Positions 1 to 53,952 of a DNA stretch of 53,952 nucleotides are shown here, in pieces. Each line of letters opens with the position of its first letter. The stretch's first letter is position 1. The stretch lies in assembly GCA_002727275.1 (NCBI GenBank), contig PBWO01000039.1, forward strand, positions 1 to 53,952, given 5' to 3'. This stretch comes from Methanobacteriota archaeon. GTDB taxonomy: Archaea; Thermoplasmatota; Poseidoniia; Poseidoniales; Thalassarchaeaceae. Below the pieces are notes generated by a model, which saw nothing but the letters and a program-made list of their open reading frames with translations, searched no databases and had not been told where the DNA came from. The translations under genes were made by a program, and so were the position numbers.

Positions 1-414
1 CACAGCAAACAACCACGATAATGGCACAATGAACGAGAGAATATGGAATATCAAAACAGACAAGGTGAGCGTCCCATCTTTGTATCGTTGCCAAGTAAGC
101 CCGACTAGATAGACCGCGTATAGCGGCAGGAACACAAAAAGACACGCACCACTACTGAGGAAAATAGAGTATCCGGCGAATGCGTCTGAGCCCAATGATG
201 TCAGAAATAACATAAAAACCACAAATGGCACATATGCCAAAGCAATCTTAGGAATCAACAAAAGATCTGGTATGATTTCTTGACCATCTTCATCAGGCGT
301 TACTGAATAAGCAATTTTTTCTTCTGGCAAACCTCCCTTATGACGGAGGCAATAACCAGTTGTCCTAAATTCTAGGGCATTACAACCTTCGAATGCACAC
401 TTCCTTTCGCCCAC
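1..414 (-). CDS. Small zinc-finger-like membrane protein, truncated by window start (GTG start at 414)
   Basis: Manual minus-strand translation MGERKCAFEGCNALEFRTTGYCLRHKGG... then hydrophobic segments; open to window edge; CxxxxC...CxxH motif. Confidence 0.55.
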   Translation of the reverse strand, partial: MGERKCAFEGCNALEFRTTGYCLRHKGGLPEEKIAYSVTPDEDGQEIIPDLLLIPKIALAYVPFVVFMLFLTSLGSDAFAGYSIFLSSGACLFVFLPLYAVYLVGLTWQRYKDGTLTLSVLIFHILSFIVPLSWLFAV

Positions 415-471
415 ATTAACGGCTGACTTTGTTCACAGATAGGCTTTGCTATCCCCTCAATCTTCCCTGCC

Positions 472-774
472 CTAGTTGATGCGATTACTCTTCTTCGGGT
501 GCGGAGTATCTTTCCTAGTTACTCTAGTCCAAATGCTAAGCACAATAGCCAATGCAACCATTGCAAATACACCAGCAAGAACATATGACCACCAGTAATT
601 TCCAAGTCTTTCAACCACTGAAAAGCATACTATTGCGGGTAATGCGACAATTTGGAAAAGGATAAATCCACTTGGGCCATCATATAACCTCCCCCAGACC
701 TCTAATATTGCCTTTGAACGAGGTTTATTCCTCCATTTTTCCAATTTGGCGTCTACCTTCTCGGCCCAATTCAT
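472..774 (-). CDS. Small membrane protein, hypothetical
   Basis: 100-aa ORF with two hydrophobic helices. Confidence 0.55.
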   Translation of the reverse strand: MNWAEKVDAKLEKWRNKPRSKAILEVWGRLYDGPSGFILFQIVALPAIVCFSVVERLGNYWWSYVLAGVFAMVALAIVLSIWTRVTRKDTPHPKKSNRIN

Positions 775-917
775 ACCTAATCCTCCGAATGCCCCTTAAT
801 CACGATACGTCATTAAGGATGCCCCGGATTGCAGATACTTCACAAAGTAACCGTGTTCCCGACATACCCTACTCAATATTACGAATTAGCCATAGAGGAT
901 TACTCTATGAGAAGGAC

Positions 918-1088
918 GTGGAGAAAGAGGGCCTGCCATTACCATCCCATCAAATAATTGGGCTTTCACTATTAGGCGTAATTCTTGTATCTCCAATAGT
1001 AGGGAGATCATTCCTCTATTTCTTACTAGGTACCTGGCTTCTTCAGACAATAGTAATCATTACTTTCTATCCAAAAAATAGGGAATAA
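918..1088 (+). CDS. Small hydrophobic membrane protein (GTG start inferred; longer listed ORF is implausible upstream)
   Basis: Only the C-terminal part of ORF 672..1088 looks protein-like (IIGLSLLGVILVSPIVGRSFLYFLLGTWLLQ). Confidence 0.35.
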   Translation: MEKEGLPLPSHQIIGLSLLGVILVSPIVGRSFLYFLLGTWLLQTIVIITFYPKNRE

Positions 1089-1098
1089 TCTCCCTTGA

Positions 1099-1521
1099 TT
1101 ATGATTCACGAGAAATCAACAAATCGTTGATATTAGGTCTTACGCCAGGCTTCCACTCTGCAATCCACAAGCTGATCATTATCCCAGCTATTTGCGCAAA
1201 TAGTCTGACCACATGGCCCGTGGGAGAGAGAGATGCACCATCTCCTAACTCGACATCATATACCCACATATACAGATTGGCCGGATAAAGTGCCACTAGC
1301 AGGGCGGCACTGGAATAACCTCCAAGTTTCCTAGTCTTGGGCATAATCAAACTCAGTCCGACCGCAATCTCGACAACCCCGCTTACTAGAACCCAGAAGG
1401 TCGCAGAGCCCAGAATTGGAGGCACAATGGGTTCGAACCAACTAGTGTCGGTGAAGTGTAACACCCCTGCATAGGTGAAGAAAAGGCCGCCTGCTATGGC
1501 GAATATGCCGCGCAGATTCAT
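1099..1521 (-). CDS. DoxX-like membrane protein
   Basis: MNLRGIFAIAGGLFFTYAGVLHF..., four hydrophobic helices typical of DoxX-like proteins; start chosen at the internal Met just after the DHFR stop. Confidence 0.6.
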   Translation of the reverse strand: MNLRGIFAIAGGLFFTYAGVLHFTDTSWFEPIVPPILGSATFWVLVSGVVEIAVGLSLIMPKTRKLGGYSSAALLVALYPANLYMWVYDVELGDGASLSPTGHVVRLFAQIAGIMISLWIAEWKPGVRPNINDLLISRES

Positions 1522-1522
1522 G

Positions 1523-2038
1523 TCATCTCCGGGTCCAAATTGAATATGTAGAGTCGTATTCGTTTTTCTCGTCAGAGCCCACCCTCTCAACCACTTCTTC
1601 TAACCACTCGTCTCTGTCCCATTCAGGGAACCTGACTTCTCCACTTCCTGAGGTGTGCACTGTAGTTACATGAATCTCATCAACCCTGTCTAGGAACATC
1701 TCGTAGACCTGAGACCCTCCAATCACCCAGCACTCATCACTTCCCTCGGCATAGGCCAATTCTATTGCTCGGCCAATATACAGGGCGGTCTCGGCTCCCT
1801 CGGCCTCCCAATTTGTATCGCGCGACATCACTATGTTAACGCGCTCTGGAAGCGGCCTGTATGAATCTGGTAGAGAGTCCCAAGTCCTCCTTCCCATTAT
1901 GACTGAGTTGAAACCGTCCGCCTCTGTCAACTCTTTGAAACGAGCCATGTCGCTCGACAACTTCCACGGAAGCTCGTTACCTCTGCCGATGAACCCGTCT
2001 TCATCCATGGCCACAATCATCGCCATTTTCATTGACAC
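1523..2038 (-). CDS. folA: Dihydrofolate reductase
   Basis: AMDEDGFIGRGNELPWKLSSDMARFKELT, VIMGRRTWDSLP, WVIGGSQVYEMFL motifs. Confidence 0.93.
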   Translation of the reverse strand: MSMKMAMIVAMDEDGFIGRGNELPWKLSSDMARFKELTEADGFNSVIMGRRTWDSLPDSYRPLPERVNIVMSRDTNWEAEGAETALYIGRAIELAYAEGSDECWVIGGSQVYEMFLDRVDEIHVTTVHTSGSGEVRFPEWDRDEWLEEVVERVGSDEKNEYDSTYSIWTRR

Positions 2039-2041
2039 ACC

Positions 2042-2836
2042 TCATACAGAGATTGGGGCTGAGATGTGTGGGTGATGATTGTAATCCACTATCTCGATGT
2101 TTTCGTAAGTGAAGTCGTCAATAGATCTAACTTCAGGGTCGAGCCTCAAAGTAGGCAACTCAAGTGGCACGCGTCCAATCTGCTCGCGGGCTTGTTCGAG
2201 GTGGTTGAGATATAGATGACAATCTCCTCCAGTCCAGACGAACTCACCTGGCTCTAAGTCGCAGACCTGAGCCATCATGTAAGTTAGAAGGCTGTATGAA
2301 GAAATATTGAATGGAACGCCGAGGAATGCATCCGCACTCCTTTGGTAGAGTTGGCAGGATAGTTTACCATCATTAACGTAGAACTGGAAGAAGGCATGGC
2401 ATGGCATCAGTGCCATCTCGTCAAGTTCACCCACATTCCACGCTGAGACAATGATGCGACGACTGTTTGGGTTATTCTTGATTAAATCAATGGCATTCTC
2501 TATCTGATCGATTACAGTACCGTCATCGGCCTCCCACTTTCTCCATTGCTTACCGTAGACCGGGCCCAGGTTACCATCCTCATCGGCCCACTCGTTCCAG
2601 ATTCTGACTTTATTCTCTTGCAAGTAACTCACATTGGTGTCACCGGAAAGGAACCATAACAACTCGTGGATTACACTCGGCCAGTGCACTTTCTTGGTAG
2701 TTACTGCAGGTAATCCATCGGACAGATCGAAACGCATTTGGTGCCCGAAAACAGAGATTGTGCCAGTTCCTGTACGGTCACCTTTCTGTTCACCTTCGGC
2801 TAGAATGCGACGCAGAAAATCAAGATACTCTTGCAT
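2042..2836 (-). CDS. thyA: Thymidylate synthase (ThyA type)
   Basis: [59 protein letters not shown]. Confidence 0.97.
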
Positions 2837-2889
2837 AGGCCTCCTGTGCTGTGCGTCGGTAGTCCATCAAGGATGCGGCTGATGTTCCA

Positions 2890-3651
2890 CTAGGGTGCGC
2901 CCATCAGACGCATAGTCTCAATCAACTGGTCTGTGAATCTACGATACAAATTACCCATCTCCTCTTCGGACTTGGACAGCCCCCCTATGTCGCCATCAGA
3001 TAATCCACCTCCCTGCTCTGAAGCAGCCCATTGGGCGAAGGTGATTGTTTCGTCGATATTTACTTCGACTTTCTTCCATGGTCTAACCAATTTACTACCG
3101 GGTCTCATCATATCTTGTGTTCCAATCACAACCATGGTAACTATTGGGACATCTGGGAAGCGAGCTGCTAGCCTAGCTATCCCTGTCTTACCTTGTTGCA
3201 AATAGGGCGGCTCATGCCTCCTGCTACGCGTTCCTTCTGGAAAGATTCCCAAAGCGAGTCCTGCATCCAGGACATCTACGGCTCGGGAAAGGGCATCCCT
3301 AGCACCAGTCTGTCTGTAAGTCTCGATCTGACCGGTACTAGTCATTATGAATCTCTTCAAAGGATTCTCAAAATTTTCCTTTTTAGAAAGAAAGTGGATT
3401 GGTCGGCGGGCCGCCTGAACCATGAATATCGGGTCAAGGTTTGAGACGTGATTACATACGACAATCACCGGACCCTTGCGCGGAATTCTCGAAAGACCAT
3501 GGAACCTTACATCAGTGAAGCTGCGAATCGAAGTAGCAAGGATTGCAATAACCAATTGGTAGAGTGAGGGGGAGCGAAACGAAGTACCAGTTCCCTCTAA
3601 TCCTACTGCTGAGGACAGCGAATTCAATGACTCAGAACTCAGCCCGCTCAT
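2890..3651 (-). CDS. plsC: 1-acyl-sn-glycerol-3-phosphate acyltransferase-like (PlsC/LPLAT family)
   Basis: NHVSNLD (HX4D) and FPEGTRSR motifs. Confidence 0.88.
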   Translation of the reverse strand: MSGLSSESLNSLSSAVGLEGTGTSFRSPSLYQLVIAILATSIRSFTDVRFHGLSRIPRKGPVIVVCNHVSNLDPIFMVQAARRPIHFLSKKENFENPLKRFIMTSTGQIETYRQTGARDALSRAVDVLDAGLALGIFPEGTRSRRHEPPYLQQGKTGIARLAARFPDVPIVTMVVIGTQDMMRPGSKLVRPWKKVEVNIDETITFAQWAASEQGGGLSDGDIGGLSKSEEEMGNLYRRFTDQLIETMRLMGAP

Positions 3652-3728
3652 GCTTGTGGCTGCTCCACGGTTGCTTATTGTATTACTCGGAAGCAGTAGT
3701 TTATGTCTGCGAACCTTTGCCCTATGCC

Positions 3729-4832
3729 ATGGGCAACAGGTCGTCTAAGGCGACCGTGATGCTGACTATACTATTGGTTTCTACCAGTGCTCCTGCAGTA
3801 GCGGGAGAATGGTCTGATGATACTTGGCTTGAGAATATAATCGGACCCGAGAGGCTGGAAAACGGTGACGAGTTTGGGTGTCATGGATACGAAGGTGTTT
3901 CCACAGTTGAGGAGAACTGGGTCATCGAGGCCTGTAAGGACTATCTGATTCAGAGTACGAACGCTTCCAGATGGGGAAGTGCTCCGATTTCATTCGGTGT
4001 AACTGAAACGTTCCTCGATGATGAGACAGCTGAACAATTAGCATCTTCTGGTTTCATGATTGTAGGGGATAAATTGAGCGAGCCTCCCTCAAATGGTCTG
4101 ATTCTTGCCCCGAGAATCACTACCAGTATGGAGAAGGGCGTGGCCAACACCTCTCTAATCGAATCCGCTGAGGAAGACACTCTCGTAAGCATCTATTGGA
4201 GGGCCAGGATAGATGATCTAAGAGTCAGAGAGGACAAGGATGCGATTGCTTGGCTGGAGAATCAACCCTACTGGTTCACAACATGGGGGGAATGGAACTT
4301 ACATCGATTGGCGAGCCAATCGACAACTACCGAACTCGTTGGGAACATAATCACCTCAACCTCTCAAATCGCCAATACTTGGGCCGTACCCGGATCCACT
4401 TTGCTACAATTCGACGCAGAAGTTCTTGTAGCCCCCTATGACTCGTTTGGAGATCCATATCCTGAGATTTCTTCCGATACCAGAAAACTGGAAATTGGCT
4501 GGAGACAAGTCGAGGGTGGAATTCTCCTTACACAAGCTCCCGGCACTACACTAACGATTGAGCTCGATACCGAACCCAATACTATGCTGAGTAATCCAAT
4601 GACGACTTTCAATGATCATCATCATGCCGTCACAATTGTTGGTCATCACACAACCAACCTGTTTCAATGGACTGCTGATTTCGTCAACTCCGAACTCGTA
4701 TTCACATGGCTGATTGAGAGGCCTGCAGGTGTCGAGCAGAGTTGGTTCTTACCTGCTCTAGCACTAACTATACTGATTGCAACTCCGTTGTCAATCATAT
4801 ACCTCATCAAGAAGGACGCAGAATCTCACTAA
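3729..4832 (+). CDS. Secreted/membrane-anchored hypothetical protein with signal peptide and C-terminal TM helix
   Basis: MGNRSSKATVMLTILLVSTSAPAVAGEW signal-like N-terminus; C-terminal SWFLPALALTILIATPLSIIYLIKKD; start moved to the internal ATG of ORF 3564..4832. Confidence 0.7.
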   Translation: MGNRSSKATVMLTILLVSTSAPAVAGEWSDDTWLENIIGPERLENGDEFGCHGYEGVSTVEENWVIEACKDYLIQSTNASRWGSAPISFGVTETFLDDETAEQLASSGFMIVGDKLSEPPSNGLILAPRITTSMEKGVANTSLIESAEEDTLVSIYWRARIDDLRVREDKDAIAWLENQPYWFTTWGEWNLHRLASQSTTTELVGNIITSTSQIANTWAVPGSTLLQFDAEVLVAPYDSFGDPYPEISSDTRKLEIGWRQVEGGILLTQAPGTTLTIELDTEPNTMLSNPMTTFNDHHHAVTIVGHHTTNLFQWTADFVNSELVFTWLIERPAGVEQSWFLPALALTILIATPLSIIYLIKKDAESH

Positions 4833-5887
4833 TTCCCAATATCAGGGCCCACGATTCGAACCCTTTCGGATTTCATTGTCTCTACGATTCTAGCGATTAC
4901 ATCGGCACCTAAGGCTTCAGGTGCATGAACTCCCGGAGGCAACATTTCGGAGTCATCAAGCCATGCTTCCACGCAGCAAGCGGTGACCATACCTGTTGCC
5001 CTTGCCATTGAATGCCCATCATCTCCTCCGTGATCTTCAACTTCCCACTCGAGAACCTCTTCATTTATCCCCTGAGCCCTCACTCTCATCCAAGTGAACT
5101 CCGGAATCTTGTGATCGTATGACCATTGGCCAATCAGATCGTTTTCATCCAGTTCTCCAGAATCTCTTGTATCGATAAATTTCTGTATATGGCCAGGCCA
5201 ACGAACTGTATACTCTGACATATCAACTACTGGAATTGATTTCAATACTGAGCGCAACCCGTCGGTCAGAAAAGCCTCCATCTCTCCATGCTCCCCGGTA
5301 TCGACCAAATGTCGCTCACTCAAAGCTGGAAGAATCACTTCCTCTCCTTCTCGAATTACTCTAGCAGGTCTAGTGTATTCTGCAATCACATCAATTGGGG
5401 AGAACGGGGCCATATACTTCCATTCGCCTACTGGGCCGGTTGGATTTCCTCCGACCCAAACTTCCGCTTTCACCAATGGGCCAATTCTTCTGTCGGCAAC
5501 TGCTAGAAACATATTCGATAATCCGTGAGCGATTCCCACATCCCATAGGATTGTTGAACCATAATCTCGAGCCTTTTCATCATCTCTATCTGGGGTGAAC
5601 TTGCTGAAACTAAGGTCCACAACTCGATACCCATCCTCGGCTAGATTGGTTGTAGCCACATGCCCTATGTCCCCTGGGAGCATGTTCACCACCATATCAA
5701 CAGGCCCATTTTCATACAAATGAACTATCTCTTCTATGACATCGCAAGTATGAGCAGTAATCCCATCGATTCCTAGAACTCGATGAGGATGAATATCGTA
5801 GGCGTGAACCTCGTGACCGACAGATGCAAGCCTCTTAGCAACCCATGCACCAACCAATCCAGTTCCCAAGCAATGGATTACTGCCAT
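4829..5887 (-). CDS. Saccharopine dehydrogenase-like NAD(P)-binding oxidoreductase
   Basis: N-terminal Rossmann motif GTGLVGAWVAKRLASVGHEVHAYD; overall saccharopine reductase-like layout (GDIGHVATTNLAEDGYRVVDLSF). Confidence 0.75.
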   Translation of the reverse strand: MAVIHCLGTGLVGAWVAKRLASVGHEVHAYDIHPHRVLGIDGITAHTCDVIEEIVHLYENGPVDMVVNMLPGDIGHVATTNLAEDGYRVVDLSFSKFTPDRDDEKARDYGSTILWDVGIAHGLSNMFLAVADRRIGPLVKAEVWVGGNPTGPVGEWKYMAPFSPIDVIAEYTRPARVIREGEEVILPALSERHLVDTGEHGEMEAFLTDGLRSVLKSIPVVDMSEYTVRWPGHIQKFIDTRDSGELDENDLIGQWSYDHKIPEFTWMRVRAQGINEEVLEWEVEDHGGDDGHSMARATGMVTACCVEAWLDDSEMLPPGVHAPEALGADVIARIVETMKSERVRIVGPDIGN

Positions 5888-5984
5888 AGTTCCTCGAGGC
5901 GGTTTCCCGTATTTTGTCTAATGGTCGCGCTTTGAGGCCCGAGAGCGGCGATGCCTTGATTGAGGGAATCGCTGGCCTAGGGGC

Positions 5985-7361
5985 ATGGCAGGAGGCCGCA
6001 TTGACCCATGGTCGTCCGAGCAGTCGCAAGACTATGCTAGGATAATCGAACAATTTGGCCTCGGTTCAGTGGACATCTCCAGAATCCCTAATCCCAGCAT
6101 GCTACACCGGAGGGGAATTGTGTTTGCACACCGCGATCTCGATGTAGTTCTAGGCTGCATGAAACGTTCCGAACCTTTTGGTGTGCTGACCGGATTGATG
6201 CCCAGCGGCAGAATGCACCTAGGCCACTCTATGGTAATCGATCAAGTCAAGTGGTTTCAAGACCAAGGGGCAGATATCACCGTCACCGTCGCAGACCTTG
6301 AGGCTCTGGCGACCAGAAACACTTCTCTCGAGAATGGCAGAAAAACCGCAATTGAGGAATACGTTCTCAACTACGCTGCATTGGGACTCGATCCTGAGAA
6401 AACCAACGTGTATTTTCAGAGCTCTCGCCCAGAGGTCCAGCGACTTGCATTTACTCTCGGCCGTAGGACCAATCTATCTGAGTTTGAAGCAATTTATGGC
6501 TTTGAGGGAGATACTAATCTCGCACATGTCCAAGCACCACTCGTCCAAGTTGGCGATATCATCCACCCACAACTTGACGAATTCGGTGGACTGCGGCCAA
6601 TTGTGGTGCCTGTAGGTATTGATCAGGATCCTCATCTGAGATTGACTCGCGGCATCGCAGGCAAGACGCATTGGTTTAATGTAAAACCCCGCTCAAAGGG
6701 AGGAGTTACCGTAGCACTATCAATTCAAGATAGTAATCAGACTGCTTTGGGTGTAATTGGAGGTAAAGTAGACGCCGAGGCGAGAAAGGCACTGTTTGAA
6801 CGCATCGCTGCAGCAATCGCCCCATTGGGTTACTCGGATCAGATTGCCAACCATAAACACGGAACTCTGGAGATACCCGGTGCCAGTACTGAGGACATTG
6901 CTAGGATTCGTATGTGCCTACTTGGCCTAGAGCGAGAGATGGGCGGAATGGGGCTGATGCCACCATGCTCTACTTACCACCGCTTCGCAGTCGGACTAAA
7001 TGGTGACAAAATGTCATCTTCTCAGCCCGAGACTACGATATTCATGGACGAATCATTTGAAGATTTGGAGCGTAAGATAAAGCGATCTTTTAGTGGTGGC
7101 CAGCCAACCATTGAGGAACATCGTCGCTTGGGCGGAGACTGCTCTAAGGATGTGGCATTCCAGTATCTACAATTCTTCTTTGAACGCGACGACAATGCTC
7201 TGCTTGAAATCAAATCAGATTATGAGAGTGGCAGAATGTTGGCTGGAGAAATTAAGCAGGTTTGCATCGATAAGGCATGGGACTGGCTACAAGTCCTTGC
7301 CGAACGCAGAGACATGTGGTCAGATAGGTTGGACGAGTTCCTCTCTCCCGATGCTCTCTAG
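5985..7361 (+). CDS. trpS: Tryptophanyl-tRNA synthetase, archaeal type
   Basis: Class I motifs: MPSGRMHLGHSMV (HIGH-like) and DKMSSSQPETTIFM (KMSKS-like); DQDPHLRLTR. Confidence 0.92.
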   Translation: MAGGRIDPWSSEQSQDYARIIEQFGLGSVDISRIPNPSMLHRRGIVFAHRDLDVVLGCMKRSEPFGVLTGLMPSGRMHLGHSMVIDQVKWFQDQGADITVTVADLEALATRNTSLENGRKTAIEEYVLNYAALGLDPEKTNVYFQSSRPEVQRLAFTLGRRTNLSEFEAIYGFEGDTNLAHVQAPLVQVGDIIHPQLDEFGGLRPIVVPVGIDQDPHLRLTRGIAGKTHWFNVKPRSKGGVTVALSIQDSNQTALGVIGGKVDAEARKALFERIAAAIAPLGYSDQIANHKHGTLEIPGASTEDIARIRMCLLGLEREMGGMGLMPPCSTYHRFAVGLNGDKMSSSQPETTIFMDESFEDLERKIKRSFSGGQPTIEEHRRLGGDCSKDVAFQYLQFFFERDDNALLEIKSDYESGRMLAGEIKQVCIDKAWDWLQVLAERRDMWSDRLDEFLSPDAL

Positions 7362-7942
7362 GCGAAATCACTTGAGTCGAATACCGGGACCATTGGCCCT
7401 GAATCTAGTAATGTCAACTCTTCTTCAGAAAGCTCTCTGGGAATCGCATCTTCATGCAAAATTTGACTGTGCCCTAGAGGATCTAGCAATTGCAGTTCAA
7501 TTGATGCATCACCATCTCTGACTTTCTCTAACTCTTCCAATAGTTCAGTACATTTCCCAACAATTTCATCTTCTGCATCCCTCATTAGGGTCTCAATAAC
7601 ATCTTTGAATCTAATCAGAACTCCTTCGATATTCGAGACATAACCCGTAGAAGCCCCGCCAGGGGAGGCTTCCAAATCCAACTGAACTAGTCTCACTGTG
7701 CAAGAGCCTGAACGGACAATGCGCGTAGACATGTGGTCCGGTGAATCAATTTGCAGACTCCAAGAACCAGGCTTCCTTCCTTCGGCAGGAATGAAATCCG
7801 TGTGCTTCCATCCGCATGCGTCGCAAACAACAGTTAGTTGAGTATGCTCACCGAAATAAGGAATTTCAGTTGTATGTGCAATCATAGTAAGGCCACTCGG
7901 AGAGTGGCACACCGGACAGGGTTGCTCAATCGTACTCTCCAT
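7358..7942 (-). CDS. ZPR1-type zinc-finger protein
   Basis: CPVCHSPSGLTMIAHTTEIPYFGEHTQLTVVCDACGWKHTDF followed by ZPR1 beta domain (TGYVSNIEGVLIRFKDVIETL). Confidence 0.85.
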   Translation of the reverse strand: MESTIEQPCPVCHSPSGLTMIAHTTEIPYFGEHTQLTVVCDACGWKHTDFIPAEGRKPGSWSLQIDSPDHMSTRIVRSGSCTVRLVQLDLEASPGGASTGYVSNIEGVLIRFKDVIETLMRDAEDEIVGKCTELLEELEKVRDGDASIELQLLDPLGHSQILHEDAIPRELSEEELTLLDSGPMVPVFDSSDFA

Positions 7943-7949
7943 GTTATCC

Positions 7950-8366
7950 TCAGTAGTACGTAGGGGATCCTCTTTCGGGCCCCTTGACACTCTCAAAATC
8001 GTTCGGCAGTAGGAGCAGTCTTGTATCGCCTAATCTGACAACTTCTCCAGAAATATCCTCTTCGACGAAATCACGAATTCTTTCAACCGCGGTTTGCAAT
8101 TCTAGTTCGCGGGCGAGAAGATTACTCATCTCTACGATTACTAAATCTCCATCAGAAACCCAATCCATCACCTTAGATACTCCAGTAATGTCATCAAGTG
8201 AGGCTCGGTGAACTATAGCATCTCTGATTCCTCTAGGTACGGGTGCATCAGGATAACGCTCACCTAAGTCGTGATAGTTCTGACCTGGCTCTAAGTCGTA
8301 GCTTGGAGCATCATCCACACTGGGCATCTCTATCCAGCGTGGCTCACTACTATCATCCCTATGCAT
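7950..8366 (-). CDS. sepF: SepF-like cell division protein
   Basis: VSDGDLVIVEMSNLLARELELQTAVERIRDFVEEDISGEVVRLGDTRLLLLPNDFES matches the SepF core pattern. Confidence 0.75.
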   Translation of the reverse strand: MHRDDSSEPRWIEMPSVDDAPSYDLEPGQNYHDLGERYPDAPVPRGIRDAIVHRASLDDITGVSKVMDWVSDGDLVIVEMSNLLARELELQTAVERIRDFVEEDISGEVVRLGDTRLLLLPNDFESVKGPERGSPTYY

Positions 8367-8524
8367 GACAGGGCGCCATTACGCGTTGTCTTGACTTCTG
8401 CGGTTCAGTATCATCGCAAATCACGATTAGACTACATTGTGACTATATCCAGTCTGCAACCCCGTCGCATTGATAAGGGTCCTGAACCGAGAACCGTTTG
8501 CTGGGACTTCAGCAAGGTGAAATC

Positions 8525-9151
8525 ATGAACGAAAGCGCCGACGTAGTCAAGACAGGGACTAGCACAATCGGAATCACATTCGATGGAGGGGTTGTAGTAG
8601 GTGCTGACCACAGGGCCACTATGGGGCATTTCATTGCTAACAAAAGCGTCCAGAAGTTGTTCAAGATATCGGATTCGGTGGCTCTGACTACAGCAGGCCT
8701 TGTTGGACACGCCCAATCTCTTTCACGCACACTCGCCGCAGAATTGCGACTTTACGAACTCAAACATGGCAAGCCGATGACCGTGAAGGGTGCGGCCACT
8801 CTAACTGCTAACATACTGGTAGGTCGACCTCATTATGTGCAATTACTGATCGTTGGCGTGGATGATTCCGGTTCTAGTGTCTATAGTATCGATTCTGCAG
8901 GCGGTTCGATTCCTGACGCATACTGCGCCACAGGTTCTGGTAGCCCGTACATGTACGGCGTCCTTGAAGACCAGTTTTCTGAGGGTATGTCGCAAGACGA
9001 GGCTCTCAAGGTTGCTGCCAAGGCTTTACTGGCTTCGGCCCAGAGAGATGCGGCTAGCGGTAATGGGATGGATTTGGCTGTGATAACTGCAGATCACGGT
9101 TTTCAGCAGATGCCTGAGGACGAGGTCACCAACCTATTATCCTCAATCTAA
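8525..9151 (+). CDS. psmB: Proteasome beta subunit
   Basis: Propeptide MNESADVVKTG then catalytic Thr TSTIGITFDGGVVVGADHRATMG; Ntn-hydrolase fold pattern. Confidence 0.95.
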   Translation: MNESADVVKTGTSTIGITFDGGVVVGADHRATMGHFIANKSVQKLFKISDSVALTTAGLVGHAQSLSRTLAAELRLYELKHGKPMTVKGAATLTANILVGRPHYVQLLIVGVDDSGSSVYSIDSAGGSIPDAYCATGSGSPYMYGVLEDQFSEGMSQDEALKVAAKALLASAQRDAASGNGMDLAVITADHGFQQMPEDEVTNLLSSI

Positions 9152-9223
9152 ACTCCCGGCCTAGTGCCATTGCGCCCTTTCGGGTGACAGCGCTAACCGT
9201 GAGTTCACCATGGATGTGAAGAA

Positions 9224-11140
9224 ATGCGACTAACTTTGAGTGAATTGAAGAAAAAGATATCCAAACTGGTCCCCAGTGATATCAATTATGAAGTCGACCT
9301 AGAAGCCGGATCAATCTCAATCATCACGGATGAACCCTCAGCTTTCGGAGGCTCAGGAGATAATCTGACTGTTAGAATTGCCAAGGCCGTTAAACGCCGT
9401 ATCGTCATCCGCCCTCACCCCGATTTGCTCGCAGAAGAAGACGCTGTTCACGACGCGATTCTGAAATTCATTCCTGATGAAGCAAAACTCCGAAAGACTT
9501 GGCTTGATCCAGCAATTTGTCAAGTCACTCTTGAGTGCGACGACCCTTCTGCTGCAGTCGGCCCTAAGGGGTCAAACATCAAGGCTCTAAGAGATGAGAT
9601 TGGTTGGCTAATTGATGTGGTTAGGGCGCCTGCAATCGAGAGTAGAACTCAGCACGACATCAGACGCTACAGAAAGGAGATGGCCGAAGATAGAAAGTCT
9701 CTAATGAGGAAATTTGGAACCAGAATTTACCGGCCTCCTAGGCCGGGAGAGCCTTGGGTTAGAGTAACCGCTCTTGGCTCATATCGAGAAGTCGGCAGGG
9801 CGATGCATCTAGTGACAACTAACGAATCCAAAGTACTCGTCGACTGTGGTGCTAAACCCACAACCAACCGGAGCGAAGTCGAACCCTTCTTCACGGCACC
9901 TGAACTATTGCCACTTGACAATTTAGATGCCATTGTCATTACTCACGCGCACATAGATCACATCGGCATGCTTCCTGTACTATTCAAGTATGGATATCGA
10001 GGACCAGTCTACTGCACTCCTCCGACTCGTGACCTAATGACTCTACTGCAAATTGACTACATCAAGGTGGCACAGGCAGAGGGCAATGAGTCACCTTACT
10101 CAAAGGCCGACATTCAAGAGTGTATCAAGCATATAGTAGATGTCAACTGGGGTGACAAGACCGACATCTCGCCCGATATCAAGATGACAATGGAGAATGC
10201 AGGACATATCCTAGGCTCTTCCAGCGTGTACATGCAGATTGGCGAGGGTAAAGGCGAGCACAAGCTCCTCTTCTCTGGAGACATCAAGTATGAGAAATCC
10301 TGGTTATTCGATGCGGCTACAGTCAGATTCCCTAAAGTCGAGACCCTCGTAATCGAATCCACTTATGGCGGACCTCAAGATATTCAACCCACTAGGCAGC
10401 AGGCCAGTCAAGAGTTGCAGGATCTAATTCAGGACTCTCTTGGAAGAGGCAGCAAGATTTTCTGTCCAGTATTCGCAGTAGGACGTTCCCAAGAGGTAAT
10501 GATTGCCATCGATCAGTTGTTCAAATCAGGGAACATCAAACCAGTAACCGTCTGGCTAGACGGGATGATTGCAGAAGCCACTGCAATTCACTCGAGCCAT
10601 CCCAATTTCCTCAATCGTGACCTAAGAGGTAAGATGCTTAAGGGTGGCTCGGAGAACCCATTCAATTCACCTTGGTTCAAGCAAGTTGAATCAAGGGAAC
10701 AGCGAGAAAGCATTTTGCTTGACCCAAGTCCTTGCATCGTGTTGGCTACAAGTGGTATGATGACCGGAGGCCCTATTGTTGAGTATTTCAAGCACTGGGC
10801 GCCCGAGCCTGGAAACACCCTGTGCTTCGTTGGATATCAGGCATCTGGAACCCTAGGTAGGAGACTTCAACAGGGCCACCCACAAGTACCACTCTCAGAC
10901 GGTGGCCAGACCTTGATGATCGATGTCCGATGCAATACTGTAACTATAGATGGATTCAGTGGACATTCCGATAGGAACCAGTTGTTCGATTACGTCTCGG
11001 CTCTAAATCCAACACCTCGAAAAATAATTTGTCATCACGGCGATCCTCAGACCTGTAATGCATTCCGCCAGGGCTTAAGGGAGAGATTCAGAGTACAGAC
11101 CTATGCTCCTGCCAACCTAGAGACTCTAAGGCTGACATAA
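9224..11140 (+). CDS. fttA: KH-domain beta-CASP ribonuclease aCPSF1 / FttA (archaeal transcription termination factor)
   Basis: N-terminal KH region (DDPSAAVGPKGSNIKALRDEIGWLIDVV), metallo-beta-lactamase ITHAHIDHIGMLP, GDIKYEKSWL, beta-CASP motifs (ATSGMMTGGPIVEYFKHW, DGFSGHSDRNQL, ICHHGDPQ). Confidence 0.96.
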   Translation: MRLTLSELKKKISKLVPSDINYEVDLEAGSISIITDEPSAFGGSGDNLTVRIAKAVKRRIVIRPHPDLLAEEDAVHDAILKFIPDEAKLRKTWLDPAICQVTLECDDPSAAVGPKGSNIKALRDEIGWLIDVVRAPAIESRTQHDIRRYRKEMAEDRKSLMRKFGTRIYRPPRPGEPWVRVTALGSYREVGRAMHLVTTNESKVLVDCGAKPTTNRSEVEPFFTAPELLPLDNLDAIVITHAHIDHIGMLPVLFKYGYRGPVYCTPPTRDLMTLLQIDYIKVAQAEGNESPYSKADIQECIKHIVDVNWGDKTDISPDIKMTMENAGHILGSSSVYMQIGEGKGEHKLLFSGDIKYEKSWLFDAATVRFPKVETLVIESTYGGPQDIQPTRQQASQELQDLIQDSLGRGSKIFCPVFAVGRSQEVMIAIDQLFKSGNIKPVTVWLDGMIAEATAIHSSHPNFLNRDLRGKMLKGGSENPFNSPWFKQVESREQRESILLDPSPCIVLATSGMMTGGPIVEYFKHWAPEPGNTLCFVGYQASGTLGRRLQQGHPQVPLSDGGQTLMIDVRCNTVTIDGFSGHSDRNQLFDYVSALNPTPRKIICHHGDPQTCNAFRQGLRERFRVQTYAPANLETLRLT

Positions 11141-11521
11141 TCACAATACAGGTACATCGAAACCCAATTCCTCAGGGTCCGGAGCCTGAGTGATGGATTC
11201 TGATTCATCTTCATCGTCATCCCATTGAGTTACTTCACTTTCTGCTGCTTCCCAAGGCATATTCGGACTCAATGCAAGAGTCAAAGCCAGAGGTGTTAGC
11301 AATAGAAATCCCCACGACTCAGTAGTTAACTCACCCGTCTCAGCGAACGACCTACCTGACATCAAAATGAAGGCAATCGCTAGCAACCAGCCCAAGCCGA
11401 CCCTGAGTCTCTGCACGAGTCGCGTACACAGGATGTGTACATCAACCCGGCCCCTAGAAGACTCAATCTCTCGGGACAACCTATTGAACCTCGAGACTAC
11501 GCATAGTTTGTGGAGAAGCAT
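11141..11521 (-). CDS. Small membrane protein with acidic C-terminus, hypothetical (start uncertain)
   Basis: Two hydrophobic helices then WDDDEDESESITQAPDPEELGFDVPVL. Confidence 0.5.
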   Translation of the reverse strand: MLLHKLCVVSRFNRLSREIESSRGRVDVHILCTRLVQRLRVGLGWLLAIAFILMSGRSFAETGELTTESWGFLLLTPLALTLALSPNMPWEAAESEVTQWDDDEDESESITQAPDPEELGFDVPVL

Positions 11522-11950
11522 TGGGCACTTGTTCGATGTACTTGTGGAAGTGCCTTCGGCTCACCCAGAGGTGCAAGGCGCGCATGCCCTCATTGTGGCT
11601 CAACACAAGGCTCTGAGTCGAAGTTTTTTGAATCGCCTGATGAGCTATCTGATGCTGTAGCGAAATCAAATCTACCTGACGGGATAGCCCAAGAGGTTGA
11701 ATCTAAGCTGTCTATTCAGGAAGCAAAGGCTGAAACAAAATCAACCATGTCTAGAGGAGGGCCCGAGGCGATTCGTAGGATATTGAAGCAGTCTACTTCT
11801 TCAGATGGGACTTTGACTGTCGAATCACTATCGCGTGAGTTACTCAAAGAGGGCTACGAAGAGCCTACTGCAGAGCGAGTGATTGGGAGTGCGGAACTCG
11901 AGGGAATTCTCATCAGGAAGGGGCCCGAGGCCTGGATCTGGCTCCAGTAA
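11510..11950 (+). CDS. Zinc-ribbon protein (DUF1922-like N-terminus) with C-terminal winged-helix-like region
   Basis: RCTCGSAFGSPRGARRACPHCGS zinc ribbon; C-terminal SLSRELLKEGYEEPTAERVIGSAELEGILIRKG. Confidence 0.6.
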   Translation: MEKHWALVRCTCGSAFGSPRGARRACPHCGSTQGSESKFFESPDELSDAVAKSNLPDGIAQEVESKLSIQEAKAETKSTMSRGGPEAIRRILKQSTSSDGTLTVESLSRELLKEGYEEPTAERVIGSAELEGILIRKGPEAWIWLQ

Positions 11951-11984
11951 CCTTCATCTCAGCACCTCTAGTGGGAGGCAATCC

Positions 11985-12062
11985 GGGCCCGTGGGTTAGT
12001 CTGGTCTATGCTAGATCGTTTGGGACGATTTGACCCAGGTTCAAATCCTGGCGGGCCCACCA
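11985..12062 (+). tRNA. tRNA-Pro (anticodon UGG), CCA encoded
   Basis: Acceptor GGGCCCG/CGGGCCC, anticodon arm GATCG-TTTGGGA-CGATT, T-arm CCAGG-TTCAAAT-CCTGG, 3' ACCA. Confidence 0.92.
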
Positions 12063-12836
12063 CTATTCGAGCCGGCGAATAGCTTCTATATCGAATAATG
12101 AAACAGCATTTCTCATCGCTTCAGATTTCGAGAACCAACGAGCCTCTTCGATTTCATCGTCCTTGGGGACGATATCTTCTGCAGGAATATCCGCTTTGCA
12201 ATGATAAGTGAATGACAACCAATTGATGCCATCCTGCTGAAAAATCGCCTGTTGGATTACTGCCCCATCATCTCCTTCAGAGGCAATACCAGATTCTCCT
12301 TTGGGATCAGGAATTAGGATTTTGATTCCCAACTCTTCGAGGGCCTCTCTCTCGGCTCCTTTGCGAGGGTGCTCGGCGTAATCGACGAAACCACCAGGAA
12401 GAGTCCAGCAACCTGTAAAGAAGCCACGCGTAACCTTGGCCATTAGTATCTCATTATTTGAGTTCGTGATGACAACCTTACTGACCACTCTGTGTAGGGT
12501 ACGATAGACCGATTCACGAGCTACCGGGTCGACTGCACTATCTGAAATTACAGCGTCTTTCCATGCCCAATGTTCGGGCCAAGGAACATCAGGAGTGGCG
12601 ACGATGACGACATGGTCATCTTGACCTAGCCTAAATCGATTAACACGCCTTTCCTTCCAAGTTAGGCCCATTGAGGTGGCTTCTTGAGGGGTTGGGAGCC
12701 TAATCAGAAAATTATCTCCCTGCCAATCAGTTCTGCCTTTCTTGGGGATGGCAGGGCCGTTTCCAAAGATATCAACTAGAAGCAACTTACCGTCGTGTTC
12801 GAGGTGTATGTGCTCACAGTTTCTATCTTCTCTCAT
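12063..12836 (-). CDS. Nudix hydrolase with ~115-aa N-terminal extension
   Basis: Nudix box GGFVDYAEHPRKGAEREALEELGI. Confidence 0.9.
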   Translation of the reverse strand: MREDRNCEHIHLEHDGKLLLVDIFGNGPAIPKKGRTDWQGDNFLIRLPTPQEATSMGLTWKERRVNRFRLGQDDHVVIVATPDVPWPEHWAWKDAVISDSAVDPVARESVYRTLHRVVSKVVITNSNNEILMAKVTRGFFTGCWTLPGGFVDYAEHPRKGAEREALEELGIKILIPDPKGESGIASEGDDGAVIQQAIFQQDGINWLSFTYHCKADIPAEDIVPKDDEIEEARWFSKSEAMRNAVSLFDIEAIRRLE

Positions 12837-12856
12837 GTAATCACTGAAACTAATGC

Positions 12857-13795
12857 CTAGTATCCAAGAATCGAACTCAACTGCTCCTTATAGAACTCAG
12901 CAGAGCCTTGCAGACTTTCCAACTCTGAATCCTCTAGTTCCAATTCGACAATACATTCCACACCATTTCTACCTAGAATTACTGGAACTCCGATGTAAAT
13001 ATCGTCAAGACCATACTGGCCAGTAAGATAGGCACTGCAGGGTAGACTTCGCTTCCTGTCCTTGAGTATTGACTCTGCCATTATTGCAGCTGCAGAACCG
13101 GGTGCATAGAATGCACTCCCCTTCTCAAGAAGTTTGACAATCTCGCCCCCTCCGCCAGCGGTCCTTTTGGAAATCGCATCAATAGTATCGCCATCCATTA
13201 ATTGGGTGATAGGTATTCCAGAGACAGTGGTGTAACGAGGTAGGGGTACCATGGTATCCCCATGGCCTCCAAGAACCATTTCTTGGACGTCCTCATTGGA
13301 GACTCCTAACTCCTCTGCGATGAAGTGAGTCATCCTAGCTGAATCCAATATGCCGGCTTGCCCCACTACTCTTTCAGGAGGGAATCCTGTTACTTTCTGC
13401 ATGTGATAGGTCATTAGATCTAGGGGATTAGTGACCATCACGATAACGGAGTTAGGAGCATGCTCCTTGATGCCCTGCCCTACTTGTGAGATGATATCAG
13501 CATTCTTTCCCACCAAGTCTTCACGAGTCATTCCTGGCTTCCGCGGGAATCCGGAAGTGACTACAACAACATCTGAATCGGCGATATCTTCGTAGTCCTT
13601 GGTACCAGTGATTTTCCCATCGTAGTTGAGAATCTGTCCGCCTTGGCTCATATCGAGAGCTTTTCCCTTGGCAAAACCCTCGTATATATCCAGAAGGACT
13701 ACTTCTCCGATATTTTTCTGCGCTAGAACAAAAGCGCATGTCGCACCAACATTCCCCGCTCCAATCACAGCAACCTTGCCCGCTCCTCTCGACAT
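12857..13795 (-). CDS. mdh: Malate dehydrogenase (LDH-like MDH family)
   Basis: VAVIGAGNVGATCAFVLAQKNIGEVVLLDI, TNPLDLMTYHMQKVTGFPPERVVGQAGILDSARMTHFIA, GGHGDTMVPLPR. Confidence 0.93.
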   Translation of the reverse strand: MSRGAGKVAVIGAGNVGATCAFVLAQKNIGEVVLLDIYEGFAKGKALDMSQGGQILNYDGKITGTKDYEDIADSDVVVVTSGFPRKPGMTREDLVGKNADIISQVGQGIKEHAPNSVIVMVTNPLDLMTYHMQKVTGFPPERVVGQAGILDSARMTHFIAEELGVSNEDVQEMVLGGHGDTMVPLPRYTTVSGIPITQLMDGDTIDAISKRTAGGGGEIVKLLEKGSAFYAPGSAAAIMAESILKDRKRSLPCSAYLTGQYGLDDIYIGVPVILGRNGVECIVELELEDSELESLQGSAEFYKEQLSSILGY

Positions 13796-13958
13796 GTTAT
13801 CCTCGCTTGCTCGCCGACGACTCCGAACTTAGCATTACTGTTCTGGACTTGTGCTCGCACTCTAGCATACTGAATGGTTGGGCGACGGCTTCAAGAAGTG
13901 CCTCAATCTGGAGTGCCTTGTTGAGAATGAGCCTACGGCTCAATGTGGAGGCATTTAC

Positions 13959-15119
13959 ATGAAACTTGGAGTCATAACTGAGCCTGAGGGGGAAAATAGA
14001 GTCGCCATCGTTCCCAATTCGATACCCAAGTTGAGTAAAGCCGGATTCAAAGTATTAGTTGAATCTGGAGCAGGTTCTTCATCGAGTTATTCTGATGCAG
14101 AATATGAGTCCAAGGGTGGCAGTATTACTTCCAGAGATGAGGCACTTTCCGCCGACCTTCTAGTAACCATCCACATGCCCGAAACTTCCGAAATGAAAAA
14201 TGGACAAGTCTTGGCTTGTGTAGCCGATCCTTTCCGAAACCCAGAGCGAGTCAAGCAGTGCATGGATTCCTCAATCACTTTGCTTAGTATGGACATGATT
14301 CCTCGAAGACTCTCTAGGGCCCAGTCAATGGATGTCAACTCCAGTCAAGACAACCTTGCTGGTTACAAGGCCGTCCTTATGGGAGCAGCCCAACTTGGCA
14401 AAGCCATTCCAATGATGACAACTAGTGCGGGAACTGTAAAGCCTGCAAAGTTCGTCATCATGGGCAGTGGTGTTGCAGGATTGCAAGCAATAGCAACGGC
14501 CAAGCGACTAGGGGCAATCGTATTCGCATCGGATGTTCGAAAGTCAGCAGCTGAGCAAATCGAGTCTGTGGGTGGCCGATTTATCGAAGTAGAGGGAATG
14601 GATGATTTCGAAGACGAGTCAGGCTATGCCAAGCCCCTGACTCCAGAGTTTATTCAAAAGGTCAATGACACTGTCTGTGAAGTAGCCAAGGATGCCGACG
14701 TCATTGTCACTACGGCTAGAATCTTCGGAAGGCCGGCCCCAATTACCGTCCCTGCAAGCGCTGTTGCCTCATTCAAACCAGGTTCTGTTATTGTCGACAT
14801 GAACGCTGATGTCGGAGGTAACTGTGAGTTGACAGAACCCGGGCAAACCATTGTCAACAATGATGTTACAATTGTCGGAATAGAGAATCTGCCAGGTACA
14901 ATTGCCTCTACTGCTAGCATGCTTTATTCGAACAATCTGACAAACTTCGTCTCCTCATTGATGATAGATGGAGAATTTACCCTCTCGATGGAAGATGATG
15001 TATTGGTCGGAGCCGAGGAAGACTCAGATTTCCACGTACCCGGTATGGGTGGAGTGCTAATATGCGCTAATGGCGAGATTCATCCTAAACAGTCTAGACT
15101 ATCGGAGGTGGTAGAGTGA
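13959..15119 (+). CDS. pntAA: Proton-translocating NAD(P) transhydrogenase alpha subunit, domain I (PntAA)
   Basis: MKLGVITEPEGENRVAIVPNSIPKLSKAGFKVLVESGAG; GSGVAGLQAIATAKRLGAIVFASDVR; start set to internal ATG. Confidence 0.92.
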   Translation: MKLGVITEPEGENRVAIVPNSIPKLSKAGFKVLVESGAGSSSSYSDAEYESKGGSITSRDEALSADLLVTIHMPETSEMKNGQVLACVADPFRNPERVKQCMDSSITLLSMDMIPRRLSRAQSMDVNSSQDNLAGYKAVLMGAAQLGKAIPMMTTSAGTVKPAKFVIMGSGVAGLQAIATAKRLGAIVFASDVRKSAAEQIESVGGRFIEVEGMDDFEDESGYAKPLTPEFIQKVNDTVCEVAKDADVIVTTARIFGRPAPITVPASAVASFKPGSVIVDMNADVGGNCELTEPGQTIVNNDVTIVGIENLPGTIASTASMLYSNNLTNFVSSLMIDGEFTLSMEDDVLVGAEEDSDFHVPGMGGVLICANGEIHPKQSRLSEVVE

Positions 15120-15436
15120 GTCTGACCGTAGCAGCTCTGATTGGTAGCATCACCGTTTTCATCTTAGCTATTTTCCTAGGATTTGAGTTGATCAGCAAGG
15201 TTCCACCGACTCTGCATACACCTCTAATGTCAGGCGCCAATGCAATCTCCGGAATTACCATAGTCGGCGCATTGATTCTTTCCAACACTGCATTCAACGA
15301 AGGCGATCCGGGAACAGCCGCTTGGCTTGCATTCGCTGCTCTAGTTATGGCCACCATCAATGTAGTCGGCGGATTCATGGTCACAAATAGGATGCTTGAG
15401 ATGATTGCTGGCAAGAAGAGAAAGGGGGGTGAGTGA
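15116..15436 (+). CDS. pntAB: NAD(P) transhydrogenase alpha subunit, membrane domain (PntAB)
   Basis: GFELISKVPPTLHTPLMSGANAISGITIVGAL. Confidence 0.93.
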   Translation: MSLTVAALIGSITVFILAIFLGFELISKVPPTLHTPLMSGANAISGITIVGALILSNTAFNEGDPGTAAWLAFAALVMATINVVGGFMVTNRMLEMIAGKKRKGGE

Positions 15437-16885
15437 TTGGTAGATGCAGCAGTTTGGGATATCGGCTATCTGATGGCGGCGGCCCTATTCATCCTTGGAA
15501 TCAAGAGACTCTCAAGTCCTAGAACTGCTCCTCAGGGCAATAGAATGGGTGCGATGGGAATGTTCCTAGCAGTTCTAGTAACATTGGCACGAATGCAATC
15601 AGAAGGAGTTATTGGTTGGGAATTGATTGTCGGAGGCCTCGCTATTGGTGCTATTATTGGAGCTTTGATGGCCACTAGAGTGGAGATGACAGGAATGCCC
15701 GAACTCGTTGCATTGTTCAACGGTTTTGGAGGGGGGGCGTCTGCATTGGTCGCTCTTTCAGAGGTTTTAGGTAGATTACAGCAAGGAAACGTTCCAGATG
15801 CCGGAATCGAGTTGTATGCAATCTGGATAGCTATTGGGCTTTCAGGGATAGTTGGATGGGTAACACTGACTGGCTCTCTTGTGGCGATGATGAAACTCAA
15901 AGGAGGTTTCTATGTCCCATTTAGTAAGAAGGATGAGCGTGGCCGCTCTAAGTGGATTAGCTTCCCTACATGGGGCCCTAAGTGGTTGAATACCGTCAAG
16001 ATACTTCTCCTTACAACCTCTCTAGCATTGATTTGGATGACCATCGATGACCCGACTAATAGGGACTACATTTGGATGATAGTGGGCTTCTCAAGTCTAC
16101 TTGGCATACTATTCGTAATGCCAATAGGTGGTGCAGATATGCCTGTAGTAGTTAGCCTACTAAACTCGCTATCAGGAATAGCAGCCGCATTCACTGGATT
16201 CGTAATCGGAAACAATGTCCTAATCATTGCAGGTTCAATGGTCGGTGCAGCAGGATTAATTCTTACTTTCATCATGTGCAAGGCGATGAATAGAACTCTA
16301 CCCGATGTCCTATTCAAGGCGTTTGGCGGGTCAGGTGAGAAGGACCAGTTGACTCGTAGTAAGGTCGGCAGCGATCCAGAAGAAGTCGCAATGGTTCTAG
16401 ATGGCGCCCAGAAGGTAATTGTCGTCCCAGGATATGGGATGGCAGTCAGTCAGAGTCAGCACGCAGTCAAGGAGTTCGCAGATTTGATGGAAGCAGAGGG
16501 CTGTGATGTTTCCTATGCTATACATCCAGTAGCAGGTAGAATGCCGGGACACATGAACGTCCTATTGGCTGAAGCGAGCGTCCCCTATGAGAAACTCATC
16601 GAGATGGACGACATCAATTCCGAATTCCCAGATTGCGATGTTGCTTTGGTAATCGGTGCTAATGATACGACCAATCCAGCAGCTCGAACCGGAGAGGGTC
16701 CTTTGGCAGGGATGCCTATCCTAGATGTCGACAAGGCCAGAGTAGTTGTAATCATCAAGAGGAGCCTTTCTGTTGGCTACGCCGGAGTCGACAATGATGT
16801 CTTTTACATGGACAAGACAATGATGCTTTTTGGCGATGGTAAGAAGATGATGAATGAACTTAACTCGGCATTGAAGGAGTTGTGA
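15437..16885 (+). CDS. pntB: NAD(P) transhydrogenase beta subunit (TTG start)
   Basis: GGADMPVVVSLLNSLSGIAAAFTGF; VIVVPGYGMAVSQSQHAVKEFADLME; PVAGRMPGHMNVLLAEA. Confidence 0.95.
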   Translation: MVDAAVWDIGYLMAAALFILGIKRLSSPRTAPQGNRMGAMGMFLAVLVTLARMQSEGVIGWELIVGGLAIGAIIGALMATRVEMTGMPELVALFNGFGGGASALVALSEVLGRLQQGNVPDAGIELYAIWIAIGLSGIVGWVTLTGSLVAMMKLKGGFYVPFSKKDERGRSKWISFPTWGPKWLNTVKILLLTTSLALIWMTIDDPTNRDYIWMIVGFSSLLGILFVMPIGGADMPVVVSLLNSLSGIAAAFTGFVIGNNVLIIAGSMVGAAGLILTFIMCKAMNRTLPDVLFKAFGGSGEKDQLTRSKVGSDPEEVAMVLDGAQKVIVVPGYGMAVSQSQHAVKEFADLMEAEGCDVSYAIHPVAGRMPGHMNVLLAEASVPYEKLIEMDDINSEFPDCDVALVIGANDTTNPAARTGEGPLAGMPILDVDKARVVVIIKRSLSVGYAGVDNDVFYMDKTMMLFGDGKKMMNELNSALKEL

Positions 16886-16958
16886 GTCAGCGCATCCCTC
16901 TGGGATGCGTTCAGGCAACGGTTATGAGACTCCAACCGACGAGGTGGTACCGGTGACA

Positions 16959-18011
16959 ATGCGAGCAGCACTGACCAAAGCCTCGGTTTGCTTGGTAATA
17001 TTGACCATTCTAGCACTCCCTGCTTTGGGGATGAGTGGTGGACCATCAGCACTCAATGGTAACGATGAGTCCACTGTGAAATACGGCTGTTCATGTCACA
17101 ACAATGGCGCCACTTCCGACAGAGTCATTGTGATGATTACCGGAGTTCCAGTGATGTATGATACAGACACATCTTATCCACTCACAATCACTGTAGCCGA
17201 CTCCCTTACGCTGGCTGGCGAAGATGGTAACACTAAGGCCGGGTTCCTATTATCTTCCGATGGCATAGGTGCCTTCTCTTGGTCGGAAGATGAAGAGCTC
17301 AGACAAGCCGAAGATGCTCCTGAAGATGTATCTCATTCAGAACCCGATACAGATGGAATCTGGGATCTAACATGGACTTCGCCTACAGAAGATGTTGGCC
17401 AAGTAAATTTCTGGCTTGTTGGTAATTCTGTAGACGGTGGTGGCGTACCCGATGAGATGGATTATTGGAACATCCTATCTTTTTCGATAAGCCCACCGGG
17501 AACGATTGCCGCTGGGGATGATGCTGCTACCTTAGAGACCAGAACAATCTCCGTTGGGGATTACGATACTCTGTTTGTCATGGAGGAATCGGAGGCTCAG
17601 AAGGAAGCAGAGAGACAAGCAGCCCTAGCCCTCAGTATCTACCAGCAGGGCAATGCCCTGTATTGGACAAGCCTGGTCGCTCTATTAGTCGGGGCAATTG
17701 TCCAAAAAGAAGTTCTTGAAAGACGCTATGGCGATGGACCCGATTATTTAGCAAATGAGCTAGCATATCCACAAGCAATTCGCCGGGGCTTACTCAGTGT
17801 AGCATCATTCATCGTCGGAGTTCGATGGCTATCTTCGGATACGGCGATTGGATTCCCTCCCGCTAGCATAGTCCACGAGGGTACTCGAATTACAGACCTA
17901 ACTGGGTTCCTAACCGGATGCGCCTTCTTCCTCAGCGCATGGGCAGCGTATGGAGTATACAGGACAATATTGGCCACTAGAGTTGAACGCGAGGTCAAGG
18001 ACATCCTCTGA
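16959..18011 (+). CDS. Secreted, membrane-anchored protein with CxCHN motif; Reeler / choice-of-anchor-V-like domain
   Basis: Signal peptide MRAALTKASVCLVILTILALPALG; GGPSALNGNDESTVKYGCSCHNNG; beta domain; C-terminal hydrophobic helices. Confidence 0.6.
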   Translation: MRAALTKASVCLVILTILALPALGMSGGPSALNGNDESTVKYGCSCHNNGATSDRVIVMITGVPVMYDTDTSYPLTITVADSLTLAGEDGNTKAGFLLSSDGIGAFSWSEDEELRQAEDAPEDVSHSEPDTDGIWDLTWTSPTEDVGQVNFWLVGNSVDGGGVPDEMDYWNILSFSISPPGTIAAGDDAATLETRTISVGDYDTLFVMEESEAQKEAERQAALALSIYQQGNALYWTSLVALLVGAIVQKEVLERRYGDGPDYLANELAYPQAIRRGLLSVASFIVGVRWLSSDTAIGFPPASIVHEGTRITDLTGFLTGCAFFLSAWAAYGVYRTILATRVEREVKDIL

Positions 18012-18016
18012 GAAGT

Positions 18017-19132
18017 ATGGAACACCCAAGCTCACTCAGAATAGGATTTCCAAAGCATCTTTCAGAGTTATACTCTATTTTCCGGCAAACAGTAATCCTT
18101 GTGATAATCTCATCTTTTCTATGGGGGTATGCGAGCGATTCTCTGATGACTTCTTGGCTCAATTCGTTACCGCTGGGAAACTCTTCACTGGATCTTTCTA
18201 TCTATTCTCCATTTGATTGGCTAGAGATGAAATGGGCAATTTCAATCCTATTGTCGGTAATGACAATCATGCCTTTACTTTCTATCCGACTTCAGAGATT
18301 TGCCTCACCTGGGTTATTACCAAGTGAGCGAACTTGGTTTGCATCGATTCTAGCATTTTGCACATTGATTCTACCACTGGCTACAATTTTTTTCTGGTGG
18401 CTTGCATTTCCTGTGCTTCTTGAGGAAGCGATCGCAGCAGATTCTCTTGAAGGCGTTGGTACCAGATACGATGCGGCTGCTATCTTCAGTCTAGCAATCG
18501 GAGTAACTTGGGCAATCCTTTGTATCACAATTGCCACTGTGGCACTTTCCTTGGCTCGTCTATTGGGATTGGTCGAGAACGGGACTACCAGACTTCGCAA
18601 TAGGTTACTAGTGATTATTGGTGGTGTACTTTTCCTTACTCTTCCCTCTGAATTTGACGGACTTCGGATTTTGTTTGCTTTAATTTCAATGCTTATTGCA
18701 GAACGAATTTCATCTAGTTTACCTGCTTCTACATTGGGCAGGAGAAGTTTCAATGTGCATGATATATCTCCAAATCGAAACTCTCTGAGAATGGCCATAG
18801 TTGACTGTTCCTGTGAAGGTGTCTGCCCTAAGATACCTGAGGGAGTTGTACCGGATGGTATCGCGACCCCTACTTGTGATGCACTGTGCCTTAATAGGAA
18901 TGAGCAAGACGCTCTAGCCGACTTGGTAATGCAATACTCAATCACTAATTTGGTGGTTACAGGATGTGATGCAACCCCCCTTCCTGATAATTTCAAAAAG
19001 AGCCTTAATTCAGTAGAATGCAACTTGAGCGGATTGGGTTGGTTGGATGATATCAGAACCAATTCTGATCATTGGAAGGCCAAATCAGTGATACATTCGA
19101 CTCAAATTGTAACCGAGACTACATTGGATTGA
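18017..19132 (+). CDS. tatC: TatC-like twin-arginine translocase subunit with C-terminal cysteine-rich (HdrA N-terminus-like) extension
   Basis: HLSELYSIFRQTVI near N-terminus; RYDAAAIFSLAIGVTWAILC...LLGLVENGTTRLRNRLLVIIGGVLFLTLPSEFDGLRILFALISMLIAERIS matches TatC pattern; then DCSCEGVCP...TCDALC...LVVTGCDATPLPDNF. Confidence 0.7.
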   Translation: MEHPSSLRIGFPKHLSELYSIFRQTVILVIISSFLWGYASDSLMTSWLNSLPLGNSSLDLSIYSPFDWLEMKWAISILLSVMTIMPLLSIRLQRFASPGLLPSERTWFASILAFCTLILPLATIFFWWLAFPVLLEEAIAADSLEGVGTRYDAAAIFSLAIGVTWAILCITIATVALSLARLLGLVENGTTRLRNRLLVIIGGVLFLTLPSEFDGLRILFALISMLIAERISSSLPASTLGRRSFNVHDISPNRNSLRMAIVDCSCEGVCPKIPEGVVPDGIATPTCDALCLNRNEQDALADLVMQYSITNLVVTGCDATPLPDNFKKSLNSVECNLSGLGWLDDIRTNSDHWKAKSVIHSTQIVTETTLD

Positions 19133-19158
19133 AAGGTGGAAATATTAGACGTCGCTCC

Positions 19159-21093
19159 ATGAACCCAGCCCGCGCTGCTCTTGCAGCAATTATCCTACTG
19201 CTAGGGGCGTGGGCAAACACTAGTCCAGAGGTACTCGATGATTGGTTAGGTAATCAGGCTCCGATTTCTTCTGAAGAGCCCGAGTTAGTCGGATTGCAAG
19301 AAATAGAAGAATGGTTGGTTCTTAGGGTGGAATTCCCGAATCGACAATTCGATCAAAACAAGGCAGATGCGATGTTTGTTTCTGATGGCCCGGCTAGTCG
19401 CTACATAGATCAGATGAGCGGCTCCCAGTCTATTCTGAAAGCCACTATCTCGGATAGAATTTGGACATCCCCCAACTCTGAGAGCCATTGGGGTTACGAT
19501 TCCGATGAAGAAAGGGACGTTTCAGTAGATGGTTTAGTCGAGGCATCTTGTAGTGATTTGTTAGATGGCATGGACCTTACAAAATGGGACTTTGATGGAG
19601 ATGGAGCTGTAGATCGACTACTCATACTTCATTCCGGTCGCGCCCAAGAATCAGGCGCTGGCTCCGATGCTCTATGGAGTCACATGTCTTGGCTTATCGA
19701 ACCTTTACAAATCGGGGACTGGTCAGTTAATCACTACACAATAGCATCATTAGATTCTGGAATTGGTACTGTAATCCATGAAATGCTGCACCAGATGGGG
19801 GCATACGACTTGTATGATGTTCACAGCGATATCCCGTCATCAAACTGGAATGGGTTAGGCGACTGGGACATCATGGCCAGTGGAAATTGGAATGATAATG
19901 GGAACACCCCCGCTTTACCAGGAGCTGCTACATTGGATTTGATTGGTGCTAACAGATACTCCGAACTCGAATTGTTGACCAACTCAACTCATTTGCTTGA
20001 GCCCGTATCGCAAGGGGGCCAAGGTCTAGCAATACCGATTGCTCCGGGTGAGAAGATATGGGTTACCTACAGAGGAAACTCGGGATTCGATTCAGATTTA
20101 CCAGGTCATGGCATTTTAGTTGAGCATTCTGATGAGAACAATGGCAATCCTGTTGAAAATCTAGTAAACACTGACCCAGATAATGCCTGGGTCAGAATAA
20201 TCGAGGCAGATGGCGATGCCGCATTGGAAAGAGGTAGAGACTCCGGAAGTCCTGGTGATGTTTTCGACACAGGAGAATCCTTCGGAGCCTCTGGAATGAA
20301 GATAAGGGATAATCGAGGCAGACTAGTTGAATGGACCATTTTAGTCCAAGATATATCTGATGATTCGGCAACCGTTTCGATTACTGTCGATATGTCTTCT
20401 AATGTAGTTTCTTTAACCCCAAGATCTCCAGTACAATTACTGCCCACAGAATCTATTTTTGTTGAAGTAACGACAACTATGACGTGCAATCTGGAGATCG
20501 CGCTCAGGACTCATCAGTCAGATAACTCACCCCCTGAGTACATAACAATCCCTGAAGGAACATACGATGTTCAGATTTTGAGTTCCGAAGACGCACCTTC
20601 TGCTTCCTTCACCTTGACTGGAACCATCGGCTGCGAAGAAGAGAGTAAACGAGACATTTCACTAGAAGTCAACATTATTGGACACAGGATGTCCAATGAA
20701 GAGTTGTTCTCTGTAATTTCTTGGGAAAATCCCTCAATAATCAGCCTGACTCCAAAATATGAAGGCGATGGTGAAGTAACATATTCAATCGCTCTTGAAG
20801 GTGCGACCTCCAGAATCGCGTCTGCTCAGACACCTGCTACCTTATCTCCCGGAGATCCGATTGTATTAGATGTCGATCCAATGGGGCTCCTAGAGCCAGG
20901 GATGCTTGCAAGGGGCACCATCGTACTCTTAGATAATCACGGGCACGAGCACCGTATACCATTACTGCTAGAGGCCGAATCTCCATTCACTGGAGATGGT
21001 TGGCTGGCGTGGTTCGCAGAACCTTCCAATGGCCTACTAGTTATTTCGATACTTCTGGCAATATCAATTGTAACCGGCGGTCGTAGAGAATAA
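19159..21093 (+). CDS. Secreted M6-family (immune inhibitor A-like) metalloprotease
   Basis: Zn motif GIGTVIHEMLHQMGAYDLYD (HExxH) plus GLGDWDIMASGNW; signal-like N-terminus; C-terminal TM; start set to internal ATG. Confidence 0.85.
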   Translation: MNPARAALAAIILLLGAWANTSPEVLDDWLGNQAPISSEEPELVGLQEIEEWLVLRVEFPNRQFDQNKADAMFVSDGPASRYIDQMSGSQSILKATISDRIWTSPNSESHWGYDSDEERDVSVDGLVEASCSDLLDGMDLTKWDFDGDGAVDRLLILHSGRAQESGAGSDALWSHMSWLIEPLQIGDWSVNHYTIASLDSGIGTVIHEMLHQMGAYDLYDVHSDIPSSNWNGLGDWDIMASGNWNDNGNTPALPGAATLDLIGANRYSELELLTNSTHLLEPVSQGGQGLAIPIAPGEKIWVTYRGNSGFDSDLPGHGILVEHSDENNGNPVENLVNTDPDNAWVRIIEADGDAALERGRDSGSPGDVFDTGESFGASGMKIRDNRGRLVEWTILVQDISDDSATVSITVDMSSNVVSLTPRSPVQLLPTESIFVEVTTTMTCNLEIALRTHQSDNSPPEYITIPEGTYDVQILSSEDAPSASFTLTGTIGCEEESKRDISLEVNIIGHRMSNEELFSVISWENPSIISLTPKYEGDGEVTYSIALEGATSRIASAQTPATLSPGDPIVLDVDPMGLLEPGMLARGTIVLLDNHGHEHRIPLLLEAESPFTGDGWLAWFAEPSNGLLVISILLAISIVTGGRRE

Positions 21094-22149
21094 TCATCTC
21101 CTATTCGGATTACTCCATCTGGAATCGGGCGGTGGTCTTGAAATCGAAAGGTAGACCCAAGAATCATCGATCTGCAAAGGATGTAACCATGTCTTTCCAA
21201 CTCCCGATGCCAATCTAGAGGCTAGGCAGGCTCCTTCCCAATCCGAAGGAGCTTCTGCGGGGTGTACGACTAGCCATGGCGCATGCTCTTCACCCAGTGG
21301 TCTGTCGTAACATCTCCATCTTGTTCCGTACTTGAATCCGGGCCTACAGTGAAGCCCCCTTGATAACAGATCAACTAGTATGCTAGATCCCATCGAGAAA
21401 AGCTCTTCACCATCTGAATAAATCAATTCAGATGTGATTGAATCCAACATTCGGCCGTTTGGGTGTGGAATTCCAATCCTCTCTTCAGGCCATAGATTTG
21501 CATCCAGGATAATTACGCCACCATTGGCCAGTGGCTTAAACTCCCTATCCCGGATATTTCCGATGCTCGCTTCGTCCAAATCACCCATATCTCCGCGAGG
21601 AGACTCAATACTTACTCGATATGTGACGACCGATGTTTCATCATCGACAACAATCACCTCAGCAATCCTATTGATCGACGTAACTTCATCAGCCCAGGCC
21701 TGTAAATCCTCAATGTCGAGCTCAGCACTAGCGTGAAACCATCTAATCTCGGAGACAGGTTCTTTCTCCCTAGGATGTTTATCCGAGGGCCATCTCGCAG
21801 CCCATGTAGAATGAGATGATTCAACACCCAGAACACTGAGATTATTCCTTAACACAATCTTATTTCCAGGGACCCTAAGGGCCTCTATTATTGACGCTTC
21901 ATCAATAATTCTGGTATTTTCCATTACAGCCTCTGCCATCCAATCTGAATGTGGGAGATCTATGTGTCTATGTTCATGACAGAAAATTACCTCTGCTCCA
22001 CTCAGCAGCAGACCCAACTCACCCATTGGCCTACCAATTGCCGATTTTGACCACAGTCTTTCAGATGCCTGGCCAGAGTAAATCCAACCTTCGGGGTGCT
22101 TCTCCACGGCTTCGCCATAAGGTTCCCAACTTGAGTTCAGCGGTGGCAA
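21094..22149 (-). CDS. endA: tRNA-splicing endonuclease
   Basis: LLSRGLHCRPGFKYGTRWRCYDRPLGEEHAPWLVVHP...ASRLASGVGKTWL: Tyr/His/Lys catalytic pattern; long form with degenerate N-terminal repeat. Confidence 0.8.
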   Translation of the reverse strand: MPPLNSSWEPYGEAVEKHPEGWIYSGQASERLWSKSAIGRPMGELGLLLSGAEVIFCHEHRHIDLPHSDWMAEAVMENTRIIDEASIIEALRVPGNKIVLRNNLSVLGVESSHSTWAARWPSDKHPREKEPVSEIRWFHASAELDIEDLQAWADEVTSINRIAEVIVVDDETSVVTYRVSIESPRGDMGDLDEASIGNIRDREFKPLANGGVIILDANLWPEERIGIPHPNGRMLDSITSELIYSDGEELFSMGSSILVDLLSRGLHCRPGFKYGTRWRCYDRPLGEEHAPWLVVHPAEAPSDWEGACLASRLASGVGKTWLHPLQIDDSWVYLSISRPPPDSRWSNPNRR

Positions 22150-22180
22150 ACATCATTCACATCACGCACTACGGAGCTTC

Positions 22181-23230
22181 ATGGATGACGACACAGATAG
22201 AGCATCGATTCTATCGAGACTGAGTAACATGCTGGACTCTATGGGAGAGTCTAAGGTGACATTGATTGGGGATGTTATGTTGGATAGATTCCATCACGGA
22301 TATGCGAATAATCTGGATTCGACTGCACCGGTTCCTGTATTGAAGATAATGCGTACAGAAGAAACACCAGGGGCTGCAGCCCACATCGCATTGGGTCTCA
22401 GATCTCTAGGTATGCAAGTCAGCCTCCATTGCTGTGTTGGAGACGATAGGGAGGGCAGAACAATTGTTACTAAATTATCCGAACACGGTATATCTTCTGA
22501 GGGTATTCAAACAGTACCAGAGCGGAATACATTGACTAAGATTCGATTCTATGGCAGTAGAGAAAGTTTACTCGAAGAAAGTCAGATATTATTGCAAGCC
22601 GATCGAGGCCCCCGTGACGCGATATCCGATGACATTAGGCAAACAGTCACTCAGAGTGCAATGTCTCAAATTTCCAATAGTAGTGCGGTTGTCCTGTCGG
22701 ATTATGACAAGGGAGTATTGGATACAGATACATCGCTGATGCTGATCGCAGCAGCCAAGAGAGCTGAATTACCCGTCATCGCAGACCCGAAATTGACGGG
22801 TTTAGACAGGAGTGCAGGGGCCGACGTCGCTCTTTTTGAGAATCGCGGACTTAATCTATTGGCTCGAAGACAAGGGATTACTGACCAAGCCAAGGCTGCA
22901 GGTGACCTAATTTCTCGTTACGGCTGGCAGGCGCTACTAGTTCTGAGGGGTACTGAAGGAGTGACATTGTATCGTGCTAATGAGGAGCCTTTGCACATTC
23001 CTTGCATGTCTCCATCAGCGGTCCAGCAGATAGGTCTGCATGATGCGGCGGCAACTGCACTAGCTGCAGCCCTAGGAAATGGACTTACGATGATTGATGC
23101 GGCCACTTTGGCAGCCGCTGCCTGTGACTGTATTTTGGCTGCAGAGGCTAGTCGCGAATTCGTAGATAAGGAGACACTGAGGCTATGGATCGATGAGTTA
23201 TCTTGGCAACTGCGTATCTCAGATAGATAA
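22181..23230 (+). CDS. PfkB/RfaE1-like carbohydrate kinase (divergent, degenerate GAGD motif)
   Basis: VTLIGDVMLDRFHHGYANNLDSTAPVPVLKIMRTEETPGAAAHIALGLRSLGMQVSLHCCVGDDREG; VVLSDYDKGVLD; expected GAGD position reads IGLHDAAATAL. Confidence 0.82.
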   Translation: MDDDTDRASILSRLSNMLDSMGESKVTLIGDVMLDRFHHGYANNLDSTAPVPVLKIMRTEETPGAAAHIALGLRSLGMQVSLHCCVGDDREGRTIVTKLSEHGISSEGIQTVPERNTLTKIRFYGSRESLLEESQILLQADRGPRDAISDDIRQTVTQSAMSQISNSSAVVLSDYDKGVLDTDTSLMLIAAAKRAELPVIADPKLTGLDRSAGADVALFENRGLNLLARRQGITDQAKAAGDLISRYGWQALLVLRGTEGVTLYRANEEPLHIPCMSPSAVQQIGLHDAAATALAAALGNGLTMIDAATLAAAACDCILAAEASREFVDKETLRLWIDELSWQLRISDR

Positions 23231-23280
23231 AAATCATTTATGCATCGAATTCATTACTGGCCCGTATCGCCACTGGTTCA

Positions 23281-24734
23281 TGAATTACAGAATCATTGCC
23301 ACTGCAATGGTTTTGACAGCTGCTATTCTGATGATATCTCCATCAGCCAGTGCAGACTCACAAGACCCTCCGATTATAGGATTTGATTTTGATAATGGTC
23401 TATCTGCCAATGAATCAATCTCTTTGACCGGAAGTGTTGAGTTCGACTCAATACCGGACTCAGTTGACTGGATCATAACTTCCGACGATCAGAATTATGA
23501 TGGTTCAATTACTGATTCACTACAGGAATTGGAATCCTTGTCTGAAAGATCGAAATGGTCTTGGCAATTTGACTTAGAGATTGACGACTATCCCGTTTGC
23601 ACTTGTTACTTGACAATAAGTGCGAGCGTGGGAGAATCAACTTGGAGCGAGACTAGGATTCTATTCATGGGAGACACCTTACGCTCGGGACTGATTGTCG
23701 ACTCGCCAAGAGAGGGTGACTGGGTACACAATTCTGTAGATGTTAGTGGTTGGAGTATGCATCCAACTGTATGGGCAAGCCCAGAAATTAGATTCTTCAC
23801 TTCACCGTCCCTCAGTTCTGCAGATTCATGCTCTTCTGAAGTAGATTCTGACCTATCTTCGTTGTTATCGGTGGTCAATATACAAGGAGATTACCAAACT
23901 ACATTGGATATCTCTTCGCTTTCAGATGGTTGGCATTCTATGTTTGTTGAGAATTATGACCCATCAGGAGTTGCCTTTTCGCAACAGTGTGTTCCAATCA
24001 GGGTTAACAACGCACCACCTGAGATAATCATGAGCATAGAGGAACAGTATACGGAGAAGCCAGGGGAGATATTGTTTGATGCTAGTGCTTCAGATGATAC
24101 CTATTGGGGCCGAGAGAAGTTGGAATATACTTGGATTCTAAGAAAACCATCGCATAGCGGCCAAACTCCAGTAAATATCCAATTGCAAGGTAGTACCTAT
24201 TCAATGCCTTCGGATAGCGGAGGGAGTTATTCCTTGACGCTATCAATCAAAGATTCAGGAGGAGTCACTTCCACTTCTGAATTCATATTTGAAATAGAAA
24301 ATGTAGTGCCCACAGCCATCGCTAGTCTGGACGGCATGGAATTGGTTGATGGCGACAAAATAAAACTCAGCAAGGGGGATGTGTGGCCCTTAGATGCTTC
24401 AGAATCGACAGATTCGGCTAACGATATCGCCAAGTTAAGATGTGTTTGGAAGATTGATTATGAGCCCGTTTATGAAGGATGTCAGAGGGAACTGTCATGG
24501 CCTTCTGAAGCTGGTGATGAGATTATTCTGACGCTTGAGGTGATTGATGATGACGAGGATTATGAAAGCATCTCGATACTTCTGATTCACCCTGATGCCA
24601 ACGAATCTCTACCTTATCCAGTCATAGTTCTGGTTGCATCGACTTTATTCATGATATCAGCCATTTTCCTTAGATATCGTTCTGCTGATGTTGATTCAGA
24701 GATTCCTAGTTGGGATTCTTCATCGGACAAGTAG
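23281..24734 (+). CDS. Secreted surface protein with Ig/PKD-like repeats and C-terminal TM anchor
   Basis: Signal peptide MNYRIIATAMVLTAAILMISPSASA; PKD-like EILFDASASDDTYWGREKLEYTWILRKP; terminal TM. Confidence 0.75.
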
Positions 24735-24778
24735 AATCCCTCATAAGCAACCCTCAGTAGAACAGCGATGGAGATTGT

Positions 24779-26086
24779 ATGCCCCTAACCTTCCCAATAT
24801 CTGAATACTCGAAGAGGCAATCTGCATTCTTGGGCCAACTGCCGAGTAATTCACTAGTTCTAATCTCCACAAACCCTAGATCGATTAGGTCTAACGATAC
24901 GCACTACCCATTCAGAGCAAATTCGTACATGCTATACTTGTGTGATTGGGATGAGTCCGACTCAGTTTGGATGGCAAGTAATTCTACAGGAGAATGGGAA
25001 ACCACTCTTTTTGTTTTGCCTAGAGATACCAAAGCAGAGATTTGGGAAGGCAGGAGAGTTGGCCCAGAAGGGGCTGCGAAGTACTGGCCAGTTGACAAGG
25101 CGCACTCTATCATGGACCTTAGCGAAGTGATAAGGCCTCTACTGGGGGATTGTAGTGTTGTATTCTCTATCGCAGGCCTAAATCCTGAGATTGATGCTTT
25201 GCTGAATGATTCCAATATAGAAACAGCCAATCCTAAATCGTATTTAGATCAACTCAGGGTAATTAAATCAGAAGCAGAAATTGAAATTATGCGTAAATCA
25301 GCTGATTTGGCATCAGAAGCACATATCCTGGCAATGAGGGAAGGCAACCCCGGTGTAGGAGAATGGCACCTTCAGTCTGTGATTGAATCATGTTTTACTT
25401 CGAATAACGCGCAGTGGGCATATCCATCGATTGTAGGAGGAGGCGATAATGCCGCAATATTGCACTACAACACAAATCAGGAATCGGTTAAAGATGGTGA
25501 TTTGGTCTTGATTGATGCCGGATGTGAAGTACAGGGTTATGCCTCAGATATCACCCGGACATGGCCAGTTAACGGTAGATTTACGGATGCCCAAAGGGAA
25601 ATCTACGAACTAGTACTAAAGTCCCAAATCGCCGCAATAGAAGTCTGCAGACCAGGTGCTCGCTGGGTAGAATTTCATAATGCTGCTTCAAGAGTCATTG
25701 CCCAGGGTCTAATTGATTTGGGAATACTGGATTGCACCTTGGAAGAAGCGATAGGAGATCCAAATGATTTCGATGGCCCTTATCGAAACTACTTCATGCA
25801 CGGCACCGGTCATTTCCTAGGGCTCGACGTTCATGATGTAGGTGGTGGAAGACAGGGCGATGATGATCCAGGTCCCAAACTTATGCCCGGGATGGTGATA
25901 ACTGTGGAGCCAGGGCTTTACTTCGGAAGCTGGAGGACAGATGTCAATATCCCGGAGAGGTATGCTGGGATAGGCGTTAGGATAGAGGATGATGTTCTCG
26001 TAACAGCGGATGGGCCTTTGGTGCTGACTTCTTCCTGCCCTAAGGAAATCTCCGAGTTGGAGGCAATCATCGGCCAAGAGGGGTGA
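24779..26086 (+). CDS. pepP: Xaa-Pro aminopeptidase (M24 family)
   Basis: AMP_N domain followed by LVLIDAGCEVQGYASDITRTWPVNGRF, HGTGHFLGLDVHDVG, MVITVEPGLYFG metal ligands. Confidence 0.94.
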   Translation: MPLTFPISEYSKRQSAFLGQLPSNSLVLISTNPRSIRSNDTHYPFRANSYMLYLCDWDESDSVWMASNSTGEWETTLFVLPRDTKAEIWEGRRVGPEGAAKYWPVDKAHSIMDLSEVIRPLLGDCSVVFSIAGLNPEIDALLNDSNIETANPKSYLDQLRVIKSEAEIEIMRKSADLASEAHILAMREGNPGVGEWHLQSVIESCFTSNNAQWAYPSIVGGGDNAAILHYNTNQESVKDGDLVLIDAGCEVQGYASDITRTWPVNGRFTDAQREIYELVLKSQIAAIEVCRPGARWVEFHNAASRVIAQGLIDLGILDCTLEEAIGDPNDFDGPYRNYFMHGTGHFLGLDVHDVGGGRQGDDDPGPKLMPGMVITVEPGLYFGSWRTDVNIPERYAGIGVRIEDDVLVTADGPLVLTSSCPKEISELEAIIGQEG

Positions 26087-26090
26087 GCAC

Positions 26091-27257
26091 TTGTCCCAAT
26101 GGCAGCAGATACTGCATACTCAGTCCGAGCATTCACCACCTAGGCTCAGCATCGAAGAAGCTTCAATATTGTATGATGAAGCCAATTTAACTGAGTTAAT
26201 GCATGTTGCATCAATCCATCGTAGACTTAGAGTGCCCGGAAATCATGTAACCTACTTAGTTGACCGAAATGTGAATTACACTAATGTATGCACAATTAAT
26301 TGTCATTTTTGCTCATTCTACAGGCCACCGGGTCACCCTGAAAGCTATCTCCAGACAGTGGATCAGATTAGTGAGAGATTCGCCGAGTTGGAGGATATTG
26401 GTGGCTCTCGTGTATTAATGCAAGGCGGAGTTCATCCCGAACTAGAACTGGAGTGGTATACTAGTATAATTCATGAACTAAGATTAAGGCATCCTTCAAT
26501 AGATTTAGATTGCTTCTCTCCCATTGAAATTGAAGGTATCTCGGAGATATGTGGACTGTCTACTGAACAGGTCTTACGGGAACTTCAGGAAGCAGGAATG
26601 CACGGTCTTCCAGGAGGTGGTGCAGAGATGCTAGTTGACGACGTCCGTCTCGATATCTCTCCAAAGAAAGGCTCGGCAGAGAATTGGTTACGAGTGATGC
26701 GCGAGGCCCAAAACCTAGGTCTAACCACATCTGCAACAAATGTGATAGGTTTTGGAGAGACAAATTTGCACCGATTAGAGCATTTGCACAAAATTAGGAC
26801 ACTACAGGACGAAACACTGTCGAAAGGCCTCAAAGGCTTCACCTCATTCATAGCCTGGCCAGTGATGTTGGAGAACAACTCGTTTGGTAAGAGAGGTCGA
26901 GGAACTAACAGATACACTTTGGGAGCGGGCTCTAATGAATACCTTAGACACGTGGCAATATCTAGGATATTTTTCGACAATATCTACCATATCCAAGCAT
27001 CATGGCCTACTATGGGAATGAAAGTCGCCCAGATGGCACTTTTCGCCGGAGCTGATGATATTGGATCAACAATGATGGAAGAAAATGTGGTATCCTCTTC
27101 AGGTACTAGCAAGATGCAAGCTTCTGAACGTGAGCTTCAATCTGTTGTATCCAGGGCCGGGTTTATTCCGGTTAAGCGTGATTCAGATTACAATTTATTG
27201 GATACAATATTAATCGAAGAGGAATTATTCTCCCCTCCTCCTTCTCAACCCAACTGA
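26091..27257 (+). CDS. mqnC: Radical SAM protein, MqnC-like (cyclic dehypoxanthinyl futalosine synthase; menaquinone biosynthesis)
   Basis: NYTNVCTINCHFCSFYRPPG (CxxxCxxC), LMQGGVHPELELEWY, GADDIGSTMMEENVVSSSG; TTG start. Confidence 0.83.
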   Translation: MSQWQQILHTQSEHSPPRLSIEEASILYDEANLTELMHVASIHRRLRVPGNHVTYLVDRNVNYTNVCTINCHFCSFYRPPGHPESYLQTVDQISERFAELEDIGGSRVLMQGGVHPELELEWYTSIIHELRLRHPSIDLDCFSPIEIEGISEICGLSTEQVLRELQEAGMHGLPGGGAEMLVDDVRLDISPKKGSAENWLRVMREAQNLGLTTSATNVIGFGETNLHRLEHLHKIRTLQDETLSKGLKGFTSFIAWPVMLENNSFGKRGRGTNRYTLGAGSNEYLRHVAISRIFFDNIYHIQASWPTMGMKVAQMALFAGADDIGSTMMEENVVSSSGTSKMQASERELQSVVSRAGFIPVKRDSDYNLLDTILIEEELFSPPPSQPN

Positions 27258-28345
27258 TCGGCGGATTCAGTTCTGCCACTGCGTACAGGCATAGTTGCAA
27301 TTGGAGCTAACCCTCCTCGTTCAGGAATTAGAATTGGTTTGACCCATTTCATTCTAGTTCCATCATCCCGAACAGCTTCTATTACTAGTTCCCAGTGAAT
27401 TGCAATTAGTGCAGAATATATTGAACCCGGCCAGATATCAGAAGGGCCTGGAAGATTTAATCTCCCAGTTTCTCCAGCAAGCCCAATCCATTCACCAGAA
27501 GCCATCACCCTTAGTGGCTCTAGAAGGAGCAATCTCTGATGAGCAACTGGTAGAGGGATCGCTTCTCCAACACCAGTCCCTAACTCTTCTCCGGAAGTGA
27601 TTCTTCTATCCGGAAGACTAGTTGACATTCCCGGAGAGGATTGCCGCCCTTCTTCCCGTTCGAGGGCTTCCAAGACTTTCTCCCTCTCTGGAACAATCAT
27701 TCCAACCTGAATTCGAGCCCTTTGGGGCATTACATCTACTGGAGAATATTTTAGCCACAGCTCTAGATTATTTGATTTGATTTCAGTAGAAGTGACGATA
27801 TCTTCTAGTGGTTCAGAGATGTATCTGTTTTGCCTTCGGATGTCTCTCAGGTTGGCCACTATTCTGAGAATAATTGGAACTGCGAATAATGGGAAAGAAA
27901 AGAACAACAATTTGGGGTAGTCAAGCGGACCTATTCGATAGGATCCTGCAAATGATTCAGATAACAAACCGCTAGCAACTAGACCTGGCTCTAAACTATG
28001 GATAAGAAGTGATAGAATGATAATTACTACCGCAGGACGGATTGCTTTTCTGGCTAGTGAATGCAAAGGATCAGGCTCGATATACCATCCACTTCTTGAC
28101 TTTGTAATGAAATCAAATGGAGATCTCGATATTTCACAAGTTAGGGTAGGAAAATCATCATCCGCCTTTGTCGAACGCCACTCAACTTTCCAACTATCAT
28201 CTTGGCCAATTGAGAAGGAAGGAGGGGCTTCCTGCTCGGATTCAACGATTACTTCCACGATTGGAATCCCTTGAGGATCAACACTTGCATGTTCGAATGG
28301 AGGAAACCTGAGTCTCTGGACTGAGCGGAACATGATTAGCCCCAC
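27245..28345 (-). CDS. Hypothetical membrane protein
   Basis: Two central TM helices (AVVIIILSLLIHSLEPGLV, LLFFSFPLFAVPIILRIV). Confidence 0.7.
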   Translation of the reverse strand: MGLIMFRSVQRLRFPPFEHASVDPQGIPIVEVIVESEQEAPPSFSIGQDDSWKVEWRSTKADDDFPTLTCEISRSPFDFITKSRSGWYIEPDPLHSLARKAIRPAVVIIILSLLIHSLEPGLVASGLLSESFAGSYRIGPLDYPKLLFFSFPLFAVPIILRIVANLRDIRRQNRYISEPLEDIVTSTEIKSNNLELWLKYSPVDVMPQRARIQVGMIVPEREKVLEALEREEGRQSSPGMSTSLPDRRITSGEELGTGVGEAIPLPVAHQRLLLLEPLRVMASGEWIGLAGETGRLNLPGPSDIWPGSIYSALIAIHWELVIEAVRDDGTRMKWVKPILIPERGGLAPIATMPVRSGRTESADQLG

Positions 28346-29535
28346 AATACGGCCTTAATCGCTCTCTTGGCCAGTGACCTAAATTCAGGCACCTCACGAA
28401 GCATTTGCATACCCAAGGGAATTGGATTCTCAATTTCTCCAACCTCATTAATCAATTCAGTAACTTCAGGCTTGGACCACACCGAGAACACTTCATCCAA
28501 TTCTTGATCATTCATCTGAGTAAGGAATGCATCCCTGAGTGCCCTTGCTCTCAATTGTTCCTTCCGAATCGGTTTGTGATTTTCGGTTACGATTGATTCA
28601 AACTTGGATTGTGGTATCTCACCTCGAACCATCTTCAATAGATTAGGTACCGTTGTTTCCACATGCATGAAACCCGGACCAATCCCTCCACCAGTAGTTG
28701 GCTTACATAGTCCAGCCGCATCTCCAAAGAGCATCACTCTACCTTTGAGTGGATGCTTAACTAAGCCGCTGGGAACTGGGCCACAGAAGCGCCCCACCTC
28801 CCTACAAGCCGAGAATCTGTGAGACCATTGGGGTTCATGCATCAGAGCATTCAGAAGTTGTTCAGGAGATCTCCCTCCAAGTAATTCCGCTTTACTCCAT
28901 GCACCTATTCTTGTTGTGTCTCCGGAAGGAATCGCCCAAGCAAAAAATCCCGGTGCGATATCAGAGCCCGTGTACATGTCCAACTTACCATTTTCTCCGA
29001 CATAACCTGTAACTTCGATTTGGAAACCAATCATCATTTCTTTCGGGCGACCCATCTTGAAATTTCTTCTCACCCATGAGTGAGAACCATCAGCCCCACA
29101 TAGCATTGAACATCTAAGATCGACATCACCTGTAGGAGTTGAGATTGTGATGCTAACGCCATCACCATCTTGCTCTGCTGATTTTGGGCTGCTAGATAAC
29201 CAAAGCTCGGCACCAGATTCTAATGCCGATTCAACAATGGCTTCATCAAACAGTTTTCTGCATACACTCCAAGTTCTGATAGTATCAGGAGATCCAATTG
29301 AGACTACTTCACCCGAAGGCCCATGAATCCTAGCCCCCCATATCGATGTGAGAACAGTATCGTGCAATCCAATCAGTTCCATAGCTTCTGGATTAACTAG
29401 TCCAGCGCATTGGAACGGCCTTCCAATCTGAGCATGTTCTTCAATGATTAGAACTGATGAACCTCCTTCGGAAAGTCGGCGAGCCAGCAGCCCACCAACC
29501 GGCCCGGCTCCGACGACCACGAAGTCGTAATCCAT
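28336..29535 (-). CDS. Geranylgeranyl reductase family FAD-dependent oxidoreductase
   Basis: YDFVVVGAGPVGGLLARRLSEGGSSVLIIEEHAQIGRPFQCAGLVN; MLFGDAAGLCKPTTGGGIGPGF. Confidence 0.93.
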   Translation of the reverse strand: MDYDFVVVGAGPVGGLLARRLSEGGSSVLIIEEHAQIGRPFQCAGLVNPEAMELIGLHDTVLTSIWGARIHGPSGEVVSIGSPDTIRTWSVCRKLFDEAIVESALESGAELWLSSSPKSAEQDGDGVSITISTPTGDVDLRCSMLCGADGSHSWVRRNFKMGRPKEMMIGFQIEVTGYVGENGKLDMYTGSDIAPGFFAWAIPSGDTTRIGAWSKAELLGGRSPEQLLNALMHEPQWSHRFSACREVGRFCGPVPSGLVKHPLKGRVMLFGDAAGLCKPTTGGGIGPGFMHVETTVPNLLKMVRGEIPQSKFESIVTENHKPIRKEQLRARALRDAFLTQMNDQELDEVFSVWSKPEVTELINEVGEIENPIPLGMQMLREVPEFRSLAKRAIKAVLWG

Positions 29536-29585
29536 AGCATAGGCCTCTTAGCCACCGGTTTTTGAGTCCTGCCTAGTAACTGTAT

Positions 29586-31853
29586 CTAGGAACGCCTTCT
29601 CCTAGATCTTCCTTTTCGCCCCTTAATCTTAGAGATTATATCGCTAGCATCCGACTTAGTCAACTCTGAGGGGTCCCTCGCACCCACTGTTGCTAATATC
29701 TCGGAGAGTGGTTTCTCATTCTGCTCAGCTAACTTTTCGATCAATTCTACTTGTGATTCTGTTGCTGGCAAACCCTTGGTCAATTCTATCATTTTACCAA
29801 TCAATTCGCTTGCAGTTCCTTCGCTACCACCTGTCAAGGCAGATATTTCACTAACTCCAGCAAGTTCGAGCGCACTATCTAAATCCATTTTCAATTGGTC
29901 AGCAAGTTTGACTATCAGAGAAACCTGTTTCTCACTAGGAGGGTAGCCAAAACTTTCTCCTATTTCCTGCAACTTTTCAATGACTGTTCGCGCTTCATCA
30001 CCAGTAATCTCATCAATCGTCTTCCCAGACAACAACTCATCCTTAATTTCAGATTCAAGATGAACCAAACGTGACTCAATCAATGCCTTCTGTCTAGGAG
30101 TTGCAGTTTGTTTTCTGATGCTCAGAGCATTGTTGTGCATATCCCTGAATTGAGTGACGAATCTGTCCCAAACATCAGGGCCATTCTGTGAACCGGTTTC
30201 AACATGATCTAGAGTTCCTTCCATTTGAGAGGTGAAATCAGGAGTGAACAATCCAAATTCTTCGTCTTGTTGATTGTAGAATGGAACCACATCTATCCAT
30301 AGTAGTCTACCATCATCTGTCGGAATCAATGAGCTTCCTTCCAATTTCACGTATCCTCTTCCAGTGAGTTTCTGGATGGTACTGACATAAGTCGACGGGC
30401 GCCCAATCTCTGCATTTTTCATGGCCTGAACAATTGAACTCTCTGTGTATCTTCTAGGGGGCTTTGTTTGATCTGTAATCATTCTTGGACTTTCTTTACT
30501 CTGCTCAATAGGCCACTCCGCACCTGCTTCAAGAACATCCTCGGGTGGTTGAGTTTTCACATCAGGGTTAAATTGCGTAAATACCGCTTCCCAACCGCTG
30601 TGAGTTCTCCAAGATGCCGTTCCTCTGAGGGACTTCTGGCAGCCTTCTACTTCGGCCTCTAGATCTCGTCTCTCTCTGATAGATTGAGACATCTGGCTGG
30701 CAGCAAAACGGGCCCAAATCAGAGCGTATAGGCGCTTCTCATCTGCCGAGGCATCAATAGACAAAGTATCCGGCTTACTGGGACGAATAGCCTCATGTGC
30801 ATCTTGGACGTTTGTCTTTCTTTTAGCATCCTTTCCAACTACGCCCTTGCCTAGATAGTCATCGCCATATTTCTCACGAATATACTGCCTTATCTTCTTA
30901 CGCGCATCGGGATTGGTTCTAGTTGAATCCGTTCTGATGTAAGTTACATATCCAGATTGATAGAGTGTAGAAGCCACACGACTTGTCTTTGATACCGACC
31001 ACCCCAGAACTGAGTTACCAGCTTGAAGCATGGTATCAGTGGTGAAAGGAGGCTGAGGATTCCTCTTCGTGATGCCCTCTTTCACAGAAGTAATAGTCAA
31101 TTTTTCAGAAGAATTGAGTGCATCAAACGCAGATTTAGCAAGTTCATCATTTGACGTCCTATCTGCCCTGTGTTTGCCCGAGTCGTCAAACCATGCTCCA
31201 CTATCATCCTTCTCGTGAAATCTCACATTGAATCTGATACCATTACTATCTGCATGCACGCTATGGTATTCTATAGGTACGTGGGCTTCTCTTTCAATTT
31301 CTCGCTCTACGATGAAACCAAGAGTAGGAGTCTGGACTCGCCCCATCGAAGTAAGTCTCCATGACTTGCTGAATCTAGAGCACCTGTATCCAACCAGCCT
31401 ATCCATGAATCTTCTAACTTTAGCGGCATCAACGAGATTGGAGTCGATTTCGCTGGGATTTGAAATAGAATCTGAAACCGCGGTCTTCGTTATCTCGTTG
31501 AAGGCGACTCTGTAGATTTTGGGAAACTCGGAGAAAAGGAGACTCAATCTCCATGCGATAAACTCACCTTCTCTATCAGGATCAGTTGCTATGTATACCT
31601 CTTCTACTCCTGATTTTCGTGCTCTAGAAAGTATAGAATTGACAACCCTTTCAGCACCATCAGTCCAATCCCAAGGAGGCTCAGGCAACTCTCCCTTACT
31701 CGATGCCCACATTGCTTTCGATCTTTGCTTCGAACCGTTACCGGATGGAAGGTCTTGCACATGACCATTGCATGCTTCTACTATCCAGCCCTTGCCAAGA
31801 TAACTCTTGACCGTACGTGCCTTAGCACCTGATTCAAGAATCATTAACTTCAT
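29586..31853 (-). CDS. topA: DNA topoisomerase I (type IA, bacterial-like)
   Basis: LESGAKARTVKSYLG Toprim, ATDPDREGEFIAWRL, SGYVTYIRTDSTRTN catalytic Tyr, PSTYVSTIQKLTGRGYV; C-terminal tandem ~50-aa repeats, no zinc fingers seen. Confidence 0.95.
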   Translation of the reverse strand: MKLMILESGAKARTVKSYLGKGWIVEACNGHVQDLPSGNGSKQRSKAMWASSKGELPEPPWDWTDGAERVVNSILSRARKSGVEEVYIATDPDREGEFIAWRLSLLFSEFPKIYRVAFNEITKTAVSDSISNPSEIDSNLVDAAKVRRFMDRLVGYRCSRFSKSWRLTSMGRVQTPTLGFIVEREIEREAHVPIEYHSVHADSNGIRFNVRFHEKDDSGAWFDDSGKHRADRTSNDELAKSAFDALNSSEKLTITSVKEGITKRNPQPPFTTDTMLQAGNSVLGWSVSKTSRVASTLYQSGYVTYIRTDSTRTNPDARKKIRQYIREKYGDDYLGKGVVGKDAKRKTNVQDAHEAIRPSKPDTLSIDASADEKRLYALIWARFAASQMSQSIRERRDLEAEVEGCQKSLRGTASWRTHSGWEAVFTQFNPDVKTQPPEDVLEAGAEWPIEQSKESPRMITDQTKPPRRYTESSIVQAMKNAEIGRPSTYVSTIQKLTGRGYVKLEGSSLIPTDDGRLLWIDVVPFYNQQDEEFGLFTPDFTSQMEGTLDHVETGSQNGPDVWDRFVTQFRDMHNNALSIRKQTATPRQKALIESRLVHLESEIKDELLSGKTIDEITGDEARTVIEKLQEIGESFGYPPSEKQVSLIVKLADQLKMDLDSALELAGVSEISALTGGSEGTASELIGKMIELTKGLPATESQVELIEKLAEQNEKPLSEILATVGARDPSELTKSDASDIISKIKGRKGRSRRRRS

Positions 31854-32027
31854 TTTGCCATCCCGTCAGTATGTCATTTGCAGACCGAACCGACTGTTTG
31901 CAGCGCCGACTCCGACCCTGTATAAACATGAGTGACCAGTGATTGAGACAACGCCCGCACGAGCGCGCGCGTGCGCGAAGCGGAACTATGCCAATCTTCG
32001 TCTGGACAACGACTCGTCCCAGGGTAT

Positions 32028-32393
32028 CTAAGCTGCAGGACCGGCGCATCCAATACATCCCGGATACCCGGCCATGGCAAGTTCTAACATCACTTTGAGG
32101 TACCTTCCCCAGATGTTTGGTATATCTCCCGGAATCCAGATTACATCATCGTCAGGCTCTCTCCCTCCAATTCTTCCATTAGGAGATTCGGGAAATTCTA
32201 TGCAGATGGAATTACTATTGACTTTGATTTGATTTACTGTAATTATGAGACTTGGGGAAACATCACCAAGTTTTGCAGAAAGCGAATCAATATCCGTACT
32301 ATATCCCTCATCTGCTACGAAAGTAACCTCTGAACTTTGAAGAGTCCTACGTGCTAGCTCGCTTATCGCCGCAGCCTCAAATGTGGCACGCAC
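32028..32393 (-). CDS. Hypothetical protein (start uncertain)
   Basis: 121-aa ORF of plausible composition between topA and pyrD. Confidence 0.45.
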   Translation of the reverse strand: MRATFEAAAISELARRTLQSSEVTFVADEGYSTDIDSLSAKLGDVSPSLIITVNQIKVNSNSICIEFPESPNGRIGGREPDDDVIWIPGDIPNIWGRYLKVMLELAMAGYPGCIGCAGPAA

Positions 32394-32446
32394 AGACCCG
32401 CGATGCTACGCAACGCTTGAAGTGTACCTCTCAGCGCATTCGCACG

Positions 32447-33550
32447 ATGGGGCTGCCATACAGCGTATTCGTACGCCCTATGTTACGCTTCGTTGATTCA
32501 GAGACTGCACATTCATTGTCAATGAACGCCCTCAGAACTTTTGGCCAGAGTGGATTGGGCCAGAGGACTCTGAGTACTGTCTATAGAACTCCAGAATTGC
32601 CGATCCATGTTTTCGGACGGTTATTCCATCACCCTCTAGGGCTAGCAGCAGGATTCGACAAGGGAGCAGAAGCACTGTCCGCATGGCCAGCCCTCGGCTT
32701 CTCTTGGATAGAGTACGGTGGAATTACTCGTTTTCCTCAAGATGGAAATACGAAACCAAGGATGTTCAGATCTGACCGTCACGGGGCTTTAGTCAACCGA
32801 ATGGGATTCAATAATCCGGGTGCAGCCGAAGTTCGTGACAGGTTGATTGAGAGGAGGGCTTCTGGTAAGTGGCCGAAAACACCAGTCGCTGCAAACATTG
32901 GACGTTCAAAGAAAACTCCTAACGAAAGTGCTGCTAGTGACTACTCTCAGACTCTTGAGATACTATGGAACCATGCCGACATGTTTGTCCTCAATATTTC
33001 ATCTCCTAACACTCCGGGACTAAGGGACTTAGCAGATTCGGATTATCTATCATCCATTGTAACTGAGTGCAAGTCTATGGCCGATAGGAAAGGAGGGGGC
33101 AAACCACTTTTGGTTAAAGTATCTCCAGATGCTGGTAACGAGGAGATATTATCTTCAGCACATTCCGCTTTAAGATCAGGTGCTGATGGATTGGTTGCGA
33201 TCAACACATCTATGCATAGGCCAGTACCTAGGAACGCAGCCTCAAGGGGTGTTTTTGCAGAGGCAGGAGGGATATCTGGTAGACCTCTGCAAAACAGGTC
33301 GAAGGAAGTGATATCACTGTTGTATTCAGAAGTCGGTGACTCCATACCCATAGTTGGAGTTGGAGGCATTGAGTCTTCAGAAACTGCATGGGAAGCAATA
33401 ACATCAGGAGCATCACTAATCCAGTTGTATTCAGCTTTAGTTTTCAAAGGACCGTCTGTTGTCAGCTCCATAGTTAGAGGATTGAAGAAGAAGGTCAAGC
33501 AGAACGGCTTCGTTAGTCTCGAAGAGGCCGTAGGGTACGAGATGCCTTGA
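32447..33550 (+). CDS. pyrD: Dihydroorotate dehydrogenase, quinone-dependent (class 2)
   Basis: HHPLGLAAGFDKGAEALSAWPALGFSWIEYGGITRFPQDGNTKPRMFR; NRMGFNNPGA; NISSPNTPGLRDL; VGVGGIESSETAWEAITSGASLIQLYSALVFKGP. Confidence 0.95.
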   Translation: MGLPYSVFVRPMLRFVDSETAHSLSMNALRTFGQSGLGQRTLSTVYRTPELPIHVFGRLFHHPLGLAAGFDKGAEALSAWPALGFSWIEYGGITRFPQDGNTKPRMFRSDRHGALVNRMGFNNPGAAEVRDRLIERRASGKWPKTPVAANIGRSKKTPNESAASDYSQTLEILWNHADMFVLNISSPNTPGLRDLADSDYLSSIVTECKSMADRKGGGKPLLVKVSPDAGNEEILSSAHSALRSGADGLVAINTSMHRPVPRNAASRGVFAEAGGISGRPLQNRSKEVISLLYSEVGDSIPIVGVGGIESSETAWEAITSGASLIQLYSALVFKGPSVVSSIVRGLKKKVKQNGFVSLEEAVGYEMP

Positions 33551-33595
33551 CCAGCCAATGGAAACTCTATTCTATGTCAATGATAGGTTCGTAAC

Positions 33596-33973
33596 ATGGC
33601 AGGCACAAGAGCATCCAGATTGGGTTTGGTTGCTGTTTGTATGGCTGTCTTGGTCGCCTTGATGTTTATCAGTGTAGATCCAGAAACTCAATACTATATC
33701 GATGAGGTAATGGATTCGCCCCAAGATTACGAAGGCGATGTCCACATGCGTGGACAAGTCAGCCCGGGAACAATAGATTCCTCGACCTCTTCATTTATTC
33801 TCATAGGAATAGAACATTCACTCAGCATAGACTATTCTGCTGCTGCTATTCCCGATGGCTTTGAGGAAGGCCATACCATTGCGGTTAAAGGCCAACTAAT
33901 GAATAACGGCGCGGGTTGGATTTTGATAGCGAATGAGATTCAGACAGGCTGTCCTTCGAAGTATTCTGAGTGA
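33596..33973 (+). CDS. ccmE: CcmE-like cytochrome c heme chaperone with CxxxY motif
   Basis: N-terminal TM; YIDEVMDSPQDYEGDVHMRGQVSPGTI...IPDGFEEGHTIAVKGQLMNNGAGWILIANEIQTGCPSKY OB-fold pattern ending CPSKY. Confidence 0.72.
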   Translation: MAGTRASRLGLVAVCMAVLVALMFISVDPETQYYIDEVMDSPQDYEGDVHMRGQVSPGTIDSSTSSFILIGIEHSLSIDYSAAAIPDGFEEGHTIAVKGQLMNNGAGWILIANEIQTGCPSKYSE

Positions 33974-34029
33974 TTTCCTGATTTACGGTTAGGGATTTGT
34001 TGATATGCGTCGATAGAGCGGCCAAGTCG

Positions 34030-34330
34030 GGCTAGGGGGGGTGTTGACGTACTCTATTTTCCTCAAATCGTCGAAAACGGGGGCCTGAAGTCCGAGGGCG
34101 GCGAAGACGAGCCGACGATGACCCTGCGGTTGACGTCGATGCCTCGCCCCCAAGAGATCCAGGTTGGCTGGAATCGCTTCCGGAGGGGAGCGAGGACTGT
34201 CTCATACCCGGGAACCAGGTCAGGCGCGGAAGCGAGCAGCCCGACTGGGGACGCTGGATGCCTTGGGACAGCGGGGCGGAGGAGATCGTGGATTTGGAAT
34301 CGAAGGTGACGATCGTCCACCGAGGACATG
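34030..34330 (+). ncRNA. Archaeal SRP RNA (7S RNA); ends approximate
   Basis: Helix 8 core GGTCAGGCGC-GGAA-GCGAGCAGCC at 34218..34241; 5' Alu-like GGGCTAGGGGGGGTGTTGACGT...GGGGGCCTGAAGTCCGAGGG; GC-rich compared with surroundings and no good ORF. Confidence 0.88.
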
Positions 34331-34334
34331 CCCA

Positions 34335-34814
34335 CTACAATGATGATGAGTCTAGGCCACCCATTCCACATACAGTATGGAAATGGTCAGATGAAACTGG
34401 TTGTACAGAAAGCCTCTGACCCCTTTGTAGTAAAGGCATACCCTCCAACATGGCATTTTCTCTCATGTCTGTCAGAGCCACAATTTCGTACAGTTGTTTA
34501 ACAGGTTCGATATCAACTATCATCCACCGGGGATTTTCCAGTGAGGATTTTGGATCGAAGTAATTTGACTCTGGATCGAGTGCAGTAAAATCAGGGTATG
34601 CCTCACGGCAAACCCTAGCAATTCCTGCTACATGTGGCGGTTTGCAGTTTGAGTGGTAGAATAGAACAAGATCTCCAATTTTCATATCATCTCTCATTAT
34701 ATTCCTGGCCTGATAATTCCTTACTCCATCCCAATGAGTCTCTCCGTCTTCAACCAATTGTTCCCAAGGATAGACATGCGGTTCACTCTTCATTAGCCAG
34801 AACGCCATGGTCAT
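34335..34814 (-). CDS. EVE domain protein (PUA-like fold)
   Basis: MAFWLMKSEPHVYPWEQLVEDGETHWDGVRNYQARNIMRDDMKIGDLVLFYHSNCKPPHVAGIARV. Confidence 0.93.
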   Translation of the reverse strand: MTMAFWLMKSEPHVYPWEQLVEDGETHWDGVRNYQARNIMRDDMKIGDLVLFYHSNCKPPHVAGIARVCREAYPDFTALDPESNYFDPKSSLENPRWMIVDIEPVKQLYEIVALTDMRENAMLEGMPLLQRGQRLSVQPVSSDHFHTVCGMGGLDSSSL

Positions 34815-34842
34815 ACGATGCACAGATGGTGCATAATGTATC

Positions 34843-37800
34843 TCACCATGAATCGTCTGACAACCCCATGAGGAGTGTGGCATCTATCGCATCCGCATCA
34901 TCCTTGGCAATCGCTCTTCTTAGGCCTGCAGTTTTGACCATAGTCTCCACACCACCAGTCAAGCTCACATTATTCTTGATTAGCAACGAGAAGACCGCTG
35001 GTAGCAATAGCAAAGCAGAGAGTGCTGCAACCACTAGTAGGATGATGACCACAGTAACGAACGGCTTTATGGCAGCAATAGGAATCAAATACGCAGAAAA
35101 TAAGCCGAATGCGGTAACTGTTACTGCTTCAAACAAACTCATACCAGTACTAGCACATGCTAGCCTTACAGCTTCAATAGTGCCGCCTTGATCTTTGACA
35201 CGATTGGCAATATGGATCGAGAAATCAATACCAACTCCAACTAGGATTGACCCGACCATCACAGTAACTAGGGAGAGTGGAACTCCTAGAGAGTCCATCG
35301 CTAACCATTGCATAGCTACAGTAAATCCTACGGGAACTGTTGTCAGTAGAGCAAATCGTAAGTCTCTGAAGACTAATCCTAGGGCTAGAATGGTGAATAA
35401 TAAAGCGAAACCTAGAGAACTCCATTGTGAATCAACAATTAGGCTGTTTACCGCAATAGTTACCGAAGCAACTCCCACCAAGTCCGATGCCTTTACACCC
35501 TCTGTAACATCAACCCAGTGATTGACCTCATTGGTTGCAATCTCAGTATTCTTGACATCCATAAATGGCATGTCGATGTATATCAGGCTCCTTTGGAAAT
35601 CAGATGATATGAACAACTCACGCATCTCTATGGTCATGCTATTGTAGAATATGTAAATCAGGAAGTTATGAGCTTGATCATCACCCGAAGGTGCCCCGTC
35701 CAAAGCACCCAATGTTTCCCAAAATGAACCATTACCAGCAACTTCCCTACCAAAAATAAACCCAACAACATCTTTGATTTGGTCTGGCAGTGGCCATTCC
35801 TCAACAAGATCGACAACCGACTGTCCCGATACATTCACACCGACTGCTATAGCTTTCATCAGGAAAACAATCGATACGGCAGTAGTCTGATTCACTCGAT
35901 TGCAATTCTGCTCCAAAGCCTCTATTCCTTTCAGGCTGTCATAGGGATCATTCATATTGACGTCCAGTAGAGATGGGTCAGCACCCAATTTTGCATCATC
36001 AATCAATAAGAAGCCTGGTTGGCCAGCCTCAAATTCGTCAGAATAAGTCTTCATTTTCTGAACAGCCTTCACTGGCAATCCATCTGCGCCCTCAGAAGGT
36101 GCCATTTCAAGCAGATCGATATTTTCCTCAACATTTTCTCTAGAGAAGCCTGCTGAAACAATCATGGCTACAATAAAGACAGCTAATGCCGCTTTGGTCC
36201 ATTTGATGGGAATCCCCACTGCCCCCATGAATAATTTTGGAGGTGGGTGTGAAGGTTTTTTCAGATCTAGAATCATGGTTAGGTTAGGTACCATAACCAT
36301 GGTCATAATGTAAACAACAACAATACCTCCGGCTAATGCATACCCCACAGTTTTGATTGGAGCCATTGTTGTGAAAGTTAGTGAATAGAAACCAATGATC
36401 GTGGTGATAGCAGAAAGAAGAACTGCTCGGCCCGTAGAACTTAATGCAGTCTCCATCTTTTCTCTAGGCGTTCCACTGGCCTCTGCATACCTATTGGTGA
36501 TATGAAGTCCGTATGAAACACCTAATGCAAGAACAATTGGACCTACGATAATAACAGTCATTGTGACTTCATAATCGGTGAAGCCAATGATTCCCAGTGT
36601 AATCCAAACAGAGCAAAGTGTAGGTAATCCTGAGATGATTACAACTTTGAGGCCCTGGACGAATCTTATCCTACCTGTCTGCAATAGGTCGCAGTGGAAA
36701 AGAAATAGTACCAAAGCAACTGCAATACCGCCAATAGGAAATACCTTCCAAAATAGCTTGAATGACTCCTCTGTTACTGCGCTAGTAATTGGAACTGGAC
36801 CTGTGAGCGTCATTACGAGACTCTTCTCAGACCACCCATTCTGAAGTGCTAGTGAGTCAATGGTCTGTTGAGTATCAGAAATTAGCTCCGAGATTTCGAA
36901 ATCATCAACCCCATCCCGATCTTTATCAGATTGAATTCCAATAATAATTACAGCTCTATTCCAACCATGCCCTGAAGTTTCAATATCAGTAATCCCATCT
37001 CCATTAGTATCTCTACCAACATCACGTACCAACTTGTTAAGTGCGTTTTGTGGCATCTCTCCCAATATCTGATCAACTCTTTGCTGATCAGGAATACTAT
37101 AACTCCCGATAATCCCCTCTTGCTGGTCAATGGTTTCATTGAAATCGTCCGTTAATTCTTCGTTCCCAGAAGCTTCCGCCAATGCTGCAAATGTAGCCTT
37201 TGCAACTCTCCCAGCGCTAGAATTCACCTCTTTAATTACTGTAGAGATAGACAGTAAGTAGATGATATTGTCCTGAGTGCCACGGTCATTGCGAACGTGA
37301 TTCAACTCTTTCTCTAATGCATCAATTTCTTCAAGTATTTCGACAGTTGTTACATTGAGTTCATCCGACTCAACATAAATTACCATTACATTCGTTGTCC
37401 AATTTTGCTCGACGCTAGCGAGTTGCTGAGTTACGGGATCACCTTCGGGCAAATAGACTTCAAGATCTCCGTTGACATTCAGCGCAGATTCTTCTTGACA
37501 GTAGTCAGGATTGTCGAATCCCTCTCTACAATCGAGCACACCTGAGTGAAGTGAAAAGAAACCCGTAACTAGAAGACAGATTGTAACTGTGATCACCGGT
37601 GCGCGAGTTAGAAGACTCGTTCCAGATGCATTCGAAAGCTCTCTACGGATAGCGTTAGGGATTCTTCTCAAGGCACTTATCGCACTCTCGGAATCTACGT
37701 TGGTTATCGCCTCTTTGCCAGTGGAAATCTTTGAGCTAATATCCTCACGAACTCTGTCAATTGCACTGCCGCGAGTGTCACCTCCGGTATCGCCACCTTC

Positions 37801-37848
37801 CATATCTGGATGCCTTGTGCCCGCGGAGGGAACTTCAACCCCACGCAA
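34843..37848 (-). CDS. RND superfamily exporter (MMPL/HAE3-like, 12 TM)
   Basis: Two RND halves: VSYGLHITNRYAEA...STGRAVLLSAITTIIGFYSLTF and GVGIDFSIHIANRVKDQG...STGMSLFEAVTVTAFGLFSAYL. Confidence 0.9.
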   Translation of the reverse strand: MRGVEVPSAGTRHPDMEGGDTGGDTRGSAIDRVREDISSKISTGKEAITNVDSESAISALRRIPNAIRRELSNASGTSLLTRAPVITVTICLLVTGFFSLHSGVLDCREGFDNPDYCQEESALNVNGDLEVYLPEGDPVTQQLASVEQNWTTNVMVIYVESDELNVTTVEILEEIDALEKELNHVRNDRGTQDNIIYLLSISTVIKEVNSSAGRVAKATFAALAEASGNEELTDDFNETIDQQEGIIGSYSIPDQQRVDQILGEMPQNALNKLVRDVGRDTNGDGITDIETSGHGWNRAVIIIGIQSDKDRDGVDDFEISELISDTQQTIDSLALQNGWSEKSLVMTLTGPVPITSAVTEESFKLFWKVFPIGGIAVALVLFLFHCDLLQTGRIRFVQGLKVVIISGLPTLCSVWITLGIIGFTDYEVTMTVIIVGPIVLALGVSYGLHITNRYAEASGTPREKMETALSSTGRAVLLSAITTIIGFYSLTFTTMAPIKTVGYALAGGIVVVYIMTMVMVPNLTMILDLKKPSHPPPKLFMGAVGIPIKWTKAALAVFIVAMIVSAGFSRENVEENIDLLEMAPSEGADGLPVKAVQKMKTYSDEFEAGQPGFLLIDDAKLGADPSLLDVNMNDPYDSLKGIEALEQNCNRVNQTTAVSIVFLMKAIAVGVNVSGQSVVDLVEEWPLPDQIKDVVGFIFGREVAGNGSFWETLGALDGAPSGDDQAHNFLIYIFYNSMTIEMRELFISSDFQRSLIYIDMPFMDVKNTEIATNEVNHWVDVTEGVKASDLVGVASVTIAVNSLIVDSQWSSLGFALLFTILALGLVFRDLRFALLTTVPVGFTVAMQWLAMDSLGVPLSLVTVMVGSILVGVGIDFSIHIANRVKDQGGTIEAVRLACASTGMSLFEAVTVTAFGLFSAYLIPIAAIKPFVTVVIILLVVAALSALLLLPAVFSLLIKNNVSLTGGVETMVKTAGLRRAIAKDDADAIDATLLMGLSDDSW

Positions 37849-37940
37849 CTAAGATTTCTCAGGATAGCGATTCTGACCCGCAATAAATTGCGGGAACGGT
37901 CAAGAATAGGCTATCTCACGTAGAACCCGGAAGTGATTCG

Positions 37941-40427
37941 GTGGGCGGGCCTAGCATACCTGACAAGCGGTGGTCAGTTGATCTCGAGAAGCGAATCCAA
38001 CATGAGCACTATGAGCAAGGATACGAGGACAGGTATGCTTTCGATTCCAAGAGCGAGCGCGAGATTTTCATCATCGATACTCCTCCTCCTTACCCAAGCG
38101 GAACTTGGCATATTGGAGCGGTTGCTCAATACAGTATGATCGATGTTATCGCGAGGAGCCAGAGACTTCTCGGCAAGGAAGTCAGATTCCCATGGGGGGT
38201 GGACCGAAATGGAATCAATATCGAATTCACTGTAGAGAAGAAGCATGGACGAAAAATGAGGACTTATGATAGACTGGAGTTTCTCAAACTTTGTGAACAA
38301 ACCATTGAGTCTTATACTCAAGCAATGAGAGAAACTGCTAAGCGGGTGGGCCTTTCTTGCGACTTCGAGAACGAATACCTGACAGATTCATCAGATTATA
38401 GGGCAGTTTCACAATCAATTTTCGTCGATTTGTTCAAGCGAGGCGACATTGTTGAGGATCTACGTCCGAATATCTATGACCCCGTAGAAGGGACCACAAT
38501 CGCAGATGCTGAGGTGCAGCGTGTAACCAGAGAGACATTGCTTTGCGACGTGGTTTGGACTGTCGAAGATGGCCAAGAGGTTGTGATATCAACGACCAGG
38601 CCAGAGTTGATTTGCGCTTGCGGGGTAGTCGTAGTTCATCCAGACGATCAGAGGTATGCCAGTTTGGTCGGGAAGAAAATATCCCTTCCTATGCCAGTAT
38701 CTGGTAGGTCTACCGATGTTGAGGTAGTAGCTCACCCATCGGTGAAGATGGACTTCGGTAGTGGAGTCCTAATGGTTTGTTCTTTTGGCGATCAGAACGA
38801 TGTTGCCGTGTTTAGAGAGTTGGGACTTACTCCTCATGTTGCGATTGGATTGGACGGATGTATGACTGATATTTCTGGACCGTTGTCGGGCCACCCAACC
38901 GAGGAGGCTAGAGGAATGGCCATTGACATCCTTCGTGAATCCGGAAGGTTGGCAGACGCAAAGAAACACATGCAGGAGGTTCCAGTTAGCGAGAGAGGAG
39001 GAAACCCTGTTGAAATCATCCTTCTCAAAGAATGGTATGTGCGTCAGACACACATCTTAGAAAGACTAGCAGAACTTTCTGATAAGTCTACATTCATACC
39101 TGAGAGGAACAGACAGTATCTTCATGATTGGATGGATGGCATTTCGATTGATTGGCCAATAAGCAGACGTAGATGGTATCACACAGAAGTTCCAATCTGG
39201 TACTCTGAAGATAAAACGAAAGTTATCGTTCCACCACACGGTGTATACGTTCAACCTTGGAAGGACGAACCCCCTGCAGAATCTGACGTTCTGGATAGGG
39301 AATCAAAGCAGATATTAGGAACATTTAGCGAGTTATCGAATACACTAGGGGAACTCTTCGGAGAAGAGAAAGTCTTCGACACATGGATGGACTCTTCAAA
39401 CTCCAATCTATTTGTCTCAGGATACATCAGTGATCCAGAGTTATTTGATCGTGCCTTCCCGACAGCAATCAGACCTCAAGGGAAGGAGATAGTTAGAACA
39501 TGGCTTTACTACACTCTACTGAAGAGTGCATTGCTCCTTGATGAGAAAGCCTTCGAGAACATTTGGGTTGACGGCTTGGGAATGGACCCCTGGGGGCGCA
39601 AGATGTCCAAGTCACTTGGAAATGGAATCGATGCTGATTCCGTTCTAGAGTGCGGCGCTTCTGGAAGAACCGGTTCATGGAAGATCAAGGGGCCCGATGG
39701 GAAGCAAGTGCAGTTGAGGGCGAATAAAATTGGAAGTGAGTGTTTTAGGCTATGGAAAGCATGTGATGCCCAAGTAGGGGATGACTTCCAAATTAATCCT
39801 CAAGAAATCGAATCACGATATTTTGGAGTACTAACTAAACTGTTCAACGTAGCACGCTTCGCAAGTCAGTTCGATACTCCTCTAGATTTCGAAACTCCGC
39901 CAGAAAATCTCCCGGTAGAGGACGTGTGGATACTCTCTGAATTCGATGGTTCAATGAGGCGAGTCGAAGCGGCCTGGAGTTCTATTGACATCTACACTGC
40001 AGCCCAGACTCTCAAAGGATTCGGAACTGGTGTATTCCCCAGTCATTGGCTAGAGATGGCAAAGTCTAGGCTTTACGATGGCGATCCTAGAGCCGCATGG
40101 ACTCTTCACAGAATAACTCGTGACTTACTTACTGGACTTACTCCCATCTGCCCATTCTTCACTCATTATCTCTCATCAGAGCTTTACGGTGAATCTTCAA
40201 TCGATGTTCGGTCGTTTCCGCGTTTAGATGCCAGAATTCTTGGAGATAATGCTGAACACCTCAGGACTCTAACCAAGCATATCTCCGAATTCAACTCCTC
40301 TGTATGGAAGGCAAAGAAGGATGCAGGTCTTTCCCTAAAGTCGCCAATTTCAGATTTTGTAATCCCAGCCGAATTAGAAGAATTCTCTGAAGCCCTCGTG
40401 AATATGCATGCATTGGAGTTCAGTTGA
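37941..40427 (+). CDS. valS: Valyl-tRNA synthetase, archaeal type
   Basis: PPPYPSGTWHIGAVAQYSMIDVIAR (HIGH), WPISRRRWYHTEVPIWY, DTWMDSSNSNLF, RKMSKSLGNGIDAD (KMSKS). Confidence 0.87.
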   Translation: MGGPSIPDKRWSVDLEKRIQHEHYEQGYEDRYAFDSKSEREIFIIDTPPPYPSGTWHIGAVAQYSMIDVIARSQRLLGKEVRFPWGVDRNGINIEFTVEKKHGRKMRTYDRLEFLKLCEQTIESYTQAMRETAKRVGLSCDFENEYLTDSSDYRAVSQSIFVDLFKRGDIVEDLRPNIYDPVEGTTIADAEVQRVTRETLLCDVVWTVEDGQEVVISTTRPELICACGVVVVHPDDQRYASLVGKKISLPMPVSGRSTDVEVVAHPSVKMDFGSGVLMVCSFGDQNDVAVFRELGLTPHVAIGLDGCMTDISGPLSGHPTEEARGMAIDILRESGRLADAKKHMQEVPVSERGGNPVEIILLKEWYVRQTHILERLAELSDKSTFIPERNRQYLHDWMDGISIDWPISRRRWYHTEVPIWYSEDKTKVIVPPHGVYVQPWKDEPPAESDVLDRESKQILGTFSELSNTLGELFGEEKVFDTWMDSSNSNLFVSGYISDPELFDRAFPTAIRPQGKEIVRTWLYYTLLKSALLLDEKAFENIWVDGLGMDPWGRKMSKSLGNGIDADSVLECGASGRTGSWKIKGPDGKQVQLRANKIGSECFRLWKACDAQVGDDFQINPQEIESRYFGVLTKLFNVARFASQFDTPLDFETPPENLPVEDVWILSEFDGSMRRVEAAWSSIDIYTAAQTLKGFGTGVFPSHWLEMAKSRLYDGDPRAAWTLHRITRDLLTGLTPICPFFTHYLSSELYGESSIDVRSFPRLDARILGDNAEHLRTLTKHISEFNSSVWKAKKDAGLSLKSPISDFVIPAELEEFSEALVNMHALEFS

Positions 40428-41397
40428 GTGCCGAAGTAGGTCTCTCTCCATCAAAATGAATAAGCAGGTTATTCACCATCTCTAGTCCGACTCTGGTTTG
40501 AGCCTCAAGTGTCGCTGCACCGATGTGAGGGCTGCCATGGAATCCTTCATGCGCCAGTAATGGATTACCTATGGCAGGCTCAACTTCGTACACATCTAGA
40601 GCAGCACTGGTCAGCATACCAGAATCCAAAGCTTCCAGAACTGCTATTTCGTCGACTATTCCTCCTCTGGCGCAGTTGACAATGTGGTTTCCACATGCAG
40701 TTCCATCTGCCCCAATTCTAGGCATCATCGAAATCCTATCGAGATTAACTAGGTGTTTTGTTTCATCAGAAAGATTGCAATGAACTGAGATGTGTGTACA
40801 ATGATTAAACAATTCATCGACATTATCATGCAAAGTACATCCTAGTTTTGAAGCCAATTTCTGACTGACATAAGGGTCATAGGCATGAATTTCCATTCCG
40901 AATGATTGCGCTAGAGAACCAACTCCCTGCGCAATTCTACCGTATCCAATTAGGCCTAGACGCTTACCACCCAATTCACTACCTTTCAGTGACTTCTTGG
41001 CCCATTCTGAACGTCTCAGTGTCCGATCTGCCTTGGGGATAAATCTCACACACGCCAGTAGATGCCCAATGGTTAATTCTACCACGCTCTTTGTAGAGGC
41101 ACCAGGAGTGTTGCAAACTAACACTCCGTTTGTAGAGGCAGCCTCCAAGTCGATATTATCCACGCCCACACCGGCTCTTCCAATGAATGAGAGACCATTC
41201 TCTGCTGAACAACTAGCATTGATGACTTCCGCAGTCATCTTAGTTGCACTGCGAACTACTACGGCATCGAAAGCTGAAAGTACTCCCCCGATCAACTCTT
41301 CGGGACTGTAATGCTGAGTAACTACTTCATGTCCCAATTCTTCCAACTTCGCCACGGCATCGGGGGCCATCCCATCAGTCACCGCTATGCGACTCAT
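40420..41397 (-). CDS. serA: D-3-phosphoglycerate dehydrogenase (short form, no ACT domain)
   Basis: [75 protein letters not shown]. Confidence 0.9.
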
Positions 41398-41491
41398 GGG
41401 TAGTAGAACTAGTTCAGTTCAATCAAGGTTGCTGACTGAGATTGTCCAAGCCTCTAGAGAGAATTATATCATGAAGCCCATTGGGTCATTC

Positions 41492-42085
41492 ATGGCCTAC
41501 GAGTTACCCGACTTACCTTACGACTACGATGCACTAGAACCGCATATAGATGCCCTAACCATGGAGATTCATCATACAAAGCATCACAATGCATACACCA
41601 ACAATCTCAATGCCGCAATAGATTCCAATGGAATATCAGACATGCCTGTTGGTGAACTTCTTAGCAATCATTCTGATATCCCTGCGATCAGGAACAATGG
41701 TGGTGGTTGGTGGAATCATTGCCAGTTTTGGGCGGCTATGTCTCCCGAAGGAGGCGGAAACCCATCGGGAGAACTTGCATCTGCTATCGATTCTGCTTTT
41801 GGATCATTTGAAGAATTCCAAGGTACCTTTCAGAAGGCAGCAATGACCCGATTTGGCAGTGGCTGGGCTTGGCTTGGCGTTAAAGACAACTCTCTTTGTG
41901 TATGTTCAAGCCCCAATCAGGATAATCCTCTGATGGATGGTTGCTGCACACCCATTCTGGGACTCGACGTCTGGGAGCATGCCTATTACAAGAAATACGG
42001 CCCGGGGAGGGCAACTTACATTGAAGCATGGTGGAATGTAGTTGATTGGAACGAAGTATCCCGCAGATACGCAGAAGCCCTCTGA
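41492..42085 (+). CDS. sodA: Fe/Mn superoxide dismutase
   Basis: [77 protein letters not shown]; start set to internal ATG. Confidence 0.96.
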
Positions 42086-42144
42086 TTGCTCACTGTGACG
42101 TTCATCGACCGTTTTGTTATTGGTGCTGATGTTGACCAGCGCCC

Positions 42145-43221
42145 ATGGCCACGGGCTCTGAGGGTTTGCTAACTTCAGCCCTCATCCTTTTTGCTCCACT
42201 ATTATTTGCTATCCCGTTGTCTATTGGATGGAGGTGGTGGATAGGAACTGAGCCCGAACACGAGCATTATAGAGAAAAGGTAAGGAGAGTTCTGGATTCA
42301 GGAATTCCTCTGCGCAGATATAGGGCCGAGTTGGATTCAGAGGCGAGAAGATTTTTGATAGATACCGAGAGGCAGGGAAGGATTGAATCAGATTTATTAT
42401 TCCCACTAAAGATTCAACATTTCTTGTTATTACCCATCTTGGCAATTTGGCCAATTATTGGATTATTTGCTGCTTTGTTTGCTATTCCTCTGATGCCTCT
42501 TCTAAGATTCTTGGAATGGATTCTGATTAGTAAAAGAGGTCTGCTACGTATTGCTAAACTACTCCAAAGCATCACTAGATGGGAGGTAATAGGCATTCCC
42601 AAACTGGACGACGGTGCTAAGAGACTGGATCAGGTTCTAGCATCGATTCATCGCCTCCCAATAACCGTATTCTTGGGTGTTTTCGCATATCTAGTAGTGT
42701 TATACTTGCCCCTAGATGGCAGAGGAATAGTCGTAGTCAGCGGAGCAGTCTATATTATTCTCGTATCAATCACCTCCGTAATCCGGGCTGCGACTGCCAA
42801 TACACTCGTATTTGCAGACCCCACAAAACGTCGACTCATTCCTATGGATACCTTTGTCGAAGATGCTCTCGGCCCTCTAGTTGGAATCGGATTGCTGTTC
42901 CTACTTTCAAGGCAACTAATGTACGGTGGACAACTAAGATCCGGAGAATTCATTTCAGATCCTGTTGTCTTTTCTCTTAGTGTATTGGTGGTATTGTACA
43001 CTGCAACAGTTGTTGGAATACTAGTTGAATTCACTTTCTTCAGCTACAGGGCCAACGATGTCAGGCAAACATTTCAACGACAGATGGTGGAGGAATATGA
43101 TCCAGTAGTTTATCTTTTTACAAGAAATCTAGGGTCACTAAAACTTTCGCCTTTGATGCCATTATCTGAGTGGTTGGAAAAAGGTGAGAGGCTGGAACTA
43201 TCACCTTCAGATTCAGACTGA
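42145..43221 (+). CDS. Hypothetical polytopic membrane protein
   Basis: Multiple hydrophobic helices. Confidence 0.75.
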   Translation: MATGSEGLLTSALILFAPLLFAIPLSIGWRWWIGTEPEHEHYREKVRRVLDSGIPLRRYRAELDSEARRFLIDTERQGRIESDLLFPLKIQHFLLLPILAIWPIIGLFAALFAIPLMPLLRFLEWILISKRGLLRIAKLLQSITRWEVIGIPKLDDGAKRLDQVLASIHRLPITVFLGVFAYLVVLYLPLDGRGIVVVSGAVYIILVSITSVIRAATANTLVFADPTKRRLIPMDTFVEDALGPLVGIGLLFLLSRQLMYGGQLRSGEFISDPVVFSLSVLVVLYTATVVGILVEFTFFSYRANDVRQTFQRQMVEEYDPVVYLFTRNLGSLKLSPLMPLSEWLEKGERLELSPSDSD

Positions 43222-44124
43222 ATCGACTCTGGCAATGACTCCATTTTCAAACAATAACGAATCAATTTCTGCAGCAGCACTAGGGATTAGGGCCAGACCA
43301 GAACTACCACTCTTAACTTGGCAAGTATCGGTGACAATTACACTACCCACATTCTCAATTTTTGATTTTCCTAGGGGAATAATTCCAGTGGAACTGAGCC
43401 TTACTAAGCACCTAGCAAGAGCGCCTCTACTTTCCATTCGCGCATGTATCTCTTGGCCGGGATAACACCCTTTGTCAAGAGCAACAAGGTTCTGAAGTCC
43501 CAACTCAAATGGTAGATTAAGAGAATTTAACTCATTATGATCAAGGATTCCTGAGCGTATTCTGACAACATCCCATTGTTTTGAATCCGATAGCTCTGCT
43601 CCATTTTCAACTAATAATGCTATAAGCGACTCATAATGACTTGTTGGGGCTAGAATCTGGACTGCTTCACTACAACTCCAATGTATTGAAAATAGTGAAT
43701 TTCCGAATTCTAACCATTTTTCATTATTCAATTCCGTTGGATCTATACCTAGTCCGACCAAACATCTTTGAGGAGCATTGCCGATTAATACCAGTTGAAC
43801 TATCGCCTCATCTGCATCTTTCACCACTAAATCTTCATTCCATGGTATGCCTGAAGCAAGATTTTGTCGAGTTTTTTCCCCAGTACTATAATTCCCAAGA
43901 ATGATAGCTCGCCCTTCTAGATTACAAACTGTTGCAATATCGAGAATCCTGCCGTTTGCATTGCATATCAATCCGTCTTTTCTTCCAAGCAGTTGCATTT
44001 CGAGAGTATCAACACTAACAATTCTGTTGAGGTGCTCGAGAGTGGATATACCTTCAACTACAGTTACTGATGAAGGAACAGAGAATACTTGAGCCACCGG
44101 ATGAAGGTGTTCTGAATTAGCCAT
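43213..44124 (-). CDS. ygfZ: YgfZ-like folate-binding Fe-S cluster maintenance protein (GcvT-like fold)
   Basis: ALDKGCYPGQEIHARMESRGALARCLVRL signature; start set to internal Met after IscA stop. Confidence 0.88.
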   Translation of the reverse strand: MANSEHLHPVAQVFSVPSSVTVVEGISTLEHLNRIVSVDTLEMQLLGRKDGLICNANGRILDIATVCNLEGRAIILGNYSTGEKTRQNLASGIPWNEDLVVKDADEAIVQLVLIGNAPQRCLVGLGIDPTELNNEKWLEFGNSLFSIHWSCSEAVQILAPTSHYESLIALLVENGAELSDSKQWDVVRIRSGILDHNELNSLNLPFELGLQNLVALDKGCYPGQEIHARMESRGALARCLVRLSSTGIIPLGKSKIENVGSVIVTDTCQVKSGSSGLALIPSAAAEIDSLLFENGVIARVDSV

Positions 44125-44126
44125 AT

Positions 44127-44573
44127 TCAACCGAATGACTGCCCACAGCCACATGCCCTGTCTGCGTTAGGATTCTCAATTTGGAAACCTCCGCCCATCA
44201 ACGAATCCTTGAAGTCAATCGTAATCCCTGTTAGTAATGCACTGTCCTTATTGTGGATAAGTACAGTCATCCCATCCACATCTAACTTTTGGAATAAGTT
44301 ATCATCAGGTTCTTCGATAATTTTCATATCGTATAGGTATCCTGAGCAGCCGCCTGATTGTGCGCTGATTACAAGTACACGCGAGTCTTCTTCACCTTGA
44401 AACTCAGCGCGCATTGCGGCCTTAGCAGAGTCGGTGAATGTCATCACAACATCAACAACTTCGACAGTTGCAACAACTGGAAGGCTGAAACCTTCGCCGT
44501 CCATTATGCCCATGTTACGTGGTGATGATGGGTGGTATTTGAACGGTTGTGGAGCATTTTCTTCAATGGCCAT
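44127..44573 (-). CDS. HesB/IscA/ErpA family iron-sulfur assembly protein (true start likely internal)
   Basis: MTFTDSAKAAMRAEF...SAQSGGCSGYLYDM...ACGCGQSFG conserved cysteines. Confidence 0.92.
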   Translation of the reverse strand: MAIEENAPQPFKYHPSSPRNMGIMDGEGFSLPVVATVEVVDVVMTFTDSAKAAMRAEFQGEEDSRVLVISAQSGGCSGYLYDMKIIEEPDDNLFQKLDVDGMTVLIHNKDSALLTGITIDFKDSLMGGGFQIENPNADRACGCGQSFG

Positions 44574-45402
44574 AACCCAATACGATACAACCCTTGCCGA
44601 TTACGTGGACAAGACTGTGCGCAGACCTAGTATCAGGGCCGAGAATGGTGAAACTTACAGAAGACCCGATTCTGTATCAGTAGAAGCTGCACTGTCCATT
44701 GCAATTGAAAAATCAGGCCAAACATATGAATTAGGCATAACCATGAGAACTCCTTGTGAGGACAAGGAACTAGTTATCGGTTTTCTTCATTCAGAAGGAG
44801 TCATAGATTCAGTAGACTGTTTTTCATCAGTAGAGACTAGCGAAGATAGAGTAGTAGTACATCTCCTTGACTCAACTAAGTTTGATCCAGAAGAGCTAAC
44901 ACGAAGGACCACAATGACATCATCTTGCGGCATCTGTGGTAAGGATTCTATTTCCAATCTTCTGCACATTCACGGTCCAGAGTTGTGCAACGACTTTTCA
45001 ATCACCCATGAGGAAGTCAGCAGAGCTGTTTCTGGTCTACGTTCTATGCAATCTACATTTGATATTACAGGTGGAACTCATGCATGCGGGAGGGCGAGTG
45101 TAGATGGTGTAATCACCGATGTTCGTGAGGACATTGGTAGACACAATGCAATGGACAAACTGATTGGTTCGGCTATACTCAAACGTGAAACTCCAATTGG
45201 ACGAGAACTAGTGGTAGTTTCCGGTAGAGCATCATTCGAATTGGTGCAAAAAGCCCTCAAGGTAGGTTTCCCAGTGATGGTTTCCGTTGGTGCCCCGAGC
45301 AGTCTTGCAGTAGACCTAGCAAATGAGCACGGATTGACTTTGGTATCCTTTGCTAACGAAGATAGGATGACTATATTCAGCGGTAGCAACAGGGTCTGTT
45401 AG
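44566..45402 (+). CDS. fdhD: Formate dehydrogenase accessory sulfurtransferase FdhD
   Basis: TPCEDKELVIGFLHSEGVI, MTSSCGICGKDSI (CxxC), HACGRASVDG, REDIGRHNAMDKLIG, VVVSGRASFELVQKA. Confidence 0.95.
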   Translation: MAITQYDTTLADYVDKTVRRPSIRAENGETYRRPDSVSVEAALSIAIEKSGQTYELGITMRTPCEDKELVIGFLHSEGVIDSVDCFSSVETSEDRVVVHLLDSTKFDPEELTRRTTMTSSCGICGKDSISNLLHIHGPELCNDFSITHEEVSRAVSGLRSMQSTFDITGGTHACGRASVDGVITDVREDIGRHNAMDKLIGSAILKRETPIGRELVVVSGRASFELVQKALKVGFPVMVSVGAPSSLAVDLANEHGLTLVSFANEDRMTIFSGSNRVC

Positions 45403-45403
45403 G

Positions 45404-47773
45404 ATGAAACAGCGAGATGCTGATGTAAGCAAACAGTCTCGCAGACACATGAGCAGGGACGTAGAACACCTAACTCCCGTTAAGGATAAGCCCCTGCTTA
45501 AGTCCAAGCCCAAGACTGTCGCAGCTGGCATTCCCGCTGTTCTTTCTACAATGACCCACGGTCTAACTCGTATGGGCGCAATACGTTCAGTAACCAATTT
45601 GACCCGTGTTAATTCATTCGGAGGCTTCGACTGCCCTGGATGCGCATGGCCAGATCCAGACGATGAACGTACAGTCTTCGAATTCTGTGAGAACGGAGCC
45701 AAAGCTGTTGCGGACGAGGCCACAAGAGCCCGCGCTGATCCAGATTTCTGGTCCGAATGGTCGGTTGCTGATTTATCACGAAAACCTGACCACTGGCTAA
45801 ATTCACAGGGTAGGCTTACCCATCCAATGATACTTAGGCCCGACTCACAGCATTACGAACCCATAGCATGGCAATCTGCATTCGAGATTATTGCTGACCA
45901 CCTTTCATCATTAGATAATCCTGATGAGGCTATTTTCTACACATCTGGAAGAACTAGCAACGAAGCGGCTTTCCTTTGGCAGCTATTAGCTCGCAGGCTA
46001 GGAACAAACAACCTACCAGATTGCTCCAACATGTGTCATGAGTCATCTGGAGTCGCTCTCGGAGACTCAATTGGAATAGGCAAAGGGACCGTAAAATTAG
46101 ACGATTTCAACAAGGCTGATCTAATTTTGGTTGTCGGCCAAAATCCTGGCTCCAATCACCCTCGCATGCTTTCAGCATTGAAGGCTGCCAAGGTTGCAGG
46201 GGCTTCTGTAGTTAGTATCAATCCATTGTTTGAAACAGGAATGAAGAGATTCAAACATCCTCAAGACCCACTCGAAGTGATTGGGCAGGGGACAAAAATT
46301 GCTGATATGCACATCCCTGTAAATGTCAATGGTGATTTAGCTCTATTCAGGGGCCTCTCAAAATCAATTATTTCCGGGGCTGGAGTTGATTACGAATTTA
46401 TTGAAGAATTCACTCATGGCTACTATGAATATGAGAACGCAGTTTCTAACACTAGTTGGAGTGAAATTGTCTCAACTTCTGGAGTTTCAAGACATGACAT
46501 AGAGAAACTAGCGACAGCAATGCGGTCCTCGAAAGGGACAATAGTCTGTTGGGCCATGGGCCTGACGCAGCATCACAATTCTGTAGCTACTATCCAAGAA
46601 ATCGTCAATTCATTGCTCCTAGGTGGGCACATAGGGAGGCCAGGTTCAGGACTTTGTCCAGTTAGGGGGCATTCGAATGTACAAGGGGATAGAACAGTTG
46701 GAATTAATCACAAACCATCTAGTGGATTCTTATCGTCGCTAAGAAATACTACTGGCATTGCCCCACCTACAAGTCATGGATTCGACTCCGTTGCTTCTGT
46801 TCTTGCTATGCTAGAAGGTGAGGCCAGTGTATTCTTGTCAATGGGAGGCAACTTTGTTTCTGCTATGTCCGATACAGATTCTACATGCAAAGCAATTCAG
46901 AATTGTGATTTGACCGTTCAAATTTCTACTAAACCGAATCGTTCACATCTTGTAACCGGAAAAACCGCTTTAATTCTACCATGTTTAGGCAGGACTGAGA
47001 GAGATATCTCTGCAGAGGGAGACCAGTTTGTTACTGTTGAGAACTCTATGGGTGTTGTGCATTCTTCACGCGGTTCGGCCAAACCAGCATCCAAGCATCT
47101 AATGTCGGAACCCAGTATCGTCTCTGCTATTGGCAGTGCATTAGAAATCAAGATTGGCCAATCAGGAATTCCCTGGGATTTTCTATCAAACGATTACGAC
47201 TCAATACGTGACATGATTGAATCGGCAATTCCCGGTTTCGACTCATATAATGAGAGAGTTCGTGAGCCTTCTGGATTCTATTTGCCAAATCCACCTCGTG
47301 ATGCTCGAACTTTCAATACAGATTCTGGAAAAGCAAATTTCAGAGCACATTCAATTTCCTCAGTTTCTCCAGAAAAAGATCAGTTTGTAATGATGACAAT
47401 CCGTTCACATGATCAGTATAACACAACAATTTACGGGCTCGATGACAGGTATAGGGGAATCAAGCAATCACGACGTATTGTTCTAATGTGTAGGGAAGAC
47501 ATGGATAAACTAGGTATTAAGACCGGAACAATGGTGGATTTGAAGTCTCACTTTGAAGGCCAAATTCTCATGGCTCCAAAATGGAGAGTCGTCGAATATG
47601 ACATCCCTGCCAATAACGTCGCTACTTACTTCCCTGAAGCCAATTGTCTAATTCCGCTAAATAGCGTCGCCGAAGGTAGCAATACTCCAACTAGTAAATC
47701 AGTTTGTGTTACTATTCAACCAACATCTCAGAATATGAGGTTCTGGAATAGTAAGGCGACTCAGGCAGCCTGA
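45404..47773 (+). CDS. FdhF/YdeP-family molybdopterin oxidoreductase (formate dehydrogenase-like alpha subunit)
   Basis: FGGFDCPGCAWPDPD, FCENGAKAVADE, FYTSGRTSNEAAFLWQLLARRLGTNNLPDCSNMCHESSGVAL, VVGQNPGSNHPRML. Confidence 0.92.
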   Translation: MKQRDADVSKQSRRHMSRDVEHLTPVKDKPLLKSKPKTVAAGIPAVLSTMTHGLTRMGAIRSVTNLTRVNSFGGFDCPGCAWPDPDDERTVFEFCENGAKAVADEATRARADPDFWSEWSVADLSRKPDHWLNSQGRLTHPMILRPDSQHYEPIAWQSAFEIIADHLSSLDNPDEAIFYTSGRTSNEAAFLWQLLARRLGTNNLPDCSNMCHESSGVALGDSIGIGKGTVKLDDFNKADLILVVGQNPGSNHPRMLSALKAAKVAGASVVSINPLFETGMKRFKHPQDPLEVIGQGTKIADMHIPVNVNGDLALFRGLSKSIISGAGVDYEFIEEFTHGYYEYENAVSNTSWSEIVSTSGVSRHDIEKLATAMRSSKGTIVCWAMGLTQHHNSVATIQEIVNSLLLGGHIGRPGSGLCPVRGHSNVQGDRTVGINHKPSSGFLSSLRNTTGIAPPTSHGFDSVASVLAMLEGEASVFLSMGGNFVSAMSDTDSTCKAIQNCDLTVQISTKPNRSHLVTGKTALILPCLGRTERDISAEGDQFVTVENSMGVVHSSRGSAKPASKHLMSEPSIVSAIGSALEIKIGQSGIPWDFLSNDYDSIRDMIESAIPGFDSYNERVREPSGFYLPNPPRDARTFNTDSGKANFRAHSISSVSPEKDQFVMMTIRSHDQYNTTIYGLDDRYRGIKQSRRIVLMCREDMDKLGIKTGTMVDLKSHFEGQILMAPKWRVVEYDIPANNVATYFPEANCLIPLNSVAEGSNTPTSKSVCVTIQPTSQNMRFWNSKATQAA

Positions 47774-49551
47774 TTCCGACGCTTCTTCTGCTCTTTACTG
47801 AGTAATCTACAACGATTAATCTGCGTCTTACAGAGGTCTCGATCTTCGCCCCCGATTCCTCTCTGTAGGGCCTGCTCAAAGCACTTTATCGCATCAGCAT
47901 AATGTTCTACAGCAGCATACGAGGAACCCATGTTATACAATGTCCTTCCACTTACACTGGTTGGATCCATCGAGATTGCAGCATGGTAAGCTTGGATACT
48001 TTCAGCAAACCTTCCGAGTTGATATAGAGCGTGTCCACGACCATTCTGAGACCTTATCCGCAGCTCCTTTTCTTCACGTGGAGCTCCTCCGATGGCCTTC
48101 TCAAAGCAATTCAATGCCTCTACTCCCTTATCTTCGGAAAGAAGAGCAAGACCACGATTATACCACTCGATACACACATTTACACTCTCCTCTTCATGAG
48201 AAGGCAATTCTGACATTCTCTCTTGTGCTTCAGCTGCAGCTTGAATCAAATCAATCTCTGCAACATGTTCAGCCTCATCATCCTCTTGTGTTTCCTGAGT
48301 CAATAGGAATTCAGCTCTCTGTCTGCATTGTTGTGCCCTTTCAATATGCCCTGCTATAGATAGGGCATCCGCCAAGCCGTTCCAGACTTCAGGCGATTGC
48401 TTATCCTCCTCAAGGACTTCCTTCCATGCATTGACCGCGCCGATTGCATCACCCGATTCAGTAAGACTTCTTGCTATTGAAATTCTATAACCTCGTGTAT
48501 CGGTGATATCGATATCAGAATCAGCTTCCAAATGAACCTCATCATCAGGGATATCATCTACATTTGGACCTGATATTTCTGGCTCATCTTCAGGGCTCGA
48601 TTCCTCCTTATGCTCCTCCTCTTCTATTTCCTCCTCTCTGGAAACGGTAATCTCTGTCAGTTTTTCAGAAATCGGGTGGCTTGGGTCTATTGCAACAACT
48701 CTATTCCAGTGATTAATTGCCGATTCATCATCTCCCTCTTCTGCGTATCCCTCACCACGAGCCACTAGGCTGTTCAAATGCCCTGGGTCACAAAGCAATG
48801 CATTTGCAAGAGACTGCTTTGCATCATTTAGTTGCCCAGACTTGCGTAGTAATTGGGCCAGATTGTAGTGCGTCTTAGCCTCATCTTGTCCAATTCGTAT
48901 CGCGTACTCAAATGCGTGTATAGCATCCTCATCATGTCCCAATTGAGCAAGGCATAATCCACATAGTGACCAAAGAGAAGCATTGTTCGACTGATCCCCT
49001 TCTAATCGCGGTTGAATTAGTTCCAGTGCCTCATTGGGTAATTCTGACTTCAGTAATTCTTCAGACTGTATTACAACTTCTTCAATCGGTTCGAGAACTG
49101 GGGAAGCTGACAGCATAGGAGGCTCTTCTTCCTCAACAGCATCTTCGATTGGTCTAGCTTCGAGCATTGGGGCCTCTTCGATTACCTGTTTCGAAACTTC
49201 ATCATGAAGCGTCGCGATCCTTAGTAAATCAGGAACCTCTCCTACCGACTCAATTGCCATTCTTGCGTACCCCGACGCCCTCTCAGGTTCACTATTCTCT
49301 AGTAACACTGCAAGATTAGCTACTGTAGGTCCATGACCCGGCTTGATTTCGTGTGCTCTTTCGAATGCAGGAATGGCCAAATGGGTATCGCCGCGCTTTG
49401 AATGTATTACTCCCATGCCATACCACGCAGTCGCACTCTGGCCATTTATCTGAGTAGCTTTTGTGTATCCATCTAAGGCCCCTAGTAGGTCACCAGTCGA
49501 TGCTTTAGAAGAAGCATCGTTCAACAAAGTAATCAATGCCTCATCAGCCAC
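47761..49551 (-). CDS. TPR-repeat protein with long acidic linkers
   Basis: Multiple TPRs (GALDGYTKATQINGQSATAWYGMGVIHSKRGD etc.), acidic EEEIEEEEHKEESSPEDEPE linker. Confidence 0.93.
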   Translation of the reverse strand: MADEALITLLNDASSKASTGDLLGALDGYTKATQINGQSATAWYGMGVIHSKRGDTHLAIPAFERAHEIKPGHGPTVANLAVLLENSEPERASGYARMAIESVGEVPDLLRIATLHDEVSKQVIEEAPMLEARPIEDAVEEEEPPMLSASPVLEPIEEVVIQSEELLKSELPNEALELIQPRLEGDQSNNASLWSLCGLCLAQLGHDEDAIHAFEYAIRIGQDEAKTHYNLAQLLRKSGQLNDAKQSLANALLCDPGHLNSLVARGEGYAEEGDDESAINHWNRVVAIDPSHPISEKLTEITVSREEEIEEEEHKEESSPEDEPEISGPNVDDIPDDEVHLEADSDIDITDTRGYRISIARSLTESGDAIGAVNAWKEVLEEDKQSPEVWNGLADALSIAGHIERAQQCRQRAEFLLTQETQEDDEAEHVAEIDLIQAAAEAQERMSELPSHEEESVNVCIEWYNRGLALLSEDKGVEALNCFEKAIGGAPREEKELRIRSQNGRGHALYQLGRFAESIQAYHAAISMDPTSVSGRTLYNMGSSYAAVEHYADAIKCFEQALQRGIGGEDRDLCKTQINRCRLLSKEQKKRRNQAA

Positions 49552-49643
49552 GCTTCCGCCTTAGCGCATTATGGTTAAACGTTCTCCGAAGATGTTAGCA
49601 TCGATACCTCTGTATTCAAGGCCTAACGCGCCTTCGTAGTGCT

Positions 49644-50195
49644 ATGGCTGGAGACTTACGAATCATGGGTATTTGCGGCACTTATGGCCTAGATTCTGCC
49701 AACGGACGAATGCTTGAGATAATGTTCGAACATTGCAGAGAGTTAGGAGCAGAGTGTATCATATGGGACAATACGGAATCTCCACTTCCTCTAGTCGGTG
49801 CCGAAGGAAGTTGGGACGATGATAATGTCAAAACATTTCAAGAATTGGCTACTTCATCCGACGCCTTCGTATTGTCGAGCCCAGAATATCATGGCACCAT
49901 GAGTGGTGTGATGAAAAATAACCTAGATTGGTTGTATTCAAAACATACGTCCGGTAAGCCATTCAGTCTGATGTGTACCTTAGGGGGTCAAGCAAGTAAC
50001 AATACGTTAAATCACATGCGAATTGCAGCAAGATGGATACATGGCTGGGTCACACCTGAACAGGTTGCTGTCCCTCACATTAAGGAGGCTTTCGACGATA
50101 ATGGAGAACTACTTGATGAGAATATTTCCGAAAGAGTTGGGGTGATGGCAAAATCTCTAGTAGACATGGCTGAATATCTCAGATCACGGCGATGA
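49644..50195 (+). CDS. NADPH-dependent FMN reductase-like flavoprotein
   Basis: RIMGICGTYGLDSANGRMLEIMFEHC..., SSPEYHGTMSGVMKNNLDWLY, GKPFSLMCTLGGQASN. Confidence 0.9.
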   Translation: MAGDLRIMGICGTYGLDSANGRMLEIMFEHCRELGAECIIWDNTESPLPLVGAEGSWDDDNVKTFQELATSSDAFVLSSPEYHGTMSGVMKNNLDWLYSKHTSGKPFSLMCTLGGQASNNTLNHMRIAARWIHGWVTPEQVAVPHIKEAFDDNGELLDENISERVGVMAKSLVDMAEYLRSRR

Positions 50196-50200
50196 GGCTC

Positions 50201-50368
50201 ATGGCGAGCTTACCGGAAGGATCTGAAATCATTTTGATGCTTGTTGCTATATCTGGAGTATCCACTTGGTACCTATCCAACTTCAGTGAGAATGAAACTG
50301 CTCTAAGATTGTCTGCTCTATTGGGAGTAGCATCAATGCTGACTTTACTTGGTATGGTGTTGATGTGA
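50201..50368 (+). CDS. 55-aa membrane miniprotein (not in supplied ORF track)
   Basis: Manual translation MASLPEGSEIILMLVAISGVSTWYLSNFSENETALRLSALLGVASMLTLLGMVLM*; two hydrophobic segments; stop overlaps GTG start of next ORF (ATGTGA). Confidence 0.5.
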   Translation: MASLPEGSEIILMLVAISGVSTWYLSNFSENETALRLSALLGVASMLTLLGMVLM

Positions 50369-50829
50369 ACAGTGTATCGCAAGACTCCTATCCAACCAGA
50401 GCCCCTGTTTGGTGGGGGAGGAGGGGTCCGGCAGGGCCTCATCCCGAAGAAAGCGGTTGTACAGGTAGAATGATCCTAATTCGCCACCCTAAGGTACTAT
50501 CCAAATTTGAATCTATTATAGCCCGAATCACTAGGGCACCTAAGGAGTTGAGGAGACCTTTGGATGACATGAATTCTCTACTCTGGGAGTTGATGGATGG
50601 TACGAGAACATTGGGCCAGATTAACCATCTAATGGACTCGACTTTTCATGAGCGGATAGCACCCGTCGAAGAGAGAGTCGAGGCCTCAATCACCAATATG
50701 ATATCACTCGGACTAGTTGTCATGAGGACTTCACCAATCAGTGGTCAATGGGATACGTCCGCTTTGTACGATCCAAGCCATTCCCTTCCTGTAACCAAAC
50801 CATCACTAGGGATAATCGAGGAAGAGTAA
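50365..50829 (+). CDS. PqqD-like / RiPP-recognition-element-like protein (start may be internal at the MILIRHPK Met)
   Basis: PLDDMNSLLWELMDGTRTLGQINHLMDSTFHERIAPVEERVEASITNMISLGLVVM. Confidence 0.6.
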   Translation: MNSVSQDSYPTRAPVWWGRRGPAGPHPEESGCTGRMILIRHPKVLSKFESIIARITRAPKELRRPLDDMNSLLWELMDGTRTLGQINHLMDSTFHERIAPVEERVEASITNMISLGLVVMRTSPISGQWDTSALYDPSHSLPVTKPSLGIIEEE

Positions 50830-51636
50830 CTATTGTTCTGGCTCTGGGGCATCTTTTCTTTTCTGTTCATCGATTGCATGCTTCCTCTTCGCAGAGAAGT
50901 ATACTAGTAATGGCAGGAACAACAGGAATGCGAAGCAGCCCACCAACGTGGCAAAACTGTAAACAGATTCTTGGATAGGATCTAGTTCAAATGCTTCTAC
51001 GGAAATCAAATCATGAGTTACAATATTCATCGTAGATTCAATTCCTGTAGAGTCGACAGTAGAACCATCCTGCAGGACGGTAATCCTCCAAGTGACAGTT
51101 TTGTTCTCATCACTCATTAGTTCCAAAGCAGCGAGTTCTGCAGAAGTCTGATCTTCACTTTGCAGATATCCTAATCCGTCAATGGGCAACTTGAGTGAGA
51201 CAATACCTCTCATCTGGTGAGAATCCGATTCAACTTCGCTTTCGTGTAAACTAGAATACTCGCATGTTTCCGAGACCTCGGTCGTTTGTTCGCCACAATT
51301 GAAATTGTCAGCATCAGGTGAGCCCAATAGAGGTGAGTAATACCACTCTGTACCTGAGGCATCAATCCTGACAGTCATTCCGTCTTGCAGCCCATTGAAA
51401 GAGAGATTCAACCAGGTGATGCCTGATTGAGTAGTCACGAACCAGTCGGCCTTACCTTCTTCATTCTCCTGCAAATCTAATTCGATTTCTGTATTTGTTG
51501 TCGCGTATCCATAGTACTCAGTGTCTACAGTGTTTGAGTACACTGCATAGGCTAGGACCAGAACAAGAGTTAGCCCAGTACCAATCATGGTTCTGAGCAT
51601 GTTCGGGTTACGCGACATCGACTTGCGCATGTCCAT
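50830..51636 (-). CDS. Membrane protein with two TM helices flanking a beta-rich extracytoplasmic domain
   Basis: N-terminal TM MIGTGLTLVLVLAYAVYS; C-terminal TM VYSFATLVGCFAFLLFLPLLVYFSAKRKH. Confidence 0.7.
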   Translation of the reverse strand: MDMRKSMSRNPNMLRTMIGTGLTLVLVLAYAVYSNTVDTEYYGYATTNTEIELDLQENEEGKADWFVTTQSGITWLNLSFNGLQDGMTVRIDASGTEWYYSPLLGSPDADNFNCGEQTTEVSETCEYSSLHESEVESDSHQMRGIVSLKLPIDGLGYLQSEDQTSAELAALELMSDENKTVTWRITVLQDGSTVDSTGIESTMNIVTHDLISVEAFELDPIQESVYSFATLVGCFAFLLFLPLLVYFSAKRKHAIDEQKRKDAPEPEQ

Positions 51637-51759
51637 TCGTGCTAACAGGGGGATTTGAATACTTGTGAGATGCTGCCAGTTGCGTATGCCACGTAGTGGC
51701 AAACAGAGTCATCACGATTAAATATGGACTCTAGGACGGCCGGACCGCGCTGTGAGCCT

Positions 51760-52230
51760 ATGACTACAATCCACGATGTCCCGGCCGACCTACTCATTGG
51801 TGAGCTGGCAAGCCGCTTGAGCGAGATAAGCGACATCACTGCTCCAGACTGGGCAGATTACGCCAAAACTGGAACCCACCGTGAAAGACCTCCCGTTCAG
51901 GCAGATTGGTGGCAAGTTAGATCCGCGGCCATTCTTCGAAAGGTCGGCATGCTTGGGCCAATCGGTGTAAACCACATGTCTCAACACTTTGGTGGACCTA
52001 AGGACAGAGGTGTGAAACAGAATCGCGCCGTTGCTGGCTCTAGGAATGTTGCTAGGACAATCATGCAGCAGCTGACTGCTTGTGGACTAATAACCAGCAA
52101 GCACAATCCTGCTGGCACTGTAAATCTAGGTAAGGTGCTGACCAGTGATGGCCAGAGCCTGCTTGACGAGGTCGCCCATGCAGTCAGACCACAGGCCGAA
52201 GAGAGATATCCTGGACTCTCGAATTACTGA
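51760..52230 (+). CDS. rps19e: 30S ribosomal protein S19e
   Basis: [15 protein letters not shown]...[51 protein letters not shown]. Confidence 0.96.
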
Positions 52231-52240
52231 GGTGAATGTG

Positions 52241-52396
52241 ATGGCAAGGAACAAACCATTCGCAAAGAAGCAGAGACTCCAAAAGGTGACCAAGCAGAAT
52301 CGTAGAGTCCCAGTCTGGGTCATGTTGCGAACTAATCGAAAGGTAAACACCCATCCTAAGAGGCACATGTGGCGCCGCTCAAAACTACAGAGGTGA
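52241..52396 (+). CDS. rpl39e: 50S ribosomal protein L39e
   Basis: [51 protein letters not shown]. Confidence 0.96.
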
Positions 52397-52400
52397 TTTG

Positions 52401-52664
52401 ATGGCTGAGGTAAAAGAGATGACAATCCCTTTGCGTGCTGCTTGGAACGTACCCAGAACTCGGCGTGCTAACCGCGCAATGACCGAAATTCGTAATCATG
52501 TGGCTCAACACATGAAGATGTCAGAGGAGGAGGACCTGTGGATAGATGAGAAGGTTAACCACGTTATCTGGGCTCGCGGTATGCAACATCCTCCTAGGAA
52601 AATCAAGGTCATATGCACTAGGGAAGAAGGATTTCCGATCGAAGTCAAGTTGTTGGAGGCCTGA
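52401..52664 (+). CDS. rpl31e: 50S ribosomal protein L31e
   Basis: [63 protein letters not shown]. Confidence 0.95.
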
Positions 52665-52666
52665 GA

Positions 52667-52858
52667 ATGGGCAACATTAGACCCTCATTCATCAAGATTA
52701 GAGCGATTAGGCTTCTAGAAGTATATCCTGATCAGTTTACAGACGATTTTGATACTAACAAGCATCTAGTCAGTGAATATACTGATGTCGACAATAAGAG
52801 GATGAGAAACTGGATTGCCGGTTACATCACTCGCTACAAACAACGTCGTACTGATTGA
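52667..52858 (+). CDS. rps17e: 30S ribosomal protein S17e
   Basis: [59 protein letters not shown]. Confidence 0.88.
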
Positions 52859-52892
52859 GCACGCTCTTGATGGATGACTCCTTGCGAACAGC

Positions 52893-53651
52893 ATGGGTGA
52901 CCACAGGCACGAGCGCCTACCCGCATTCAACAAAGACGTCTGTGTAGTTCTGGTCAATCCTCAGACTGATGGCAACATAGGTGCCGTCGCGCGCTCGATG
53001 CTCAACTTCGGTTTCACTGACCTACGTATAGTTGGGCGTACTCCAGATTGGTCTGAAGAGACAAGAAACAGGGCTAAGAATGCCCAAACAGTACTTGAAA
53101 AATCCCAGTGTTTCGAATCATTCCAAGATGCCATTTCTGACTGCTCTATTGTAGTAGGAACATCCGGTAAAAGAGAGGATGGTGATAAGACGGTGATGAG
53201 GCATTTCCTACTCCCAGATGAGCTTCCTTCGAGACTATCTCATGCAGAAGGTAGAGTTGCTCTAGTTTTCGGCCCTGAAGGAAAGGGACTACTCAATGAA
53301 GAACTCTCTATGTGCGATCTATTAGTAACGATTCCAACATGGGAAGGATATCCAATACTCAACCTAAGTCACGCTGTTACAGTAATCTGCTATTCGTGGT
53401 TCATTTCTTCTGATAGAAGAATTCCATTCGGTGCTGAGGAGAGGTTATTAGAGCCAGAACTCAGAATTAGACTAAGGCAGGAAATTACTCGGTTAACCGA
53501 GAATATACCAGCTAAAGAGCACAGAAGAAAAGGTATCGAAGAGACACTAACTAGAGTGATTCTTAGAGGATTGCCTAAGGATGACGAAATCCATAGATTA
53601 CTAGGGGTAATTTCAGAAGCAGCAGATTCGTTCGAGAAAAACAATTCATAG
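52893..53651 (+). CDS. trmJ: SpoU/TrmJ-family RNA methyltransferase
   Basis: VVLVNPQTDGNIGAVARSMLNFGFTDLRIV; LVFGPEGKGLLNEELSMCDLLVTIPTWEGYPILNLSHAV SPOUT motifs. Confidence 0.92.
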   Translation: MGDHRHERLPAFNKDVCVVLVNPQTDGNIGAVARSMLNFGFTDLRIVGRTPDWSEETRNRAKNAQTVLEKSQCFESFQDAISDCSIVVGTSGKREDGDKTVMRHFLLPDELPSRLSHAEGRVALVFGPEGKGLLNEELSMCDLLVTIPTWEGYPILNLSHAVTVICYSWFISSDRRIPFGAEERLLEPELRIRLRQEITRLTENIPAKEHRRKGIEETLTRVILRGLPKDDEIHRLLGVISEAADSFEKNNS

Positions 53652-53686
53652 GGTACCCTATGACTCGGTGATGAGTCAATGGGGTT

Positions 53687-53869
53687 TCAAAGGGGTCTCT
53701 TGAAGTAGAACACCTTGAGTTTTCCTGGCTTTTTGCCTCTCACTGAAACTAATTCCCAACCCTGACTTCCTAAATCATTCAACATTTCAGAAATCTGGGT
53801 ATACGCTGCATCTGAATTTTCTACAATCCTATACTCCCACTGTGTCATGAATCCGGATAGGGTTCCCAA
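53687..53869 (-). CDS. DUF4177-like small protein
   Basis: MTQWEYRIVENSDAAYTQISEMLNDLGSQGWELVSVRGKKPGKLKVFYFKRPL. Confidence 0.75.
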   Translation of the reverse strand: MGTLSGFMTQWEYRIVENSDAAYTQISEMLNDLGSQGWELVSVRGKKPGKLKVFYFKRPL

Positions 53870-53952
53870 ACTTCAATGTGACTCATTCGCTACTCATTGA
53901 TGGTATTTCCATCATCCAAATATCAAAATTTCCAGATCTATCAGAGTGAAAA

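Follow-up and report, generated by a model that had tools for sequence, protein, structure and literature searches.

How the readiness of cofactors is checked before export through the Tat pathway is a long-standing question, and the task is usually assigned to separate chaperones, the redox enzyme maturation chaperones TorD, DmsD and NarJ being separate and soluble proteins. Two TatC proteins are found in one cell in Bacillus (TatCd and TatCy) and in haloarchaea (TatCo and TatCt). TatC itself is obligately oligomeric (PMC5102672). The E. coli structure shows residues E15, F94 and E103 in contact with the twin-arginine signal and T208 and Q215 in contact with the TatB helix; this helix is flanked by TMH5 of one TatC and by TMH1 of the adjacent TatC (PMC13323110). 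The cluster in the N-terminal domain of HdrA takes one ligand in trans, Cys197 from the partnering HdrA (PMC9012536).

Among the papers searched, none joins TatC, HdrA and a fusion of the two, and none describes a TatC from Marine Group II. Here, a TatC paralog with a C-terminal extension is described from an archaeal order, presumably Poseidoniales (Marine Group II), encoded on a stretch of 53,952 nucleotides that was analysed as a whole and is called the window.

The tatC2 open reading frame

Positions 18017-19132 on the forward strand of the window form one unbroken ORF of 371 aa, named TatC2 (Table 1). A match to the TatC family PF00902 covers residues 13-201 (E=1.4e-13, 51.6 bits against a cutoff of 25.1), which bears out the TatC reading given to the N-terminal part in the initial annotation. 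Scores against the canonical TatC equivalogs were both below cut-off, with 34.8 versus 192.6 bits for TIGR01912 and 32.4 versus 132.7 bits for TIGR00945. By its sequence, the protein is a divergent TatC paralog and not a canonical TatC. From about residue 255 it continues in a soluble, cysteine-rich tail of about 110 aa. Among the relatives found, one bears a name, the MAG Euryarchaeota archaeon isolate SAT11.

Table 1. Features of the tatC2 locus and of the candidate cargo (window coordinates unless a contig is given).
Feature	Position	Strand	Basis and remarks
Three transhydrogenase genes (pntA alpha-1, pntA alpha-2, pntB), upstream	13878..16885	+	NCBIfam; in 56-58/61 loci
Choice-of-anchor V protein, secreted, membrane-anchored, GC[ST]CH motif	16905..18011	+	NF041895, E=5.5e-17
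TatC domain of TatC2, residues 1-244	18017..18748	+	PF00902, hydropathy, ortholog tree; about six hydrophobic segments
H14 and E17, counterparts of H12 and E15 of E. coli TatC (binding of the twin-arginine signal)	18056..18067	+	Alignment; role from PMC13323110
Loop from F95 to E104, with the counterparts of E. coli F94 and E103 (binding of the twin-arginine signal)	18299..18328	+	Alignment
C-terminal extension with HdrA-N-terminal-like [4Fe-4S]-type domain	18749..19129	+	Core at about residues 257-340; AF2, Foldseek, hhalign
C264-x-C266, first two conserved Cys	18806..18814	+	Invariant in 39-tail alignment; aligns with HdrA C-x-C
C291, third conserved Cys	18887..18889	+	Invariant in 39-tail alignment; corresponds to HdrA YMC/YTC with a small hhalign shift
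C317, fourth conserved Cys (GC)	18965..18967	+	Invariant in 39-tail alignment; aligns with HdrA AAC/ASC
M6 metalloprotease gene, downstream	19159..21093	+	TIGR03296, E=8.6e-32, and PF05547; in 60/61 loci
Rieske Fe-S proteins	L289-L300; G000:C39:13149-14054		RRxF[LM] Tat-type signal

Similarity of the tail to the N-terminal domain of HdrA

Searches of the tail against Pfam, NCBIfam and the PDB with sequence HMMs gave no credible match, and homology was therefore assessed by fold and by profile-profile comparison. The AlphaFold (AF2) model of the window tail had a pLDDT of 91.2 and a pTM of 0.84. When this model was submitted to Foldseek, the top seven PDB matches were all HdrA, with a probability of 1.00, TM-scores of 0.53-0.59 and E-values that are only moderate at around 1e-3 (1.2e-3 to 3.3e-3); the next PDB match followed at 6.5e-2. 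A second tail model, from an alignment led by sequences of family f2 (pLDDT 90.3), again placed HdrA at ranks 1-5. The tails of f2 are longer and superpose loosely for that reason, so that the ranking is taken as the evidence.

Upon comparison with hhalign, the profile of 41 tails scored 46.0 against that of 30 HdrA N-termini (E=5.5e-7 for one comparison, probability 92%). The reversed profile and 100 column shuffles did not exceed 21.7, shuffles keeping the Cys columns reached at most 26, and a score of 31 was still obtained with all Cys masked. The HdrA sequences had been fetched with a bait sequence; real sequences were used in the comparison and the bait itself returned HdrA from the PDB. 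No HdrA N-terminus was detectable with this bait in the sampled genomes of the order. Independently of any bait, the tail profile was run over 243 genomes of the phylum and gave a single match outside the order, weak when taken alone (E=7.4e-4 for one genome), which proved to be the N-terminus of a 596-aa HdrA-like protein (L174, an ORF on the reverse strand).

The fold search, the profile-profile comparison with its controls and the genome scan agree with one another and with the HdrA-N-like C-terminal domain put forward in the initial annotation; no other family came up for this half. On the evidence of predicted fold and profile, the tail shares ancestry with the [4Fe-4S] domain at the N-terminus of HdrA. 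A whole HdrA was ruled out as the identity of the window protein, since the FAD-binding thioredoxin-reductase and ferredoxin domains are missing and Pfam and NCBIfam scans find TatC only. At loci L047, L048 and L050 and at most f2 loci (L074-L092), the HdrA-like core is followed by 60-80 extra residues with a confidently predicted fold.

Conserved cysteines of the tail

The tail of the window protein contains seven cysteines (C264, C266, C270, C287, C291, C317 and C335), one more than the six first counted, and only C264, C266, C291 and C317 are strongly conserved. In an alignment of 39 divergent tails (19-62% identity to the first sequence), the invariant columns are C20, C22, C47, G72 and C73, corresponding to C264, C266, C291, the glycine before C317 and C317. 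All four core cysteines are present in 51 of 56 domains, two domains having none, two having two and one having three. The CEGxC cysteine (25 of 56 domains) and the late cysteine (36 of 56) are variable and thus fall outside the core set.

A shared fold is no proof that a cluster was retained. The tail could also serve structure or docking, or form a zinc or thiol site, keeping the HdrA-N fold without a redox cluster and holding TatC1 or cargo in position. A cytoplasmic cluster would presumably meet oxygen in oxic surface water, and L237 and L239, both of f2, keep the domain with all four conserved cysteines gone, which suggests that in the lineages concerned the domain is decaying or has a role without a cluster. 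Yet in tails as divergent as these exactly the four cysteines are invariant while the others vary, and they match those of the HdrA N-terminal domain in order and approximate spacing. A purely structural tail is considered unlikely, and the four conserved cysteines are predicted, with good likelihood, to bind a [4Fe-4S] cluster. For the TatC2 tail, no partner cysteine equivalent to HdrA Cys197 is known; as this HdrA ligand is supplied in trans, a ligand in trans for the putative cluster of the tail is conceivable by analogy.

Two TatC paralogs with complementary losses

Two TatC genes were present in 52 of the 60 genomes searched and a single TatA in 39 of 40. The second paralog, TatC1, lies at G000:C5:1060-1716 (L176) in the genome of the window, with further copies at L094-L123, and is unlinked to tatC2. 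Residues were mapped on the numbering of E. coli TatC with a reference sequence that agreed with 16 of 16 residue numbers checked.

TatC2 keeps the signal-binding positions. The H12 equivalent is found in all 41 tailed and in 18 of 20 untailed TatC2, position 15 is mostly E or D without being strict, and all 61 TatC2 rows of the order have equivalents of F94 and E103; tailed TatC2 do not retain Y100. Largely missing from TatC2 are E170, P172, T208, D211, S214, Q215 and E227, the TM4/TM5 positions E170, T208 and Q215 being mostly hydrophobic. The Pfam match does not require these polar residues, but their absence is a departure in function. TatC1 shows the complementary pattern: H12, E15, F94 and E103 are absent, and Q at 170, P172, S at 208, P209, P210, D211, S214 and E227 are kept in every one of 29 rows (two genomes were included twice, which leaves 27 distinct copies at the level of loci). 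Position 215 is L or M in TatC1, Q215 being lost, but M or Q also occur there in other TatCs of the phylum.

With the twin-arginine contacts gone from TatC1 and the polar TM5 residues gone from TatC2, neither paralog looks complete alone. The simplest reading, and a reasonably probable one from these alignments, is a heteromer with the signal site on TatC2 and the TM5 surface on TatC1. Separate translocases with their own substrates, as for TatCd/TatCy of Bacillus or TatCo/TatCt of haloarchaea, would agree with the unlinked position of the two genes and have precedents, pairs of TatCs with separate substrates being known elsewhere. Such a division of labour is rather improbable here, given two paralogs whose residue losses are complementary, so that neither looks complete, and one TatA found per genome.

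Rieske protein as candidate cargo

A cytochrome bc-type Rieske protein is encoded in 142 of the 146 genomes of the order. RRxF[LM] with a hydrophobic stretch behind it was present in all 12 Rieske sequences checked; two of these come from the genome of the window and several from lineages without the tail. Their assignment is based on TIGR01416 (E=1.6e-10, below the equivalog cut-off) and on the motif CTHLCC...CICHSS, and in L278 cytochrome b adjoins the Rieske gene. An RR-dependent export pathway thus appears, from these signals, to be in use. Since the Rieske protein keeps its RRxF[LM] signal and only TatC2 retains the RR site, TatC2 should be the signal-peptide receptor of the proposed heteromer.

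Two further ideas were tested and rejected. The proteins with Rieske Pfam matches near TatC1 were dismissed as Tat cargo, as they lack a Tat signal and resemble soluble proteins of the Rieske type. The presence of the tail is not tied to a Rieske substrate either: the protein occurs in tailed and untailed genomes alike, with its RR signal also in the latter, and Rieske export is therefore independent of the tail.

Gene neighbourhood

The choice-of-anchor V gene ends 5 bp before tatC2 and adjoins it in 61 of 61 loci. Its GC[ST]CH motif is possibly an unusual heme site, and a similar GCTCH protein is encoded near the Rieske gene in L274. The M6 protease placed directly after the ORF in the initial annotation was confirmed, with homologs at the related loci (Table 1). 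A Tat signal was looked for on this neighbour and is not conserved, and no link between the protease and the tail was found. The order pntA, pntA2, pntB, choice-of-anchor V, tatC2, M6 protease is kept with or without the tail.

This conserved synteny with the pnt genes and the CxCH choice-of-anchor V protein, together with a tail akin to part of an electron-transfer enzyme, allows a different view: TatC2 would have given up its role as export receptor and would now tether an electron-transfer tail to the membrane, with the GCxCH protein and the proton-pumping transhydrogenase as partners of that tail. However, the equivalents of H12, F94 and E103 are kept almost without exception, the synteny is the same where the tail is lost, and without TatC2 as receptor no RR-binding TatC would remain for the RR-Rieske protein. 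A role as mere anchor is very unlikely.

Distribution and evolution of the fusion

A TatC2 ortholog was matched in 139 of the 146 genomes of the order, and the tail profile in 103 of 146. The tail lies nearly always within an open frame of about 360-480 aa that also encodes TatC (366-483 aa in the extracted orthologs), in many genera; two separate genes in place of the fusion did not turn up. Conservation of the fusion and of its cysteines in Poseidoniales, which the initial annotation had left to be checked, is thus found. Untailed TatC2 are TatC-only proteins of 229-257 aa in some genera of family f1, and one extracted TatC2 copy is cut by a contig end. Although the assemblies are drafts of many contigs, a frameshift, a misassembly or a chance resemblance is excluded, as the same in-frame fusion recurs in about 100 independent genomes of many genera and the tail-HdrA profile score lies far above the shuffles. 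The fusion of TatC2 with an HdrA-N-like tail, homology included, is regarded as nearly certain.

In the sister family f3, presumably Marine Group III, TatC1 has likewise lost the signal site, and TatC2 is untailed with different neighbours. In a quick-search tree with some long branches, the TatC1 clade (support 95) and the TatC2 clade (92) each include f3 copies, and the two together stand apart from the other TatCs of the phylum (99). As f3 copies fall inside both clades, the duplication predates the order. Tail presence on the TatC2 rows corresponds to four changes, consistent with a single gain and with three losses within f1; most likely, the tail was gained once in the order. With each of the roughly three losses in f1, TatC2 and its neighbourhood remained unchanged. 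Repeated loss, and the few tails without cysteines, indicate that the tail is dispensable, and the losses argue for a regulatory and not an essential role.

Proposed model and comparison with known systems

The preferred reading, held at a probability of about 0.52, gives TatC2 the signal-binding part in a receptor of two TatCs, together with a cytoplasmic Fe-S-type domain by which the docking of cargo is modulated. In this archaeal class, the Tat receptor would be made up of TatC1 and TatC2, the latter giving the binding site for the twin-arginine signal peptide and the former the polar TM4/TM5 surface for packing of TatA. The C-terminus of TatC is cytoplasmic. This would place the HdrA-N-like tail on the cytoplasmic face, where folded cargo docks, the Rieske Fe-S protein in particular. 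The four cysteines would hold a [4Fe-4S] cluster, and docking or release of cargo would be tuned by the presence or the redox state of this cluster.

Parts of this model differ in strength. Regulation of export by the tail, in line with the redox or Fe-S sensing on the Tat receptor suggested in the initial annotation, is plausible but tentative. Its most specific form is doubtful, namely an obligate two-TatC receptor, composed of a reader and a TatA recruiter, with a [4Fe-4S] gate by which redox or Fe-S status controls the export of cofactor proteins such as Rieske. Export may in this way be tied to the redox or iron-sulfur state of the cell, in archaea that are presumably among the most abundant in the surface ocean. 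If the model is true, an HdrA-type Fe-S domain puts a cofactor check on the Tat receptor itself, and the naturally complementary TatC1 and TatC2 make it readily testable which protomer uses which TatC surface.

TatC2 resembles the TatC of E. coli and Aquifex (PF00902) in its six hydrophobic segments, H12, F94, E103, mostly E15 and the FxxPxL loop, and differs from them by the missing E170, P172, T208, D211, S214, Q215 and E227 and by the extra cytoplasmic Cys-rich domain. With the HdrA N-terminal domain (PDB 5odc, 7bkb, 8rvu), the tail shares the fold, the CxC...C...(A/G)xC order of the four cysteines and a core of about 80 residues. In contrast to HdrA, it lacks the FAD and ferredoxin domains as well as a Cys197 partner, reads GCDxxPLP in place of ACSPRxHE and is fused behind a membrane protein. 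Like Bacillus with TatCd/TatCy and haloarchaea with TatCo/TatCt, these archaea have two TatCs per cell, but here the functional-site losses are complementary and one copy carries a redox-type domain. The role proposed for the tail is similar to that of TorD, DmsD and NarJ in coupling cofactor status to Tat export; whereas those chaperones are separate soluble proteins, the domain is here built into the receptor.
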